A DNA stretch of 64,000 nucleotides from Rhizobium sp. L51/94 (lineage in GTDB: Bacteria > Pseudomonadota > Alphaproteobacteria > Rhizobiales > Rhizobiaceae): NCBI RefSeq assembly GCF_019355555.1, contig NZ_CP072141.1, forward strand, positions 2,040,001 through 2,104,000. Direction: 5' to 3'. The stretch's first letter is position 1; each line of letters starts with the position of its first letter. The translations under genes were made by a program, and so were the position numbers. This document shows, piece after piece, positions 1-64,000 of the stretch. The notes under the pieces are model-generated. The model ran no database searches. It saw nothing but the letters and a program-made list of their open reading frames with translations, and was not told the origin of the DNA.

Positions 1-656
1 AATTTGCCGAAAAGGAACGCCTCGACCGCGCGCTGACGCATGCCAGTGCGCGCACGGAAAAAGGTGCCAACTACGAGCGCCTCGAATTCCTCGGGGATCG
101 GGTGCTCGGCCTTTGTATCGCCGAGCTTCTGTTCAGCACCTTCGGCAAGGCGGACGAGGGTGAACTCTCGGTTCGCCTCAATCAGCTTGTCAGCGCCGAA
201 ACCTGCGCGCAGGTGGCCGACGAGATGGAATTGCATCTGTTCATTCGCACCGGTGCCGACGTCAAGAAAACGACGGGCAAGCGGATGCTCAACGTCCGCG
301 CCGACGTCGTCGAAAGCCTGATTGCCGCGCTCTATCTCGAGGGTGGCCTGGAGGTGGCGCGGAAGTTCATTTTGCGCTATTGGGAGGGGCGGGCCATTCG
401 CGCCGATGGCTCCCGGCGCGATGCCAAGACAGAATTGCAGGAATGGGCCCACGCAAAGTTTGCCGTCAGTCCGGTTTACCGGATTGAAGACCGCAGCGGA
501 CCGGATCATGATCCCCGCTTCACGGTGACGGTAGAGGTGGCGGGAACAAAGCCTGAGACTGGGACAGATCGCTCCAAGCGCGCCGCCGAACAGGTGGCCG
601 CGACCAAGATTCTGGAGCGCGAAGGCGTATGGCAGAGTTCGTCTGCCGGAAAATGA
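1..656 (+). CDS. rnc: Ribonuclease III, 5' end missing
   Basis: RNase III cuts double-stranded RNA in rRNA precursors and structured mRNAs. The reading frame is open from base 3, so the start lies to the left of the window. The catalytic signature ERLEFLGD appears at about bases 78-101. The second conserved acidic stretch, with ADVVESLIAALYLEGG, is at about 300-350. A C-terminal double-stranded RNA-binding domain follows from about 420, beginning DAKTELQEWA and ending near SKRAAEQVAA. The gene runs straight into era, the usual rnc-era arrangement in proteobacteria. Only the first few dozen residues appear to be missing, and nothing suggests a pseudogene. Confidence 0.97.
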   Translation, partial: FAEKERLDRALTHASARTEKGANYERLEFLGDRVLGLCIAELLFSTFGKADEGELSVRLNQLVSAETCAQVADEMELHLFIRTGADVKKTTGKRMLNVRADVVESLIAALYLEGGLEVARKFILRYWEGRAIRADGSRRDAKTELQEWAHAKFAVSPVYRIEDRSGPDHDPRFTVTVEVAGTKPETGTDRSKRAAEQVAATKILEREGVWQSSSAGK

Positions 657-1612
657 CGGAAAAAATGACCGAAACTGAAGACACAAGCGCTGTTGACGGC
701 GTGGCCGTAGCCGATGAACGCCCGACACGCTCGGGCTTCGTCGCCTTGATCGGGCCGACCAACGCCGGCAAGTCGACCCTCGTCAACCGCTTTGTCGGTG
801 CCAAGGTGTCGATCGTCAGCCACAAGGTGCAGACGACGCGCGCGATCGTGCGTGGTATCGCGATCCACGACCGCACCCAGATCGTCTTCATGGATACGCC
901 CGGCATCTTCAAGCCGCGCCGCCGGCTGGACCGCGCCATGGTGACGTCTGCCTGGGGCGGCGCCAAGGATGCCGACCTGATCATGCTGCTGATCGACAGC
1001 GAGCGCGGTCTTCGCGGCGATGGCGATGCCATCCTCGAAGGCCTGAAAAACGTCTATCAGCCGAAGATCTTGGTGCTGAACAAGATCGACCAGGTCAAGC
1101 ATGAAGACCTGCTGGCGCTGGCGCTGGCTGCCAACGAAAAGATCCCCTTCACCCAGACCTTCATGATCTCGGCCGAAAAGGGCCACGGTTGCGACGATGT
1201 CATGGACTATCTGGCAAAGACACTGCCGGAAGGTCCGTGGTACTATCCGGAAGACCAGATTTCCGATCTGCCGATCCGTCAGCTGGCCGCTGAAATTACC
1301 CGCGAAAAGCTGTTCCTTCGCCTGCATCAGGAGCTTCCCTATTCCTCGCATGTCGAGACGGAGAAGTGGGAAGAGCGCAAGGATGGTTCGGTGCGCATCG
1401 AGCAGGTGATCTACGTCGAGCGCGATAGCCAGAAGAAGATTGCACTCGGCAAGGGCGGCGAAACGATCAAGGCTATCTCGAGCGCATCCCGCAAGGAACT
1501 CGGCGAAATCCTGGAGCAGACGGTTCATCTCTTCCTGTTCGTCAAGGTCCGTGAAAACTGGGGCGACGATCCGGCCCGGTTCCGAGAAATGGGGCTGGAT
1601 TTCCCGAAGTGA
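653..1612 (+). CDS. era: GTPase Era, ribosome maturation factor
   Basis: Era is a GTPase that binds 16S rRNA near its 3' end and takes part in 30S assembly. The protein shows the P-loop GPTNAGKST, the G3 motif DTPG and the G4 motif NKID. A C-terminal KH RNA-binding domain follows, with its GKGG loop in IALGKGGETIKAI. The start is ambiguous. ATG at 653 overlaps the rnc stop as ATGA, which suggests translational coupling and gives 319 residues. In-frame ATGs at 629 (after GAAGG) and 665 are also possible. About 300 residues is usual for the family, so all three choices leave a short non-conserved N-terminus. Confidence 0.95.
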   Translation: MTEKMTETEDTSAVDGVAVADERPTRSGFVALIGPTNAGKSTLVNRFVGAKVSIVSHKVQTTRAIVRGIAIHDRTQIVFMDTPGIFKPRRRLDRAMVTSAWGGAKDADLIMLLIDSERGLRGDGDAILEGLKNVYQPKILVLNKIDQVKHEDLLALALAANEKIPFTQTFMISAEKGHGCDDVMDYLAKTLPEGPWYYPEDQISDLPIRQLAAEITREKLFLRLHQELPYSSHVETEKWEERKDGSVRIEQVIYVERDSQKKIALGKGGETIKAISSASRKELGEILEQTVHLFLFVKVRENWGDDPARFREMGLDFPK

Positions 1613-1689
1613 CCCTCACTTTGGTACTCCACCCACAGGCTTCCTAACGGCGGGTCCGGACGGTCTCGCAGCAAGTTGCAAAGTTAGCT

Positions 1690-2442
1690 ATGAGCAAGAC
1701 CGCCAATACGAATGATACCCGGACCCCATGCGAGCTTTGCCCGCTGAGGGCGAAGCCGAGTTTTCGGGAGTTCGATGCCGACGAGCTCGATTTCGTCTCG
1801 CATTTCAAGCGTGGCGAACTCGCCGTCGATGCGGGCGCGACAATCCTCGTCGAGGGTTCGCACAGCGCCCACCTTTTCACCGTGCTTTCCGGCTGGGCCT
1901 TTCGCTACAAGGTCCTGGAAGACGGTCGCCGCCAGATCCTTAATTATGTCATGCCCGGTGACCTTCTAGGTCTGCAGGGAACGATCATGGGCGAGATGCA
2001 GCACTCTGTGGAGGCACTTTCGCCGGTGACGCTCTGTGTGTTCGAGCGCGACAAACTGATGACGTTGTATAACAGGCATCCATCACTGGCATACGACCTG
2101 ACATGGATCGCGGCACAGGAGGAGCGCATCCTCGATGAGCACCTGCTCAGCATCGGCCGGCGTTCGGCGCTGGAAAGGGCGGCCTATTTGCTGGCCTATC
2201 TGCATCAGCGTGTAAGTGCCATCGAGCTGTTCAGCGGCAGGACTGTGCTGCCTGTCACCCAGCAGCATATTGCCGACACTCTGGGTCTTTCGATTGTTCA
2301 CACCAACAAAACGCTGAAGAAACTCGCCGAGCGCAAATTGATTCGCTGGCAGGAGCGCGGTTGCGACGTGCTGGACGGGCAAGGATTGGCCGATCTGGCG
2401 GAATGGAGCGGGATAAGCGGAGGTAAACGCCCATTCATTTGA
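1690..2442 (+). CDS. Crp/Fnr-family transcriptional regulator
   Basis: This 250-residue protein has the Crp/Fnr layout. A cyclic-nucleotide-binding-type beta barrel spans about residues 35-125 (with VMPGDLLGLQG), then a dimerisation helix, then a winged helix-turn-helix at about 190-225 (VTQQHIADTLGLSIVHTNKTL). The N-terminus has a CELC pair (C14, C17), and C116 sits where Fnr has its distal cluster cysteine. The third N-terminal Fnr cysteine is absent, so a classical [4Fe-4S] sensor cannot be assumed. It lies 77 bases after era and is followed by a response regulator gene. The ligand and targets cannot be read from the sequence. Confidence 0.88.
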   Translation: MSKTANTNDTRTPCELCPLRAKPSFREFDADELDFVSHFKRGELAVDAGATILVEGSHSAHLFTVLSGWAFRYKVLEDGRRQILNYVMPGDLLGLQGTIMGEMQHSVEALSPVTLCVFERDKLMTLYNRHPSLAYDLTWIAAQEERILDEHLLSIGRRSALERAAYLLAYLHQRVSAIELFSGRTVLPVTQQHIADTLGLSIVHTNKTLKKLAERKLIRWQERGCDVLDGQGLADLAEWSGISGGKRPFI

Positions 2443-2577
2443 TATCCGAATGAAAATACATGTCTTTTTTAAATGCTTAACCGCAGGAAACAGCATAGGT
2501 AGAGCGGGTCGTTAATTATAGGCGTTTGCACAACTATGGTAAGATGGCCCGAAACGACTACAATAGAGGGAAGGCAA

Positions 2578-3042
2578 ATGCCTTCCATCGACATGGCTGC
2601 GCGGAACGCCGGAGACCAAGATGAGACTTCTACTGGCAGACTGCGCTTCGCACCGGCCTTCTTGGCAAGAAAGATGCCAATGATTCCGCAGCGCGTTCTC
2701 GTTCTCGAAGACAATCTTATCATTGCGATGGAAGCGGAGGAAATCCTTCGTGAAATCGGCTCGACCAAGGTCGAGCTGGCGTCGAACCTCGACGAAGCTT
2801 TGGCAGCGATTAACCTCGGCCAATATGATCTGGCTCTTCTCGACGTCAATCTTGGCGAAGCGATGAGTTTCAATTTTGCAAGGCTCCTGACGGAGCGCGG
2901 CATCCCCTTCGGTTTCGTCAGCGGATACTCCGATACGCAGGAGTTCCCAGATGACCTGCAGGATGCGCCACTGCTGGTGAAGCCGTTCGACGAACGGGCC
3001 ATGCTACAGTTCCTGGCGAAGATGTTTCCGGCCACCGTCTGA
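2578..3042 (+). CDS. Single-domain response regulator (receiver only)
   Basis: This is a receiver (CheY-like) domain without an output domain, so it probably passes a phosphate signal to a partner or acts by protein contact. The acidic pocket is in VLVLEDN, the phosphoacceptor Asp in LALLDVNLG, and the conserved Lys in LLVKPF. The start at 2578 is chosen because GAGGGAAGG stands just before it. It gives 154 residues with about 30 non-conserved residues ahead of the receiver fold. An in-frame ATG at 2536 and one near 2674 are alternatives. No histidine kinase gene is adjacent. Confidence 0.85.
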   Translation: MPSIDMAARNAGDQDETSTGRLRFAPAFLARKMPMIPQRVLVLEDNLIIAMEAEEILREIGSTKVELASNLDEALAAINLGQYDLALLDVNLGEAMSFNFARLLTERGIPFGFVSGYSDTQEFPDDLQDAPLLVKPFDERAMLQFLAKMFPATV

Positions 3043-3109
3043 AGCGGTTCTCGTGACAGCCTGCCTGCTTTCCACTAGACTTGTGTCTTCATAGGAACGA
3101 GTGCGTCGG

Positions 3110-3886
3110 ATGCAGTGGCAGGACCAAGCCATCATTTTGGGTATCAAGCGCCTTGGCGAATCGAGTGTGATCGCCGAGGTGATGACCCATGGCCATGGTC
3201 GACATCTGGGGCTCGTCCGCTCCGGCCGCTCGCGTTCGATGCAGCCTGTGCTGCAGGCCGGGAACCAGGTCGAAGTCACCTGGCGCGCGCGGCTGGACGA
3301 GCATCTCGGCGAATTCCGCGTCGAGCCAGTGCGGCTCCGCGCAGCCCGGCTGATGGAAACCGCGACGGCGGTCTACGGGGTGCAGGCAATGGCAGCACTT
3401 CTTCGGCTGCTGCCCGAGCGCGACCCCCATCCTCACCTCTACAACGCGCTCGACGTCATTCTGGAGAACCTGCATGATCCCGCCGATGCCGGCGAGCTTT
3501 TCGTGCGTTTTGAATTGGCCGTCCTCAACGACCTCGGCTTTGGCCTCGATCTGGCGGAATGCGCTGCGACCGGCGTGAGGGAAGACCTCGTCTACGTTTC
3601 TCCGAAGTCGGGCAGGGCCGTCAGCCGGGCTGCAGGTGCTCCCTGGGCAGACAAGATGCTGGCGCTTCCGGCCTTTCTGGCTGTCGGCAACGGCAAGGCG
3701 GCGGACGGGGAAAGTCTGGCCGCTGCGTTTCGCTTGAGCGGCTTCTTCCTCCACCGCCACGTCTACGAGCCGCGGGGCATCGATATCGGCGCAACCCGCC
3801 ACGGTTTCGTCCAGTCGGCACTGAAGGCGCTGGACAGGGCAGCAGCAGCTGAGCTTGAAGAATCCCCCCAAGCGGTTCCGCTTTAG
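3110..3886 (+). CDS. recO: DNA repair protein RecO
   Basis: RecO works with RecR and RecF to load RecA onto SSB-coated single-stranded DNA during recombinational repair. The protein begins [19 protein letters not shown], the typical rhizobial RecO N-terminus with the OB fold, and keeps the [13 protein letters not shown] stretch. The C-terminal helical part runs to residue 258. ATG 3110 fits homologues. A GTG at 3101 three codons upstream is also in frame, and AGGAA at about 3093 could serve either. recO normally follows era in related genomes. Here two regulator genes stand between them. Confidence 0.94.
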
Positions 3887-3899
3887 ACCGGTGCGCCAC

Positions 3900-4748
3900 T
3901 CACCGTCGCTTGAACGCCCAGCCTTCGCTGCGCTCTTCGATGATCTTCACGAGGTTGCCGACCTCGATCATGCCTTCACCACGGGGCACGGTATTCCAGC
4001 CGAACAGCGGGCCGGGGACGCGCCGGTCTGCAGACATCCTGAGGCGTCCCATGGAAGGCATCGGATTGGCGACGTCGCGAGAACCGGTGAGTTGATCCTG
4101 GGTGGTCATGATGCAGCGGGCGCAGGGTTTGACGAGATCCAGCCTAATGCCGTTGATCTCGATCGCCGCCCACCGATCCTCCTGCCACGGCTCTGGACAA
4201 TCGATGACGATATTTGGGCGAAAGCGATCCATTCCGACGGGCGACGAGCCATGGGTGGCAAGGTCCTCGTTCAGGGCGGACAGCGAGCCGGTTGTCGTCA
4301 CCAGGATCTGGAAGCCATCGGCAAAGGTCACAGGCGCTGCACTGCCGACCCAGGCTTCCTCCGCGAGGCGTTCCGATGCGTCGTCGAAAATCGCAAGTTT
4401 CACATCTCGGCCGAGCCAGTCGGACAAAGCCCGGTTGGTTGCCTCGTCGGCCACAGCAGCACTGACGATCGATTTCCAGATGTCCACATCGAGACGCGCG
4501 ACCGGGCTGGGGCGCTGGACGACGATATCGCTCTGTCCCTCCATACGCAGGAGGAGTGATCCATTGTTGGCTTCGACGGTGATCCGGGCCAGTAGCGGCA
4601 GTTCGCGCTGGGTGATCGCTTTTCCGTCGGGAGCCACCACCATGGCGCGCCGGTCGCCGACGAGGCCGAAGGCATCGACCGCCGAGGCCTGCAACGCGGT
4701 ACCGCGTGCGCTCTTCACGGGGTAGATGAACAGGTCGCTGATACGCAT
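3900..4748 (-). CDS. MOSC domain protein, YcbX/mARC-like
   Basis: This 282-residue protein has an N-terminal beta-barrel MOSC_N-type region, starting MRISDLFIYPVKSARG, and a C-terminal MOSC domain with the motif KPCARCIMTTQD near residue 200. In MOSC proteins the conserved Cys coordinates the molybdenum cofactor. YcbX and mARC relatives reduce N-hydroxylated compounds using electrons from a flavin or ferredoxin partner. No ferredoxin domain is fused here, so the electron donor is unknown. It converges with recO (12-base gap) and follows the HD gene by 8 bases, so those two minus-strand genes are probably co-transcribed. Confidence 0.88.
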   Translation of the reverse strand: MRISDLFIYPVKSARGTALQASAVDAFGLVGDRRAMVVAPDGKAITQRELPLLARITVEANNGSLLLRMEGQSDIVVQRPSPVARLDVDIWKSIVSAAVADEATNRALSDWLGRDVKLAIFDDASERLAEEAWVGSAAPVTFADGFQILVTTTGSLSALNEDLATHGSSPVGMDRFRPNIVIDCPEPWQEDRWAAIEINGIRLDLVKPCARCIMTTQDQLTGSRDVANPMPSMGRLRMSADRRVPGPLFGWNTVPRGEGMIEVGNLVKIIEERSEGWAFKRR

Positions 4749-4756
4749 GGTGCCTC

Positions 4757-5410
4757 TCAGATTTCATCGATTAACATGGAAAGCACGGTTTTCAGACGTT
4801 CATGCCGCGTCTTGGCTATGGCCGCGCCCGTCTTCGTCTGGAACTGGTCCGCAAGTTTGAACAGCTTTGTCTCGAAATGGTCAATTGCAAAGCGCTTGTC
4901 GTCGAGCGGTCGCTGGATAGCCAACGGATCGAGCGGATCGTAAAGACCGGAGCCAAGTCGCCCGGCGATGTAGAAGCACCGGGCAGCGCCCACCATCCCG
5001 ATCGCATCGAGCCGGTCGGCATCCTGCAATATTCTCGCCTCCAACGTCTGCGGCGGCAGGTTGGCGGAAAAGCTGTGGGTGGTGATGGCGTGCGCCACTG
5101 CAGCGATGTCGTCGGGCACCCACCCCATGCCCGCAAGGATGCCTGACGCCTTGTCTGCCGCAAGCGCGGAAGCCTGATGACGCAGCGGCGAATCTTTCTC
5201 GACCGAAATGCAATCGTGCAGCAACACGGCCGCGGTCAGGATACGTCCGTCGCCACCATCTACTGAGCGGATATGCATGGCGTTTTTGAACACCCGCAGG
5301 ATATGAGCGATGTCATGGGAGCCATCGTCGCTATCCGTTGCATGGGCCACGAGGGAGGATGCCAGTGCACCGAAAGGAGAAAAGGCTTCCGACAGCAGGG
5401 TATCACGCAT
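4757..5410 (-). CDS. HD-domain hydrolase (YedJ-like)
   Basis: The protein has 217 residues. The metal-binding HD-superfamily residues are visible as H in DGSHDIAHILRV, HD in AAVLLHDCISVEKDS, and a distal D in DADRLDAIG. This pattern belongs to predicted metal-dependent phosphohydrolases of the YedJ type, whose substrate is not known. The gene directly precedes the MOSC gene on the same strand. Upstream, 5411-5710, is an AT-rich spacer that probably holds its promoter. Confidence 0.85.
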   Translation of the reverse strand: MRDTLLSEAFSPFGALASSLVAHATDSDDGSHDIAHILRVFKNAMHIRSVDGGDGRILTAAVLLHDCISVEKDSPLRHQASALAADKASGILAGMGWVPDDIAAVAHAITTHSFSANLPPQTLEARILQDADRLDAIGMVGAARCFYIAGRLGSGLYDPLDPLAIQRPLDDKRFAIDHFETKLFKLADQFQTKTGAAIAKTRHERLKTVLSMLIDEI

Positions 5411-5710
5411 CGCCGTTCCGATCGTTTGTGGAGAATCGGCCCGATTGGACCAGGCCCGATCCTAGCTGGTCGGGGGTGGGAGACGATAGCCGTGATCCAC
5501 GGCGCCATGGTTCGCAATCGTGATCTCGCCTGCCTCAGATTGCCGAATCACGTTAGTAGGGTCGTTCAGGTAGAAATCACTATGGTTAATGACCATTAAC
5601 TTTTTGTTTTGACCCGGAGCGCAAATCGGTTTACTTATTAAGAAATCATTTAAATTGTACTGCGTCTAACCGACGTCGCATGAGGCGGCACCTTCCCTAG
5701 GAGGTTCCCT
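5411..5710. other. 300-base intergenic region between divergent genes
   Basis: This spacer separates the minus-strand HD gene from the plus-strand EF-hand gene. The part from about 5570 to 5680 is clearly richer in A and T than the surroundings. A TTGACC at 5609-5614 could be a -35 box for the EF-hand gene, but no convincing -10 box follows at the right distance. A strong ribosome binding site, AGGAGG, is at about 5699. I see no RNA gene or repeat. Confidence 0.4.
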
Positions 5711-6046
5711 ATGTCCCATGTATCAGTATCAACATCTTCCTATCCCTACCGTGGAACGCTTCTTCGCCTCGATGCCAATGGCGACGGGCTTCTGAGCCGT
5801 GAAGAGATTGCCGCAGATCAGCGTCCCGGCATCATGGCAACCAATGTCGACGAGCAGCCGAGCGTCAGCACCAGCAGCAGCGCGCTTGTCAGCCTGGTCG
5901 CAAAGCTGATGCAGATTCCGAGCGATGGAAATGGCGCGCCCCTGCTGGGCGGCACCGCGGACGCAGATCCCGAAAGCGATGCACAGCCCACCGACATCTA
6001 CCGCAACACCTACGGCCAGTATGCCTTGGATGACATGGCTGCCTGA
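5711..6046 (+). CDS. Small EF-hand-loop protein
   Basis: This 111-residue protein contains one canonical calcium-binding EF-hand loop, DANGDGLLSREE, at residues 22-33, with acidic or polar ligands at positions 1, 3, 5, 9 and 12 and Gly at 6. The rest is serine-rich and low in complexity (TSSSALVS) and matches no family I recognise. There is no signal peptide or membrane segment. An AGGAGG site six bases ahead of the ATG supports expression. Calcium binding is inferred from the loop alone. Single EF hands usually pair, so dimerisation is plausible. Confidence 0.75.
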   Translation: MSHVSVSTSSYPYRGTLLRLDANGDGLLSREEIAADQRPGIMATNVDEQPSVSTSSSALVSLVAKLMQIPSDGNGAPLLGGTADADPESDAQPTDIYRNTYGQYALDDMAA

Positions 6047-6306
6047 CCCGCTTTTTCGACGTTGCCGCCGCGACTGGCGGGCGTCTCCCTTCGTTTAACG
6101 ATTTCGATCTGCGTCCACCTACACCTTTTATAGCCGGCAGACATCGCTGGCCTGATTTACACGCCAGCGATGATCGCCTGGTTGTCCAGCTCCACCCGTC
6201 TTGAGCAGTTGTGATTGCGAAGGCTCTTCATACGCCGCAACCGAACCGACGTGCGCCAATGCGCCGAAGGGACGGCCCATTTATTTCCGCTACGGAGACC
6301 ACGGCA

Positions 6307-6513
6307 ATGTTGAAAACAGTTCAGTTTCCGCAAGGAATACACATTCTTGGACCGCAGGCCGCTTCTGCGCCCGGCACGGAGATCGGGAGCAGGGTCAGGC
6401 ACGACGCGCTCGAAGACTATCTAGCCGAGATGCAGGCCGAAATGTCTGCCTACACGGACCCGGCCGCACCCTATGAGTTCGGCCGTTCTTTACCCGTCAA
6501 TAGCGCCGTGTAG
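6307..6513 (+). CDS. Hypothetical 68-residue protein
   Basis: I do not recognise this short protein. The ATG at 6307 is preceded by GGAG about 10 bases upstream. A longer in-frame version from 6211 has an unlikely, arginine-rich N-terminus. The product has an acidic helical middle (ALEDYLAEMQAEMSAY) and no signal peptide or membrane segment. It follows the EF-hand gene on the same strand after a 260-base gap, so it may have its own promoter. It faces the convergent MscS gene. Confidence 0.5.
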   Translation: MLKTVQFPQGIHILGPQAASAPGTEIGSRVRHDALEDYLAEMQAEMSAYTDPAAPYEFGRSLPVNSAV

Positions 6514-6541
6514 TTTGCGTCCCGATCGCGACAAGCGAGCA

Positions 6542-7348
6542 TCAGGAAATCTCGATCTCCCTGGCATCGAGTGACGCCTTGGTCTTGCGCATCATTTCGC
6601 GGGTCGTGGTGCTCCAGCCGCCGGTGCTGACCCAGTATTGCAAAGTCACACTGATCGTTCCGCCGAGGCTGTTGACATAGGCAGTCGGCGCAGGCGTTTT
6701 CTCCACGTTGGGATCGCTTTCCGCTATCTCCATCAGCGTCGCCAGCACCGCATCGATGTCGCCTTTCGAACTGACGCCGATGGTGATCTTGTGCTTGCGG
6801 CTGGGCTCGCGGCTGAAATTGGTGATCGGCGTGTTCCAGAGCGTCGAATTCGGGGCCAGTCGGTAAAGGCCTTCCGCCGTCCTTAGCTCCGTGGCGAACA
6901 GCCCGATTTCCTTGACCGTGCCGGTGACGCTTCCCGTCTCGATATACTCGCCGACCCGAAATGGCCGCAGCACCAGCAGCATGATGCCAGCAGCTATATT
7001 CTGAAGCGTACCCTGCAGCGCCAGCCCGACGGCGAGCCCCGCAGCCCCGAGAGTGGCGATGATCGATGCCGTCTGCACGCCGAACTGGCCGAGCACGGTG
7101 ACGAACACCAGGATGAGCAAGCCATAATAAAGCACATTGGTGAAAAAGCGCGCCAGTGTTTCATCGATGCCGTGGACGCGGGAAATCCCTGCGAATGCCC
7201 AGCGGCTGACGAAGCCGGCCAGGACCCAGCCGGAGATCAGCAGGATGAGCGCTCCCATGATCGAAAACGTATATTGAACGGCCAGCGCACTCGCCTGCGT
7301 CAACGCAGTCCGTGTAGCGACGATAAGGTTCGCTGCCTGATTTTCCAT
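6542..7348 (-). CDS. Small-conductance mechanosensitive channel, MscS family
   Basis: This predicted inner-membrane channel releases solutes on hypo-osmotic shock. The 268-residue protein has three N-terminal membrane segments (about 15-40, 60-80 and 85-110). The third is the Gly/Ala-rich pore helix with ATLGAAGLAVGLALQG. The MscS beta domain follows (RPFRVGEYIETGSVTGTV) and then an alpha/beta C-terminal domain. The length is close to the minimal E. coli MscS type. The start ATG at 7348 gives MENQAANL; the frame stays open to 7411 but would overlap the upstream phosphatase gene. Confidence 0.93.
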   Translation of the reverse strand: MENQAANLIVATRTALTQASALAVQYTFSIMGALILLISGWVLAGFVSRWAFAGISRVHGIDETLARFFTNVLYYGLLILVFVTVLGQFGVQTASIIATLGAAGLAVGLALQGTLQNIAAGIMLLVLRPFRVGEYIETGSVTGTVKEIGLFATELRTAEGLYRLAPNSTLWNTPITNFSREPSRKHKITIGVSSKGDIDAVLATLMEIAESDPNVEKTPAPTAYVNSLGGTISVTLQYWVSTGGWSTTTREMMRKTKASLDAREIEIS

Positions 7349-7407
7349 GATGATAGACCAGCCTTTTCTGCAATGTCGGGCGGTAGATGGAGCAATTGCC
7401 GGCCCGG

Positions 7408-7932
7408 TCAACCAGCCGGGTCGAGCGGCAAGACGAAAGGCATGTTGCCATCGCTTTCCGCGCCACGCCCGGCAGCCTTGACCGCTGCGACCAGTCTGCC
7501 CTGCCGTCCCAGCAATTGATCGCCAAACGCCACCAGTCTTGAATTCGGCGTTGCCTGCGGTGATGCGCGGCGAAGGCGAGCGACGAGGGCGCCATCGTCT
7601 ACATCGGGATCGATTGCCAGTGCTGCGATCAGCGCTGCTGCCGGCGAACGGGAAACACCCATCCAGCAGTGGATCAGCAACGGGGCGGAGCGGTCCCAGC
7701 TTCGCGCAAAGGCGATGATCTGCTCGACATGGGCTTCCTGCGGTGCGACCAGCTTGTCATTGCCGGCAAAAGTGATGTCGTTCATGCCGAGCAGCAAATG
7801 GCGGTCGGCCGAGATGACGGCGGGCCGGTGAAAGCTGTGCTGTTCGGCCATCAGGCTTATCATCTCGCGGGCTGAGTGGCGCACAGCCATCTCGGCAATG
7901 CGCTCCAGCGGTGAAACGACGATGGCGCTCAT
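7408..7932 (-). CDS. Tyrosine phosphatase-like protein
   Basis: The 174-residue protein has the cysteine phosphatase signature C-x5-R in LLIHCWMGVSRSPAAAL at about residues 87-103, with Ser after the Arg, typical of dual-specificity or tyrosine phosphatases. A preceding Asp-containing loop (GMNDITF) could supply the general acid. It overlaps the upstream HD gene (ATG within the HD stop, ATGA), so the two are translationally coupled. Its substrate is unknown. Relatives in rhizobia are annotated simply as protein tyrosine phosphatases. Confidence 0.85.
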   Translation of the reverse strand: MSAIVVSPLERIAEMAVRHSAREMISLMAEQHSFHRPAVISADRHLLLGMNDITFAGNDKLVAPQEAHVEQIIAFARSWDRSAPLLIHCWMGVSRSPAAALIAALAIDPDVDDGALVARLRRASPQATPNSRLVAFGDQLLGRQGRLVAAVKAAGRGAESDGNMPFVLPLDPAG

Positions 7933-8549
7933 CGTGCGGAACCCGCAGCTCTGCGTCTCTCCGCCTCCAGCGCCTCAAACCGGGCGAGGAACAGCGCTTG
8001 CGCCTCTATGGCGGGCAGGGGATCGATCGGCAGCATCTCCTGGACGATGTCGCGCGGCTGGCCGAAGAATTTCCTCGCCTCGACAGGTGTGAAACCGGCA
8101 AGAACGGTCGCTTCGAAATAGGCGGCGATGGCATCCGCCTTCTTGATATTGTCCTTGAGCAAGCGCGACGGATGGGCGGGCAGGCCGAAGCGCAGGTGGA
8201 TGGCGGCTTCGAGCCGCTTTTCCACGGCCTTGTAGCCGCCACCGACCACCGCTTTGAACGGCGAAATCATGTCGCCGATGACATATTCCGGCGCGTCGTG
8301 CAGCAGGGCCACCAGCAGGTCATCAGCTGTACTCGGCACGATCCGCCGCAGAATATCCTCGACGACGAGACAATGCTGTGCGACCGAAAATGCGTTGCTG
8401 CCGGACGTCTGGCCGTTCCAGCGGGCGACGCGCGCCAGCCCGTGGGCAATATCTCCGATTTCGACATCGAGCGGCGAGGGATCGAGCAAATCGAGGCGAC
8501 GCCCCGACAGCATACGCTGCCACGCACGCGGTTCTTTCGCCGATGTCAC
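7929..8549 (-). CDS. HD-domain hydrolase, YfbR-like
   Basis: The protein resembles YfbR/YfdR-type HD hydrolases, several of which act as 5'-deoxynucleotidases. Visible features are NAFSVAQHCLVVEDI, HD in ALLHDAPEYVIGD, and a distal D in NIKKADAIAAYFE. The start is set at GTG 8549, which overlaps the ygfZ stop as GTGA, giving 206 residues beginning VTSAKEPRAWQ. An ATG at 8594 would put 15 unlikely residues in front, inside ygfZ. It belongs to the overlapping run ygfZ-HD-phosphatase. The substrate is not shown by the sequence. Confidence 0.88.
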   Translation of the reverse strand: MTSAKEPRAWQRMLSGRRLDLLDPSPLDVEIGDIAHGLARVARWNGQTSGSNAFSVAQHCLVVEDILRRIVPSTADDLLVALLHDAPEYVIGDMISPFKAVVGGGYKAVEKRLEAAIHLRFGLPAHPSRLLKDNIKKADAIAAYFEATVLAGFTPVEARKFFGQPRDIVQEMLPIDPLPAIEAQALFLARFEALEAERRRAAGSAR

Positions 8550-9385
8550 GCCGTTGCCTCGTCGGCCTTGCTTGGGAATGAAAGCCCGGACCACGCGGGC
8601 AGGGCCAATGAGACCGGCAGTTCGCCAGCAAGGATCGGTGTGTCGGTCGCCATGGCCTCTCCCGCCCTGTCGATGCGGACGATGGCTAAGCCTCTATTGG
8701 CGGAGACGGAGCCCAACGTGCCGATCGGCTTCCCGCCGGCAAGAAGAGGCGTTCCAGTTTCCGGAAGATCGGCATCAGCCGAGACCAGCACCAGCCGCTT
8801 GCGGGCGGTGCCGCGATGCTGCATGCGCGACACCACTTCCTGGCCGACATAGCAGCCCTTCCGGAAGGAGAGTCCGCCGTTCAGATCCATCAGCACATCA
8901 TGGGGAAAGGCGTCCTGCAGCGAAAAGTCGATACCGGAGGAGGGAACGCCCGCTGCAATCCGCGCAGCGTCGTAAATGGCAACGGGACCGTCACCCTGGG
9001 CGCCGGGAACGCGGTGAAGTGCAATGCCCGCCTTGGCAAAGCGGCTGTCGGCATATCCGCTGTTGTCATCGTCGCCCCAGCTGACGGTCACGCCCTGCTC
9101 GTCGGAAGCCGTAATCTCGACCGCCGCCCGAAGTCGGTACATCGAAAGCCGCTTCAGCAACGCTTCGCCCTGGACGCTGTCCGTCTCGACGACAAAGCCG
9201 TCGCCGTCGCGCCAGATCATGAAGTCGAACATGATTTTGCCCTGCGGTGTCAGCAGTGCTCCCGGACGCGCTTCGCCTGCAGCAAGGGCGCCGAGATCCG
9301 TCGTGATCAGGTTTTGCAGGAATGATTCGGCATCTGCGCCGGTGATGCGCAGCAGCGAGCGATCATTGAGAAATACGGCTGGCAT
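8546..9385 (-). CDS. ygfZ: YgfZ/IbaG-type folate-binding protein (GcvT-like fold)
   Basis: This is a 279-residue COG0354 protein. It is a tetrahydrofolate-binding relative of GcvT that helps maintain or repair certain iron-sulfur enzymes. The family signature K-G-C-Y-x-G-Q-E is intact in FRKGCYVGQEVVSRMQHRG near residue 180. The N-terminus MPAVFLNDRSLLRITGADAE is typical and fixes the start at 9385. The open frame extends to 9445, but those residues look non-coding. The downstream HD gene begins inside the ygfZ stop. Confidence 0.93.
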   Translation of the reverse strand: MPAVFLNDRSLLRITGADAESFLQNLITTDLGALAAGEARPGALLTPQGKIMFDFMIWRDGDGFVVETDSVQGEALLKRLSMYRLRAAVEITASDEQGVTVSWGDDDNSGYADSRFAKAGIALHRVPGAQGDGPVAIYDAARIAAGVPSSGIDFSLQDAFPHDVLMDLNGGLSFRKGCYVGQEVVSRMQHRGTARKRLVLVSADADLPETGTPLLAGGKPIGTLGSVSANRGLAIVRIDRAGEAMATDTPILAGELPVSLALPAWSGLSFPSKADEATA

Positions 9386-9463
9386 GGGCAATCCGTCACG
9401 TTTGTGATGAGGCCTGGAAATAGGCATGACGGGAGACGATCGCAAGTTCCCGCCGCTGGCAGG

Positions 9464-10213
9464 CTATTCGCTGGCCGAGAAGAACTTCCACTTGCCGTCA
9501 GGCGTGATTCCGACCCGGTAGAAATTGTAGCCACCGAATTCCAGCATGTCGGAGTAGTCGCCAGCCGTGACGATCCGCATCAGGTCGACCTTTTCCGGCG
9601 CCGTCAGTGTCTTGATGTCTTTTTCGGCGAAGTACGGCCAGACATACATTTCATTTGGCGTCCCCTGGCCGACATGGGCAAAGCCGGTCGATAGTAGGTC
9701 GAGAAGGATCGACATCACCTCGATACCGTCCTTGTCGCCGGAGAGGTCGTGAAGGGACTTGATCGGGTCTTCGCCCGGATCGTCAGCCGTTACCTGCGTC
9801 TGGTTAAGACCGCCGCCGACATTCATCAGCGGGCGCAGGCGTTCCGGATCGCCGGAGGCAGCGGCCTCGACGATGGCCTCGCGCAATTTCCGCACCGCAT
9901 CAGGCGCCTTGTTGATATCAAAGAGGAATTCGACAGATTTGGTTGGAGTGCCGCTCGCTGGCGCACTGTCGCCTGTGCTCGGCGCGGCCTGGCTGTTCAC
10001 CAGCGGGTCAGGCATGGGGATGCCCTTGCTGGGTGCTTCCAATGCCTGCAGGACGGGCTTCTCGCGTGGTGCAGCAGGAGCTTGCTTCACAGCATCGTTA
10101 AGGAGCGAAAATGCAAAGGCGGGTGTGGCCGACATGGCGCTTGTTGCCAGAAGCGTCGCAGCCATCACTGAAGTGACAGACTGTCGCAGAACATCGCCCA
10201 TGGCACGCGGCAT
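9464..10213 (-). CDS. Hypothetical secreted protein
   Basis: From ATG 10213 the protein has 249 residues. A hydrophobic signal-peptide-like stretch (VMAATLLATSAMSATPAFAF) lies at about 15-36, with cleavage likely after AFA. A Pro/Ala-rich linker follows, then a C-terminal region of about 140 residues that begins KSVEFLFDINKAP and ends with aromatic-rich sequence (GGYNFYRVG, GKWKFF). I take it as a periplasmic protein conserved in rhizobia but of unknown function. The 86-residue gene ends 16 bases upstream, so the two form an operon. Confidence 0.75.
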   Translation of the reverse strand: MPRAMGDVLRQSVTSVMAATLLATSAMSATPAFAFSLLNDAVKQAPAAPREKPVLQALEAPSKGIPMPDPLVNSQAAPSTGDSAPASGTPTKSVEFLFDINKAPDAVRKLREAIVEAAASGDPERLRPLMNVGGGLNQTQVTADDPGEDPIKSLHDLSGDKDGIEVMSILLDLLSTGFAHVGQGTPNEMYVWPYFAEKDIKTLTAPEKVDLMRIVTAGDYSDMLEFGGYNFYRVGITPDGKWKFFSASE

Positions 10214-10229
10214 AAAATATCTCTTGAGG

Positions 10230-10490
10230 TTATTGCAGGGAACGGATCGGCGAAAACTCGCCCGACAACATGCGTTCACGGAGCGATTCGAGCAAGGCCT
10301 CGGCACCCTGTTCGCCCTGAAGGCGTATGGTTTCGCGCAAGGCATGGGCGATGGCAGCGCCGGCAATGATTTCCGGTTCGATACCGTCGGCTACACCGTC
10401 CGCCCAGGCTTCGTTCTGATATTCCAGAGCCGCCTGCATCTTCTCATGGACGATCATGTCGTCGATGTCGTTGAGGCTTGGTTCCATCAT
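10230..10490 (-). CDS. Hypothetical 86-residue protein
   Basis: This is a small, acidic, predicted helical protein without membrane segments. It begins MMEPSLNDIDDMIVHEKMQ and contains Ala-rich helices (EIIAGAAIAHALRETIRLQG). I do not recognise the family. Two consecutive ATGs offer starts at 10490 and 10487. Its 3' end lies 16 bases from the start of the secreted-protein gene, which suggests co-expression. The length and coding character make it a real gene rather than a chance frame. Confidence 0.65.
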   Translation of the reverse strand: MMEPSLNDIDDMIVHEKMQAALEYQNEAWADGVADGIEPEIIAGAAIAHALRETIRLQGEQGAEALLESLRERMLSGEFSPIRSLQ

Positions 10491-10597
10491 TTTCTTTAAT
10501 CCTCGAGAACGCCCGGTGTACTTACTGCCCGGTTAACAAGTTTAACAGCCTTTTCCTAAAACGACACGGGTCGCTATGGAAAGAGGTTAATAAAGCG

Positions 10598-11023
10598 TCA
10601 ATTTCCGAACCGCGCAGTTATTTCGCCAGCGAGTGTTGCACCTTCGTTACGGTACTGCTGTTCGGCGGTCATAGCCTGTGGCGTGCAATCCGTATAGACG
10701 GAAGCGAAAGATCTATAGCCACGGTTGAATGCAGCGGTCATTCGTTCCTTCCTTTTCGGCTCGTTCTTCGTCTCCGTGTCCAACAGTTTTTGCATGGCTT
10801 CGCGCCAATCTTGCGGCTCTGTTGGCGCACACAGGTGACGGAGATAGGTCACCGAGCCCAGAATTTCACCCAGCCGAAGTAGCTTATCGTCGTAGGGCGC
10901 CGGGGTCCCCGCATCTGCCGGCGGCGGATCCGGTACAGGCTCTGCCTTGGGCGACGCCGCCTCAGCCTGGATGGCGCACAGCGATAGCAACAGCGAGATG
11001 ACGATGACAGGCCGGGGAATCAT
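10598..11023 (-). CDS. TIGR02301-family secreted protein
   Basis: The protein has 141 residues from ATG 11023. It starts with a signal peptide (VIVISLLLSLCAIQAEAA), then a Pro-rich segment (PDPPPADAGTPAP), then the conserved core LLRLGEILGSVTYLRHLC through MTAAFNRGYRSFASVYTDC to the end. This fits the TIGR02301 family, found in Rhizobiales and of unknown function. Two conserved Cys (in YLRHLC and YTDC) could form a disulfide in the periplasm. An in-frame start at 11113 would hide the signal peptide. Confidence 0.85.
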   Translation of the reverse strand: MIPRPVIVISLLLSLCAIQAEAASPKAEPVPDPPPADAGTPAPYDDKLLRLGEILGSVTYLRHLCAPTEPQDWREAMQKLLDTETKNEPKRKERMTAAFNRGYRSFASVYTDCTPQAMTAEQQYRNEGATLAGEITARFGN

Positions 11024-11082
11024 CGTGCCAGTTGACAGGCTGCGGAGGGTGCGAGCAAGTGGTCTGGCCGCTTCTCCCGCAA

Positions 11083-11499
11083 TTAATGCGTTTGCGACAG
11101 CTTCTCGACGCATTCGAGAACGCTCTGTGGCACCGGCAGTGCCCTGATCTCGTCGAGCGTGAACCAGCCGACCTCAGCCGCATCGTCGGCGGCAGTGGCT
11201 ACCGCATCCTCGTCGGCGCCTACCAGAAATACGGACAAAATGAAGTGGCTGTCCGCGCTGCCGTCCTTGCCAGGATGGCGAAGATCGTAGGTCGCAAAGG
11301 GCCGGGGATTGCTGACGGCAATACCGGTCTCCTCCTCGAACTCGCGCAAAGCCGTCTCGGCCGGTGTCTCGCCGGCCTCCGCCCGCCCGCCCGGAAAGGC
11401 ATACATGTCCTTGGACGGAGGATTGCGGCGCAGCACGAGCAAAAACCGTCCGTCGCGCTCCAGGATCGCGGAGGATGCAGGCTGTGGGGTTGGGGTCAT
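11083..11499 (-). CDS. Nudix hydrolase
   Basis: The 138-residue protein has a complete Nudix box G-x5-E-x7-R-E-x2-E-E-x-G beginning at [20 protein letters not shown] (about residues 36-58), which binds the divalent metals used to split nucleoside diphosphate-linked substrates. The N-terminus ([20 protein letters not shown]) is the usual first beta strand. No extra domain is present, so the substrate cannot be predicted. It is divergent from the YnfA-family gene and follows no obvious partner. Confidence 0.93.
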
Positions 11500-11629
11500 G
11501 GGGCACCCTGAACTGTTGACGCAATTGCTCTCAACATCGCATGCCGCAGATTATTCATCTAGCTTTGACGACACCTTCGCAGCAATGCCATATCCTAAGC
11601 CAAAAGATAATTGGCGGCATGGGTTGCGA

Positions 11630-11953
11630 ATGATCACGTACGGGCTTTACGCATTGGCAGCGCTGGCGGAGATTGCCGGCTGCTTTGCCTTCTGGGGCTG
11701 GATGCGGCTGGGCACGCCGGTCTGGTGGCTGGCTCCCGGCATGCTGTCGCTGGCGATATTTGCCTGGCTTTTGACATTCGTGCCGAGCGAGGCGGCCGGT
11801 CGCACGTTTGCTGCCTACGGTGGCATATACATCGTTGCGTCGGTGCTGTGGCTCTGGCTGGTCGAGGGCCGGGCGCCTGACCGGTGGGATATTTCCGGTG
11901 CCGTGGTTTGCCTGGCGGGAACGTCGCTAATCCTGTTTGGCCCGCGCGGCTAG
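11630..11953 (+). CDS. YnfA-family small membrane protein
   Basis: This is a 107-residue protein with four hydrophobic membrane segments, starting [19 protein letters not shown] and containing FWGWMRLG and AAYGGIYI. The length and motifs match UPF0060/YnfA, small inner-membrane proteins related in topology to SMR transporters. The frame is open far upstream, but the family's normal N-terminus begins at 11630. ATG 11585 would add 15 polar residues. The substrate is unknown. Confidence 0.9.
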
Positions 11954-11995
11954 CGTGGCCTTGACCGGACCTGTGGTGAATGCAAGACAGATCTC

Positions 11996-12760
11996 ATGTG
12001 CGGCCGATTTGCGTTGAAAGCGACGCCTGAAGAGGTGCGGGAATTGCTCGGGCTCCTTGAACTCGAGAGCTTTCCCGCGCGCTTCAATATTGCGCCGACA
12101 CAGCCGATCCTCGTTGTCGTTTCCGGCGAACGCCAGGATGCCGGCAGCAACCTGCCGGATCGTCGAGCCCTGCTCGTGCGCTGGGGGCTGACGCCCTCCT
12201 GGGTCAAGGATCCCAAGGCTTTTCCCCTGCTGCTCAATGCCCGTGCCGAATCGGCAATCGAAAAGGCGTCGTTCCGTGCCGCCATGCGCCATCGCCGCGT
12301 GCTGATACCCGCCTCCGGCTTTTATGAGTGGCACAGGCCCGACAAGGAGAGTGGTGAGAAGTCGCAACCCTACTGGATACGCCCGCGCGATGGTGGCGTC
12401 GTGGTCTTTGCCGGATTGATGGAAACCTGGTCGTCTGCCGATGGCTCCGAAATCGATACCGGTGCCATCCTGACCACGGCCGCCAACCAAACGATTTCGC
12501 CGATCCATGACCGCATGCCTGTCGTCATCAAGCCTGAGGATTTCGCGCGATGGCTGGATTGCCGGACGCAGGAGGCGCGCGAGGTCGCAGAGCTGATGGT
12601 GCCGGCCGACGAAGACCTGTTCGAGGCCATCGCTGTCTCCGATCTCGTCAACAAGGTCTCCAACATGGGCCCGGAGTTGCAGATACCGATAGAAGTGCAG
12701 CCGCGCCTGAAGCCGGCGCGCAAACATGACCCGGGAGACGACCAGCTGCGCCTGTTCTGA
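11996..12760 (+). CDS. SOS response-associated peptidase (YedK/HMCES, SRAP)
   Basis: The 254-residue SRAP-domain protein caps abasic sites in single-stranded DNA by linking its N-terminal Cys to the lesion. It begins MCGRF, so Cys2 becomes the N-terminal nucleophile after Met removal. The conserved asparagine region (NIAPTQP), the ARAES stretch, the Glu in SGFYEWHR and the His in SPIHDRMPVV are all present. These are the known active-site residues of YedK. The ArgO-like gene follows after 32 bases on the same strand. I see no clear LexA site upstream. Confidence 0.95.
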   Translation: MCGRFALKATPEEVRELLGLLELESFPARFNIAPTQPILVVVSGERQDAGSNLPDRRALLVRWGLTPSWVKDPKAFPLLLNARAESAIEKASFRAAMRHRRVLIPASGFYEWHRPDKESGEKSQPYWIRPRDGGVVVFAGLMETWSSADGSEIDTGAILTTAANQTISPIHDRMPVVIKPEDFARWLDCRTQEAREVAELMVPADEDLFEAIAVSDLVNKVSNMGPELQIPIEVQPRLKPARKHDPGDDQLRLF

Positions 12761-12792
12761 CGTACCTCTACTTCTGCTGTGGAAATCCCCCC

Positions 12793-13416
12793 ATGCCAAT
12801 TCTCTCTGCCGCTTTCTCCGGCGCTCTGCTCGGTGCCTCGCTGATCATCGCTATCGGGTCCCAGAACGCCTTCATCCTGCGCCAGGGGCTGTTGCGGTCG
12901 CATGTCTTCGTGCTTTGCCTGATCTGCGCGCTGTCCGACGCGGTGCTCATCGCCGCCGGCGTGGCAGGGTTAGGGACCGTAGTGGCCCAGTCGCCGCGGC
13001 TGATAGCCTTCGTTACCATCGGTGGCGCCGTGTTCCTGGGCACCTATGGCGTGCTGGCCTTTCGCCGTGCATGGCGGCCGCAGGCGATGCGCGCCGCCGG
13101 TGGCAACGGGTTGACGCTACCGGCAGCGATTGCGACCTGCCTGGCATTCACCTTTCTCAATCCGCACGTCTATCTGGATACGGTGCTGCTGCTGGGCAGC
13201 CTGTCGGCTGCCTATGAGGGAACGGCGAGGTTCGCCTATGGCGCAGGTGCTGCTGCGGCTTCGTTCGTCTGGTTCTTCGGGCTGGGCTATGGCGCGCGTT
13301 TGCTACAGCCGGTCTTTGCCAAACCCGCCGCCTGGCGGGTCCTCGATGCAATCATCGGTGTCGTGATGAGCCTGCTTGCCCTCAGCCTGCTCTATAAATT
13401 CTATGCCGGCGCTTAG
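12793..13416 (+). CDS. LysE/ArgO-type amino acid exporter
   Basis: The 207-residue inner-membrane protein has about six membrane segments. The family motif is near the N-terminus (GASLIIAIGSQNAFILRQG) and a second conserved patch is FTFLNPHVYLDTVLLLG. These are characteristic of ArgO/LysE, which exports arginine, lysine or analogues. Regulation by an ArgP-type activator is usual, but no such gene adjoins it. The stop codon overlaps the stop of the convergent 46-residue gene. Confidence 0.92.
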   Translation: MPILSAAFSGALLGASLIIAIGSQNAFILRQGLLRSHVFVLCLICALSDAVLIAAGVAGLGTVVAQSPRLIAFVTIGGAVFLGTYGVLAFRRAWRPQAMRAAGGNGLTLPAAIATCLAFTFLNPHVYLDTVLLLGSLSAAYEGTARFAYGAGAAAASFVWFFGLGYGARLLQPVFAKPAAWRVLDAIIGVVMSLLALSLLYKFYAGA

Positions 13417-13553
13417 GCGATCTTCTTGGAGGTGGCAGACTTGCCCTTCAGCATCAGATGGGCGGCAGTCACGGCCTTGAGGCCGATCGGGCGGTAGAGT
13501 GATGCGAGGTCTGTCTTGGCCGGTTGTGTCGTACTTGTGTTGACGGTGCTCAT
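13413..13553 (-). CDS. Conserved-looking 46-residue protein
   Basis: This is a tiny gene with a strong ribosome binding site (GGAAGGAG, seven bases before ATG 13553). The product starts MSTVNTSTTQPAKTDLASLY and continues RPIGLKAVTAAHLML, ending in a basic tail rich in Lys and Ser. It has no signal peptide; the middle could form an amphipathic helix. I believe similar small proteins occur in other Rhizobiaceae, but I cannot verify that here. The longer frame to 13769 reads through non-coding sequence. Function unknown. Confidence 0.6.
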   Translation of the reverse strand: MSTVNTSTTQPAKTDLASLYRPIGLKAVTAAHLMLKGKSATSKKIA

Positions 13554-13804
13554 TAGGATCTCCTTCCCAGGTGGTTGTAATGCTTTCTCTTTCACGGCCA
13601 ATCGTGACGAATCGGAGGCGGTGCCGATCAGCTTTTGTGAACGTGCAGCATAATCCGCGAGCCTGACGCGAGGCCTGATTCGCGAATGCCGGATCAATGA
13701 GGAGGGAGATGGCACGCCAATGCGGGCCGCCGGACAGGCTGAGCAGCCGTCAGTATCTTCAGGCGGCATCGCGAGAGAGGCGCCGATGCTGTCAGCTGGA
13801 GGTG

Positions 13805-14665
13805 TCAGATATGCCGGCCGATATCGTCGTTGGCGTCATCGACATCGGGGTCTGCGGGGCCGTTGATGGTGTAGGTGCCATATTTGCGCTGCCAGGAGCG
13901 GGCGCCAAGCGGTAGAGACAGGAGGTAGCCGGCCACGGTTACCACCATCACCTCCCAGGTGTAGCTCATCAGCAGTGCCACATAGACGACGACTCCGAGC
14001 ATGATCGGAAGCACCAAGTCGCGGCGGATACGGCTGCCTTCGCTCTTGCCCGACCAGACGGGCAGGCGGCTCACCAGGAGGAAGCCGATGATGACGGTAT
14101 AGGCTGAGGCAATGTAGCCGAATGTCTTGTCGGGCATGATGCCGAGGAAGCCGAGATAGACGGGTGCGAGCACCAGCATCGCACCCGCCGGTGCGGGAAC
14201 GCCGACGAAGTATTCGGATTGCCACGGGGCCTTGTTTTCGCGTTCGGCCATGACATTGAAGCGCGCCAGCCGAAGCCCGGCAGCGATTGCATAGATGAGG
14301 GCCGCGATCCAGCCGAGAGAATGGGCCTGGTTCAGCACGTAGACATAAAGCACAAGAGCCGGCGCCACGCCGAAGTTGACGATATCGGCGAGCGAATCCA
14401 TCTGCGCACCGAATTTGGACGTCGCCCGCATCATCCGCGCAACCCGGCCGTCGACTCCGTCGAGAAACGCTGCAACCAGAACCATCGCGACAGACAGTTC
14501 GAAGCGCTCCTCGAAGGCGAGCCGCACCCCGGTCAGGCCGGCGCAGATCGCCAGCACGGTAATGAGGTTGGGCACCATAAGCCGCAGCGGGATCTCCCGC
14601 AGGCGCGGGCCGCGTGCTTCTTCGTTTTCGCCGAGCGGTTCCAGCTGAGGAAATGGCGTCTTCAT
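13805..14665 (-). CDS. pssA: CDP-diacylglycerol-serine O-phosphatidyltransferase
   Basis: This enzyme makes phosphatidylserine from CDP-diacylglycerol and serine in the inner membrane. The CDP-alcohol phosphatidyltransferase signature D-G-x2-A-R-x8-G-x3-D-x3-D is complete in DGRVARMMRATSKFGAQMD followed by SLAD, at about residues 72-95. Several hydrophobic segments follow. At 286 residues it fits the membrane-bound type II PS synthases of rhizobia. It lies 21 bases downstream of psd, so the two steps to phosphatidylethanolamine are encoded together. Confidence 0.96.
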   Translation of the reverse strand: MKTPFPQLEPLGENEEARGPRLREIPLRLMVPNLITVLAICAGLTGVRLAFEERFELSVAMVLVAAFLDGVDGRVARMMRATSKFGAQMDSLADIVNFGVAPALVLYVYVLNQAHSLGWIAALIYAIAAGLRLARFNVMAERENKAPWQSEYFVGVPAPAGAMLVLAPVYLGFLGIMPDKTFGYIASAYTVIIGFLLVSRLPVWSGKSEGSRIRRDLVLPIMLGVVVYVALLMSYTWEVMVVTVAGYLLSLPLGARSWQRKYGTYTINGPADPDVDDANDDIGRHI

Positions 14666-14686
14666 GTCGCGATCTCCCGGTGACGC

Positions 14687-15385
14687 TTAATCGCGTCGGC
14701 TGGTGGTCGGGCCTTTCAGCGACCCGAATTCGGCAATGACGGTTTCGCCGGCAATGGCCGTCTGACCAAGGGTCACACGTGGCGAAAATCCGGCCGGCAG
14801 GAACACGTCGAGGCGTGAGCCAAAACGAATGAGGCCGATGCGCTCGCCAGCCTCGATAGGCTCGTTTGGCTGGGCGAAGCAGAGGATACGACGCGCCACG
14901 AAGCCGGCAATCTGCACGACGCCGATCTGGCCGCGCACCGTATCGATGACCATGCCGTTGCGCTCGTTCTCGTCGCTGGCCTTGTCGAGTTCGGCGTTGA
15001 GGAAGTTGCCCTTGCGATAGGCGATGTTGCTGATGCGACCCCGCATCGGCGCGCGGTTCACATGGCAGTTGAAGACATTCATGAAGATCGAGATGCGCAG
15101 CATCGGCTCGACACCAAGGTTCAACTCGGCCGGCGGCGTGATCATCACAACGCTCGATACCTTGCCGTCAGCCGGCGAGATCACGAGGTCCTCATCCTGC
15201 GGCGTCAACCGCTCCGGATCGCGAAAGAAGTAGGCGCACCAGAGTGTCAGGATCAGGCCGATCCAGAATAGCGGCTTGAAAAACCACCCGAGGACCAGCG
15301 ATGCCACGAAGAAAGCGGCAACGAAGACGTAGCCCTCCTTGTGAACAGGGACGATCGTATTGCGGATGGTGTTGTACAAGCTCAT
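14687..15385 (-). CDS. psd: Phosphatidylserine decarboxylase proenzyme
   Basis: Psd decarboxylates phosphatidylserine to phosphatidylethanolamine. The proenzyme cuts itself at a Gly-Ser bond to form the pyruvoyl cofactor; the bond is visible in [13 protein letters not shown] near residue 190. The 232-residue product has an N-terminal membrane anchor ([19 protein letters not shown]) and the short form typical of alphaproteobacteria. Start 15385 ([18 protein letters not shown]) is preferred over 15442. pssA follows directly. Confidence 0.96.
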
Positions 15386-15497
15386 CGATGGCGGCCTTCC
15401 GTTGTTAGCCCTGACGCTGACTACAGGCAAAACGGGCGGCAAGCAATGCCGCCGCGACCGCCGCCCCCAGCTGATCGCGCTGGCGGCTGGCTGCTGA

Positions 15498-17384
15498 TCA
15501 GGTCGCCGGAGAGAGACGCACGACGACGCCGAGGTCGTCGCTCTCGCGAACCTGCTTCAGATGCTCTTCCGCCTGGGTCGCTTCGCGCTGGCGGTTCCAC
15601 ATGGAGGCGTAGAGGCCATTCTGCTCCAGCAGGCCGGCATGGGTGCCGCGCTCGGCAATCTCGCCGCTCTTCAGGACGATGATCTCGTCGGCGCCGATGA
15701 CGGTCGACAGCCGGTGGGCGATGACCAGCGTCGTGCGGTTCTTCGAGACGACGTCGAGCGCAGCCTGGATTTCTTGTTCGGTGGTCGTGTCGAGCGCCGA
15801 GGTCGCCTCGTCGAGGATCAGCACCGGCGGCGCCTTGAGAATGGTGCGGGCAATGGCCACGCGCTGCTTCTCGCCGCCGGAGAGCTTCAGGCCGCGTTCG
15901 CCGACCTTGGTCTCGAAGCCATCGGGCAGCTGGTCGATGAAATGGCCGATCTGCGCCACTTCGGCAGCAGCCAGAACAGCAGCGTCGTCGGCGTCCGGGC
16001 GGCCGTAGCGGATGTTGTAGGCAATCGTGTCGTTGAAAAGCACCGTGTCCTGCGGCACCATGCCGATTGCCTTGCGCAGGCTTTTTTGGGTGACGCTGCG
16101 CACATCCTGGCCGTCGATGGTGATTGTGCCGCTCTGGACGTCGTAGAAACGGTACAGCAGCCGCGACAGCGTCGACTTGCCGGCGCCGGAGGGCCCGACC
16201 ACCGCCACGGTCTTGCCCGCCGGCACCTCGAAGGAGATGCCCTTGAGGATCGGTCGCGCCGCATCATAAGCAAAATGCACGTTGTTGAAGGCAATGGCGC
16301 CTTGGTGGATCGTCAGTTCGGTAGCCCCAGGCGCGTCGGTGACCTCGGCCTGAACCTCGAGCAGATCGAACATCTCCTCGATGTCGGTCAGACCCTGGCG
16401 AATTTCGCGGTAGACGAAACCGATGAAATTGAGCGGCACGGAGAGCTGCAGCAGCATCGAGTTGACGAAGACGAAATCGCCGACCGTCTGCGTGTGGTTG
16501 AGTACGGCGAAGGCCGAGAAGATCAGCATGACGGTGGTGCCAAGACCGAAGATCACGCCTTGGCCGAAATTGAGCCAGCCGAGCGACGTCCAGACGTCGG
16601 TCGCGGCCTTCTCGTAACGCGCCATCGACTTGTCGAAGCGCTTCGCCTCCATCTCCTCGTTGCCGAAATATTTGACAGTTTCGAAGTTCAGCAGCGAATC
16701 GATGGCCTTGGTGTTGGCGTCTGTGTCGCTGTCGTTCATCGTGCGGCGGATCGAGATGCGCCAGTCGCTGGCCCTCACCGTGAACCAGATGTAGATGGTG
16801 ACGGTGACGGCTGTTATGGCGAGGTAGGAAAATCCGTAGCCCCACCAGAAGATCGCCGCCGTCAGCAGGAATTCGACAAAGGTCGGAACCGTGTTGAGGA
16901 TCGTGAAGCGGACGATGGTCTCGATGCCCTTGGTGCCGCGCTCGATGACGCGCGAAAGGCCGCCGGTCTTGCGCTCCAGGTGAAACCGCAGCGACAGCTG
17001 GTGCATGTGCACGAAGGTGCGGAACGCCAGCTGGCGCACGGCATGCTGGCCGACGCTGGCAAACAGCGCGTCACGCAACTGGTTGAGGGCGAGCTGGATC
17101 AGCCGGGTGACATTATAGGCAATGACGAGGGCAACGGCGCCCATCATGAAGTTCGGTACGATGCCGTTCAGGTCCATCTTGCCGTTCAGCGCGTCTATCG
17201 ACCACTTGAAGAAATAGGGGACGAGCAGGAGCACGAACTTGGAGATCAGCAGGAAGACCGAAGCCCAGACGACGCGCATCTTGAGATCGGTGCGGCCGGC
17301 TGGCCACATGTAGGGCCACAGATTGAGGATGGTGCGGAACGGATTGCTGGCATCCGCCGAAATCGTCTTCTTGCCGTCTGCCAT
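15498..17384 (-). CDS. ATM1-type ABC exporter (fused permease and ATPase)
   Basis: The 628-residue half transporter has an N-terminal six-helix exporter domain (about 30-330) and a C-terminal ATPase. The ATPase has Walker [10 protein letters not shown], signature [16 protein letters not shown], Walker [13 protein letters not shown] and an H-loop His in IAHRLST. The overall pattern and LSGGEKQR signature are those of the ATM1/HMT1 group, which export glutathione-linked sulfur or metal conjugates and support cytosolic iron-sulfur proteins and metal resistance. It would function as a homodimer in the inner membrane. The 660-codon frame on the opposite strand is a shadow. Confidence 0.92.
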
Positions 17385-17614
17385 GCAACTCTCCCGCATC
17401 ACCGGGGATCTGGAGTGCCGGTCAGATCCGGTCGATCACGCGGTGTAAAAATGCCGCTGGTCTGCATGGCTTCACAAGCCATGCCGGCCGGGGCATCCGG
17501 CGCACGCATATACTATTCGATAGCCGTTCGAAAAGTTTTATGATCACTTTAACGCGAAGGAGCGGGCGAAAATTCTACCCGGCCCATTCCCGACGCAAAA
17601 CCAAGGCGATCAGC

Positions 17615-19678
17615 CTAGAGATGCTTGCCCGACATACGCTGGCGATGCAGCTCTTCCGAATTCGGCAAGGCGTCTTTTGGCAGCCCGAACACCTGGCCAG
17701 GCAGGATGCGGTCGGGGTTGTGGATCTTGTCCTCGTTGGCAAGATAGATCGTGGTGTACCGCACACCCAGTCCATAGGTTCGCCTGGAGATCTGCCAGAG
17801 CGTATCGCCCTGGCGGATGATGACGGCATTCTTGTTGACGGCAAGCGGTGCCTGTTCGTAGGTTTTGACGCCGGAAGTATCTGTTCCGGCGGCCGGAGCA
17901 GGTGCTGCAGCGACCGATCCTGCTGCAGGTTTCAGCAGCGGCGAGATCAGCTGGTCGAGACGGGCGATTACCGCACCGACTGCCACGGGATCGCGCGGCA
18001 GCGGCTCCAGCAGGGCAAGTGCCTTGCCAGCGCCGTCGGATGCAATGGACGATGCCTGTTTCAGGGCCGCACTGGCATCGATGGCGGGGCGGAAATCGCG
18101 TAGCCCCTTCAGGGCGAACTCCGTGCCGGAGCGGGCTGCGGCGAGCTGTTCGTTGCCCGGCATCTGGCCACCCTGGAAAAGGCCCTTGAGCAGCGCAAAG
18201 GCGCGCCCGAGATCGCTGCGCAGCTTGCCGAGCTGCCCCTCGTCGAGCGCTCCGGCAGGGGCCGGGTTAACGGCGGCGGCGGCCGGCGACTGGGCGGCAA
18301 CTGTCAGCTGGCTTCCTTCCGGACGGTTGAAATTGACTGCCGTGCGCACGATGACCTTGCCGTTGGCATCCAGGCCATCGACGCGGATCTTGTGATCGCC
18401 GACCGCCAATGGCATGGCGCCGTCGATGACGAAATGGCCGTCGCCGCCGGCCGTGCTCTCGCCGATCTGCTTTTCGTCGGCGTAGGCGCGAACCTTGAGG
18501 TTGGCGCGCGTGGCTCCGGCGACGAACAGATGGTCGTTCTCGACCTCGACAGCGCTGATGACCAGTCCTGCATGATCGGTGGTCGCCGATGGTGTGCCGG
18601 CATCGGCTGCCGTTGCGGCAGGATCGGCCTGCGCCGTTGCAGGTGAGGTGAGGGCATCAGGCGCTGCCGAAGGAGCCGGCGTCGCCGCCGACTTGGTGGC
18701 CGGTGCCGTGACACGCGGCTGCTTGGCTTCCGGAGCGGTCATGATGCGGCTTGCCTCGCCGGGCTTGGTGACCATCGCCAGCAGTTGCGAAGACCCATCC
18801 TTGGGAATGGATACGGTTGCAGTCTCCTCGGAGACGACGGATGTACCGTCCTTGCCAGTCGATTTCAGGGTGATCTCGTGGTCGCCGGCGGGAAGTGGAC
18901 TGTCGAGCACGGCAGCGAAATCGCCTCCCGGCCCGACTTCGGTCGAGTTGATCACCTTGTCGCCGTCGATTATGTCGAGCTTGGTGCCTGGCGCGGCACG
19001 GCCGGCGATGACGGTCGAGCCATCGGGTTCGACGCGCAAAACGTCGAAGGCCGGCTTGATGGGCGCTGCTGGCGCCTGCGCCAGCGGTGTGGGATCGCCG
19101 AGCAGCACCGCGCGTGCGCGGTCGATTGCGGCAACGGCGTCGGCGATGTTTTCCGGAAGCGCCTTTATGACGGCCAAGGCCTTGTTTGCCCCCTGATGCG
19201 ACTTGTCGATCAGAGTTGCGGTCGCCGGATCTGCATTGTCGGGTTTCGCGACATCGACGATTGCTTGCAGGCTATTGATTATCTTGGTCTTTGCGGCATC
19301 GAACACATCCTCTGTCGGGCCCTTGCCATCGGCAAACAGCGCCTTCAGCTCGGCAAGCGAGGTGGTGGCCTTGTCCTTGAGGGCGCCGATCATGACGGCG
19401 ATGTCAACGGGTGCCGGCGAAGGTGCCGTTGCCGGTGCGGCCGACTTGGCGGCTCCATCTGCAGCGGGCGGCGTCGCATCTGCCGTCTTCGCCGGAGTAT
19501 CCGCCGGTTTCGCGGTGTTGTCGGCAATGATGTTGCCCACCTGCGAGCTTGCCTGGTTGATGGCATCACCGATCGGCTTCTTGTCGCTGCCGATGCGCGG
19601 CAGCACGAAGAAGACCATCAGGATGGTCGCAATTACCAGCACCAACAAGGCCAGCAATCCGGCGCGGTTCTTCATCAT
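17615..19678 (-). CDS. Membrane-anchored LysM protein with Ig-like domains
   Basis: The 687-residue protein has an N-terminal membrane anchor (about 8-29) and an Ala/Pro-rich linker. A helical module follows at about 98-194, an Ig-like beta domain at about 214-292, a second Pro/Ala linker, a second Ig-like domain at about 372-452, a second copy of the helical module at about 484-583, and a C-terminal LysM domain (about 619-667, QGDTLWQISRRTYG). LysM binds peptidoglycan glycans, so it probably tethers the cell wall to the inner membrane or senses it. The ATG at 19678 follows GGAG; the adjacent TTG is less likely. Rhizobial proteins of this layout are annotated only by the LysM domain. Confidence 0.85.
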   Translation of the reverse strand: MMKNRAGLLALLVLVIATILMVFFVLPRIGSDKKPIGDAINQASSQVGNIIADNTAKPADTPAKTADATPPAADGAAKSAAPATAPSPAPVDIAVMIGALKDKATTSLAELKALFADGKGPTEDVFDAAKTKIINSLQAIVDVAKPDNADPATATLIDKSHQGANKALAVIKALPENIADAVAAIDRARAVLLGDPTPLAQAPAAPIKPAFDVLRVEPDGSTVIAGRAAPGTKLDIIDGDKVINSTEVGPGGDFAAVLDSPLPAGDHEITLKSTGKDGTSVVSEETATVSIPKDGSSQLLAMVTKPGEASRIMTAPEAKQPRVTAPATKSAATPAPSAAPDALTSPATAQADPAATAADAGTPSATTDHAGLVISAVEVENDHLFVAGATRANLKVRAYADEKQIGESTAGGDGHFVIDGAMPLAVGDHKIRVDGLDANGKVIVRTAVNFNRPEGSQLTVAAQSPAAAAVNPAPAGALDEGQLGKLRSDLGRAFALLKGLFQGGQMPGNEQLAAARSGTEFALKGLRDFRPAIDASAALKQASSIASDGAGKALALLEPLPRDPVAVGAVIARLDQLISPLLKPAAGSVAAAPAPAAGTDTSGVKTYEQAPLAVNKNAVIIRQGDTLWQISRRTYGLGVRYTTIYLANEDKIHNPDRILPGQVFGLPKDALPNSEELHRQRMSGKHL

Positions 19679-19831
19679 CAAGGTCTCCAGGCGGCATCGT
19701 CGTCGCAGTTATAAAAATTGCTAACGATTTCCGCTGCTTTTACAAGCTTGCTCAGCTATTTCCGGGGAATGAGGCACAGGTTTTCCGTTAAATTTCTTGA
19801 CTGGGCATCTGCTGCATTGTTGTTTGCAGGC

Positions 19832-20455
19832 ATGAATCAAGAATCTTTGCCAATTCAATCCATCTGCGTCTATTGCGGCTCCCGCCCCGGACGTGACCCT
19901 GCCCACATGGAAGCTGGCCGTGCGCTGGGCAAGGCGATTGCCGAAAGCGGCCTTCGCCTCGTCTATGGTGGCGGTACAAAAGGCATCATGGGTGCCGTTG
20001 CCTCCGGCGTGCTATCCAACGGCGGACAGGTGACCGGTATCATCCCGGAATTCCTCGTCGACATGGAAGCGACGCGCCATTCGCTTGGCCAGCTCGACGA
20101 GTTGATCATCACTCCCGACATGCACACCCGCAAGCACCGGATGTTCGAGCGGGCGGACGCCTTCGTGGCATTACCGGGCGGCATCGGGACACTTGAGGAA
20201 ATCGTCGAGATCATGACCTGGGCGCAGCTCGGCCAGCACGAAAAGCCGATGGTCTTTGCCAATATCAACGGGTTCTGGGATCCGATGATGGAGCTGATCC
20301 GTCACATGACCGGCGAGGGCTTCGTCCACACCGCCCACAGGGTCCAGCCGATGGTCATCGATTCCGTCGCCGATATCGTCCCCGCGGTTCTCGCCCACGC
20401 TGCCGAGACGAAGGCCGGTCGGGCCGGCGACGAGAACGTGATTTCCAAGATGTAG
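19832..20455 (+). CDS. LOG family protein (cytokinin-type phosphoribohydrolase)
   Basis: The 207-residue Rossmann-fold protein of the TIGR00730/LOG family removes ribose 5-phosphate from cytokinin or other nucleoside monophosphates. The signature PGGIGTLEEIVE is present near residue 115, as is the conserved Arg-Lys pair in MHTRKHRMFE. The N-terminus IQSICVYCGSRPG is typical and supports the start at 19832; the open frame upstream to 19718 is hydrophobic and unlikely. In a plant-associated bacterium a role in cytokinin production is possible, but the family also serves general nucleotide turnover. Confidence 0.92.
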   Translation: MNQESLPIQSICVYCGSRPGRDPAHMEAGRALGKAIAESGLRLVYGGGTKGIMGAVASGVLSNGGQVTGIIPEFLVDMEATRHSLGQLDELIITPDMHTRKHRMFERADAFVALPGGIGTLEEIVEIMTWAQLGQHEKPMVFANINGFWDPMMELIRHMTGEGFVHTAHRVQPMVIDSVADIVPAVLAHAAETKAGRAGDENVISKM

Positions 20456-20468
20456 ACCGGTGGCGGGC

Positions 20469-21380
20469 TCAGCGCCCGCGGTTGTTTTTCAGCATCGACC
20501 ACGTGTAGAGCACGAGCCCGGTCCAGATCAGCGGGAACGCAATCATGCGGGCCGTGCCGAGCGGCTCATGGAAAACGAACACGGCCAGCAGGAAAACCAT
20601 GGTCGGCACGATGTACTGCAGGATGCCGATCGTCGATAGGCGTAGCAACTTTGCGCCGTTGGCATAGATCATCAAGGGCAGGGCGGTGACGAGGCCGCAG
20701 CCGGCCAGCAACATCGTATCGTTCATGCCAGTAGCATAGAGATGGCCCTGGCCGATGCTTTCGAGATAGATGATGTAGCCGAGTGCCGGCAGGCTGAGCA
20801 GCAGCACTTCCAGGAAAAATCCCTGGTTCGGCCCGACCGGCAGCGTCTTTCGGAAAAAGGCGTACAGCCCCCATGACAGCGTCAGCAGCAGCGCCACCCA
20901 GGGTGGGCGCCCGGCATCCACCGCGAGGATGACTACGGCGATAGCGGCGAGCAGGATCGCGACCAGCTGCGGCACCGAGATCTTCTCCTTCAGCAGCAGC
21001 GCCCCAAGCGCGATGCTGAACAGCGGATTGATGAAATAGCCGAGTGCCGCATCCAGCGAGTGGCCATTGCCGATCGCCCAGACATAGGTCCCCCAGTTGA
21101 TCGTCACCAGCAATGCCGTCATCGAGGCCAGCGCGATGGTCCGAGGGCTCCTAAGCGCCCCCTTCAGGTCGCCCGTCCGCCCGAGGAACAGCAGCACGGC
21201 GCCCGCCACCGGCACCGACCAGACGATACGATGGGCGATGACCTCGGCTGCCGGGATATGGGCGAGCGCTTTCATGTAGAGCGGCAGTATTCCCCAGAAC
21301 AGATAGGCCGCCAGCGCAAAGGCAAAACCGCGCGGACTGTCTTCGTTCTTCACCAGGGTGGCAGTTGCATCGGCAGCCAT
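20469..21380 (-). CDS. rarD: RarD-type EamA transporter
   Basis: The 303-residue protein has ten predicted membrane segments arranged as two EamA repeats. The N-terminal motif FALAAYLFWGILPLYMKAL and the following PAAEVIAHRIVWSVP are diagnostic of RarD proteins (TIGR00688), named for chloramphenicol sensitivity in Pseudomonas. The natural substrate is not established. It converges with the LOG gene with a 13-base gap. The start at 21380 is preceded by about 90 bases of spacer from the cimA 3' end. Confidence 0.92.
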   Translation of the reverse strand: MAADATATLVKNEDSPRGFAFALAAYLFWGILPLYMKALAHIPAAEVIAHRIVWSVPVAGAVLLFLGRTGDLKGALRSPRTIALASMTALLVTINWGTYVWAIGNGHSLDAALGYFINPLFSIALGALLLKEKISVPQLVAILLAAIAVVILAVDAGRPPWVALLLTLSWGLYAFFRKTLPVGPNQGFFLEVLLLSLPALGYIIYLESIGQGHLYATGMNDTMLLAGCGLVTALPLMIYANGAKLLRLSTIGILQYIVPTMVFLLAVFVFHEPLGTARMIAFPLIWTGLVLYTWSMLKNNRGR

Positions 21381-21471
21381 CGGATGTTTCCATATTTTGT
21401 TGTTATGGTCCGATTAACCGATGCGCCCGCACTTCACCAATTCATTTCCTTGACGGACCTATTCGTGGCGC

Positions 21472-23085
21472 TCACTCTGCGGCGATCTTGCCGGCCATAT
21501 GGCGGTTCTTCATCAGCTTGTAGACGACCGAATCCGTCAGTGCTTCGAACGAGGCGTCGATGATGTTTTCGGATACGCCGACCGTCCACCAGCGCACCCC
21601 GTCGCTATCGTTCGATTCGATTAGCACCCGGGTGATCGCCTCGGTGCCGCCATTGAGAATACGCACCTTGAAGTCGGCGAGCACGAGGTCCTCGATCTCG
21701 GCCTGGTATTTGCCGAAATCGCGGCGCAGCGCCAGGTCGAGCGCGTTCACCGGCCCGTCTCCCTCCGCCACCGACATGATCGTCTTGCCGTCGATGATCA
21801 ACCGCACCACGGCCTCGGAGACGGTCTTCACCCGCCCGTGCGAATCGAAGCGCCGCTCGACCATCACCCGAAAGCCGTCGATCGAGAAGAATTCGGGGAT
21901 GGTGCCAAGTGTGCGGCGGGCCAGGAGCTCGAAGCTGGCGTCGGCACCCTCATAGGCATAGCCGAAGGATTCCCGTTCCTTGACGATCGAGATCAGTCGA
22001 TCGAGTTTCGGGTCGTCCTTGGAGACGGCGATACCGCGCCGCTTCAGCGCATTGATGAAATTTGCTTTTCCGCCCTGATCCGAGACCATCACCTTGCGAA
22101 AATTGCCGACGCTTTCCGGCGGCACGTGCTCGTAGGTGCGCGGATCTTTCAACAGCGCCGAGGCATGGATACCCGCTTTGGTCGCAAAGGCCGAACCGCC
22201 GACATAGGGTGCCTGGTGGTTCGGCGACCGGTTCAGCAGTTCGTCGAAGGCATGCGACAGACCGGTCAGCCCAATCAGCCGTTCGCCGTCGATGGCGGTT
22301 TCGAAGCGGGTGTTGTAGGCGCTCTTCAGCGCCAGGGTCGGGATCAGCGTCACCAGATCGGCATTGCCGCAGCGCTCGCCGAGCCCGTTCAGCGTGCCCT
22401 GGATCTGCCGCACACCGGCCTCCACGGCTGCCAGCGAATTGGCCACCGCCTGGCCGGTGTCGTTATGGGCATGGATGCCGAGCGCCGTGCCGGGCACGCC
22501 CTCGGCAATAACAGCCTCGACGATGGCGCGGATTTCCGATGGCTGCGTGCCGCCATTGGTGTCGCAGAGAACCACCCAGCTGGCCCCTGCCGCGTAGGCA
22601 GCCCTGGCGCAGGCCAGCGCATAACCGGGATTGGCCTTATAGCCGTCGAAGAAGTGTTCGCAATCGACCAGCGCTTCCTTGCCGGCGCCGACAGCCGCCT
22701 TGACGCTCTCGGTGATACAGTCGAGATTTTCCGCGTTCGAGATCCCGAGTGCGACCTCGACATGGTAGTCCCAGCTCTTGGCGACGAAACAGATGGCATC
22801 GCCGCTCGCCTGCAGCAGGCCCGCAAGCCCCGGGTCGTTGGACGCCGAGACGCCGGCCCGCTTGGTCATGCCGAAGGCGACGAAGGACGCATTTTTTGTG
22901 CGCTTCTGGCCGAAAAAGGCCGTGTCGGTCGGATTGGCGCCGGGATAGCCGCCCTCGATATAGTCGAGCCCGAAATCGTCTAGCAGGCTCGCAATAGCGA
23001 TCTTGTCCTCGACCGAGAAATCGACGCCGGGGGTCTGCTGGCCGTCGCGCAGCGTCGTGTCGAAAAGATAGATGCGCTCTTTCAT
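21472..23085 (-). CDS. cimA: Citramalate synthase
   Basis: The enzyme condenses pyruvate and acetyl-CoA to (R)-citramalate, giving a threonine-independent route to isoleucine. The 537-residue protein has the HMGL-like TIM barrel with FDTTLRDGQQTPGVDFS near the N-terminus, the metal-binding GIHAHNDTGQAVANS stretch and NGLGERCGNADL. A C-terminal LeuA-type regulatory domain follows, for feedback by an amino acid. The start at 23085 overlaps the preceding GFA stop as ATGA; 23097 is an in-frame alternative. Assignment to CimA rather than 2-isopropylmalate synthase rests on the overall sequence. Confidence 0.88.
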   Translation of the reverse strand: MKERIYLFDTTLRDGQQTPGVDFSVEDKIAIASLLDDFGLDYIEGGYPGANPTDTAFFGQKRTKNASFVAFGMTKRAGVSASNDPGLAGLLQASGDAICFVAKSWDYHVEVALGISNAENLDCITESVKAAVGAGKEALVDCEHFFDGYKANPGYALACARAAYAAGASWVVLCDTNGGTQPSEIRAIVEAVIAEGVPGTALGIHAHNDTGQAVANSLAAVEAGVRQIQGTLNGLGERCGNADLVTLIPTLALKSAYNTRFETAIDGERLIGLTGLSHAFDELLNRSPNHQAPYVGGSAFATKAGIHASALLKDPRTYEHVPPESVGNFRKVMVSDQGGKANFINALKRRGIAVSKDDPKLDRLISIVKERESFGYAYEGADASFELLARRTLGTIPEFFSIDGFRVMVERRFDSHGRVKTVSEAVVRLIIDGKTIMSVAEGDGPVNALDLALRRDFGKYQAEIEDLVLADFKVRILNGGTEAITRVLIESNDSDGVRWWTVGVSENIIDASFEALTDSVVYKLMKNRHMAGKIAAE

Positions 23086-23549
23086 GGGAATGGCCATTCG
23101 GTCGTATCGTGATCGGGATGTTGATGGGGGCGTCGATTGAGAATTTCCTCGGGCGAGGCGGTGCTGGAGATCGACGGCAGATGCGGCTGCGTATCGAACC
23201 AGGGCACCTTGCTGCTCGTCCAGTGCTGCCCGTTCGGCTCAACTTTGGCCGGATTATCCAGGCTGCCGATCGATATGTCGATCTGATCGCTGCCAACAGC
23301 CTTGAACGTCAGGGGAGTGCCGCATCGCGAGCAGAACCCGCGCTCCGCAGCCTCTGAACTTCTATAAGAAGCGGGCAGGCCTCTCGACCACTCGAGATCG
23401 TCGGTGGCGACGGTGAAAAACGGCCACGAGATCGATCCGACGGCCTTTTGGCACATCCGGCAGTGACAGATCGCCTGGTGGCTGATCGCCCCCAGTACCC
23501 TGAAGCGGATCGCGCCGCATTGGCAGCCGCCAGTTAGAATGTCTCGCAT
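23082..23549 (-). CDS. GFA-family zinc protein, copy 1
   Basis: The 155-residue protein of the GFA/CENP-V fold has the zinc-binding cysteine sets GGCQCGAIRFRV, CHCRMCQK and CSRCGTPL. The founding member, Gfa, was reported to speed the reaction of glutathione with formaldehyde; most family members are uncharacterised. It ends with the tail HPDHDTTEWPFP, which is shared with the other two copies nearby. It lies between pip (22-base gap) and cimA (4-base overlap), so it is part of one operon. Its catalytic role is not shown. Confidence 0.9.
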   Translation of the reverse strand: MRDILTGGCQCGAIRFRVLGAISHQAICHCRMCQKAVGSISWPFFTVATDDLEWSRGLPASYRSSEAAERGFCSRCGTPLTFKAVGSDQIDISIGSLDNPAKVEPNGQHWTSSKVPWFDTQPHLPSISSTASPEEILNRRPHQHPDHDTTEWPFP

Positions 23550-23570
23550 GCCTTCCTCCCTCGCGCCCGG

Positions 23571-25001
<1,431 letters not shown>

Positions 25002-25009
<8 letters not shown>

Positions 25010-25487
25010 GCTTCGCCTCCGCTGGCCATGTGGCCGTATCGTGATCGGGATGCTGGTAGGAAACGATGTCCCCCAGGAACGGCAGGGCAGCGATGTCCTC
25101 CTCCGTCGGGTGCCCCGGTAGCTCCTGAAGATGGTCCACGAAGGCAATCTTGGCCTCGGTGCCATATTGCAGCTTGGGTGGCAGAACGGCAGGATTATCG
25201 AATGCGCCGGCGGCAAGAGCGATGCCATCGGGCGCTTCATAGGTCAACGGCGTGCCGCATTCGTCACAAAATCCGCGAGCAACGATATTGGACGACTGAA
25301 AGCGCTTCGGCGTCCCACGTGTCCACTCCAGTACGGCGCTCCGAGTGGAGACCAGCGGTGCGTAATAGCCACCGAAGGCCTTCTGGCACATTCGACAATG
25401 ACAGATCGAAACGTCCTCGAGCGATCCCTCGACTCGGAAGCGCACCGCACCGCATTGGCAGCCGCCGGAAAGCGTGACGTTGGTCAT
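25002..25487 (-). CDS. GFA-family zinc protein, copy 3
   Basis: The 161-residue GFA/CENP-V protein is first in the overlapping run. It carries the cysteine motifs GGCQCGAVRFRV, CHCRMCQKAFGG and CDECGTPLTY. The start at 25487 gives MTNVTLSGGCQCG; a GGGAGG lies about six bases before it. The C-terminus YQHPDHDTATWPAEAKHD carries the same short tail as copies 1 and 2. The three copies look alike over their whole length, consistent with local duplication and then divergence. The promoter presumably lies at 25488-25560. Confidence 0.9.
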
Positions 25488-25561
25488 GGCGTGCCTCCCG
25501 TTGAGAGAGCGGTGGGGCACAAGGCGTCTGAGGTGCGCATTTTTGGAGGGATGGGCGTATG

Positions 25562-25780
25562 CGGCACGTTGCCCCCCTCTGTCACTGCGTGACATCTCCC
25601 CCACAAGGGGGGCGATTGGCTGGCGGCACGGTCTTGCGCTCCAGCTATCCTGGGAGTTTTCAGCAGCTTCTCTTTCAGATCAAGAGAGCGGAATGAAAAG
25701 ACAACGTCGTCGCCGCACCCAACCAATCTCCCCCCTTGTGGGGGAGATGTCACCGAAGGTGACAGAGGGGGGTATGCCGC
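25562..25780. repeat. Large inverted repeat of palindromic type
   Basis: Two arms of about 45-50 bases, at roughly 25572-25617 and 25722-25772, are near-perfect inverted copies. Each contains two small palindromes: a G/C run pair around CCCACAAGG and a GTCAC...GTGAC hairpin. The arms flank about 100 bases. The sequence type (CCCCCTCTGTCAC with CATCTCCCCCAC) resembles intergenic mosaic repeats of rhizobia. The element fills most of the 307-base gap between cysS and the GFA operon, lies just past the cysS stop, and may end its transcript. The remaining bases of the gap hold no gene that I can see. Confidence 0.8.
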
Positions 25781-25794
25781 GGCAGCTGCAGGTA

Positions 25795-27237
25795 TCACCG
25801 CTTGATCTCCCAAGTGGTCACCCGCTCGCCTGTCGCGGCGTCCTTGCCGTCCTTCAGCTGCACACCCTTGGCAGAGAGCTCGTCGCGAACCTTGTCGGCA
25901 TCGGCGAAATTCTTTGCCTTCAGCAGTTCGAGGCGCATCTGCACCAGCGCATTGATCGCCGCCGTCAGATTTGTTGAACTATGCTGGGAAGAAACCTTTG
26001 GGTTGTCAAAGATTAGACTGCTGCTGCGAGTTCGGAATTGGGCAAAAAAGGCGGTGATGTCGATGCCCAGCCATTCTAAGGAGGCTCGAAGGGCAGCCGG
26101 ACTACTTTTTCTTAACGAGTGGAGTTCCGCAATCGCGCCAGAACTATCAAGGTCTCTCGCCCATGCGGCGATAAACCTCTGACTTGGCCTGCCAGCTGTC
26201 GAGTTGCCAACGGTCTTTCCCCACGTAAAGAGCATGTGCTCCGCTTCCTCCAGCCGCTTCACCGAAAAGTCGATCGGCTCGCGGTAATGCGTCATCAGCA
26301 TCGCCAGCCGCAGAACTTCGCCCTGCCATGTCCGTCCGCCGAGCTTGTCTGTTTCCAGTAGCTCGGCGATGGTGACGAAGTTGCCGTCGGATTTCGACAT
26401 CTTGCGGCCTTCGACCTGCAGGAAGCCGTTGTGCATCCAGACATTGGCCATCACGGACGTACCGTGGGCGCAGCGCGACTGAGCGATCTCGTTCTCATGG
26501 TGCGGAAAGATCAGGTCGAGGCCGCCGCCGTGGATGTCGAAGACGTCGCCGAGGTACCGGCGGCTCATCGCCGAGCATTCGATATGCCAGCCCGGCCGGC
26601 CACGGCCCCAGGGGCTGTCCCAGCCGGGTTCGTCGGCATCGGACAGTTTCCACAGCACGAAGTCGCCGGGGTTCTTCTTGTGAACATCGACTGCGACCCG
26701 GGCGCCGGCCTGCTGCTCGTCGAGATTTCGCTTCGACAGCTGGCCGTAATCCGCCATCGACTTCGTGTCGAACAGCACCTCGCCCGCCGCCGCATAGGCA
26801 TGGCCTTTCTCCACCAGCGCCTCGATGATCGAAATCATCTGACCGATGTTGTCAGTGGCGCGCGGCTGCACGGTCGGCTCGAGGCAGCCGAGCGCCATCA
26901 CATCCTTCTGGTACTGGTTGTCGGTCTTTTCCGTGACCAGCCGGATGGCAGCATTGAGCTCCATGCCTGGATAGTCGCGAAGGGCGCGGGCGTTGATCTT
27001 GTCGTCGACATCAGTGATGTTGCGCACATAGGTGACGTTCTCCGGCCCATAGACCTGCCGGAGCAGCCGGAACAGCACGTCGAAGACGATAGCCGGGCGG
27101 GCGTTGCCGATATGGGCGAAATCGTAGACCGTCGGGCCGCAGACATAGAGACGCACATTGCTGGCATCGATCGGCACAAACACGCTCTTTTCGCGCGTCA
27201 GGGTATTGTAAAATTTCAGCTCAGGCGTCCCGCCCAT
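25795..27237 (-). CDS. cysS: Cysteine-tRNA ligase
   Basis: The class I aminoacyl-tRNA synthetase charges tRNA-Cys. In 480 residues it shows the zinc and substrate Cys in [13 protein letters not shown], the HIGH variant HIGN, the second zinc set in GWHIECSAM and [11 protein letters not shown], and KMSKS in [11 protein letters not shown]. The C-terminal anticodon-binding region ends normally with [23 protein letters not shown] 27237 has GGGAG at good spacing; GTG 27243 is the alternative. The stretch at about 25970-26230 has visibly lower GC and unusual residues ([17 protein letters not shown]), yet the frame is intact. Confidence 0.95.
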
Positions 27238-27468
27238 GTCCACTCTCCCAGATGCACGATCGAAAAAAATCGTCGCGGCCGGCGGACCGGGCGTTTCTCA
27301 TCTTTGCGCAATGGGGAGACGAAAACGGCCAGGCCAGCGGTGCGCTAGCGAATAATTTTCCGGCAGATGCTGCAAATAGCTGTTTTCATGGCTGGCTTTA
27401 TGGCGCGACACGGGATTTTGGTCAAGAGCAGCGGAGGCATCGCGGATGTAGTCTTGCGATTTATTGCC

Positions 27469-28089
27469 TCATGCCTGACGCTTCCACTCATGCATGGCCT
27501 CGATTACTTCGACAGTCGGATACTCCCTGATATCCTCCTCGGACGACCCGGCTGCGAGTTCGCGTTTCCAATACCATTCCTGAAAAGCCAGATATTCGCC
27601 GAGTATCTTGGAGGGGCTTACCCTTGCCGTTGAGGGTTGAGCGACGAGCCACGTTCGAGCATGCCTGACGGCTTTTGCGAAGTCGCCCTGGTGTGCTTGG
27701 ATGTCCCAGCCTGCGATGTCGGACAGCGACTTTTGATAGTCGAAGCGCTCCTGTTCGAGGATCAAAATGACCTTTTCCGACAACAGGGAATTTCCGAACC
27801 GCTTGCAGGCATGATCCATTCCGAGTTCGAACGGCATATTCATGCGAGAGTATTGCCCGATAGAGGTAGCCTGGCAACGGCTCAGATCATGGATTCCGTA
27901 CTTGGAACCCTTGATAAGTTCAACGATCTTTTCGAGGCGGCTTGCCGCGTTGTCACGGTTTTCTGGGGCCAATCGAGGAAAGAATCCGAGAAAAACCACG
28001 CAGAATGCAATGGCTTGGAGGATCGGCGCAAAGGCTTCGTCAAACGGACAATTGATAAAAACCGAGCGTTCGAACGGAGGTTGCGCCAT
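27469..28089 (-). CDS. TIR-like / nucleoside deoxyribosyltransferase-like protein
   Basis: The 206-residue protein begins MAQPPFERSVFINCPFDEAF, a first beta strand and loop like those opening TIR and nucleoside 2-deoxyribosyltransferase folds. A helix follows, then RLEKIVELIKGSKYGIHDLS, and then MNMPFELGM, where E88 sits at the position of the catalytic glutamate of these folds. After that come strand KVILILE and the motif DYQKSLSDIAGWDIQAHQGD, which I associate with a widespread uncharacterised prokaryotic family. NAD or nucleotide glycosidase activity is an inference. The gene starts one base after the DUF2188 stop. There is no membrane segment. GC is lower than in flanking genes. Confidence 0.75.
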   Translation of the reverse strand: MAQPPFERSVFINCPFDEAFAPILQAIAFCVVFLGFFPRLAPENRDNAASRLEKIVELIKGSKYGIHDLSRCQATSIGQYSRMNMPFELGMDHACKRFGNSLLSEKVILILEQERFDYQKSLSDIAGWDIQAHQGDFAKAVRHARTWLVAQPSTARVSPSKILGEYLAFQEWYWKRELAAGSSEEDIREYPTVEVIEAMHEWKRQA

Positions 28090-28090
28090 T

Positions 28091-28315
28091 CTAACGTTTC
28101 GATTGAGCGTGGTTTTCGCCAAACGAGTTCCGCTCGCGAATTCGTCCGTCTTCGCCGTGAATGTAAAGTTCGGTTCCGTAGTTTCGAGCGATTGCGGTCG
28201 CGGCCTTGATAGCTTCATCTTGAGTGGCGTGGACACTTGTAGAACGCGCCGAGCCCGCCTTTCTGACGCTCCACTTTCCCGCTTGGGGCACAACATGCTG
28301 GGCTCTGCTTGTCAT
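28091..28315 (-). CDS. DUF2188 domain protein
   Basis: The 74-residue protein matches the DUF2188 pattern: HVVPQAGKWSVRKAGSARS, then a helix with THR/GLN-DEA-IKAA, then GTELYIHGEDGRIRERNSFG. Family members are small, beta-alpha-beta in outline, widespread and without known function; they often sit in accessory regions. The start at 28315 gives MTSRAQHVVPQ; the frame stays open to 28402 without homology. It immediately precedes the TIR-like gene (TAG, one base, ATG), so the two must be translated from one mRNA. Confidence 0.82.
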   Translation of the reverse strand: MTSRAQHVVPQAGKWSVRKAGSARSTSVHATQDEAIKAATAIARNYGTELYIHGEDGRIRERNSFGENHAQSKR

Positions 28316-28418
28316 CGCACGATCCTCAATTCCGTGGTCGACCACGTCGGGCCAGTGAAAGCGATGTCGCTTTATACCCGGCAATGCAATGTTAGCATGC
28401 AACCCCGCTCGCGGCCAC

Positions 28419-29159
28419 CTATTCCGGCAACCGGTAATCCACCAGCCTGTTCTCCCGCACCACGAACAGCTTGCCCGTCTCCGTTACATCGGGGCCGACC
28501 AGCCCCATGATGACCTCGGCTACATCGCGGGGATGCTGCACGGTCTCGGGGTCTTCTCCGGGCATCGCCAGTGCCCGCATGGCAGTGCGGGTGGCGCCCG
28601 GGTCGAGGCTGGTGATGCGCAGCGGTGTGCCTTGTGTTTCCCCGGCCCATGTGCGGGCCAGGGCTTCGACGGCCGCCTTGGAGGCGGAGTAGGGGCCCCA
28701 GAAGGGCCGGCATTTATGGGCTGCGGAAGACGACAGGATGACGGCGCGACCGGCGTCTGAGCGCACCAGCAGCGGTTCGACGGAGCGGATCAGCCGCCAC
28801 GTCGCGGTGACGTTGATCGTCATGACCTTCTCGAAGACCTTCGCCTCGACATGGCCGATCGGCGAAATTGTCCCGAGCACACCGGCATTGGCAACGAGGA
28901 TATCGAGCTTGCCCCAGCGCTCGAAGATCGAGCCGCCGAGCCGGTCGATGGCATCCATGTCGGCAAGGTCGAAGGGCACCAGCGTTGAACGTCCACCGAC
29001 AGCCTTGATCGCGTCGTCCAGTTCTTCCAGTCCGCCGACGGTGCGGGCGCAGGCGATCACATGCGCGCCGGCCTTTGCCAGCTCCAGAGCGGTGAAATAT
29101 CCGATGCCGCGCGAGGCGCCGGTGACCAGGGCAATCTTGTCCTGCAGGTTGACGCTCAT
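28419..29159 (-). CDS. Short-chain dehydrogenase/reductase
   Basis: The 246-residue SDR protein has the cofactor motif TGASRGIG, the NAG motif in ILVANAGVLG, the active-site Ser in VILSSSAAH and YxxxK in YSASKAAVEAL. The Arg after the first cofactor strand (ACARTVGG) suggests NADP(H). It resembles SDRs often found beside purF in rhizobia. The substrate is unknown. The start at 29159 (MSVNLQDKIALVTG) is preferred to 29180. It lies 87 bases downstream of purF and may be co-transcribed with it. Confidence 0.9.
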   Translation of the reverse strand: MSVNLQDKIALVTGASRGIGYFTALELAKAGAHVIACARTVGGLEELDDAIKAVGGRSTLVPFDLADMDAIDRLGGSIFERWGKLDILVANAGVLGTISPIGHVEAKVFEKVMTINVTATWRLIRSVEPLLVRSDAGRAVILSSSAAHKCRPFWGPYSASKAAVEALARTWAGETQGTPLRITSLDPGATRTAMRALAMPGEDPETVQHPRDVAEVIMGLVGPDVTETGKLFVVRENRLVDYRLPE

Positions 29160-29246
29160 GATACCGAGTTCCGTTCGCAATTTTATGGGGCGATAATATG
29201 CCCCATAACAGACTATCGGTCAGTCCATCAAGCGCGGCTCTCGGCC

Positions 29247-30743
29247 TCAGCCGTTGCCGGCAAGCACCGATAGCTTGCGGACATTGTTGATGCTTTCCCG
29301 ATCGAGCAACCGGGTCGGATAGTCGCCGGTGAAATAGTGGTCGGTGAACTGGGGTGCAACGGGATCGCGCGGCTCACCGCCGACAGCCCGGTAGAGGCCA
29401 TCGATGGACAGGAAGGCGAGGCTGTCGGCGCCAATGAAGGCACACATGGCTTCGAGGTTCTCATACTGGTTGGCCAGCAGCTTGTCGGCGTCAGGCGTAT
29501 CGATGCCATAGAAATCCGGGAAATAGATCATTGGGCTGGCAACGCGAATGTGCACCTCGCTGGCGCCGGCCTCGCGGATCATCTGGACGATCTTCACAGA
29601 TGTCGTGCCACGGACGATGGAATCGTCGACGAGCACGACGCGCTTGCCTTCGAGGATGGCACGGTTGGCGGAGTGCTTCAGCTTGACGCCGAAGGCGCGG
29701 ATCGACTGGGTCGGCTCGATAAAGGTCCGGCCGACATAGTGGTTGCGGATGATCCCGAGCTCGAACGGTATGCCGCTCGCCTGCGCGTAGCCGATTGCCG
29801 CCGGCGTGCCGCCATCCGGCACGGGAACGACGAGGTCGGCCTCGACCGGCGCTTCGTTGGCCAGATTGATACCCATGTTGCGACGGGCGACGTAGACGTT
29901 GCGGCCGCCGACGACAGAGTCCGGGCGCGCGAAGTAGACATATTCGAACAGGCACAGCCGCTCGGGCTCGGGCTCGGGCTGATCGGCCTTGCGCGAATCG
30001 ATGGTGATAGAGCCGTCGCTCTGGATCTCGCAGATGATGACTTCGCCGTTCTCGACGTCGCGGATATATTTCGCGCCGATGATGTCGAGCGCGCAGGTCT
30101 CCGAACAGAAGATCGGCTTGCCATCGAGTTCGCCCATCACCAGCGGCCGGATGCCGATCGGATCGCGGGCGGCAATGAGTTTGGTACGGGTCATCGCCAG
30201 CATCGAGTAGCCGCCTTCCATCTGGCGGATAGCATCGATGAAGCGGTCGGAAGAGGAAGCATGCTTGGAACGAGCGATCAAGTGCAGCACGACTTCGGTG
30301 TCGGACGTCGACTGGCAGATGGCGCCGTCGGCAATCAGCATGCGGCGCATTGTCAGACCGTTGGTGAAGTTGCCGTTATGGGCAATAGCGATGCCGCCGA
30401 CTTCCAGTTCGGCAAACAGCGGCTGGACGTTGCGAAGGATCGTCTCACCCGTGGTCGAGTAGCGGACATGGCCGATGGCGCGGTCGCCGGGCAGGCGGGC
30501 TAGGGTTGCCGGATCCGTATAGTGGTCCCCGACCAGACCCATGCGGCGCTCCGAATGAAAGCGCTGACCATCGAAGACGACCATGCCGGCTGCTTCCTGG
30601 CCGCGGTGCTGCAGGGCGTGCAGGCCGAGCGCCGTCAGGGTCGCAGCGTCCGAGTGTCCGAGGATGCCGAACACGCCGCACTCTTCGTGCAGTGTGTCGC
30701 CGTCGATGTCGTTATCGATTTCAGGGGATGGTGACAGGGTCAT
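29247..30743 (-). CDS. purF: Amidophosphoribosyltransferase
   Basis: PurF performs the first committed step of purine synthesis, making phosphoribosylamine from PRPP and glutamine. The N-terminal nucleophile is Cys22 in HEECGVFGI, which implies removal of a 21-residue propeptide. The Ntn glutaminase domain (LHALQHRGQEAAGM) is followed by the phosphoribosyltransferase domain with the PRPP loop VVLVDDSIVRGTTS. The full 498 residues are normal. cvpA lies just upstream on the same strand, the classic cvpA-purF order. Confidence 0.97.
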   Translation of the reverse strand: MTLSPSPEIDNDIDGDTLHEECGVFGILGHSDAATLTALGLHALQHRGQEAAGMVVFDGQRFHSERRMGLVGDHYTDPATLARLPGDRAIGHVRYSTTGETILRNVQPLFAELEVGGIAIAHNGNFTNGLTMRRMLIADGAICQSTSDTEVVLHLIARSKHASSSDRFIDAIRQMEGGYSMLAMTRTKLIAARDPIGIRPLVMGELDGKPIFCSETCALDIIGAKYIRDVENGEVIICEIQSDGSITIDSRKADQPEPEPERLCLFEYVYFARPDSVVGGRNVYVARRNMGINLANEAPVEADLVVPVPDGGTPAAIGYAQASGIPFELGIIRNHYVGRTFIEPTQSIRAFGVKLKHSANRAILEGKRVVLVDDSIVRGTTSVKIVQMIREAGASEVHIRVASPMIYFPDFYGIDTPDADKLLANQYENLEAMCAFIGADSLAFLSIDGLYRAVGGEPRDPVAPQFTDHYFTGDYPTRLLDRESINNVRKLSVLAGNG

Positions 30744-30900
30744 GGCTGAAGGCCTTTGCTCTCACGGGGTTCGGGCAGCGCTGGGGCTGGGATCCAAAAT
30801 AACTGAAAATCCGGCCGGGCGATATGCCTGGCCGGATAGGGTCGTCGGTGCCGATCAGATGGCGATGCCAGCCAAACGGGTCAAGCCTGGTGACGCAGCG

Positions 30901-31542
30901 TCAATTGTTCGTCGCCGGAGCGGCAGGTGTCGTCGTCGGTGCCGCTGGCGAAGCCGGTGCGTCGTCCGATGGGGCTGCATCGCTCGGTGCGGCCGCGTCA
31001 TCGTTCAACTGCTGCTTTTCCGGCTGGATCTTGTCGATAACGTTGGTCCGGATCATCTGCGCGAATTTCTCCGGCAATGCAGCCTCCAGCTTGACCACCA
31101 TCGAATCGAGGAAAGGCTTGGACTTGGCATTGTTGACCCAATCGGGGCGGTGCGGCTCGTCGACGAGCCAGTTCCAGAAGGCAACGGCGACGACCAGCAG
31201 CAGCACGCCACGGGCGGCGCCGAAAAGGAAACCGAGCGTGCGGTCGAGCGCGCCAATGCGGCTGTCGATGATGAAATCGGCGATCTTCATAGTGATGAAC
31301 GAGATGATGATCAGCGCGATGAGGAAGACGACTGCGGCCGAGCCAACGATGGCGATACGATCGTCATCTGTGTAGTGCTTGGCGTATGGCACCAGCTTCG
31401 GGTAAAGATAGTAGGCCGCAACGGCCGAGCCGCCCCAGCTGACGATCGACAGAATTTCGCGGGAGAAGCCGCGTACCATGGCGAGAACGGCGGAAAACAG
31501 CACGACGCCGATAACAATACCGTCGAAAATCGTAATGGGCAT
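30901..31542 (-). CDS. cvpA: CvpA family inner-membrane protein
   Basis: The 213-residue protein has four N-terminal membrane helices, beginning ITIFDGIVIGVVLFSAVLAM with the family's conserved RGFSREILSIVSW. It ends in an Ala/Pro/Asp-rich tail (PSDAAPSDDAPASPAAPTT) that is probably disordered. CvpA was named for colicin V production; in several species it affects envelope stress tolerance. It is 157 bases upstream of purF on the same strand and 85 bases downstream of radA. Confidence 0.93.
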   Translation of the reverse strand: MPITIFDGIVIGVVLFSAVLAMVRGFSREILSIVSWGGSAVAAYYLYPKLVPYAKHYTDDDRIAIVGSAAVVFLIALIIISFITMKIADFIIDSRIGALDRTLGFLFGAARGVLLLVVAVAFWNWLVDEPHRPDWVNNAKSKPFLDSMVVKLEAALPEKFAQMIRTNVIDKIQPEKQQLNDDAAAPSDAAPSDDAPASPAAPTTTPAAPATNN

Positions 31543-31627
31543 CTATACTTTACTCCAAGACTTGCCATGGGCGCCATGGCTATCGTCTGCCTGAATGCGT
31601 CTTGCCTCGTCGCCAGAGCGAAAAGGT

Positions 31628-33031
31628 TCAGTCCTCGTCTTCCGTCGGCCGCAGTGCGCCCTTCGATCCGGCGACCCTGACCACCATGTCGGTCAGGCTG
31701 TCGATCTCGTTCCAGCGGCCGCCGCTGCCTTTCGGCAGTTCAGCCGAGCCGGATGGTAGGAGCGCTTGCGCAAAGCCCAGCTTCTCGGCTTCCTTCAGGC
31801 GTTGTGCCGTATGGCCCACGGGCCGCACGGCGCCAGAAAGACTGACTTCGCCGAAATAGACGCAATCGGCGGGAAGGGCAATACCGGCAAGGGATGAAAC
31901 CAGTGCAGAGGCCACCGCAAGGTCGGCCGCCGGCTCCGAAATCCGGTAGCCGCCGGCGATGTTCAGGTAGACATCGTGGCTGCCAAGCCGCACGCCGCAG
32001 TGGGCCTCGAGCACCGCAAGGATCATCGATAGCCGCGACGAATCCCAGCCGACGACCGCGCGCCGTGCTGTTCCGAGCGACGTCGGCGCCACCAGCGCCT
32101 GTACCTCGACGAGGATCGGCCGCGTTCCCTCCATGCCGGCAAAGACGGCAGCACCTGGCGATTTGGAGTTGCGCTCACCCAGAAAAAGCTCTGACGGATT
32201 GGCGACTTCACGAAGCCCGATATCCGACATCTCGAAAACGCCGATCTCGTCCGTCGGGCCGAAGCGGTTCTTGACGGTGCGCAGGATACGGTAGTGATGG
32301 CCACGGTCGCCCTCGAAGTAGAGCACCGCATCGACCATGTGCTCGACGACCCGCGGCCCGGCGATCTGGCCATCCTTGGTGACATGGCCGACCAGCACCA
32401 TGGCGGAACCTGTCTGCTTGGCAAAGCGGATCATCGCCTGCACGCCGGTGCGCACTTGGGTGACGGTGCCGGGCGCCGATTCGGCAAGCTCGCTCCACAG
32501 GGTCTGGATGGAATCGATGATGACCAGATCCGGTCGCTTGCCATCGGCGAGCGTCGCCAGGATATCCTCGACATTCGTCTCGGCCGCCAGCATCACGTCT
32601 GTATCGGCTGCCTTCAGCCGCTGTGCCCGCAGCCGGATCTGGGCAACCGCCTCTTCGCCCGAGACGTAGACGATCTTGTGGCCTCGTCTGGCAAGCGCGG
32701 CTGCCGCCTGCATCAGCAGCGTCGACTTGCCGATGCCCGGATCTCCGCCGACCAGCACTGCCGAGCCACGCACAAAGCCGCCGCCCGTCGCCCGGTCGAG
32801 TTCGGAAATGCCGGTATAAATCCGCGGTGCTTCCTCGATTTCGCCGGACAGTGCCACCAGCGTCACCGCTCTGCCCTTCTTCGGCACGCGGCCCGGACCC
32901 GAACCGATGCCGCCCATCGGGTCTTCCTCGACGATGGTGTTCCACGCACCACAGGATTCGCATTTTCCGGCCCAGCGATTGTGGATGGTGCCGCAGTTCT
33001 GGCAGATGAATTGAGTTCTGGCCTTGGCCAT
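31628..33031 (-). CDS. radA: DNA repair protein RadA
   Basis: RadA is a RecA-like, hexameric DnaB-type motor that drives branch migration during recombination. The 467-residue protein has a C4 zinc finger (CQNCG...CESCG, residues 10-29), Walker A GGDPGIGKSTLL, Walker B LVIIDSIQT, the RadA-specific motif VKNRFGPTDEIGVFEM, and a C-terminal Lon-protease-like domain (GVRLGSHDVYLNIAGGYRI). Its start overlaps the stop of the toxin gene as TGATG. In related genomes alr lies directly upstream; here a toxin-antitoxin pair intervenes. Confidence 0.97.
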   Translation of the reverse strand: MAKARTQFICQNCGTIHNRWAGKCESCGAWNTIVEEDPMGGIGSGPGRVPKKGRAVTLVALSGEIEEAPRIYTGISELDRATGGGFVRGSAVLVGGDPGIGKSTLLMQAAAALARRGHKIVYVSGEEAVAQIRLRAQRLKAADTDVMLAAETNVEDILATLADGKRPDLVIIDSIQTLWSELAESAPGTVTQVRTGVQAMIRFAKQTGSAMVLVGHVTKDGQIAGPRVVEHMVDAVLYFEGDRGHHYRILRTVKNRFGPTDEIGVFEMSDIGLREVANPSELFLGERNSKSPGAAVFAGMEGTRPILVEVQALVAPTSLGTARRAVVGWDSSRLSMILAVLEAHCGVRLGSHDVYLNIAGGYRISEPAADLAVASALVSSLAGIALPADCVYFGEVSLSGAVRPVGHTAQRLKEAEKLGFAQALLPSGSAELPKGSGGRWNEIDSLTDMVVRVAGSKGALRPTEDED

Positions 33032-33294
33032 CAGGGAATGCTTTCGGTAAAATCTTCTGGTGCGGTGTCCTCGTGTGCATGGATCACGCGCACCACCCGG
33101 AGCGCAATATCACTGACAACGAAGTAAAACACTCTCTGTCGATAGGAAAAGCTGCGGAGGCCGGGTCTGAGATGGTCGCGGCCAACACCGGTCAGGCCAA
33201 GCCTCGCAAATGACTGCGCCTTCCGCTCAATGTCGAGAATGAATTTGTTTGCTGCGGGAGAGTTGCTCTCCGCGATATAGAGATACTGGCCCAT
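33031..33294 (-). CDS. RelE/ParE-type toxin
   Basis: The product is 87 residues from ATG 33294, with the ParE/RelE-family core LYIAESNSPAANKFILDIE, GLTGVGRDHLRPGLRSFSYR and the last strand ALRVVRVIHAHED. In such families the toxin blocks gyrase or cuts mRNA. The coding signal extends upstream: the frame back to about 33348 reads TIKRRRLIWSGTARADL, the normal first strand and helix of this family. The real protein is therefore probably about 105 residues and starts at a non-standard codon (CTG 33348) overlapping the antitoxin 3' end. The ATG form would lack the first strand. Confidence 0.82.
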   Translation of the reverse strand: MGQYLYIAESNSPAANKFILDIERKAQSFARLGLTGVGRDHLRPGLRSFSYRQRVFYFVVSDIALRVVRVIHAHEDTAPEDFTESIP

Positions 33295-33337
33295 GAGATC
33301 GGCCCGGGCGGTTCCGGACCAGATAAGCCGGCGTCGC

Positions 33338-33613
33338 TTAATGGTCAGTCTCCGGCTTGGACTGCTGGGACGCGGCCATTTGCTGGATATCTTTCAGAAG
33401 TTCTTCAGCCGTGTCGTACTCGTAAACGCGGCCATTTTCGATGTCATCGATGCCCTCCTGGATCAGTCCCCGCAATCTCGCAACTTTCTCGTCACGTTTG
33501 CGCAGGAGCGCGAGCGCTTCGCGCAATACAGCGTCTGCATCCTGATAGGCGCCCGTCTCTACCTGCTCGTCAACGAAGGCCTGCTCTCTCGAGCCCAGTC
33601 GAATGGTCGCCAT
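33338..33613 (-). CDS. ParD-like antitoxin
   Basis: The 91-residue protein starts MATIRLGSREQAFVDEQVE, a ribbon-helix-helix DNA-binding strand and helix as in ParD/CopG antitoxins, then YQDADAVLREALALLRKRDE. It ends in an acidic C-terminal tail that would wrap the toxin. ATG 33613 has GGGAG six bases away; ATG 33619 directly abuts it. The gene precedes the toxin on the same strand, and the toxin frame begins within its last codons, so tight coupling and autoregulation by the pair are expected. Confidence 0.85.
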   Translation of the reverse strand: MATIRLGSREQAFVDEQVETGAYQDADAVLREALALLRKRDEKVARLRGLIQEGIDDIENGRVYEYDTAEELLKDIQQMAASQQSKPETDH

Positions 33614-33661
33614 AGCCATCTCCCAATGTTCTGCTTTTATACCGCAGCCTCCCTTGGAATG

Positions 33662-34828
33662 CTACTCCTCGACCAGGTACCGCCGCTTGTGGCGGAGGCC
33701 CATGCTGGTGAGCATTTCGTAGCCGATCGTGCCGGCGGCACGGGCGGCATCGTCGACAAGGATATTGCTGCCGAACAGTTCCACATAGTCGCCGGCCCGA
33801 ACGAGACCGTCCGGCAGGTCGGTGATGTCGAAGATCGTCAGGTCCATGGTGATGCGGCCGGCGACGGGCACGCGATAGCCGGCGATGAAGCCGTGGCCGG
33901 CGGCGATCCCTGTCTGGCGCAACGGCACGCCGCCGCTCGACTGGCTGCGCATGTACCCGTCCGCATAGCCGGCGCATACCACCACCAATGTGCTGTCGCG
34001 GGTCAGTTGCATGGCGCGGCCATAGCTGACGGCTTCGCCGGCCTTCACTTGACGCACCTGCAGGACCCGGGCTTCTGCAGTGGCGACCGGGCGCATGGGG
34101 TTGGCCACACCCGGCACAGCCTCGCCGCCATAGAGCGCGATACCGGGGCGGGTCAGGTCGAAATGATATTCCGGGCCGAGAAAAATGCCGGCCGAGGCGG
34201 ACAGGCTCGATTCGATGCCTTCGAAGGCGCGGCTGACTTGCCGGAATGAATCGAGCTGCTGCCGGTTCATCGGCGAGGCCGGATCGTCGCCGCAGGCAAG
34301 GTGGCTGACCACCAGTACTGGCGAAAAGCTGGCGGGACGGGACACGTCGTCGGCGAGCGCCATTGCCTCCGGGACTGTAAGGCCCAGCCGGTTGAAGCCG
34401 GTATCGACCTGCAATGCGCAAGGATATTCGCCATAGTCGGCCACAACGGCCATCCAGAAAGCTAGTTGCTCCTCGGACGATATGATTGGAACCAGATCGT
34501 TTTCAAAAAACAGCCGCTGCATGCCCGGCCAGATACCCGCAAGCACGAAAATGCGGGCATCGGGCGCATAGAGCCGCAGCGTCACGCCTTCCTCGACGGT
34601 GGCGACGAAAAAGTCGCGGGCTCCGGCGATGTAAAGGGTTTCGCCGACCTCCTCGATACCGAGGCCATAGGCATCTGCCTTGACGACAGCGGCGGTACGG
34701 GCGCGGCCGGATCGCCGGGCCATGTCCTGCCAGTTGGTGACCAATGCCCCCAGATCGACCGTCAGCCGCAGGCCGGCGGCGTCAAAGGCATCGAGTTCGT
34801 CGTCGAAGTCTTCGGAAAGGTCGGTCAT
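33662..34828 (-). CDS. alr: Alanine racemase
   Basis: This PLP enzyme converts L- to D-alanine for peptidoglycan. In 388 residues the PLP lysine is K50 in AVVKADAYGLG, and the catalytic Tyr region is VVCAGYADGYMRS. The C-terminal domain has the substrate-entry motif MDLTIFDIT. An N-terminal acidic extension of about 20 residues (MTDLSEDFDDELDAFDAAG) precedes the usual start of the family; no nearer ATG fits better. It lies downstream of dnaB, separated by a 105-base gap with a strong hairpin. Confidence 0.96.
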   Translation of the reverse strand: MTDLSEDFDDELDAFDAAGLRLTVDLGALVTNWQDMARRSGRARTAAVVKADAYGLGIEEVGETLYIAGARDFFVATVEEGVTLRLYAPDARIFVLAGIWPGMQRLFFENDLVPIISSEEQLAFWMAVVADYGEYPCALQVDTGFNRLGLTVPEAMALADDVSRPASFSPVLVVSHLACGDDPASPMNRQQLDSFRQVSRAFEGIESSLSASAGIFLGPEYHFDLTRPGIALYGGEAVPGVANPMRPVATAEARVLQVRQVKAGEAVSYGRAMQLTRDSTLVVVCAGYADGYMRSQSSGGVPLRQTGIAAGHGFIAGYRVPVAGRITMDLTIFDITDLPDGLVRAGDYVELFGSNILVDDAARAAGTIGYEMLTSMGLRHKRRYLVEE

Positions 34829-34844
34829 GAAACCTCAATAGAAT

Positions 34845-34870
34845 TGGCCGGAGAGTGGTGTCTCCGGCCA
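34845..34870 (-). terminator. Hairpin between dnaB and alr
   Basis: A perfect 10-base stem (TGGCCGGAGA with TCTCCGGCCA) with a six-base loop lies between the dnaB stop and the alr start. On the minus strand it is followed by AATTCTATT, a weak T-rich stretch, so termination would be partial. It ends only about 16 bases before the alr ATG and could also affect alr mRNA folding. Confidence 0.45.
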
Positions 34871-34933
34871 TGATAGAGCCGATTCAGGTTGAAATGAAGA
34901 CAGCCCCGGCTGCCAATCCCTGATAGCCTGGGA

Positions 34934-36439
34934 TCAATGCTCTTCATACGGCGTGAACGACGAATCCGCGAGATCTGCGAAGCGCGTGAACTCGGCCTGG
35001 AAGGCGAGCTTTACGGTGCCGGTCGGTCCATGGCGCTGCTTCGAGATGATAACGTCGGCGGTACCCTTGACCTTCTCGAACAGCTGTTCCCATTCGTTGT
35101 ACTTGGGGTCGGCCGGATCGCGAGGCTCCTGGTTCTTGACGTAGTATTCCTCGCGGTAGACGAACAGCACGACGTCGGCGTCCTGCTCGATCGAGCCCGA
35201 TTCGCGCAAGTCCGAAAGCTGCGGCCGCTTGTCGTCGCGATTTTCCACCTGACGCGACAGCTGCGACAGGGCAATGATCGGCACATTCAGTTCCTTGCCC
35301 AGCGCCTTCAGGCCGGTGGTGATCTGGGTGACTTCTTGCACACGGTTCTCACCCGATTTGCCCGAGCCGGTCATCAGCTGGATATAGTCGATGACGAGCA
35401 CGTCGAGGCCCCGCTGGCGCTTCAGGCGGCGGGCGCGGGCGGCGAGCTGGGCAATCGAGATACCACCGGTCTGGTCGATGAAAAGAGGCACCTTCTGCAT
35501 CATCATCGAGCAGGCGACGAGCTTTTCGAAATCGGCATCGTTGATATCGCCGCGTCGGATTTTTGACGAGGACACTTCCGTCTGCTCCGAGATGATGCGG
35601 GTCGCCAGCTGTTCGGACGACATTTCCAGCGAATAGAAGCCTACGACGCCGCCGTTCTTCGCCTTGGTCGAGCCGTCTGCCTGCACTTCGCCCTCGTAAG
35701 CGGCGGCGATGTTATAGGCGATGTTGGTGGCGAGCGACGTCTTGCCCATGCCGGGGCGTCCGGCCAGCACGATCAAGTCCGAGCGCTGCAGTCCGCCCAT
35801 CTTGCTGTCGAGCGAATGGATACCGGTAGAGATGCCCGAAAGCCCGCCATCGCGCTCCTTGGCGACGGCAGCCATGTCGATTGCCATGGCGACGGCATCG
35901 TTGAAGGCCTGGAAGCCGCCGTCGTAGCGACCGTTTTCAGCGAGTTCGAACAGCCGGCGCTCGGTGTCCTCGATCTGGCTTTGCGGCGGCATGTCCAGCG
36001 GTGCGTCATAGGCGATGTTGACCACGTCCTCGCCGATTGTGATCAGCGCCCGACGCAGGGCGAGGTCGTAGATGGCTCGACCGTAGTCTTCGGCATTGAT
36101 GATCGACACGGCCTCGGCAGCAAGGCGCGCCAGATACTGCGCCACCGTCATGTCGCCGACTTTCTCGTCGGCCTTCAGGAAGGTCTTGATGGTCACCGGG
36201 TTGGCGATCTTGCCCATGCGGATGATGTCGCCGGCAACCTCGAAAATCCTTCGATGAAGCGGCTCATAGAGATGCACGGGCTTCAGGAAGTCCGAAACGC
36301 GGTAATAGGCGTCGTTGTTGACGAGAATTGCGCCCAGCAGCGCCTGCTCCGCCTCGATGTTGTTCGGGGCTTCACGGTAATGCTGTTCGGCGGGAGCAAG
36401 TGCTGCGCTCTTGCGACCTGCGTCGTTCATCACATCCAT
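34934..36439 (-). CDS. dnaB: Replicative DNA helicase DnaB
   Basis: The hexameric helicase of the replication fork, 501 residues. The N-terminal helical domain (about 20-125, NNIEAEQALLGAILVNNDAY) is followed by a RecA-like motor with Walker A AGRPGMGKTSLA, Walker B LDVLVIDYIQLM and the DnaB H4 motif IIALSQLSRQVENRDDKRP. It has no intein. The 27 residues from about 252 (EGEVQADGSTKAKNGG) are an insertion common in rhizobial DnaB. It is transcribed away from marR across a 308-base spacer. Confidence 0.97.
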   Translation of the reverse strand: MDVMNDAGRKSAALAPAEQHYREAPNNIEAEQALLGAILVNNDAYYRVSDFLKPVHLYEPLHRRIFEVAGDIIRMGKIANPVTIKTFLKADEKVGDMTVAQYLARLAAEAVSIINAEDYGRAIYDLALRRALITIGEDVVNIAYDAPLDMPPQSQIEDTERRLFELAENGRYDGGFQAFNDAVAMAIDMAAVAKERDGGLSGISTGIHSLDSKMGGLQRSDLIVLAGRPGMGKTSLATNIAYNIAAAYEGEVQADGSTKAKNGGVVGFYSLEMSSEQLATRIISEQTEVSSSKIRRGDINDADFEKLVACSMMMQKVPLFIDQTGGISIAQLAARARRLKRQRGLDVLVIDYIQLMTGSGKSGENRVQEVTQITTGLKALGKELNVPIIALSQLSRQVENRDDKRPQLSDLRESGSIEQDADVVLFVYREEYYVKNQEPRDPADPKYNEWEQLFEKVKGTADVIISKQRHGPTGTVKLAFQAEFTRFADLADSSFTPYEEH

Positions 36440-36747
36440 CTCGATCTCCTACCTTCACTTCGCGGTGGTGTTCGACCCTGCGGCCCTGGGCGTCAAGGCC
36501 GTTCGGCCGATAATGCACCCGGCATGGGTGATTCGTCCGCCCTATGCCCGTTGTCCACAGGGCCACAAAAAAGCGTGCAATCTTTGCATTTGCCGCTTGC
36601 TCCGCATGGAGGGCCCGACTCACCCGTGCCGGAAGGCAAATTAGACTGTTTGAGTGTTGCCTGTCTCTGAACGCGAGACAGCCGTCGCTTGAAAAGATGA
36701 TAGAAGCCGGTAATCTGACAGCCTTCAGAGCAAGAAAAGCGTGAAAC
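36440..36747. promoter_or_regulatory. Divergent promoter region between dnaB and marR
   Basis: This 308-base spacer must carry the promoters of dnaB (minus) and of the marR operon (plus), and a MarR autoregulatory site is expected near 36640-36740. The bases just before marR contain TGAGTGTTGCC and other short repeats, but no clear palindrome stands out. A 66-codon frame at 36544-36744 has no ribosome binding site or recognisable product. I see no RNA gene. Confidence 0.4.
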
Positions 36748-37200
36748 ATGCCCGACAAAGCGACGAGCCGTGAATTCTTCGATGAGCTTTCGGCTTTCAA
36801 CAGAAAGTTGCGGGCGGGCTTCGATGCTCTTGTTCGCAAGCGCGGCATGACGCTTGCCCGTGCCCGCGTGTTTTTTGCGCTGGCCAAGAAGGACGGCATC
36901 AACCAGCGTGAATTGGCCGAGCTTCTGGAGCTCGAAACGCCGACGCTGGTGCGCATTCTCGACGCGATGGAAGGCCAGAAGTTTATCGAGCGTCGCGCCG
37001 TCGAGACCGACCGCCGCGCCAAGCAGATTCATACCACCGAGGCCGGAAAGGTCATCGCAATCGAGATCGACGCGCTGGCAGCGCGGGTCCGCGCCGATAT
37101 CCTCGAGGGCATATCCGACGCAGATCGGGCGACCGCGCTCAAGGTGATCCGCACTATGGCGGCAAATCTGCCGAACATCGGCAAAGACGAGGTAGCTTGA
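36748..37200 (+). CDS. MarR-family transcriptional regulator
   Basis: The 150-residue winged helix-turn-helix regulator shows the recognition region INQRELAELLELETPTLVRI and the wing ERRAVETDRRAKQIHTT with the family's Asp-Arg-Arg motif. Such proteins usually repress a linked efflux operon until a phenolic or drug ligand binds. The MFS gene starts inside its stop codon and the HlyD gene follows, so it almost certainly controls this operon and itself. Confidence 0.93.
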   Translation: MPDKATSREFFDELSAFNRKLRAGFDALVRKRGMTLARARVFFALAKKDGINQRELAELLELETPTLVRILDAMEGQKFIERRAVETDRRAKQIHTTEAGKVIAIEIDALAARVRADILEGISDADRATALKVIRTMAANLPNIGKDEVA

Positions 37201-38858
37201 GCGCCGTTGACGCCACCGACGGAGAGGCTGCAGGGGGCGCTGCCGGCACCCCGGCACCGGCGCCTGCAATGGCTGATCCACCGGCGATGCCGGGATGGAA
37301 GGCACTCGGCTACATGCTGTCCTCGGTGATGTTCTTTCTGACGCAGGGGCTGGGGATGAACCTCGCGCTTGCCAACCTTACCCAGATCCAGGGCACCATT
37401 GCCGCGACGACAACGGAATCCGCCTGGCTGTCGGCTGCCTACATGGCGCCGAATGTCAGCCTGGCGATCTTTCTGGTCAAGATCCGCATGCAGTACGGCG
37501 TGCGCAATTTCGCCGAGATCAGCATCATCGGCTTCGTCGTCGCCTCGCTGCTCAATCTGTTCGTCTCGGATCTCCAATCGGCAGTCATCGTTCGTTTTCT
37601 CAGCGGCATTGCTGCAGCGCCATTGTCGACGCTGGGCTTCCTCTACATGCTCGAGGCCTTCCCACCGGCCAAGAAACTGACCGTCGGGCTCAGCCTGGCG
37701 ATGATGAATACGACGCTGGCAGCACCGATCACGCGGCTGGTGTCGCCCACACTCCTCGATTTCGGTGAGTGGCGGGGTCTCTACACGCTGGAAATGGGCC
37801 TGGCCCTTTTGGTGATGCCGATCATCTATCTCCTGCCGCTGACTGCCCCGCCGCGGGTCAAGATCATCAACTTCGGCGATATCGTCGTCTATCTCCTGGT
37901 CGCCATCGGTTTTGGCTGTCTCGCCGTCGTTCTGTCCGTCGGCCGGCTTTACTGGTGGCTGGAGGTGCCATGGCTCGGCGTTGTCCTCGCAGTCAGCATC
38001 GCGACGCTGACGGTGGCGGTGGTGATCGATCTCGACCGAACGACGCCGCTCATCGATATCCGCTGGCTTCTGACGTGGCCGAACGTGCGCCTGACCATCG
38101 TGCTGCTCGTCTTCCGCATGATCGCTGCCGAGCAGAACTCGATCCTGCTGATCTACTACCAGAATATCGGCCTGCTCTACGATCAGCTGCAGATGCTCTA
38201 CACCATCATCCTGGTGTTTTCGCTCGTCGGCGGGCTGACCTGCGCAGCCCTGATGAATGTCGGCTACACTTGGCAGATCCAGATGATCGCGCTGCCGATG
38301 ATGATCGCAGCCGCCTTCATGGACAGCCAGGTGACAAGCCTGACGCGCCCCGAGCAGATGTATCTGAGCCAGGCGCTGATGTCGGCCGGAATCACGCTGT
38401 TCCTGCCGCCGGCACTGTCGCCCGGTTTCCGCGCCGCGCTTTCCAAGGGACCGTTTTACCTGGTGACCTTCTTTGTGATTTTCCTGTTTACTCAGAGCAT
38501 TGGCTCGTTGATGGGGACGGCCTTCTATGGCACCCTCATCACCATCCGCGAAAAATTCCACTCCAGCGTCCTGGTCGAGCACGTCCTGCTCACCGATCCG
38601 ATCGTCGCCCAGCGGGCAGCGCAGCTTTCGGCCTCCTATGGCAACGTGATTACCGATTCGCGCCTGTTGAACGGCGAGGGGCTGACGCTGCTTGGCGCAC
38701 AGGTCACGCGCGAGGCCTACAGCCTTGCCTTCGGCGATGCCTTCTTCGTGGCCGGGGTGATCGCAGCCTTGGCATTTGTCGTATTGATTGCAAATCGGCT
38801 GATGGCCGTCATCCGCACCAAACCGGCCGATGCGCCGGCCACCGCATCCGCGACCTGA
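37197..38858 (+). CDS. MFS drug exporter, DHA2/EmrB-like
   Basis: The 553-residue protein has about 14 membrane segments in the DHA2 style. The first transmembrane helix starts at about 33 (ALGYMLSSVMFFLTQGLGMN). A motif similar to the EmrB substrate region is TTTESAWLSAAYMAPN. The N-terminal 30 residues are Ala/Pro-rich and cytoplasmic. The start TTG 37197 overlaps the marR stop (TTGA), so it is translationally coupled. With the following HlyD-type adaptor it would form an EmrAB-like export system for hydrophobic toxins. No outer-membrane TolC gene is linked. Confidence 0.9.
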   Translation: MSAVDATDGEAAGGAAGTPAPAPAMADPPAMPGWKALGYMLSSVMFFLTQGLGMNLALANLTQIQGTIAATTTESAWLSAAYMAPNVSLAIFLVKIRMQYGVRNFAEISIIGFVVASLLNLFVSDLQSAVIVRFLSGIAAAPLSTLGFLYMLEAFPPAKKLTVGLSLAMMNTTLAAPITRLVSPTLLDFGEWRGLYTLEMGLALLVMPIIYLLPLTAPPRVKIINFGDIVVYLLVAIGFGCLAVVLSVGRLYWWLEVPWLGVVLAVSIATLTVAVVIDLDRTTPLIDIRWLLTWPNVRLTIVLLVFRMIAAEQNSILLIYYQNIGLLYDQLQMLYTIILVFSLVGGLTCAALMNVGYTWQIQMIALPMMIAAAFMDSQVTSLTRPEQMYLSQALMSAGITLFLPPALSPGFRAALSKGPFYLVTFFVIFLFTQSIGSLMGTAFYGTLITIREKFHSSVLVEHVLLTDPIVAQRAAQLSASYGNVITDSRLLNGEGLTLLGAQVTREAYSLAFGDAFFVAGVIAALAFVVLIANRLMAVIRTKPADAPATASAT

Positions 38859-38871
38859 GGAACGCTGCACC

Positions 38872-39924
38872 ATGTCCAGGCTTGTCCGATCTCCCATCGA
38901 AGTGGTTGCCGTCCTCGCCGGCATCGGCGGTATAATGCTGGTGCTCTATGCCTGGCATCTGCCACCCTTCAGGACATCTGTGGAGACGACAGACGACGCT
39001 TACGTCAAGGGCTACGTCACGGTCATCAGCCCGCAAGTCAGCGGCTACGTCACGGACGTTCGCGTCAAGGACTACGAGAGCGTCAAGCAGGGCGAGGTAC
39101 TGGCCAAGATCGACGACCGCATATACCAGCAGAAACTCGCCCAGGCGCGTGCCAACCGCGACGGCCAGAAGGCGGGTCTTGCCAATTCCCGCCAGCAGGA
39201 GCTGGTGGCCCGCGCCGAGATTGCCTCGAGCCAGGCGGCTGTCGATAGCGTGCAGGCCGGGCTGACGCGGGCTCAACTGGCCTGGGAACGCATTGAGACG
39301 CTCGTCCAGAAAGGCGTATCGACCACCAGCGATGCCGAGACTGCGCAAGCGACGCTCGAGCAGGCAAAGGCTGCCGTCAACCAGGCGCTGGCAGCCGTCG
39401 AGGTCTCGCGGCAGAACCTGACGACGATCATCGTCAACCGCGCCTCGCTCGAAGCAGGCGTTGCCGGCGCCGAGGCGGCGATGCAGCAGGCGTCCATCGA
39501 CCTGCAGAATGCCACCATCATTGCCCCGAGGTCGGGCAGGCTCGGTGAAATTGGCGTCCGGTTGGGCCAATATGTCACGGCCGGCACGCAATTGCTGGCG
39601 CTCGTGCCCGAAGACACCTGGGTCATCGCCAATTTCAAGGAAACGCAGCTCGACGGCATGCAGGTCGGCCAGCCCGTAGCGATCTCCGTCGACGCCTTCG
39701 GTCACCGCCGGCTGAATGGCCACATCCAGAGTTTCTCGCCGGCTGCCGGTTCCGAGTTCGCAGTGATCAAGCCCGACAACGCCACCGGCAATTTCACCAA
39801 GGTAGCCCAGCGCGTCGGCGTCCGCGTGACGATAGACCCCGGCCAGCCGGAAGCCGCCAATCTAGCCCCCGGCCTCTCCGTCGTCGTCTCCATAGACAAG
39901 GCTTCGAAGCCGGAGGCGAAGTAG
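38872..39924 (+). CDS. HlyD/EmrA-type membrane fusion protein
   Basis: The periplasmic adaptor has 350 residues with one N-terminal membrane anchor ([18 protein letters not shown]). The first half of the lipoyl-like domain (TTDDAYVKGYVTVISPQVSG) is of the EmrA type, followed by a long coiled-coil hairpin (about 90-205) rich in Gln and Ala. The second half-lipoyl follows (IIAPRSGRLGEIGVRLGQYV), then a beta barrel. The start at 38872 has GAGG about 12 bases upstream and lies 13 bases after the MFS stop. It should link the MFS exporter to an outer-membrane channel. Confidence 0.93.
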   Translation: MSRLVRSPIEVVAVLAGIGGIMLVLYAWHLPPFRTSVETTDDAYVKGYVTVISPQVSGYVTDVRVKDYESVKQGEVLAKIDDRIYQQKLAQARANRDGQKAGLANSRQQELVARAEIASSQAAVDSVQAGLTRAQLAWERIETLVQKGVSTTSDAETAQATLEQAKAAVNQALAAVEVSRQNLTTIIVNRASLEAGVAGAEAAMQQASIDLQNATIIAPRSGRLGEIGVRLGQYVTAGTQLLALVPEDTWVIANFKETQLDGMQVGQPVAISVDAFGHRRLNGHIQSFSPAAGSEFAVIKPDNATGNFTKVAQRVGVRVTIDPGQPEAANLAPGLSVVVSIDKASKPEAK

Positions 39925-39947
39925 GCCTGAGGCCACAAAACGCAAAA

Positions 39948-39975
39948 AGCCCGGATCGCGAGATCCGGGCTCAAA
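39948..39975 (-). terminator. Terminator of the rpsF-rplI operon
   Basis: A 10-base stem (AGCCCGGATC with GATCCGGGCT) with a GCGA loop is followed on the minus strand by TTTTTGCGTTTTG. It sits 25-50 bases past the rplI stop. The converging HlyD gene ends just on the other side, so it may serve both directions, although only the minus side has a T run. Confidence 0.85.
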
Positions 39976-40000
39976 CGCCGCCGTGAAGCGAAAGTTGTGA

Positions 40001-40576
40001 CTATTCGTCGTCGCGGTTGCCGTCGGCATCCGGATCGAAGAAGTCTTCCGGACGCAGGGCGTCTTCGTCGATGCCGTAGATGGCGTCGGCCGAAGTCAGG
40101 GTTTCACCCTGCTTCTGGCGTTCGGCTTCTTCGGCGGAACGGGCAACATTCAGCTCGATTGCGATTTCGACTTCGCCGTGCAGGGCCAGCGTAACGCTGT
40201 GCAGGCCGATGGTCTTGATCGGGGTGTTCAGCTCAACCTGGCTGCGGCCGATGTTGAAGCCTTCTGCAGCGAGGATGTCGACGACGTCGCGAGCAGCGAC
40301 CGAGCCGTACAGCTGGCCGGTTTCGCCAGCCGAGCGGACGACGTTGAAGGACTTGCCTTCGAGAACGTCGGCAACCTTCTGGGCTTCGCTCTTGCGCTCC
40401 AGGTTACGGGCTTCGAGCGTAGCGCGTTCAGCTTCGAAACGGGTCTTGTTGGCGGCGTTGGCGCGAAGAGCCTTGCCGAGTGGCAGCAGGTAATTACGGG
40501 CAAAGCCGTCGCGGACTTTTACGGTCTCGCCCATCTGGCCGAGCTTGGGAACGCGTTCGAGAAGAATGACTTGCAT
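40001..40576 (-). CDS. rplI: 50S ribosomal protein L9
   Basis: L9 binds 23S rRNA and restrains frameshifting. The 191-residue protein begins [20 protein letters not shown] with the L9 signature [14 protein letters not shown] long connecting helix and the C-terminal domain follow. An acidic C-terminal extension of about 40 residues (beginning [20 protein letters not shown]) goes beyond the E. coli length of 149, as is usual in Rhizobiales. It lies 18 bases after the DUF2232 gene. Confidence 0.97.
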
Positions 40577-40594
40577 CGTGGTATCCTTTCAATG

Positions 40595-41575
40595 TCAGGT
40601 TTTTGGATCGGGTTTGTTCGAGGCATTCGCATCCTTGTTCGGGGTCAGTGCGATCGCCTTGCGGGTATCGGACAGGCCGAGAACGAGGATGAAGAAGATT
40701 GGCAGCACCATGGTAGCGGCCAGGTAGCAGAGGACCAGGACCGGCAGTTGCCAGTCCTTGCCGCGTGTCTTGAAGTGGAGCGTCGAGAAACCGGCGAGCA
40801 CGAAGCCGGCGCCGAAGGCTCCGAACACGGTTGCGCCGACCATGGCAGGAATTCCGCCGGCAAAGCAGGCAACAAGGCCGGCTAGAAAGATGAAGATCGC
40901 ATTGCGGTTCATCCTGAGCGCCGAAGGCACATCCTCCCGCGGCCGGAAATTGCGGCCTGAGGCGGTGACGATCCGGGTTGCAATGTAGTAGGCGGCAAAC
41001 AGCATGATGACCCAGATTGCCGCCTGCAGGGCCGGCAGCATCAGGACGATCAGCGATTTTGTCTGGGCGGTGGCATCCGGGTCCGGCTGGAAAGACGGCT
41101 CCTGTGCCGAAAGCGCCGTCATCAGCGCATCGACCATCTTGTCGGTGAGCTCAGGTCCGTAGCCGATCATCACGCCGACGGCGATGACGCCGATCGTTAC
41201 CAGTCCGCAGAGCTGCACCAGCATGTCGGAGAGGGGATACCAGGCCATCAGGTGGTCCGGTCCGCCGATTTCGTCGGCCGGGCGGGCAAGGTTCGCCAGA
41301 TGGCTGATCCAGCCGGCCGGAACCAGCGTCACCAGCGCCATGACGAAGGCAAACGATGGCGATATGGCGACCGCGCCGAGCACGAAGGCGGTAAGGATCG
41401 AGACGATGGCGGCAATATTGCCCCAGCCGAGGCCGGCAATCAGAATTGGGAGGGCAGACGCAGCGTATAGGACAGCACTGAATGACGGCTGCGCATTCGC
41501 GGCCAGCACAAGCAGGGTCGCGGTAATGCCGGCGAGCACGCCGATCAAAAGCAGTCTGGGATTCAAGGTCTTCAA
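40595..41575 (-). CDS. DUF2232 membrane protein
   Basis: The 326-residue protein has about eight to nine membrane segments and belongs to the DUF2232 (YybS-like) family, which is commonly found between rpsR and rplI in alphaproteobacteria. Function is unknown. Energy-coupling-factor S components have been compared with this family, but nothing in the sequence proves transport. The start is not ATG. TTG 41575 (AGGA about nine bases ahead) is chosen; TTG 41623 is the upper limit. Confidence 0.82.
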   Translation of the reverse strand: MKTLNPRLLLIGVLAGITATLLVLAANAQPSFSAVLYAASALPILIAGLGWGNIAAIVSILTAFVLGAVAISPSFAFVMALVTLVPAGWISHLANLARPADEIGGPDHLMAWYPLSDMLVQLCGLVTIGVIAVGVMIGYGPELTDKMVDALMTALSAQEPSFQPDPDATAQTKSLIVLMLPALQAAIWVIMLFAAYYIATRIVTASGRNFRPREDVPSALRMNRNAIFIFLAGLVACFAGGIPAMVGATVFGAFGAGFVLAGFSTLHFKTRGKDWQLPVLVLCYLAATMVLPIFFILVLGLSDTRKAIALTPNKDANASNKPDPKT

Positions 41576-41690
41576 GTCGCTGTCCTGCTTGTTTAAGCAG
41601 TTAGAGGTTCGCCCTGATGACAAGTCTCAGAAGCGCAGCCCCAACATGGGTTTCAAACGGTTTCGATCCACGCCCACCGTGGAAGGAAGA

Positions 41691-41714
41691 AGGGAAGGCA
41701 TCGCTGCCTTCCCT
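41691..41714 (-). terminator. Hairpin after rpsR
   Basis: A perfect 10-base stem (AGGGAAGGCA with TGCCTTCCCT) and a TCGC loop lie 24 bases past the rpsR stop. On the minus strand it is followed by TCTTCCTTCC, pyrimidine-rich rather than a pure T run. It may lower expression of the downstream DUF2232 and rplI genes relative to rpsF and rpsR. Confidence 0.6.
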
Positions 41715-41737
41715 CTGATCGGAGATGTCGGACGCGA

Positions 41738-41989
41738 TTAAGCGACGACGTAAGGCAGCAGGCCGAGGAAACGGGCGCGCTTGATGGCCTGGGCCAGTTC
41801 GCGCTGCTTCTTCTGGGAAACGGCCGTGATACGCGAAGGAACGATCTTGCCGCGCTCGGAAATGTAGCGCTGCAGAAGGCGAACGTCCTTGTAGTCGATC
41901 CGCGGTGCGTTGGCGCCGGAGAACGGGCAGGTCTTGCGACGACGATGAAACGGACGACGGACCTGCGAAGAGGAGGAAGCTTCAGACAT
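41738..41989 (-). CDS. rpsR: 30S ribosomal protein S18
   Basis: S18 pairs with S6 on the platform of the small subunit. The 83-residue protein has a basic N-terminus ([15 protein letters not shown]) and the conserved core [20 protein letters not shown], ending with [12 protein letters not shown]. The Cys in TCPFSG is typical of many S18 proteins. It is 12 bases downstream of rpsF. Confidence 0.98.
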
Positions 41990-42001
41990 ATTCAGATCTC
42001 C

Positions 42002-42451
42002 TTAAACGCGGTCTTCGCGCGGACGGCGCGGACGGTCTTCGCGATCACCACGATCCGGGCGAGGACCACGGTCGCCGAAACCACCACGATCCGGACGGTC
42101 GCCATCACGACGCGGACGGTCGTCACGGTCGCGCTTCTGCATCATGGCAGATGGGCCTTCCTCGTGCTTTTCGACGGCAATCGTCATGTAGCGCAGGACG
42201 TCTTCCGAGATGCGCATCTGGCGTTCCATTTCCTGCACGGCGGCAGGAGGAGCGTCGATGTCCATCAGGGCGTAGTGAGCCTTGCGGTTCTTGTTGATGC
42301 GATAAGTCAGGGACTTGAGGCCCCAGTTCTCGATACGCCCGACTTTGCCACCGTTAGCTTCGATGACACCCTTGTACTGTTCTACGAGGGCATCAACCTG
42401 CTGCGCGGAAACGTCCTGTCGGGCAAGGAATACATGTTCGTAAAGAGCCAT
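42002..42451 (-). CDS. rpsF: 30S ribosomal protein S6
   Basis: The 149-residue S6 starts [20 protein letters not shown] and keeps [17 protein letters not shown]. The long charged tail, rich in Arg, Asp and Gly ([14 protein letters not shown] and similar), follows residue 110 and is typical of rhizobial S6, where it is poorly ordered. It leads the rpsF-rpsR-DUF2232-rplI operon; the promoter should lie at 42452-42600. Confidence 0.98.
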
Positions 42452-42734
42452 GATGAGCTTTGCCTTTCTTGCGTTTGTGAAACCCGGTATCGGCGGCTAA
42501 GCCTCAACGACTGCTCCTGTAAGGGGTGACCCCAGCAAGAAAGCGTTAATCCGAGACGGTCGAGAGCGGAGACACGGGAGGCTGGAACGCTTCCGTTCCG
42601 AACGATTTCCAAGGAAACCGGCCCTCCGTTCAGCCACCAGCCAGATGACCGGGTTTGCGAACACGGCGGCTTATACGGGATTCTCGGCGAAAGGCAAGGG
42701 AGGGCGGCAAAGGAATATGGTGAAGTGGCTGCGT
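42452..42734. promoter_or_regulatory. Upstream region of rpsF
   Basis: This is the non-coding part between rpsF and the mosaic repeat. It should hold the rpsF promoter and leader. A GGGGTGACCCC palindrome (about 42525) lies 75 bases ahead of rpsF. I could not recognise the S6:S18 leader motif with certainty, nor a clear -35/-10 pair. No gene is apparent. Confidence 0.4.
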
Positions 42735-42866
42735 CTCCTTCTCCCCGCCGGGGAGAAGGTGGCCCCGAAGGGGTCGGATGAGGGGGGCTCCTCACGCGGT
42801 ACACGGTATGCCGCGCGTCCCCCTCATCTGCCCTGGCGGGCATCTTCTCCCCGGCGGGGAGAAGAG
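42735..42866. repeat. Intergenic mosaic repeat (RIME-like)
   Basis: This compound palindromic element has two hairpins of the form CTTCTCCCC-x2-GGGGAGAAG, at about 42738-42758 and 42844-42865. They are linked by GGTCGGATGAGGGGG and its inverted partner CCCCCTCATCTG. Sequences of this kind are frequent between genes in Rhizobium, Sinorhizobium and relatives (I think of the RIME family). It ends 6 bases from the aldo/keto reductase stop and may serve as that gene's terminator. Confidence 0.8.
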
Positions 42867-42872
42867 AAATCC

Positions 42873-43916
42873 TCAGATCGGCATCGGGTATTGGCGATGA
42901 ACCTTGGCTATCTCGGCCAACACCTCGGGCGACAGCGTCAGGTCTGCGGCGCTGATATTAATCTTCAGTTGCTCCATCGTGGTCGCCCCGATGATCGCTG
43001 CTGCCATGAACGGGCGGGTAAGGCAGAATGCGATGGCCATCGCCGACGGGTCGAGGCCGTGCTTGCGGGCGATTTCGAGATAGGCCTTGACGGCCGGCTC
43101 CTGCAGCGGCTGCAGGCGGCCGCCGAGATCGCCGTTGATGGCCGCGCGGGAGCCCTCTGGCTTGGCCCCGCCGACATATTTGCCGGTGAGGAGCCCGGCG
43201 GCCAGCGGCGAGTAGGCCAGCAGCCCGACATCCTCGTGATGCGACAGTTCGGCAAGGTCGAGATCGAAATGGCGGTAGAGGAGGCTGTACTCGTTCTGGA
43301 TGCTGGCGACGCGCGGCAGGCCCTTCTGTTCGGCCAGCGTCAGATATTTCTGCGTACCCCAGCTCGTCTCGTTGGAAAGACCGATTGCGCGGATCTTGCC
43401 TTCCTTGACGCATTCGCCGAGCGTCTGGAGGATGTCCTCGATGTTGGCGATGACAGCGGCGCGGTCCTGGGTGAAGGGATTGTAGTTCCAGCTCTGGCGG
43501 AAGTGGAAATGGCCGCGGTTCGGCCAGTGGATCTGGTAGAGGTCTATATAGTCGGTTTTCAGGCGCTTCAGGCTGGCCTCGAGCGCAAGGCGGATATTGG
43601 CGGCGTCGGCGCCCTGGCCTCCGCGCAGATAGGAACGTCCGTTGCCGGCAACCTTGGTGGCGAGTACGATATCCGTGCGCTTGCCGGTTTTTTCGAACCA
43701 GGTGCCGATATGCTCTTCGGTGCGGCCCTGCGTCTCGGCCGACAGGGGCGTAACGGGGTACATTTCGGCGGTATCGAAGAAGTTGATGCCCTTCTCGACG
43801 GCGAAATCCATCTGCTCGCGGGCCTCGGCTTCGCTGTTCTGCGTGCCCCAGGTCATGGTGCCAAGGCAGATTTGCGAAATCGAAATGCCTGTGCGGCCTA
43901 AATTCTGATATTTCAT
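42873..43916 (-). CDS. Aldo/keto reductase, Tas-like
   Basis: The 347-residue NADPH-dependent TIM-barrel oxidoreductase begins MKYQNLGRTGISISQICLG. The catalytic tetrad is visible as Asp and Tyr in FFDTAEMYP, Lys in VLATKVAG and His in IDLYQIHWPNRG. It is closest to the E. coli Tas-type AKRs, whose substrate is uncertain. The start at 43916 is the normal N-terminus; ten extra codons to 43946 are not conserved in type. It is divergent from fabD. Confidence 0.92.
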   Translation of the reverse strand: MKYQNLGRTGISISQICLGTMTWGTQNSEAEAREQMDFAVEKGINFFDTAEMYPVTPLSAETQGRTEEHIGTWFEKTGKRTDIVLATKVAGNGRSYLRGGQGADAANIRLALEASLKRLKTDYIDLYQIHWPNRGHFHFRQSWNYNPFTQDRAAVIANIEDILQTLGECVKEGKIRAIGLSNETSWGTQKYLTLAEQKGLPRVASIQNEYSLLYRHFDLDLAELSHHEDVGLLAYSPLAAGLLTGKYVGGAKPEGSRAAINGDLGGRLQPLQEPAVKAYLEIARKHGLDPSAMAIAFCLTRPFMAAAIIGATTMEQLKINISAADLTLSPEVLAEIAKVHRQYPMPI

Positions 43917-44101
43917 GGGAAAACCTTGGATCTGGCGGGAATGCATGTCCGGGAGGACGGCGGGAATTTAGGTCTAATTCTCGCAAGTGCAAGAAAAATT
44001 CGTGGGCCTTAGCATCCGCAAAAGCCCGGTGCCATCAGGCCTGCGCTCTTGACTCCGGGGACAAGAATGCCGATTGGGAAGCCAAACAAGGACGCCAAAC
44101 A

Positions 44102-45046
44102 ATGACTGTTGCTTTCACATTCCCGGGTCAGGGAAGCCAGGCCGTCGGCATGGGCAAGGATCTGGCCGAGCAGTTTCCCGAAGCCCGCGCGGTCTTTGCC
44201 GAGGTCGATGATGCCCTCGGCGAGGCACTTTCCGAGACGATATTCAACGGCCCCGAAGACAAGCTGACGCTGACGGCCAATGCCCAACCGGCGTTGATGG
44301 CCGTATCGGTGGCCGCTTTTCGGGTTCTGCAAGCCCGCGGACTCGATCTCAAGGGTAAGGTCGGCTATGTCGCCGGCCATTCGCTCGGCGAATACTCGGC
44401 GCTCTGTGCTGCCGGCACCTTCACGCTCGCCGACACCGCCCGTCTTCTGCGCATCCGCGGCAACGCCATGCAGGCAGCTGTTCCCGTCGGCACCGGCGCG
44501 ATGGCTGCTATCATCGGGCTCGAGCAGGCGGACGTTGTTGCCGTCTGCGAGGAAGCATCGGCGCTCGGCGCCTGCCAGATCGCCAATGACAATGGTGGCG
44601 GCCAGATCGTGATCTCGGGCGAGAAGGCAGCCATCGAGAAGGCGGCGGCACTGGCGACCGAAAAGGGCGCCAAGCGGGCGATCCTGCTGCCGGTCTCCGC
44701 ACCCTTCCATTCCAGCCTGATGGCACCGGCCGCAGACGCGATGCGCGAAGCGCTCGCCAACGTCAAGATGTCCGATCCTATCGTGCCTGTCATCGCCAAT
44801 GTCCGTGCTGCTCCCGTCACCGATGCCGGCGAGATTGCCGCGCTCTTGGTCGAGCAGGTCACAGGCCAGGTTCGCTGGCGCGAGACGGTTCAGTGGTTTG
44901 CCGCCAACGATGTGACGACGCTCTATGAAGTCGGTGCCGGCAAGGTGCTGACCGGGCTTGCCAAGCGCATCGACAAGTCTGTGACCGGCATCGCCGTCAA
45001 TTCGCCCGCTGATATCGAAGCAGCGCTTGCCGGCCTCGTCGGCTGA
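44102..45046 (+). CDS. fabD: Malonyl-CoA:ACP transacylase
   Basis: FabD loads malonate onto acyl carrier protein for fatty acid synthesis. The 314-residue protein begins TVAFTFPGQGSQAVGMGKD, has the nucleophile Ser94 in AGHSLGEYSA, the Arg that orients the malonate carboxylate in RLLRIRGNAMQ, and His203 in SAPFHSSLMAP. A good ribosome binding site (AAGGACG) lies at about 44088. It begins the fabD-fabG-acpP-fabF cluster. Confidence 0.97.
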   Translation: MTVAFTFPGQGSQAVGMGKDLAEQFPEARAVFAEVDDALGEALSETIFNGPEDKLTLTANAQPALMAVSVAAFRVLQARGLDLKGKVGYVAGHSLGEYSALCAAGTFTLADTARLLRIRGNAMQAAVPVGTGAMAAIIGLEQADVVAVCEEASALGACQIANDNGGGQIVISGEKAAIEKAAALATEKGAKRAILLPVSAPFHSSLMAPAADAMREALANVKMSDPIVPVIANVRAAPVTDAGEIAALLVEQVTGQVRWRETVQWFAANDVTTLYEVGAGKVLTGLAKRIDKSVTGIAVNSPADIEAALAGLVG

Positions 45047-45093
45047 CCGAGTGCGCTACCAAGCACGCAACATCCAGGAATGAGGAAACTCAC

Positions 45094-45831
45094 ATGTTTG
45101 ACCTGACCGGCCGCAAGGCCCTGATTACCGGCGCCACCGGCGGCATCGGCGAGGAAATCGCCCGCACGCTGCACGCCCAGGGCGCCATCGTCGGCCTGCA
45201 CGGGACTCGTGTCGAAAAGCTCGAGGCACTGGCAGCCGAACTCGGCGATCGCGTCAAGATCTTCCCGGCCAACCTTTCCGACCGCGACGAAGTCAAGGCG
45301 CTCGCCGCCAAGGCAGAGGCAGAACTCGAAGGCGTCGATATTCTCGTCAACAATGCCGGCATTACAAAGGACGGCCTGTTCGTGCGCATGAGCGACGAAG
45401 ACTGGGATAATGTCATCGAGATCAACCTGACCTCGACATTTCGACTGACTCGCGAACTCACGCATCCGATGATGCGCCGCCGCTACGGCCGCATCATCAA
45501 CATCACGTCGATCGTCGGTACGACCGGCAATCCGGGCCAGGCGAACTACTGCGCCTCGAAGGCCGGCATGATCGGCATGACAAAATCGCTGGCCCAGGAA
45601 ATCGCCACGCGCAACGTCACCGTCAACTGCGTTTCGCCGGGCTTCATCGCCAGCGCAATGACCGATAAGTTGAACGACAAGCAGAAGGACGGCATCATGG
45701 GCGCCATCCCGATGAAGCGCATGGGCACCGGTGCCGAGATCGCTGCGGCCGTCGCCTATCTCGCATCCAGCGAAGCAGCCTACGTGACGGGGCAGACGCT
45801 GCACGTCAACGGCGGCATGGCCATGATCTGA
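45094..45831 (+). CDS. fabG: 3-oxoacyl-ACP reductase
   Basis: The NADPH-dependent SDR reduces 3-oxoacyl-ACP in each elongation cycle. In 245 residues the cofactor motif TGATGGIGEEIA is followed by the active triad Ser139, Tyr152 and Lys156 (NYCASKAG). The C-terminus ends GQTLHVNGGMAMI, typical of FabG. It lies 47 bases after fabD. Confidence 0.97.
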   Translation: MFDLTGRKALITGATGGIGEEIARTLHAQGAIVGLHGTRVEKLEALAAELGDRVKIFPANLSDRDEVKALAAKAEAELEGVDILVNNAGITKDGLFVRMSDEDWDNVIEINLTSTFRLTRELTHPMMRRRYGRIINITSIVGTTGNPGQANYCASKAGMIGMTKSLAQEIATRNVTVNCVSPGFIASAMTDKLNDKQKDGIMGAIPMKRMGTGAEIAAAVAYLASSEAAYVTGQTLHVNGGMAMI

Positions 45832-46121
45832 AATGGAAATTGCGGTTGGGGAGAGAATTTGTCCCCAACAGCTTGTTGGGCGGGCCCGTAGGGTTGATTT
45901 TCAGGCTTTGCGACAGAGATAAAGCATGTTAATCGGGCCATGACTGTGAACAGTCGTCCCGAATACGCAGATTCTACATGCCGTTATTGCGCGGTTTTGT
46001 GGTATCTCAAGCCGGGTTGAACGGGTTTGCCAACGGTGCTCCGATTGAGTGCTGCAGGTTGAAAACAGGGTAGGGGTGCCAGACGGCATTCTGATCAGGA
46101 AATAAGGTCGAGGAAACCGAC
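45832..46121 (+). promoter_or_regulatory. fabG-acpP spacer with hairpin
   Basis: The 290-base gap contains an 8-base stem (GTTGGGGA with TCCCCAAC, 45845-45869) a few bases after the fabG stop. No T run follows, so it may be a weak terminator or mRNA-stabilising hairpin. acpP is usually transcribed at much higher level than its neighbours, and its own promoter should lie in this gap. I cannot pick the -35 and -10 boxes with confidence. Confidence 0.4.
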
Positions 46122-46358
46122 ATGAGCGATATCGCAGAACGCGTTAAGAAAATTGTTGTTGATCATCTTGGCGTCGACGCCGACAAGGTTGTTGAAGGCG
46201 CCAGCTTCATCGACGACCTGGGTGCGGACTCGCTCGACACTGTCGAACTGGTCATGGCATTCGAAGAAGAATTCGGCGTTGAAATCCCGGACGACGCCGC
46301 CGACTCCATTCTGACGGTTGGCGACGCTGTAAAGTTCATCGAAAAGGCCCAGGCTTAA
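46122..46358 (+). CDS. acpP: Acyl carrier protein
   Basis: The 78-residue acidic ACP carries growing acyl chains on a phosphopantetheine arm at Ser37 in [14 protein letters not shown]. The sequence matches the fatty acid synthesis ACP rather than specialised rhizobial ACPs. A GAGGAAACC site precedes the ATG. A strong terminator follows, which isolates acpP as a highly expressed unit. Confidence 0.98.
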
Positions 46359-46374
46359 CAGCTTGGCAATATTA

Positions 46375-46404
46375 AAGGGCGGGCTCATGGAGTCCGCCCT
46401 TTTT
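46375..46404 (+). terminator. Rho-independent terminator after acpP
   Basis: A 12-base stem (AAGGGCGGGCTC with GAGTCCGCCCTT, one G-T pair) with an ATG triloop is followed by a T run. It begins 17 bases after the acpP stop and separates acpP from fabF. Confidence 0.93.
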
Positions 46405-46469
46405 CGTCCGGTCATGCCGGACTTTCCATATGATATGCATGACATGCGCGAAGACAGGGGCTGAGGGCG

Positions 46470-47732
46470 ATGAGACGTGTCGTTATCACGGGTACCGGCA
46501 TGGTATCTCCTTTGGGGTGTGGCACGGAGGTGTCCTGGACACGCTTGCTCGCCGGCCACAACGGCGCCCGCCTGATCACCGAATTCGAAGTTTCCGATTT
46601 GCCTGCCAAGATCGCCTGCCGGGTTCCCGTCGGCGACGGTAGCGACGGCACGTTCAATGCCGACGACTGGATGGAGCCGAAGGAACAGCGCAAGGTCGAT
46701 CCCTTCATCATCTACGGCATGGCCGCCGCCGATATGGCGCTGAACGATGCCGGCTGGCATCCGAAGACCGACGAGGACCAGATTGCTACCGGTGTGATGA
46801 TCGGCTCCGGTATCGGGGGTCTGGAAGGCATCGTCGAGGCCGGCTACACGTTGCGTGACAAGGGTCCCCGGCGCATCTCTCCGTTTTTCATTCCCGGCCG
46901 TCTGATCAATCTTGTGTCCGGCCAGGTCTCTATTCGCCACAAGCTGCGCGGCCCGAACCACGCCGTCGTCACGGCCTGTTCCACCGGGGCCCATGCCATC
47001 GGCGACGCCGCCCGCTTCATCGCCTTTGGCGATGCTGACGTGATGGTTGCCGGCGGTGCCGAGGCTCCCGTTTGCCGCATTGCCATGGCTGGATTTGCCG
47101 CCTGCAAGGCGTTGTCGACCCAGCACAACGACGATCCACAGAAGGCTTCGCGCCCTTACGACAACGACCGCGACGGCTTTGTCATGGGCGAGGGAGCTGG
47201 CATCGTCGTGCTCGAGGAACTCGAACACGCCAAGGCGCGCGGCGCCAAGATATATGCGGAAGTGGTCGGCTATGGCCTGTCCGGCGACGCCTACCACATC
47301 ACCGCACCGTCAGAAAACGGCGAGGGCGCTTTCCGCTGCATGACATCTGCCTTGAAGCGTGCGGGCGTCACGGCAGCCGATGTGGACTACATCAATGCCC
47401 ATGGCACATCGACCATGGCCGATACGATCGAGCTTGGCGCCGTCGAGCGACTGGTCGGCGCCTCCGCTTCGAAGATCTCGATGTCGTCCACCAAGTCGGC
47501 GACCGGACATCTCCTCGGAGCGGCCGGAGCAATCGAGGCGATTTTCTCGGCATTGGCGATCCGCGACAATATCGTGCCGCCGACGCTGAACCTCGACAAT
47601 CCGGAGCGGCCAACCGCGATCGATCTGGTACCGCACACCGCGCGCAAGCGCGATGTCAACATTGCGCTGTCGAACTCCTTCGGATTTGGCGGAACCAACG
47701 CGTCGCTCGTTCTGCGCCGCTATGAGGCTTAG
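46470..47732 (+). CDS. fabF: 3-oxoacyl-ACP synthase II
   Basis: This condensing enzyme of fatty acid elongation is 420 residues long. The active-site Cys170 is in VVTACSTGAHAIGDA, and the catalytic His residues are in INAHGTSTMADTIE and SATGHLLGAAG. The normal glycine-rich end SNSFGFGGTNASLVLRR is present. The start ATG at 46470 follows GGGGCTGAGGGCG. It is transcribed with mltG downstream (112-base gap). Confidence 0.97.
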   Translation: MRRVVITGTGMVSPLGCGTEVSWTRLLAGHNGARLITEFEVSDLPAKIACRVPVGDGSDGTFNADDWMEPKEQRKVDPFIIYGMAAADMALNDAGWHPKTDEDQIATGVMIGSGIGGLEGIVEAGYTLRDKGPRRISPFFIPGRLINLVSGQVSIRHKLRGPNHAVVTACSTGAHAIGDAARFIAFGDADVMVAGGAEAPVCRIAMAGFAACKALSTQHNDDPQKASRPYDNDRDGFVMGEGAGIVVLEELEHAKARGAKIYAEVVGYGLSGDAYHITAPSENGEGAFRCMTSALKRAGVTAADVDYINAHGTSTMADTIELGAVERLVGASASKISMSSTKSATGHLLGAAGAIEAIFSALAIRDNIVPPTLNLDNPERPTAIDLVPHTARKRDVNIALSNSFGFGGTNASLVLRRYEA

Positions 47733-47844
47733 AGGCAGGTAACGGCTGATTTTTCGCGCACCACGTGTGTGCGGAAGATCCTGAACCTGTTTTTGCCGCA
47801 TTGCTTGGTCAAGAGCGGACAAAGACAAGAAGAAGGGACTGCCG

Positions 47845-49041
47845 GTGAACGACACGAACCAGAACGGGGATACGCCGGCGGGGCAGAAGGGACCGATCAT
47901 TCCTAAATCGCCAAACGAGGCATTGCGTCCCGAACGCGTGCCGGAGCCACCGAAGCGGTCCCGCAAGGCCCGCAGCCAGATGGTCATCTTCCTGAACTTC
48001 CTGATGACGCTTGTCGTCTTCGTCATCGCGCTGGGCGTCATCGGCTTCTACTATGTCGTCTCGACCTACCAGTCGCCCGGACCGCTGACCACCAATGCCA
48101 ACTTCATCGTCCGTAACGGAGCGGGTCCATCCGAAATCGCTTCTCGGCTGGAGGCCAGCAACATCATTTCTGATGCTCGGATATTCAAATATCTCGCGGC
48201 CCGTCAACTCCGCGACGGCGATACACTGAAGGCCGGCGAATACGAGATCAAGGCCGGCGCGTCCATGAAGGACATCATGGAGTTGATGGAGTCCGGCAAG
48301 TCCATTCTCTATTCCGTCACGCTGCCGGAGGGCCTGACAACTCGCCAGATCTTCAACAAGCTTCAGGCCGATCCCATACTCGAGGGCGAACTGCCGTCTG
48401 CCCTGCCGCCGGAGGGAAGTCTCGAGCCGAACACCTACAAGTTTTCTCGCGGCGCGAAGCGTGCCGAGATTGTCGACCAGATGGCTGCGGCCCAGAAGAA
48501 ACTGGTCGACCAGATCTGGGAAAAGCGTGACGCCAACCTGCCATTCGCCAGCAAGCAGGAACTCGTCATACTGGCATCGATCGTCGAAAAGGAAACCGGC
48601 CTTGCCGACGAGCGTGCACATGTAGCGTCGGTATTCATCAACCGCCTCGCCAAGAACATGCGCCTTCAGTCTGATCCAACCGTGATCTACGGTCTGTTCG
48701 GCGGGGACGGCAAGCCGACAGACCGGCCGATCTACCAATCGGACCTGAAGAAGGAAACGCCGTACAACACCTACATCATCAAGGGTTTGCCGCCGACGCC
48801 GATTGCCAATCCCGGACGCGATGCACTCGAAGCCACGGCCAACCCCTGGAAGTCGCAGGATCTCTACTTTGTAGCCGACGGCAGTGGCGGGCATGTCTTT
48901 TCCGCGACGCTGGAAGAGCATAACGCCAACGTCAAGCGCTGGCGCAAGATCCTGGCCGACAAGGGCGTCAACAGCACCGATATCGTTGTCGACGGCCAGC
49001 CTGAAGAAAATGGTGCCGTGACGCCGGCAAAGAAGAAGTAA
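47845..49041 (+). CDS. mltG: Endolytic murein transglycosylase MltG
   Basis: MltG cuts nascent peptidoglycan strands at the inner membrane and helps to set strand length. The 398-residue protein has a Pro/Lys-rich cytoplasmic N-terminus, one membrane segment (about 46-71), a LysM-like region, and the YceG catalytic domain. The EKE at residues 248-250 (LASIVEKETG) contains the catalytic glutamate. A conserved NRL (VFINRLAKNMRLQSDPTVIYG) follows. The start is GTG. It sits after fabF, as in many proteobacteria. Confidence 0.95.
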   Translation: MNDTNQNGDTPAGQKGPIIPKSPNEALRPERVPEPPKRSRKARSQMVIFLNFLMTLVVFVIALGVIGFYYVVSTYQSPGPLTTNANFIVRNGAGPSEIASRLEASNIISDARIFKYLAARQLRDGDTLKAGEYEIKAGASMKDIMELMESGKSILYSVTLPEGLTTRQIFNKLQADPILEGELPSALPPEGSLEPNTYKFSRGAKRAEIVDQMAAAQKKLVDQIWEKRDANLPFASKQELVILASIVEKETGLADERAHVASVFINRLAKNMRLQSDPTVIYGLFGGDGKPTDRPIYQSDLKKETPYNTYIIKGLPPTPIANPGRDALEATANPWKSQDLYFVADGSGGHVFSATLEEHNANVKRWRKILADKGVNSTDIVVDGQPEENGAVTPAKKK

Positions 49042-49066
49042 CCCGAAGCAAAGCACGGAGACGCTG

Positions 49067-49954
49067 ATGGCACTGCAGTCCATGACAGGATTTGCCCGGC
49101 GTGAAGGCACCAGCGGTCGCTACCGCTGGGCCTGGGAACTGCGCTCGGTCAACGGCAAGGGGCTCGACTTGCGCCTGCGCCTGCCGCCCGGCCTAGAGCG
49201 TCTGGAACTCGACATCCGGCGCCTTGTTCCGCTGCAGTTTTCCCGTGGCAACATTCAGGCAAGCCTGTCGATCTCGGCCGACGAAAACCGCTTCGAAGCG
49301 GTCGTCAACCAGGCAGCACTCGCCACCGTACTTGCCATGCGCGATCAGCTGGCCGGCATCATCGATCCCGCGCCGCTGAAGCTCGATACGCTGATGGCGA
49401 TCCGCGGCATCATAGAGTTTCGCGAGACCCCCGAAGGTGACGATGCAGTCGCCAGCCGCGACGCCGACATCATGGCTGGGCTCGAGGGTGCGCTCTACGA
49501 CCTCAGGACCATGCGGGAGGAGGAAGGACAGGCGCTGGCCCACGTCCTGCTCGACCAGGTCGCCACCATCGAGACGCTGACGGATACCATAGAGCGCGAT
49601 CCGTCGCGGTCGCCGGCTGAAATCGCCACGAGGCTTGCAGCCCAGGTCGCTTTGTTGATGGACGCAGCCTCCGGGCTGCATCGCGACAGGCTTCACGCAG
49701 AGGCGGCGCTCATCGCCACCAGGGCGGATTTGCGCGAGGAGATAGACCGGCTGATGGCCCATGTCGCCGCCTCTCGCGAATTGATGAGGAAAGGTGGCCC
49801 GATAGGGCGCAAGCTCGATTTTCTTGCACAGGAATTTAACCGCGAATCGAATACCGTCTGTTCGAAATCGAATGCCGCAGCCGTTACCAACGCCGGCATC
49901 GAATTGAAGGTGGTCATCGACCAGTTTCGCGAACAAGTTCAGAATTTGGAGTGA
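49067..49954 (+). CDS. YicC-family endoribonuclease
   Basis: The 295-residue protein begins QSMTGFARREG, the family hallmark, and ends LDFLAQEFNRESNTVCSKSN followed by GIELKVVIDQFREQVQNLE, the conserved DUF1732 tail. YicC was shown in E. coli to be an endoribonuclease that affects small RNA RyhB. A predicted coiled coil occupies the middle. gmk starts immediately after the stop, so the two are co-translated. Confidence 0.95.
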   Translation: MALQSMTGFARREGTSGRYRWAWELRSVNGKGLDLRLRLPPGLERLELDIRRLVPLQFSRGNIQASLSISADENRFEAVVNQAALATVLAMRDQLAGIIDPAPLKLDTLMAIRGIIEFRETPEGDDAVASRDADIMAGLEGALYDLRTMREEEGQALAHVLLDQVATIETLTDTIERDPSRSPAEIATRLAAQVALLMDAASGLHRDRLHAEAALIATRADLREEIDRLMAHVAASRELMRKGGPIGRKLDFLAQEFNRESNTVCSKSNAAAVTNAGIELKVVIDQFREQVQNLE

Positions 49955-50620
49955 ATGATGAATACGGCGATCTCGCCATCGTTGCCAATCGCCCGACGCG
50001 GTCTGATGCTGGTCATCTCCTCGCCATCGGGCGCCGGCAAATCGACCATTGCCCGCACGCTGCTGGCCGACGACAAGCAACTCAGCCTCTCCGTCAGCGT
50101 CACCACGCGCCAGCGTCGCCCGAGTGAAATCGCCGATGTCCACTACCACTTCGTCTCGCAGCGCGAGTTCGAGCGGATGCGCGATGCCGATGCACTTCTG
50201 GAATGGGCAGAGGTTCATGGCAATTTCTACGGCACGCCGCGCGAGCCTGTCGAGACGGCGATGGCCGAGGGCCGCGACATGCTGTTCGATATCGACTGGC
50301 AGGGCGCCCAACAGTTGCAGGACAAGATGGCGGCAGACGTGGTCTCGGTCTTCATCCTGCCGCCGACCATGACGGAACTTCAGTCCCGACTGCATCGCCG
50401 TGCCGAAGACTCGGAGGCGGTGATTGCGACGCGGCTGCAGAATTCCCGCGCCGAAATCGAGCACTGGCGGGAGTACGATTATGTTCTGGTCAACGAGGAT
50501 CTGAACACAGCCTTCGATTCGGTGCAGTCGATCGTCAAGGCCGAGCGTCTGCGCCGCGACCGTCGCCATGGTATGTTCGATTTCATTCGGGGCTTGCTGG
50601 AAGAAGTGCCGAAACTCTAG
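49955..50620 (+). CDS. gmk: Guanylate kinase
   Basis: Gmk phosphorylates GMP to GDP. The 221-residue protein has the P-loop [10 protein letters not shown] (about 23-32), the GMP-binding segment [20 protein letters not shown], and the lid region [15 protein letters not shown]. The stop TAG overlaps the stop of the convergent rsmA (CTAG). ATG 49955 directly abuts the yicC stop; a second ATG at 49958 is possible. Confidence 0.97.
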
Positions 50621-51444
50621 AGGCAGTTCGCCAGCCGGCAGAACTCTTCCACGGACAATGTTTCGGCCCGCCTTGTCGGGTCGATGTCGGCGCGCGCCAG
50701 CAGCACTTCCCCACCGAGCGATTTGACACTCTGGCGCAGCATCTTGCGGCGCTGGCCAAAAGCCGCCTCGGTGACACGCTCGAGCTTAGCGACGGAGCAG
50801 GGGATCGGGTTTTCGCGAGGTGTCAGGTGGATCACCGACGAGGTGACCTTGGGCGGCGGCGTGAAAGCCTGCGGCGAGATATCGAAAGCCGCGTAGGCCT
50901 CCGTGCGCCAGCCACAGATCACGCCCAGTCGTCCGTAATGATTGTCGCCCTCGGCAGCGACGATGCGCTGGCCGACTTCCTTCTGGAACATCAGTGTCAG
51001 CGATTGCCAGAACGGCGGCCAAACGGCTGGCAGCAGCCAGTTCAGCAGCAACTGTGTGCCAACATTGTAGGGGAGGTTGGCGATGACCCGCACGGGGCCA
51101 TCTGTCGCCAGCGCGGCAAAGTCGATCTTCAGCGCATCGCCTTCGATCACCTCCAACCGGCCGGGATAATGGGCAGCAATCTCCGCTAGCGCCGGCAGGC
51201 AGCGCGGGTCGCGCTCGATGGCTATGACCTTCTTGGCACCGAGCGCTAAGATTGCCCGCGTCAGTCCCCCGGGACCGGGCCCGACCTCGATGACGGTAAC
51301 GCCCTCAAGGTTGCCGGCCGTCCGCGCCACGCGCTGCGTCAGGTTGAGGTCGAGAATGAAATTCTGTCCCAGCGCCTTGCGTGCATCGAGCCCAAACCGC
51401 TCGATGACATCGCGAAGGGGAGGCAGCCCGTCGAGAGCGGCCAT
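50617..51444 (-). CDS. rsmA: 16S rRNA A1518/A1519 dimethyltransferase
   Basis: RsmA (KsgA) dimethylates two adjacent adenosines near the 3' end of 16S rRNA, and its loss gives kasugamycin resistance. The 275-residue protein has the SAM motif [15 protein letters not shown], the conserved [10 protein letters not shown] start region and the catalytic motif NLPYNVGT. It is the last gene of the lptF-to-rsmA run; its start overlaps the pdxA stop (TGATG). Confidence 0.97.
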
Positions 51445-52469
51445 CAGGCAGATATCCTGTCGACACGGGCAAGGTCGGCAGCAAGCTTCAGGGCTGCCAC
51501 GAGACTGTCCGCCTTGGCAATGCCCTTGCCGGCAATGCCGAAGGCGGTGCCGTGGTCCGGCGATGTGCGGACGAAGGGAAGGCCGAGCGTCACGTTGACG
51601 GAGTCGTCGAACCCGAGCGCTTTGGCCGGGATCAGCGCCTGGTCATGATACATGCAGATAGCCACATCGTAGCGATGGCGTGCGTCGTCGTGGAACATGG
51701 TGTCGGCCGGAAGCGGGCCGAAGGCGTCGATACCCTCGGCGCGCAATACCTCGATGGCGGGGTGGATGATGTCCTTGTCCTCGCTACCGAGCGTCCCGTC
51801 CTCGCCGGCATGAGGATTGAGCCCGGCTACAGCAAGCCGGGGGCGGGCAATGCCGAAACGGGCCTTGAGATCGGCGTGCGTAATCCGGCAGGTCTCGATG
51901 ATGAGGTCTGCTGTCAGCGCTGTCGGCACGTCCTTCAGGGGAATGTGGATCGTTACCGGTATGGCTCGTAATTTCGGGCCGGCCAGCATCATCACAGGCA
52001 TGAAGCGCTTGCCGCTGTGGCGGCCTGCAAGGTCCGCCAGAAATTCCGTATGGCCGGGAAAGCCGAAGCCGGCCTCGTATAGCACGGACTTGGCAATCGG
52101 GTTCGTCACGACAGCTGCAGCCTCTCCTGCCATTGTCAGCTGTACGGCAGTCTCGATCGCAGCGATGGTGCCGCGCGCGGTCGAAACATGCGGCACGCCA
52201 GCAGCCACGTCGACACCCGAAGCCACCGGCAGAACCGGCAGCGCGGTGGCGAAGATCGAGCAGGCCTGCGCAGCATCGCATTCCCGAAGGGGAATCTCCC
52301 GTCCCAGCAACCGGGCGCGTACGCCGAGGGCAGCCGGATCGCCGATGAAAAGGAACGGCGCAAGCCCCAGCTCCGTGCGGCGCATCCACGCGTCAAGCGT
52401 TATGTCGAGGCCTATGCCGGCAGGGTCGCCCTGGGTAAGCGCCAGTGGCCGGGTGTTGAACGCTGTCAT
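51444..52469 (-). CDS. pdxA: 4-hydroxythreonine-4-phosphate dehydrogenase
   Basis: PdxA makes the amino-ketone precursor in the DXP-dependent route to pyridoxal phosphate. The 341-residue protein has the metal-binding His residues in [11 protein letters not shown] and [13 protein letters not shown] and the conserved [15 protein letters not shown]. The start [13 protein letters not shown]-like region ([15 protein letters not shown]) is typical. It lies 9 bases from the surA gene, in the usual surA-pdxA-rsmA order. Confidence 0.97.
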
Positions 52470-52478
52470 CCGAAGAGA

Positions 52479-53456
52479 TCAGCGGTAGATGATCTGCGCC
52501 TTGGAGCGCAGTTCATCCACGTATTTCTTCTCGTTGCCGGTGGCCTCGCCCTGGGCGTTCTTGCCAAGATCTTCCTGGCGGAAGACGGCAGCGGCGGCGA
52601 CATCGTCGCTGACCTGACGCTTGGAGCAAATGGCCAGATACTCGACGCCACGGTCCGTGACGATGGAAGACGTTGTGTTGCCGGTCGCGCCCTCGACCAG
52701 CGGCTTCCACTGGGTTGGCAGTTCCGGCGCAAGAACGCGGCCGAGGTCGCGCACCGAGACGTCATGCATCGTGGCGGCAAACACCTTGGCCTGCTCGCAT
52801 CCCGGGAATTTGGCGCGCGAGGCATCTGCTTCGGCCTTGCGCTTGGCTTCCAGCGTTCCCTTCTTGGCGGCGGGGACCACGAAGATCACCTGCTTGAGGA
52901 AATATTCCGTGGTCGACGTGTTGTTCTTGTTCTGCGTCATGCGGGTGATGAGCTCGTCGGGCGACAGCTTGCCGCTGGCGCCGAAGCGCGCATTCAGAAC
53001 GCGTGGCCAGCTCATCTGGATGGCGATATAAGCTTTGAAGTGTGCGGGCGTGACGCCGGTCTTTGTGAGGACCTCGTTCAGCTGCTCCGTCTTCATCTTG
53101 TTGCTTGCGGCAAAGCGGGCATAGGAAGCATCGACATCCGTTGTCGACACCGACATGCGAACGCGCTGGATTTCCTGGCGCTTCAGCAGTTCCGTGACCA
53201 GCTGCTCCTTGGCGAGCTTGGGCAAGTCGCCCGTCTGGTGCTGCAGGCGCATGAAGTTGATACGCTTGGCGATGTCGCCGCTGGTGATGACTTCATTGTT
53301 GACGAGGACCTTGACCTCGCTGGTGCCCGATGCGACGGCCGGAGGAGCGCCCCGCTGTTGTGGCGCAGCCTGGCCCGAGATCGGCAGTGATGTGGCAATG
53401 GCCAAGGCGACAGCGCCGGTTAAAATGGCGCGTACCGGGTTCTGTCCAGCAAACAT
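52479..53456 (-). CDS. surA: SurA-type periplasmic chaperone/peptidyl-prolyl isomerase
   Basis: The 325-residue protein has a signal peptide (about 1-28, ending SGQAA). The SurA N-terminal chaperone region follows (about 47-190), with VKVLVNNEVITSGDIAKRINF-like opening and WPRVLNARFGASGKLS. A single, weakly conserved parvulin-like region then follows (about 190-310). SurA guides outer-membrane proteins, including LptD, to the Bam complex, and here it directly follows lptD. The parvulin part has lost several typical residues, so isomerase activity is doubtful. Confidence 0.88.
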   Translation of the reverse strand: MFAGQNPVRAILTGAVALAIATSLPISGQAAPQQRGAPPAVASGTSEVKVLVNNEVITSGDIAKRINFMRLQHQTGDLPKLAKEQLVTELLKRQEIQRVRMSVSTTDVDASYARFAASNKMKTEQLNEVLTKTGVTPAHFKAYIAIQMSWPRVLNARFGASGKLSPDELITRMTQNKNNTSTTEYFLKQVIFVVPAAKKGTLEAKRKAEADASRAKFPGCEQAKVFAATMHDVSVRDLGRVLAPELPTQWKPLVEGATGNTTSSIVTDRGVEYLAICSKRQVSDDVAAAAVFRQEDLGKNAQGEATGNEKKYVDELRSKAQIIYR

Positions 53457-53667
53457 CGACTATCCCTCTCAAAGGTCCCAGCGGTTGGCCGCTCCTGTCC
53501 CGGACGTATCCGGACGGGCCAACGTTTCCTGCCGACCATCTACAGCAAGGCTATGGAATTGCACAATCCTTGCGGCGAAACAATGACACGGATTTTGCAC
53601 GGAATGGGATCTTTGGGCAGCGATATAACGGTGACCGGATGGAAATCCGGTCACCGTGCGCTTGATG

Positions 53668-56019
53668 CTAGAAGGTGGTGTCCGACGCGCTGCCGACATT
53701 GATGTCGCCAAGGGTACGGAAGGTGATCTTGGCACCGATGGACCAGTCGCTGGCGGTCTGGTCTACGCTGTCGCTTTTCGACAGGTAGGAGATGCTGAAG
53801 ATTGTGCATTCGTCGCTGTAGGAAAGTCCGACGCCACGACGCGTCACATCGTTGTTGTTCAGGTCGTAGCTGACCGTCCCGAAGATCGCCCAGTAGTCCT
53901 TGAAGTTGATCTGGGCGCGTGTCTGGATTTCGTCGTTGTCGGAGGTGAAGCCGTATTCGGGCTGCGCCTTGATATGCGTGTAGGTAACCGAGGTCTGGAA
54001 GTCGGCATTCGCATATCCGAGCGTCGAGTCACCACGCTTGAACGACATATCCTTGTGATCGAGGCGGTAGGAGCCCGTCAGCGACAAGCCCTGCGGTGTC
54101 GATAGAGACGCCATGGCGACATAGTCGGAAACACTGTCTTCGAGGCCAGACTCGGCACCGGCGTTTACAAGGTCCGCCGTATCGAAAGAGTTCTGTCCAG
54201 CCAGCTGGTAGGACTGGCCGACAATGCTCGTCAGCTTGTAGCCGCTGTCGAAGCTGCCGGTGTAGCGGATACCGACATTGGCGCGCGTGCCGCCTTCGAT
54301 ACGGTCGAAGCCCGAGAACTTGTCGCGATTGAAGAGGTTGCTGGCGTCGAAGACGAAGCTCTGCGCATCTTCGTTCGGCAGCCTGCCTGCCAGCGTCTCG
54401 TTCGGACGAACGTAAAGCTGTGCAATCGGCTCGAACACGTGTGTGCTGTTCGCCGTTGAGACCATGATCGGGTATTTCGCTTCGATCCCGGCCGTCAGCA
54501 TGCCCTGTGCGGCCGTGCTGCTGTCGTCGTAGTTGCCGGAATAGCTGTAGTTGGTGCCGATCGAATTCGGCGAGTCCATGCCGAGGCCGTAGGCATCGCC
54601 ACGTGCTGCCATCAACGGGGTGAGGAGGAGACCACCCTGCGTCGCGAAAGTCCGCTGCCACTGCAATTCGGTCGTCAGGCGGCTGGTGTCGCCCTTCAGT
54701 CCTTCAAACCGATCCTTGGTCGTCAGGTCGCTGAGGTCGCGCGCAGCCACTTCCTGGCGCGAGATGTTGGTGAAGTTCATCGTCGCCGAAAGTTCGCCGC
54801 CGTAAACGGGCTTGGGATCGACATAGTGGTAGTCGATCACCGGGGCAGCGATCGCCTGCTGCTTCTCGCTGTCGCTGTTTTCGGTGGCGTCCTGCACGTC
54901 GTAATAGAAGCCGCGCATATCGAAATAATTGCGCTTGCCGAGACCCGTCAAATAGACCTCGTTGGTGTGGGTGCTCTGGTTGAGACCCTCGATGCCGTAG
55001 GTACGGGCAAAGTTGTTGTCCGTCTGCGCCATCACATCCCAGCCGAACGTCCAGCGTGGATTGATCTGGAAATCGCCCTTGGAGGCGATCAACGCACGGG
55101 TCTTTGATTCCGCGTCGCTTGTGCCTGCAGTGAAGGCATCGGGCTTGTTCTGGTCGATACCGGCAGCCCGGATCGTATAGGTGCCGTTTTCAAGCCGCTG
55201 GCGGAATTCGCCTTCGAGCAGGAATCCCTGCGTGGTGTAACCCGTCGCGCTGACGGTTGCGTCCATGCTTGGCGAGATGACGTAGTAATAGGGAACCTTG
55301 GCGCCAAAACCAAGGTTTTGCGAGACGCTGAAGGTCGGGAACAGAAAGCCGGACTTGCGCTTGACCGTGTTGTCCGGAACTTCGATCCACGGAATGTAGG
55401 CAATCGGCAGGCCGAACAGTTCGAACCGGGCGTGCTCCAGGCGAACCGTATGCGTCACGCCGTTCTGGACGACGCGCTGCGCCTTCACCTGCCACAGCGG
55501 TGCCTTGCCGAGCTTGGTGCAGGCGAGGCAGGCCGTGTAGATGCCCTTGGTCAGGATCATCTGCGTACCGCCAACCCGCTCGGCCTTTTCGGAGGCAAGG
55601 CGGGTGTTGTCCGGCATTTCGATGCGCAGCGAATCGACGAAGCCATCCGAGAAACTGTCGGTGACGTCCATCTTGTCGCCATACATGCGATTGCCGTCGG
55701 GCGTGATGAGCTCGACATTGCCGAGCGCCATCATCCGGCCGGTCTTCTGATTGTAGACGACCTGCTGGGCGACCATCTTGTAGCCGCCATAGTTGATCTG
55801 CACCGCGCCGTTAGCGGTGACGACCTGTGTGTCCTTGTTATAGATCAGCTCGTTCGAGGACAGCACCAGCTTCGAATCAGCCGGTACATTGACCTTCGCG
55901 GTTTTCATTGGCGAGCCGTCCTGGCCGAATACGGCAGGCGACGTCGCGACGTAGGCACTCAGTGCTGCCAATACGACAGCCGAGAGCTTTCTGATCTGTT
56001 TGCGGTTAGTGACCGCCAC
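53668..56019 (-). CDS. lptD: LPS-assembly protein LptD
   Basis: LptD is the outer-membrane barrel that inserts lipopolysaccharide into the outer leaflet. The 783-residue protein has a signal peptide (about 10-33, VVLAALSAYVATSPAVFGQ), a beta-jellyroll OstA/LptA domain (about 55-180), then the LptD barrel to the C-terminus, which ends in Phe as outer-membrane barrels do. Start GTG 56019 overlaps the lptG stop (TAGTG); the ATG at 56085 would lie inside lptG. Cys residues ACLAC near 160 may take part in disulfides. Confidence 0.95.
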   Translation of the reverse strand: MAVTNRKQIRKLSAVVLAALSAYVATSPAVFGQDGSPMKTAKVNVPADSKLVLSSNELIYNKDTQVVTANGAVQINYGGYKMVAQQVVYNQKTGRMMALGNVELITPDGNRMYGDKMDVTDSFSDGFVDSLRIEMPDNTRLASEKAERVGGTQMILTKGIYTACLACTKLGKAPLWQVKAQRVVQNGVTHTVRLEHARFELFGLPIAYIPWIEVPDNTVKRKSGFLFPTFSVSQNLGFGAKVPYYYVISPSMDATVSATGYTTQGFLLEGEFRQRLENGTYTIRAAGIDQNKPDAFTAGTSDAESKTRALIASKGDFQINPRWTFGWDVMAQTDNNFARTYGIEGLNQSTHTNEVYLTGLGKRNYFDMRGFYYDVQDATENSDSEKQQAIAAPVIDYHYVDPKPVYGGELSATMNFTNISRQEVAARDLSDLTTKDRFEGLKGDTSRLTTELQWQRTFATQGGLLLTPLMAARGDAYGLGMDSPNSIGTNYSYSGNYDDSSTAAQGMLTAGIEAKYPIMVSTANSTHVFEPIAQLYVRPNETLAGRLPNEDAQSFVFDASNLFNRDKFSGFDRIEGGTRANVGIRYTGSFDSGYKLTSIVGQSYQLAGQNSFDTADLVNAGAESGLEDSVSDYVAMASLSTPQGLSLTGSYRLDHKDMSFKRGDSTLGYANADFQTSVTYTHIKAQPEYGFTSDNDEIQTRAQINFKDYWAIFGTVSYDLNNNDVTRRGVGLSYSDECTIFSISYLSKSDSVDQTASDWSIGAKITFRTLGDINVGSASDTTF

Positions 56020-57104
56020 TAGCCATCCTCCTGATGAAGCAGGATCGTTGCGCCCAAAGCCAAGGCGACGACCACGGGTATCCATGTCGCCACGAAGGGA
56101 GGCACAACGCCACTACTTCCGAATGCCTTTACAAGCACGTTGACGACATAAAGCACGAAGCCTGCGAGTATTCCACCCAGAATCACGGAACGTGACTGGT
56201 TGAAACGGCTGAATTTTAGAGACACGGTTGCGGCAATGAGAGTCATTGCCACCATGAGGAAGGGTTGTGAAAGCAGGGAGTTAAACTGCGTCTCCAACGC
56301 CTTGGTAGATATACCAAAGCTTCGTGCGATCTCAATTCGATTAGAAAGATCATAAAAAGCAATGGTTTCAGGCTGTGCCAGCCGTTGGGACACGAAATCC
56401 TGTTTCAAATTCGTACGGACGCGCACCGTAGCCTTGTGCGCAGGGATCTCCCCCGGAGCACGCTCCACAACGCCGGTAAGAAGCCAGTAACCATCTTCCA
56501 ACTTAGCAGAGTTTGCGTCCTGCCGAAGCACCACGTCGCCCTGTGGATTGAAGTGGATGAAAACCGCGTTCATCAGCGTCATGCCGTTGTCGACAACGGT
56601 TTTCGCGCCAATGATGACATCATCGTCGCGGGCGATCTGGCGCAGCCACGGCACGGAGAGCCGGTTGTGATAGGACGGGTCGCCGCGCAGGTCCGCCTCG
56701 AGCGCATCCGCCTGCCGCTGGCCGGCTGCCGCGATCGGGTTAAGCACCAGCATTGTCAGCAGCCCGACGATAAACGCGCCGAAAATGAACGGCGCCATGA
56801 ATTGCCAGACGGAAATGCCGGCGGCGCGGGCAATCACCAGTTCGTAGCGACGATTGAGCGCGATCAGCGTCGTCATGCCGACGAACAGCACGAGAAACGG
56901 CATCGTTTGCTGCAGGATGAGCGGCAGGCGGACGGCGGTCATCAGCAGCCCGATGGCGACGGTATAGCCGGGAAGGCCGGAGAGCCTGCCGGCATTTTCG
57001 CTGAAATCGGCGAGGAAGACGATGGCCGTCACGCCGACGAAGAACCAGCCGGTGGTGATGGCATAGCGGAGGAAGAAATAGCGGTTCAGGGTGCCGAAAA
57101 TCAT
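56019..57104 (-). CDS. lptG: LPS export permease LptG
   Basis: The 361-residue permease has six membrane helices in the LptF/LptG (YjgP/YjgQ) pattern and a central periplasmic beta-jellyroll domain. It starts MIFGTLNRYFFLRYAITTGW. With LptF and the LptB ATPase (not in this window) it extracts LPS from the inner membrane. Start ATG 57104 overlaps the lptF stop (ATGA), so the pair is translated together. Confidence 0.95.
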   Translation of the reverse strand: MIFGTLNRYFFLRYAITTGWFFVGVTAIVFLADFSENAGRLSGLPGYTVAIGLLMTAVRLPLILQQTMPFLVLFVGMTTLIALNRRYELVIARAAGISVWQFMAPFIFGAFIVGLLTMLVLNPIAAAGQRQADALEADLRGDPSYHNRLSVPWLRQIARDDDVIIGAKTVVDNGMTLMNAVFIHFNPQGDVVLRQDANSAKLEDGYWLLTGVVERAPGEIPAHKATVRVRTNLKQDFVSQRLAQPETIAFYDLSNRIEIARSFGISTKALETQFNSLLSQPFLMVAMTLIAATVSLKFSRFNQSRSVILGGILAGFVLYVVNVLVKAFGSSGVVPPFVATWIPVVVALALGATILLHQEDG

Positions 57105-58279
57105 GCGTTGCCTCCGCTCGATTTCCCACCGGATGCCGGCATTTTCGCCTGCGCCCGCAGCCACCATCCGCTGATGCGATTGCGCAAGGTCGTTGGCATG
57201 GTCCGCTTCTTCGTGCGTGACAGCAGGAAGATGCAGATCAGGATCGAACCGATGTTGATTGCATAGAGAACGCCGATGAAATAGGGCGCGGCTTCGATCT
57301 GGTTGGCGGCATAGAAATCCGCCCAGCGCAGGCCGAATGAGATGGTAAGCGCCGACACCATCGGATGCAGGCGTGCCTCACGATGGGACCGGGCGTCGCC
57401 GGCAATGACGAGGGAGATCAGCGCGAAGATCGCCGGCAGCATCCAGTCCGTCAGGCGACGGTGAAGCTCGGCACGGTAGCCTGTCGGTTTCGCCTTGTAG
57501 TCGGCATCGTTCGGATCGGGATGCAGAAGGAATGGCAGGCTTCTGTCGCCGGAGCGAAGATTGGCCTGGCCACGGCTCTGGCTAAGATCCGAGAGGTCGA
57601 ATGAATAGCTGTCGAACTTGATGACCGAGACGTTGCCGTCGACGGTTTTGCGGTGCACTTCGCCGTCATGCATCAGCAGCGACTTGCCGCTCGGATCGAC
57701 GGCGCCTTCCTTGGCGTAATAGATAAGGTCGAAGGCCGGATCGCGGGAATCGGCGACGAACAGGCCCTTGAGGATACGCCCCGACATCCGCTGGGAGATC
57801 TCGACATAGAGGCCGTCTTCGATTCGGCGGAAGTTCTTTTCCTCGATGACCGTGGACAGAAGGTCGGCATAGGCGGCAGCGACCATGTCGCGCGCCGCGA
57901 CACGCGCCTTTGGCTCAACCATATTGTCGACGGCAAAGGAGAAAATACTGACGGCGACGGCCAGAAGCATGATCGGGCGGATGATCACCATCCGGTTGGC
58001 ACCCGCAGCCTCCATCACCGTCAATTCCGAATCGGTGTTCATGGCAGTTAGCGTCTGCGTGATGCCGATCACCAGGGCGAAAGGCAGCACGACGGGAATG
58101 ATCGTTGGCAGGATGAGGGTGGCAAGCGTCGCAAACGACCCCATCGACTGGCCGCTGTCCGTCACCAGATTGATGCGCTGCAACACCTGAGTCGTCCAGA
58201 TGATGGCAAGCACCGGCAGCAGCGCCACCAGAAACATCAAACCGACACGCCGGGTAATATAGGATTCAAGTAGTTTCAT
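57101..58279 (-). CDS. lptF: LPS export permease LptF
   Basis: The 392-residue partner of LptG begins MKLLESYITRRVGLMFLVAL and has the family motif ALVIGITQTLTAMNTDSELT near residue 75, in the coupling helix that contacts the ATPase. A periplasmic jellyroll domain and C-terminal helices follow. The frame is open to 58465, but homologues begin at 58279. It is the first gene of the run lptF-lptG-lptD-surA-pdxA-rsmA. Confidence 0.95.
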   Translation of the reverse strand: MKLLESYITRRVGLMFLVALLPVLAIIWTTQVLQRINLVTDSGQSMGSFATLATLILPTIIPVVLPFALVIGITQTLTAMNTDSELTVMEAAGANRMVIIRPIMLLAVAVSIFSFAVDNMVEPKARVAARDMVAAAYADLLSTVIEEKNFRRIEDGLYVEISQRMSGRILKGLFVADSRDPAFDLIYYAKEGAVDPSGKSLLMHDGEVHRKTVDGNVSVIKFDSYSFDLSDLSQSRGQANLRSGDRSLPFLLHPDPNDADYKAKPTGYRAELHRRLTDWMLPAIFALISLVIAGDARSHREARLHPMVSALTISFGLRWADFYAANQIEAAPYFIGVLYAINIGSILICIFLLSRTKKRTMPTTLRNRISGWWLRAQAKMPASGGKSSGGNA

Positions 58280-58647
58280 GCCGGCCCTTGATGCGACGCG
58301 TCTCCGAAAGCCCTCAGGCCTCGCAGTTCCAATTCCTCTACGCTGTTTGTTATTTTTTTGCGACAAGCGGCACGCGAAAATTTCGTTAATTTCTCGAAAT
58401 ATTTCCATGGTGTGTCGTTTGTGATCGGAGGTGGACGACAGCCGCTTTGCAGACCCGGCAACCACCCCCTTCGCGCTCCAGATTTCCCATGGATATAAAG
58501 TGTATGGGTGTGGGGCTTGCTACGACGGGTACGCGCAGTTTGCTGCGAACTAATGCAGGCTTTGTGGCCCTTAAGCTTGTATTCAATGGGGAAACCCTAA
58601 ATGATCCCACATCAAAGACCCGGCATCGGGCACATCGTGGAGCTGAC
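58280..58647. promoter_or_regulatory. Divergent promoter region between lptF and pepA
   Basis: This 368-base non-coding stretch separates the lpt operon from pepA. It includes an A/T-rich block at about 58340-58410 (with TTATTTTTTTGCG and AAATTTCG) that is likely to hold the lptF promoter. A GTGGAGCTGAC ribosome binding site precedes pepA. Frames running through it on either strand have no recognisable product. Confidence 0.4.
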
Positions 58648-60138
58648 ATGTCTGTGAAATTCGAAATCTCCTTTGCACCCTCGGCACGGCCGACGACGGG
58701 ACTGGCTGTCCTCCTCCAAGGTATCGGCAGCGAGCGACCGGCCGGCGCGGAGCACGTCGATCCTGCTAACACCGTTGCCAAGGCAACCCGCATCGCCGGC
58801 TATTCTGCAAAGTCTCTGAAGACCCTCGATATCGTCGCGCCGGAAGGGTCCTCCGTCGAGAGGATCCTGGTGATAGGGACGGGCAAGCCGGCCGATACCA
58901 CGCCGCATGACTGGTTGAAGCTCGGCGGCGTCGCTGCAGCGCGCATGAAGAAGGTCGAGACCGTGACGGTTTTCGTCGACAGCCCGGGTGCCGACGTCAC
59001 CCCGCAGAATGCTGCCGATTTCGCGCTGGGCATGCTGATGCGCGCCTACAGCTTCGATACCTACAAGACCCGCAAGGGCGAAGACGACGAGAAGACCAGC
59101 AAGGCAATCAAGGTGACCATCGTCACTGCCAAGGCTGCGCAAGCCGATGTCCTGTTCGGCGATTCGGAAGCGATTGCGGCCGGCGTCAACCTCGCCCGAG
59201 ACCTGGTCAACGAGCCGCCAAACGTCCTCGGTCCCGTCGAATTCGCCGCCAAGGCCAAGGAGTTGGAAAAGCTCGGCGTGACCGTCGAGATTCTCACCGA
59301 GCGCGACATGCGGACGCTTGGCATGGGCGCGCTGCTGGGCGTAGCCCAGGGGTCCGTCCGCCCGCCGCGTCTGGCAATCATGCAGTGGAACGGCGGCAAG
59401 CCCGGCGAGGCACCGATCGCCTTCATCGGCAAGGGCGTCGTCTTCGATACCGGCGGCATTTCCATCAAGCCATCGGCCGGGATGGAGGACATGAAGGGCG
59501 ACATGGGCGGCGCCGCTGCCGTTATCGGCCTGATGCACACGCTGGCGGCACGCGGCGCCAAGGCCAATGTCGTCGGCGTCCTCGGCCTCGTTGAGAACAT
59601 GCCCGACGGCAACGCCCAGCGCCCCGGCGACATCGTCACGTCCATGTCCGGCCAGACGATCGAGATCATCAATACAGATGCCGAAGGCCGTCTCGTTCTC
59701 GGCGATGCCATCTGGTACACAAACGACCGGTTCAAGCCGCAATTCATGGTCAATCTGGCGACGCTCACCGGCGCCATCGTCGTTGCCCTCGGCAGCCAGC
59801 ATGCAGGCTTGTTTTCCAACGACAACACGCTTGCCGAACGCCTGACGGCCGCCGGTCTTGCCACCAATGAGCGCCTTTGGCGGATGCCGCTCGGCAAGGA
59901 CTACGACAAGCTGATCGACAGCAAGTTCGCCGACATGAAAAACAGCGGCGGCCGCCAGGCCGGATCGATCACCGCCGCACAATTCATCAAGCGCTTCGTG
60001 AAGGACACTCCATGGGCCCATCTCGACATTGCAGCAACGGCCCTCGGCTCGCCGCTCGACGAGATCAACCAGTCCTGGGGTTCAGGCTTTGGCGTCCGCC
60101 TGCTCGACGAACTCGTGCGCCGGCACTACGAGCAGTGA
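58648..60138 (+). CDS. pepA: Leucyl aminopeptidase
   Basis: PepA is a two-metal cytosolic aminopeptidase of family M17, 496 residues. The catalytic core has the metal and active Lys region [30 protein letters not shown] and the family signature [10 protein letters not shown]. In E. coli PepA also acts as a DNA-binding factor, and that role may or may not hold here. The start [12 protein letters not shown] at 58648 is typical; the open frame further upstream has no homology. holC follows after 22 bases. Confidence 0.96.
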
Positions 60139-60160
60139 TCGGTAAAAACGAGATCGCCCG

Positions 60161-60610
60161 ATGACCGAGGTGCTGTTCTATCATCTGACGGAATCAAAGC
60201 TCGAGGACGCCCTGCCGCCATTGCTCGACAAAAGCGTCGAGCGTGGCTGGCGGGTGGCGGTGCAAGGTCGCGACCCGGCTCGGCGCGACCTGCTCGACAG
60301 CCATTTGTGGACATTCCGCGAGGACAGTTTCCTTCCTCATGGCACCGATGCCGGCGAGGCGCCAGAACACCAGCCGGTGCTGCTGACGCTGTCGCCGGAA
60401 AATGTCAACGATGCCAAGGTCCGCTTCTTCGTCGACGGTGCCGAAGCTGAAGAGATCGACGTCTACGACCGCGTCGTCTTCATGTTTGACGGCTACGATC
60501 AGTCACAACTGGAAGGTGCCCGGGCCCAGTGGAAAAAGCTGAAAGCCGAGGGCCACAAGCTCACCTACTGGCAGCAGACCCAGGAAGGTCGCTGGGAAAA
60601 GAAGGCCTGA
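60161..60610 (+). CDS. holC: DNA polymerase III subunit chi
   Basis: Chi connects the clamp loader to SSB. The 149-residue protein has the typical start EVLFYHLTESKLEDALPPLL, the WRVAVQGRDPARRDLLDSHLW stretch, and the ending region DRVVFMFDGYDQSQLEGARAQWK. The pepA-holC order is common in proteobacteria. Confidence 0.95.
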   Translation: MTEVLFYHLTESKLEDALPPLLDKSVERGWRVAVQGRDPARRDLLDSHLWTFREDSFLPHGTDAGEAPEHQPVLLTLSPENVNDAKVRFFVDGAEAEEIDVYDRVVFMFDGYDQSQLEGARAQWKKLKAEGHKLTYWQQTQEGRWEKKA

Positions 60611-60640
60611 CCTGAAGATTTAGGTAGTCGAGGCGAGGGG

Positions 60641-61183
60641 TCACCCGTTCCCGACTACCTTGTCGATGAAAGCTTTCTTCGCGTCCGTATAGGCGGCGCG
60701 GTCCCCGGAAAATTTGGCTGCAAGAGAAATCTTAAGATCTTCATACTCAGACGCCAGGGCGGCATTCGTGCGGAGTTTGTCGCGAAACAGCAGGTTTCGC
60801 CTCCAATGAAAACCTTGATGTTCTACAATATGCACGAGATGGGTGCGCGTCTGCTGCTTGATACCACGTCCGAAAATATGGTCATCCGGAACGATATCTG
60901 CGCCGGCATAATCGTAGCCAATGGATTCCATCGGCTTGATACAGTCACTACCGTCTTCGAAACGACGGATGCCGACGATGATATCGATAACGGGCTTCGC
61001 CCTGATGCCCGGTATCGAAGTGCTTCCGAAGTGCTGGATATCGATCGCAAGTGCACCCAGTACAAGCCGGATGCATTCGGCTTCCTCGGCGTAGGCCTTA
61101 GGCCATCGGTCGTCGGGCTCCGCGAGCACGACGAGCTTATGTTTGACGCCAAGACCGTAGGCTGATTCTTCATTCCGCTGCAT
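60641..61183 (-). CDS. GrpB-family nucleotidyltransferase-like protein
   Basis: The 180-residue protein belongs to the GrpB/UPF0157 family, which has a nucleotidyltransferase fold. Signature HFGSTSIPGIRAKPVIDIIV is near residue 50, and THLVHIVEHQGFHWRRNLLFRD further on. The biochemical role is unknown. Its start is uncertain: ATG 61183 (MQRNEESAYG) or 61210. Codon use is less GC-rich than in neighbours, so it could be a later acquisition. It converges with holC. Confidence 0.88.
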   Translation of the reverse strand: MQRNEESAYGLGVKHKLVVLAEPDDRWPKAYAEEAECIRLVLGALAIDIQHFGSTSIPGIRAKPVIDIIVGIRRFEDGSDCIKPMESIGYDYAGADIVPDDHIFGRGIKQQTRTHLVHIVEHQGFHWRRNLLFRDKLRTNAALASEYEDLKISLAAKFSGDRAAYTDAKKAFIDKVVGNG

Positions 61184-61254
61184 TTTCGACCCCGGAATTA
61201 ATGCGAACACTACCTCTTATTCAAGCGCCTTCGCACGCATCTGGAACCCGCAGA

Positions 61255-62196
61255 TCAATCGTGGAACGCTTCCACGAACTTGCGCTTGCCGAGCATGAAG
61301 GCGTCGGCGACGTGGCGGAGGGGGGCGAGATCGACGTCCGATGTGCCGGCCTTGACGATTTCGGCGAAGCGGCGGTACAGCGACGGGTATTCCGCCTCCG
61401 GTTCGGCGAGCTTCAGTTCTTCGTCGACGAAAAGCTTGGCGCCGCCATCGGCCAGCCGCATCGTGCCGGCCTCCGTCTCGACGATGATATCCCAGCTCTG
61501 CTTGCCAGTCTGGCGCCAGTCGAATTCAGCGTGCACGGGCACTCCGGTGGCATCCTTGAAGTGCAGGTCGGCAGCGATGGGCGCATCGCGGTTTTCCGGG
61601 AACTCCAGGGTTGCGCCGGTGAGGAAGATGGCGCGAGGCAGGATGTGGGTGACGATCGACAGGGCGTTGATGCCGGGATCGAACACGCCGAGGCCGCCGG
61701 CCTGCCAGATCCAGTCCTGGTTCGGATGCCAGTGGCGCACGTCTTCCTTCCAGATGACATGCATGCTCTTGATCGTCGTCGCGGCAAGAAAGTCCTTTGC
61801 GGCCTCGACGCCCGGTGCGTAGCGCGAATGCCAGCTTGCAAACAACGACACGCCCTTGGCCTTCGCCAGCGCTTCGAGGTCGTGGACTTCGCTCAGTGTC
61901 GCGCCCGGTGGCTTCTCGAGAAACACGTGCTTGCCCGCCGTCAGCGCCTTGTAGGCGGCCTCATAGCGGTATTGCGGCGGCATGCACAGCGACACGGCGT
62001 TCATCGCAGGAACAGTGGCAATCATCTCGTCGATGGTCGTGAAACTCTGGATGCCGTCGACAGTGCCGTTGCGGCTGGCTGTGGCGATCAGGTTGTAGTC
62101 CGCATTGGCCGCGATCGACGGCAGATGCTGGTCGCGGACGATCTTGCCGACGCCGACGATGCCGAGCTGGATGGGGGCGGAGGGATTGGAAGACAT
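61255..62196 (-). CDS. L-arabinose/D-galactose 1-dehydrogenase-like (Gfo/Idh/MocA)
   Basis: The 313-residue NAD(P)-dependent sugar dehydrogenase has the Rossmann start PIQLGIVGVGKIVRDQHLP, the active-site Lys in HVFLEKPPGATLSEV, and WKEDVRHWHPNQDWIWQAGG, GVFDPGINALSIV in the second domain. This sequence closely recalls L-arabinose 1-dehydrogenase of Azospirillum and D-galactose 1-dehydrogenase of Pseudomonas, which start the non-phosphorylative pathways. Which sugar is used here is uncertain, as no pathway genes adjoin it. Start 62196 is preferred to 62223. Confidence 0.88.
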   Translation of the reverse strand: MSSNPSAPIQLGIVGVGKIVRDQHLPSIAANADYNLIATASRNGTVDGIQSFTTIDEMIATVPAMNAVSLCMPPQYRYEAAYKALTAGKHVFLEKPPGATLSEVHDLEALAKAKGVSLFASWHSRYAPGVEAAKDFLAATTIKSMHVIWKEDVRHWHPNQDWIWQAGGLGVFDPGINALSIVTHILPRAIFLTGATLEFPENRDAPIAADLHFKDATGVPVHAEFDWRQTGKQSWDIIVETEAGTMRLADGGAKLFVDEELKLAEPEAEYPSLYRRFAEIVKAGTSDVDLAPLRHVADAFMLGKRKFVEAFHD

Positions 62197-62302
62197 GGGC
62201 TTGCTCGCGTTCCGGTGTTTCACTCAAAAGTATGATTATTTTTGAGGTGTTTGTATCAGAATGCGGGCCGCGAGCAAGGCCGGGCTTGGTGCGAGTGGCG
62301 GC

Positions 62303-63154
62303 TTAACGGCTCATTTTCAGATCGGCCATGGCAATGACGTTGCCCGGTGCCGCGTCACGCCCGTAGCGAAGCGTGACCACCTTGTAGCCCTCCTTCTCAA
62401 GTCTGTTGAGCAGGCCCGGCAGCATGATCGCAGTACGTTGGTGGATATCGTGCATCAGGATGATGCCGCGACCGCGCCGATGCAGCTCCTCCATGGTACG
62501 CTCGAGGACGATAGCCGGCTTGACGGTGAAATAATCCTTGCTGTCGATATCGACATCCATGACGATCATGTCGCGCTGGGCAATCGCCGAGCGCAGGCTT
62601 TTCGTGTCGGCGAGATAGGGGAAGCGGAAGAAGTTGACATCGGTACCGATGGCCTTCGAGACGGCATTCTCGCCTTTGACGACCTCGGCTATGGCCATGT
62701 CGAAGCTCATCCTGGCGAGATCCGGATGGCGGTAGGTATGGCTGCCGATGGCATTGCCGTCGTCGAGAACCTTGCGGGCAATCGCTGGATGGGCGGCGGC
62801 CATTTCTCCGACCATCATGAAGGCACCCTTGACGCCGAACTGGTCGAGTGTCGCAAGGATTTTCTCGGTCTTTCCCGGCATCGGGCCATCGTCGAAGGTG
62901 AGGATTACTTCCTTGTCGGCAAGCTTGAGGTCGTGCAGGGACGAGACCGTCAGTGTCCGACCGGCAAGATGGTGCCAGTAGCCTCCCCAGGCGGTCGGCT
63001 CCATGGCAATGGGATCGTGGGCCTTGAGCGGTGCAGTGACAGTAGCGCCCGGCGCGTAGGAGGTTTTCAGCGACATCTCTGTCGTCGGTTTTGTCGCGCA
63101 GCCGGCGAGCATCAGGCTGGCCAGAAGGCCGGCGACAACGGGACGTGAGAACAT
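62303..63154 (-). CDS. Lipoprotein polysaccharide deacetylase
   Basis: The 283-residue protein starts with a lipoprotein signal (LLASLMLAGC, Cys at about 19), so it should be anchored to a membrane facing the periplasm. The NodB-homology domain has LTFDDGPMPG (catalytic Asp and metal Asp) and the metal His pair in SHTYRHPDLARM, then FFRFPYLADT and the late motif ILMHDIHQRT. It may deacetylate peptidoglycan or an exopolysaccharide. No glycan synthesis genes are nearby. Confidence 0.93.
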   Translation of the reverse strand: MFSRPVVAGLLASLMLAGCATKPTTEMSLKTSYAPGATVTAPLKAHDPIAMEPTAWGGYWHHLAGRTLTVSSLHDLKLADKEVILTFDDGPMPGKTEKILATLDQFGVKGAFMMVGEMAAAHPAIARKVLDDGNAIGSHTYRHPDLARMSFDMAIAEVVKGENAVSKAIGTDVNFFRFPYLADTKSLRSAIAQRDMIVMDVDIDSKDYFTVKPAIVLERTMEELHRRGRGIILMHDIHQRTAIMLPGLLNRLEKEGYKVVTLRYGRDAAPGNVIAMADLKMSR

Positions 63155-63419
63155 GGGAATCGCTCAATCAAGGGAGGAATATTGAGACGATATTTTCTGA
63201 TTATGGTTAACGAGGTGTTGACGAAGGCGGTTCGCCCGCAGATGCCGTCGTGGTCCCGGCGCGCATGTTGGCGACTGTTGCCGATCGGCATCAACGTTGG
63301 GTTGATCGCGCGACCGTGAGCCGAGCAATCCGTCCTTTAGACAGGGGACGGAGGCGGGAAAGCAAACAGGCTAAATGAAGGTTGCGCCTGCTTGCCTGGA
63401 GGAAATGCGACGCTGGCGG
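63155..63419. other. Intergenic region upstream of the deacetylase
   Basis: About 265 bases lie between the deacetylase start and the ABC-F stop, both on the minus strand. A moderately AT-rich part near 63175-63215 (TATTTTCTGATTATGG) may contain the deacetylase promoter. I see no clear terminator for the ABC-F gene and no small gene. Confidence 0.4.
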
Positions 63420-64000
63420 TCACCCCGCCATCGCTGCCTCGTATTCGTCCGAGAGCAACATCCACTGCTCTTCGCTCTTGGCGATCTTGGCCATCAGGTC
63501 GGCGCGTTCCTTGACCTTGGCTGCGGCCTTGTCAGGAAACTTGTCGTAGATCTCCTGGTCTTCCAGTTCGCGGTCGAGAGCCTGAATCTGCTTCTGCAGT
63601 TTCTGCGTCAAAGCCTCGACATCGTTGATCTTTTTCTTCAGCGGTGCGTTGGCGGCGCGCTTGTCGGCGTTGGCCTTGCGCTGCTCGGCCTTGTTGGCCT
63701 TGTCTTCCGGGCTCTTCTTGCCGCCCTTGCCGCCGCGCGATGCAGCAACGATGGTGTTGCGGTAATCCTCGAGGTCGCCGTCATAGTTCATGACGGTGCC
63801 GTCCTTGACGAGCCACAGCCTGTCGGCGGTGGCTTCGATCAGATGGCGGTCATGCGAGATCAGGATGACGGCGCCGGAATATTCGTTCAGCGCCTGGATC
63901 AGCGCGTTGCGGCTGTCGATATCGAGATGGTTGGTCGGTTCGTCGAGGATCAGCAGGTTCGGCGCGTCGAAGGCGGCAAGCCCCATCAGCAGGCGTGCCT
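63420..64000 (-). CDS. ABC-F family ATPase, 5' part missing
   Basis: Only the C-terminal part of an ABC-F protein is in the window; the frame runs through the right edge. It shows the second ATPase Walker B and H-loop (LLILDEPTNHLDIDSR, LISHDRHLIEATADRLW), then a charged linker and a C-terminal coiled coil (about the last 110 residues, with VEALTQKLQKQIQALDRELE). ABC-F proteins act on ribosomes as translation factors or give antibiotic protection. The coiled-coil end suggests a Uup-like member. Confidence 0.9.
   Translation of the reverse strand, partial: ARLLMGLAAFDAPNLLILDEPTNHLDIDSRNALIQALNEYSGAVILISHDRHLIEATADRLWLVKDGTVMNYDGDLEDYRNTIVAASRGGKGGKKSPEDKANKAEQRKANADKRAANAPLKKKINDVEALTQKLQKQIQALDRELEDQEIYDKFPDKAAAKVKERADLMAKIAKSEEQWMLLSDEYEAAMAG

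Follow-up and report, generated by a model that had tools for sequence, protein, structure and literature searches.

A TIR-like gene and the DUF2188 gene directly upstream of it form a recurrent, sporadically distributed pair in a Rhizobium genome

The TIR-type fold is known mostly from immunity. Among the described proteins with such a domain, CAP12 and PycTIR are NAD-depleting effectors of CBASS and Pycsar; NAD depletion by PycTIR is reported in PMC11224242. Toxin-antitoxin pairs of the RES-Xre/NatRT type, which degrade NAD, consist of two genes, one for a putative NAD-consuming enzyme and one for a small partner (PMC11535050). Here, a pair consisting of a small DUF2188 gene and a gene for a TIR-like protein, called T below, was analyzed in a window of 64,000 nucleotides, the whole stretch of DNA that was studied. 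In the open-access literature, which leaves most subscription papers uncovered, no description of the DUF2188-T pair was found; DUF2188 was never mentioned together with TIR, the label PDC-S16 was absent, and neither a TIR protein paired with a small protein nor CBASS preceded by a small gene was recognised there as a match for this pair.

The features of the locus are as follows.

28091..28315, minus strand: DUF2188 gene, 74 residues plus TAG, first gene of the pair (Pfam PF09954, E 4.7e-24; PADLOC PDC-S16)
28090..28090, minus strand: one-base gap from the DUF2188 stop to the T start, junction TAG-a-ATG
27469..28089, minus strand: gene T, 206 residues, TIR-like, with a predicted TIR/N-glycosidase fold at residues 5-156 and extra C-terminal helices at 159-205
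27826..27828, minus strand: codon of Glu88 of T, in the motif RxNMPxELG, proposed as catalytic and conserved without exception in the 87 homologues aligned
27427..28417, no strand: approximate interval of the insert, present in both searched genomes of the species and absent at the DNA level from 37 of the 40 genomes of the genus, in which the flanks match

Both open reading frames and the junction were as first described, with the same coordinates and lengths, and the one-base gap suggests translational coupling. The order along the plus strand was cysS, T, DUF2188, an SDR gene (28419-29180) and purF, all of them minus-strand genes (neighbours named by eye). The preliminary description had placed the pair between cysS and purF, which was correct on the cysS side; on the purF side the SDR gene intervenes. 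The GC content of positions 27469-28315 was 0.538 in comparison with 0.610 for the whole window, in agreement with the lower GC first reported, and an equally low value was found in 0.6% of overlapping 847-nt segments, that of the pair itself counted. The neighbours of the pair are ordinary genes. No tRNA was found within positions 24000-32000 of the window, and a search for direct repeats of at least 12 nt on either side of the insert gave none. The sequence CGTGGTCGACCACG, a 14-nt palindrome, lies 17 nt before the DUF2188 start in the window. Among the 92 upstream regions compared, 3 reached p <= 0.05, the number that chance gives, and the palindrome was therefore not taken as a feature common to these loci.

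The occurrence of T was then compared among related genomes. A T homologue was present in 3 of 61 genomes (this genome and 60 relatives), namely this genome and two others of its genus at 38% identity, where T lay on contigs other than that of the cysS-SDR junction. When 40 genus genomes were searched with the DNA of the locus, the complete insert was found in this genome and one other of the same species, both flanks matched without the insert in 37, and one genome (G003) gave no match at all. Among the cysS-SDR junctions listed, 12 measured 27-181 nt, one 482 nt and at least 12 about 0.85-1.03 kb; in many of this last group a gene was seen that by eye resembles a GH25-type lysozyme. T was found in 14 of 397 genomes of the order and on 17 of 72,556 plasmids. 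No T was found among 50,697 phage records; seven viral contigs carried it, four of them with a DUF2188-like gene upstream. The presence of T in relatives was thus sporadic and not fixed in the manner of a housekeeping gene, a possibility ruled out by its occurrence in 3 of 61 genomes and by the 37 of 40 genus genomes with flanks and no insert.

In the T tree, the rows nearest to the window T were from Erythrobacteraceae, Sphingomonadaceae and Sphingobiaceae, not the Rhizobiaceae copies. The window T grouped with nine Sphingomonadales-type rows (one a Caulobacter bin) at a support of 94/86, below the mark for firm support, and elsewhere in the tree taxa of different phyla were intermixed. In the DUF2188 tree, which included two wrong-fragment rows (L278 and L236), the window copy paired with a Hyphomicrobiales row, Filomicrobium (L020), at 98/74. 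The donor lineage is unsure because the DUF2188 tree points to Hyphomicrobiales and the T tree to Sphingomonadales at less than firm support. Together, the two trees are compatible with horizontal transfer, and the pair was probably acquired horizontally.

A scan of genome contigs gave at least 515 relatives of T, and the 80 that matched best were retained. A DUF2188-like gene was directly upstream of T on the same strand in all 80 of these best matches, which is a figure for the closest homologues only and therefore not one for a random sample. The gaps between DUF2188 and T were -8 to +30 nt, most commonly +2, in the 79 loci that were scored with a DUF2188 model iterated on the same loci; in the 80th, from Neorhizobium (L051), T was frameshifted and DUF2188 intact. 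A three-sequence DUF2188 model untrained on these loci matched 78 of the 80 at E <= 0.1, some weakly, and missed L083 and L089. The gap to T was -4 to +9 nt in 76 of 92 cases. The T-tree rows from the best 80 loci came from 14 phylum-level groups, as named in submitter titles and with many metagenome bins. Among 398 evenly sampled genomes of the window's phylum, T occurred nine times in eight genomes, with DUF2188 directly upstream in five cases; four copies, from a sister clade, lacked it. Within up to four ORFs per side, no other neighbour was shared by more than 6 of 79 loci. The adjacency of T and DUF2188 is beyond chance, and the recurrence in all 80 best loci and in 5 of 9 cases of the even sample means that the pair is not peculiar to this site.

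Both genes are under purifying selection, with a median dN/dS of 0.13 in 38 pairs of T and of 0.15 in 91 pairs of DUF2188. The distance matrices of T and DUF2188 were correlated with r 0.65, in comparison with 0.19 for the best of 999 permutations, host kinship being left uncorrected. The ordinary genes around the locus, and the occurrence of DUF2188 elsewhere without T, are what would be expected if the two were chance or hitch-hiking neighbours with no joint function. However, the coupled adjacency recurs across phyla, and with purifying selection on both genes and matching divergence this explanation is scarcely credible. The DUF2188 proteins of T operons had a pI above 8 in 81 of 81 cases (10.3 for the window copy), while the pI of T was below 7 in 89% of 81, so that the charges of the two proteins are opposite. 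In two Sinorhizobium plasmids that were opened, T was broken into separate frames and DUF2188 was intact; a broken DUF2188 before an intact T was not seen in the 80 loci.

Direct family assignment of T failed: the window T gave no match at E <= 10 in Pfam, NCBIfam, PADLOC or PHROGs, and sequence searches of the PDB with T gave chance-level matches only. The AlphaFold2 model of T, built with 87 sequences, had a mean pLDDT of 92.1 and a pTM of 0.90. The best solved structure found for it by Foldseek was SPARTA TIR-APAZ (E 2.4e-4). Alignment of T residues 5-156 by VIA-align gave Z 13.4 for DNPH1, 13.0 for the SPARTA TIR domain, 12.3 for SfSTING (20% identity) and 11.9 for MilB. The predicted fold agrees with the layout resembling TIR and nucleoside 2-deoxyribosyltransferase (NDT) proteins that had been proposed for T; because the DNPH1/MilB and TIR scores tie, the reaction of T cannot be read from the fold alone.

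Profile comparison separated these families. The hhalign comparison of T with PF10137, the TIR domain of CAP12/PycTIR, gave 78.2% and E 1.8e-5 with all 26 rows, and 86.4% with 21 of 26 rows, five having been dropped by a motif filter. The controls gave 0.3% for the reversed profile and 0.6% for the best of 20 column shuffles; the NDT profile gave 0.6% (8-row alignment) and TIR_2 gave 0.2%. Direct PF10137 matches at E <= 1 were found in 5 of 87 T homologues, the best at 0.0089, and one T homologue matched the unrelated DUF6500 at a lower E of 0.0017. At the profile level, T is thus related to the CAP12/PycTIR TIR domain. The invariant positions in the T alignment include N13, D17, H67, D68, R82, N84, E88, S123, D124 and D129. 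E88, which had been singled out earlier, was invariant in all 87 homologues and aligned with the Glu of PF10137 and with that of the NDT profile; among the PF10137 rows, RxNxxxE was present in 25 of 26 and PSDxxG in 16 of 26. E88 may therefore be the catalytic residue of T.

Membership of T in the NDT family was rejected, with a profile similarity to PF05014 of 0.6% and no Pfam match. A broader proposal, that T is a nucleotide N-hydrolase resembling DNPH1, MilB or NDT that works in salvage or sanitation and that the pair is metabolic, is most unlikely. It would account for the Z scores of DNPH1 and MilB and for the ELG motif of T, which is aligned with that of NDT, but not for the similarity of 0.6% to the NDT profile in comparison with 78-86% to CAP12/PycTIR, nor for the patchy distribution of T in the order (14 of 397), nor for a partner, DUF2188, that is common to immune operons.

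The window DUF2188 matched PADLOC PDC-S16 at E 8.6e-30 and 4.1e-29 and phrog_3220 at E 4e-24. In the even sample, DUF2188 was present in 58 of 398 genomes and adjoined T in five places. The downstream gene was read at 25 strong DUF2188 loci of this sample. It was T in five of them, a CBASS phospholipase effector in one (L227; PADLOC 1.8e-139) and multiubiquitin in one (L235; PF14452, 2.2e-14). Four others had a gene for a protein of 386-478 residues from a family without a name (45-85% identical to L233), L228 had one for an unnamed protein of 69 residues, and in L241 Ku followed after a gap of 76 nt; 12 loci had another gene or nothing close downstream. The two members of the 386-478-residue family that were scanned gave no match in Pfam or PADLOC.

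DUF2188 loci on plasmids were also investigated, 20 of them being picked by hand for diversity from 390 records (269 from Klebsiella). DUF2188 was directly before a CBASS-type phospholipase and nucleotidyltransferase in 6 of the 20 (one phospholipase annotated in two pieces), a set that includes near-identical CBASS operons, since three loci share one DUF2188 protein accession. PADLOC identified the nucleotidyltransferase of L277 as a CBASS cyclase (2.5e-111) and the phospholipase of L281 as a CBASS effector (1.4e-95). DUF2188 was before canonical TIR genes in 2 of 20, with gaps of 85 and 59 nt, and these two TIR proteins matched the TIR_2 model, not T. The following genes were multiubiquitin/E2/ThiF in 1 of 20, the 69-residue family in 5 (L278 and four more with 38-86% identity to it) and, in 2, a gene for a protein of 209-212 residues with a DNA-ligase domain (L279 by Pfam; L297, 53% identical to it); 4 of 20 had another gene or none close by. 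Genes for XRE with PIN/VapC or for HTH with ImmA/IrrE were seen beside several DUF2188 loci without T. The new observation here is that DUF2188 is the first gene not only before T but also before CBASS, canonical TIR and multiubiquitin genes. With such varied genes downstream, several immune operons seem to have DUF2188 in common as their head gene, and its position before CBASS, TIR and multiubiquitin genes suggests that it regulates or senses in a more general way.

A corrected DUF2188 tree was built with 109 rows, in which L278 and L236 had been mended and six long T-context rows dropped. Of the 34 DUF2188 copies outside T contexts, 32 fell into two groups (26 and 6 rows) that held no T-operon copies, and two stood alone. 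In the 26-row group, copies from CBASS, TIR and 69-residue contexts were interleaved across well-supported branches. The T-operon copies clustered apart, with 3 label changes in comparison with 29 in shuffles. DUF2188 was found in 21 phage records, of which 18 were streptococcal. Two of these phage loci were opened; in the first DUF2188 was near a CI-like repressor and an integrase, and in the second, in a satellite, it was near a Cro/CI-type regulator. A tentative possibility is that DUF2188 is a general trigger or brake that heads unrelated immune operons, with nucleic-acid binding probable and with phage copies that silence host modules or guard the prophage. Such a shared switch would sense a common signal of infection or DNA damage and set free the effector encoded behind it, whichever that is, and the DUF2188 genes of temperate streptococcal phages and of a satellite would be its phage-borne versions.

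For the pair in the window, we give about even chances to its being a self-contained, horizontally moving immune module of the abortive-infection or toxin-antitoxin type, in which T is the effector and DUF2188 the brake or trigger. T would be a stand-alone TIR-like effector that cleaves NAD(+) or a related nucleotide through Glu88. The small basic DUF2188 protein would be made just before T, probably by translational coupling, and by presumed physical contact it would either keep T inactive or license its activation, the direction of control being read in both ways here. T would be released by phage infection or another intracellular disturbance, and active T would stop the growth of the infected cell, by which the pair may protect against phage. 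A model in which DUF2188 and T are fused by read-through had a pTM of 0.74, and no interface between the two is claimed because the model comes without an inter-domain error estimate. In a BFVD search with the fusion model, a CAP12/Pycsar-type TIR protein was second (E 3.9e-4); the fold search of the fusion gave only T-domain rows among its 50 and none for DUF2188. The preliminary description had inferred a two-gene defence or toxin module with DUF2188 as regulator or antitoxin. The predicted fold, the recurrence of the pair and its sporadic presence favour the module, while the antitoxin role becomes one possibility among others, since DUF2188 is also found before effectors unrelated to T.

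According to the main rival explanation, DUF2188 makes no contact with T. It would be a sensor or a regulator, acting on translation or by binding nucleic acid, and a common first gene that times expression, with T as one of its cargoes. The plasmid loci with DUF2188 before CBASS-type (6 of 20), canonical TIR (2 of 20) and multiubiquitin/E2/ThiF genes (1 of 20) would fit such a regulator, as would the CBASS phospholipase and multiubiquitin behind DUF2188 in 2 of the 25 strong loci, the interleaving of CBASS, 69-residue and TIR-context copies in the tree, the strongly basic character of all T-operon copies, and the XRE with PIN/VapC or HTH with ImmA/IrrE genes beside several DUF2188 genes. However, the T-operon copies cluster apart in that same tree (3 label changes against 29 when shuffled), 76 of 92 gaps lie between -4 and +9 nt, as expected of partners that are made together, and no conserved palindrome was found upstream of DUF2188. 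We regard this explanation as rather doubtful.

The relatives of T without DUF2188 were examined for another small partner. This sister clade has about 31-49% identity to T, and a small ORF of 58-138 codons ended near the T start in 16 of the 17 loci read, which is weak evidence because short ORFs arise by chance; in L152 the likely small partner was the end of a longer frame. The small ORFs were strongly basic (pI 9.8-11.9 in the six computed), and by eye many had in common either a stretch resembling ATGRFV or, at the C-terminus, the helix motif FT..EI..AI. None of the eight that were scanned was named by Pfam (best E 0.11). In L093, L095 and L109, DUF2188 was joined with a stretch of the sister-clade type, and Pfam found DUF2188 in both joined proteins that were scanned (L095, 9.4e-14; L109, 2.2e-8). 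These ORFs and the joined DUF2188 loci suggest that the small partner of T may be constant in presence and variable in type.

Such small ORFs, weakened as they are by chance occurrence, would also suit a classical type II toxin-antitoxin or addiction pair in which DUF2188 is a dedicated antitoxin and has no role in phage defence. The small upstream gene, the coupling, the opposite charges and the few loci with a broken T and an intact DUF2188 are in line with this explanation. Nevertheless, we consider it unlikely: DUF2188 is present in 58 of 398 genomes and adjoins T in only 5 places, its position upstream of unrelated effectors argues against a dedicated inhibitor of T, no conserved operator-like palindrome was found, and the fold of T is of the TIR type, which is familiar mostly from immunity.

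We also analyzed the genes around the pairs, whose proximity to defence islands had been raised earlier. PADLOC on 148 of the 151 called nearest neighbours matched 56 families, among them those of ThsA/ThsB, of MzaA and of a type IV restriction enzyme, in comparison with 8 families, one of them PycTIR at 2.4e-6, on 142 of the 209 random genes called in 20 stretches of seven genomes; many of the matches were to generic ATPases, several families model the same gene, the counts are by family and not by protein, and the two sets differ in taxonomy. The families that Pfam matched most often among the neighbours were general, such as ABC transporters and ATPases. Among ten neighbours opened singly, seven had no PADLOC match at 1e-5, two were ATPase-like, and that of L012 was a type IV restriction enzyme (8.8e-59). 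With general Pfam families so common, the linkage to defence genes is real in places and not general: the count of 56 against 8 families speaks weakly for it, and the ordinary genes at this locus and the general families elsewhere speak against it.

T represents a widespread TIR-like family with at least 515 relatives, and since four family libraries did not recognise the window T, searches based on them would miss it. If the uncharacterised DUF2188 is a common switch, one protein of 74 residues would make the activation step of several systems testable together, and the pair is small enough for direct cloning, mutation and assay.

In comparison with known systems, the pair shares single features with each of several. 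Its two-gene layout, in which a putative NAD-consuming enzyme is paired with a small protein, is that of the RES-Xre/NatRT pairs, although the folds are unrelated on both sides. Type II toxin-antitoxin pairs are alike in that the small partner is encoded directly upstream of T and coupled to it. Thoeris ThsB is also a small TIR-type protein from a short operon; however, the window T had no match to any ThsB model at E <= 10, and ThsA/ThsB-type genes were found in 1-2 of 148 neighbours and are not the constant partner of T. DNPH1, MilB and NDT have the same predicted fold as T and an aligned ELG motif, whereas no profile-level relation of T to the NDT family PF05014 was found (0.6%). The window DUF2188 matches the profile of PDC-S16, a PADLOC phage defence candidate that we take from the -S in its label to be a single-gene one, but T is in no PADLOC model. 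The TIR domain of SPARTA is the best Foldseek match of T (E 2.4e-4; Z 13.0), although the 206-residue T has no room for APAZ and no recurrent partner except DUF2188. T differs from CAP12/PycTIR in being a stand-alone protein of 206 residues with no room for a STING or cyclic-nucleotide-binding domain, in having no recurrent cyclase neighbour and in falling below Pfam significance; it is like CAP12/PycTIR in its profile match over the domain (78-86%), in the Glu of RxNxxxE that is aligned with E88, and in the SDxxG motif.

The cysS-SDR junction, which holds the DUF2188 gene and the downstream gene for the TIR-like protein (T) in the window, was compared with that of genus relatives. A gene of about 250 aa, GH25-type lysozyme-like by eye, occupied this junction in many of them (loci L121, L122, L125, L129 and others, from other genomes), and in other relatives the junction measured just 27-181 nt. 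A perfect 14-nt palindrome, CGTGGTCGACCACG, was located at window 28333-28346, upstream of DUF2188 and 17 nt from its start; the palindrome was not conserved in relatives. Elsewhere in the window, we noted two small ORFs between radA and alr, and three adjacent paralogues carrying a GGCQCGA(V/I)RFR motif, which by eye belong to a glutathione-dependent formaldehyde-activating-enzyme-like family.

33031-33294, minus strand, and 33338-33619, minus strand: small ORF pair, by eye like RelE/ParE toxin and ParD antitoxin
23082-23549, 24533-25240 and 25002-25604, minus strand: motif-bearing paralogues

Variant and broken forms of the pair were also present. DUF2188 was fused to the short helix-type stretch known from sister-clade partners in three loci, and the upstream DUF2188 was intact in three loci in which T was interrupted or frameshifted.

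L093:3666-3977, L095:2553-2864 and L109:1073-1456: DUF2188 joined with the helix-type stretch
L005:8001-9368 and L010:5001-6341 (Sinorhizobium plasmids) and L051:6001-6629: broken T, intact DUF2188

DUF2188 occurred in 21 phage records (L284, L285 and 19 more), which come from temperate phages of Streptococcus and from a satellite. Of the two phage loci opened, L284 and L285, one had the gene close to a CI-like repressor and an integrase, and the other had it close to a Cro/CI regulator. The phage DUF2188 is possibly a phage-borne counterpart or a prophage guard.

Other genes were found downstream of DUF2188. A family without a name (386-478 aa) lay 12-15 nt downstream in four genomes (L233, L236, L239, L244); two members, when scanned, had no match in Pfam or PADLOC, and the family is a candidate further effector.

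L233:1726-2883, plus strand, and L236:274-1458, minus strand: members of this family

A Ku gene followed DUF2188 by 76 nt in L241 (L241:1787-2776), and DNA-ligase-domain ORFs lay downstream in L279:3215-3847 and L297:2727-3365, which suggests a link between DUF2188 and double-strand break repair.

In six plasmid loci (L277, L281, L286, L287, L288, L291), DUF2188 was the first gene, directly followed by a CBASS-type phospholipase and nucleotidyltransferase and adjoined by divergent XRE and PIN/VapC-type genes. Plasmid loci L278, L289 and L290 carried a similar cassette with a 69-aa protein in place of the CBASS-type genes, and it appears as if the cargo behind DUF2188 had been exchanged.
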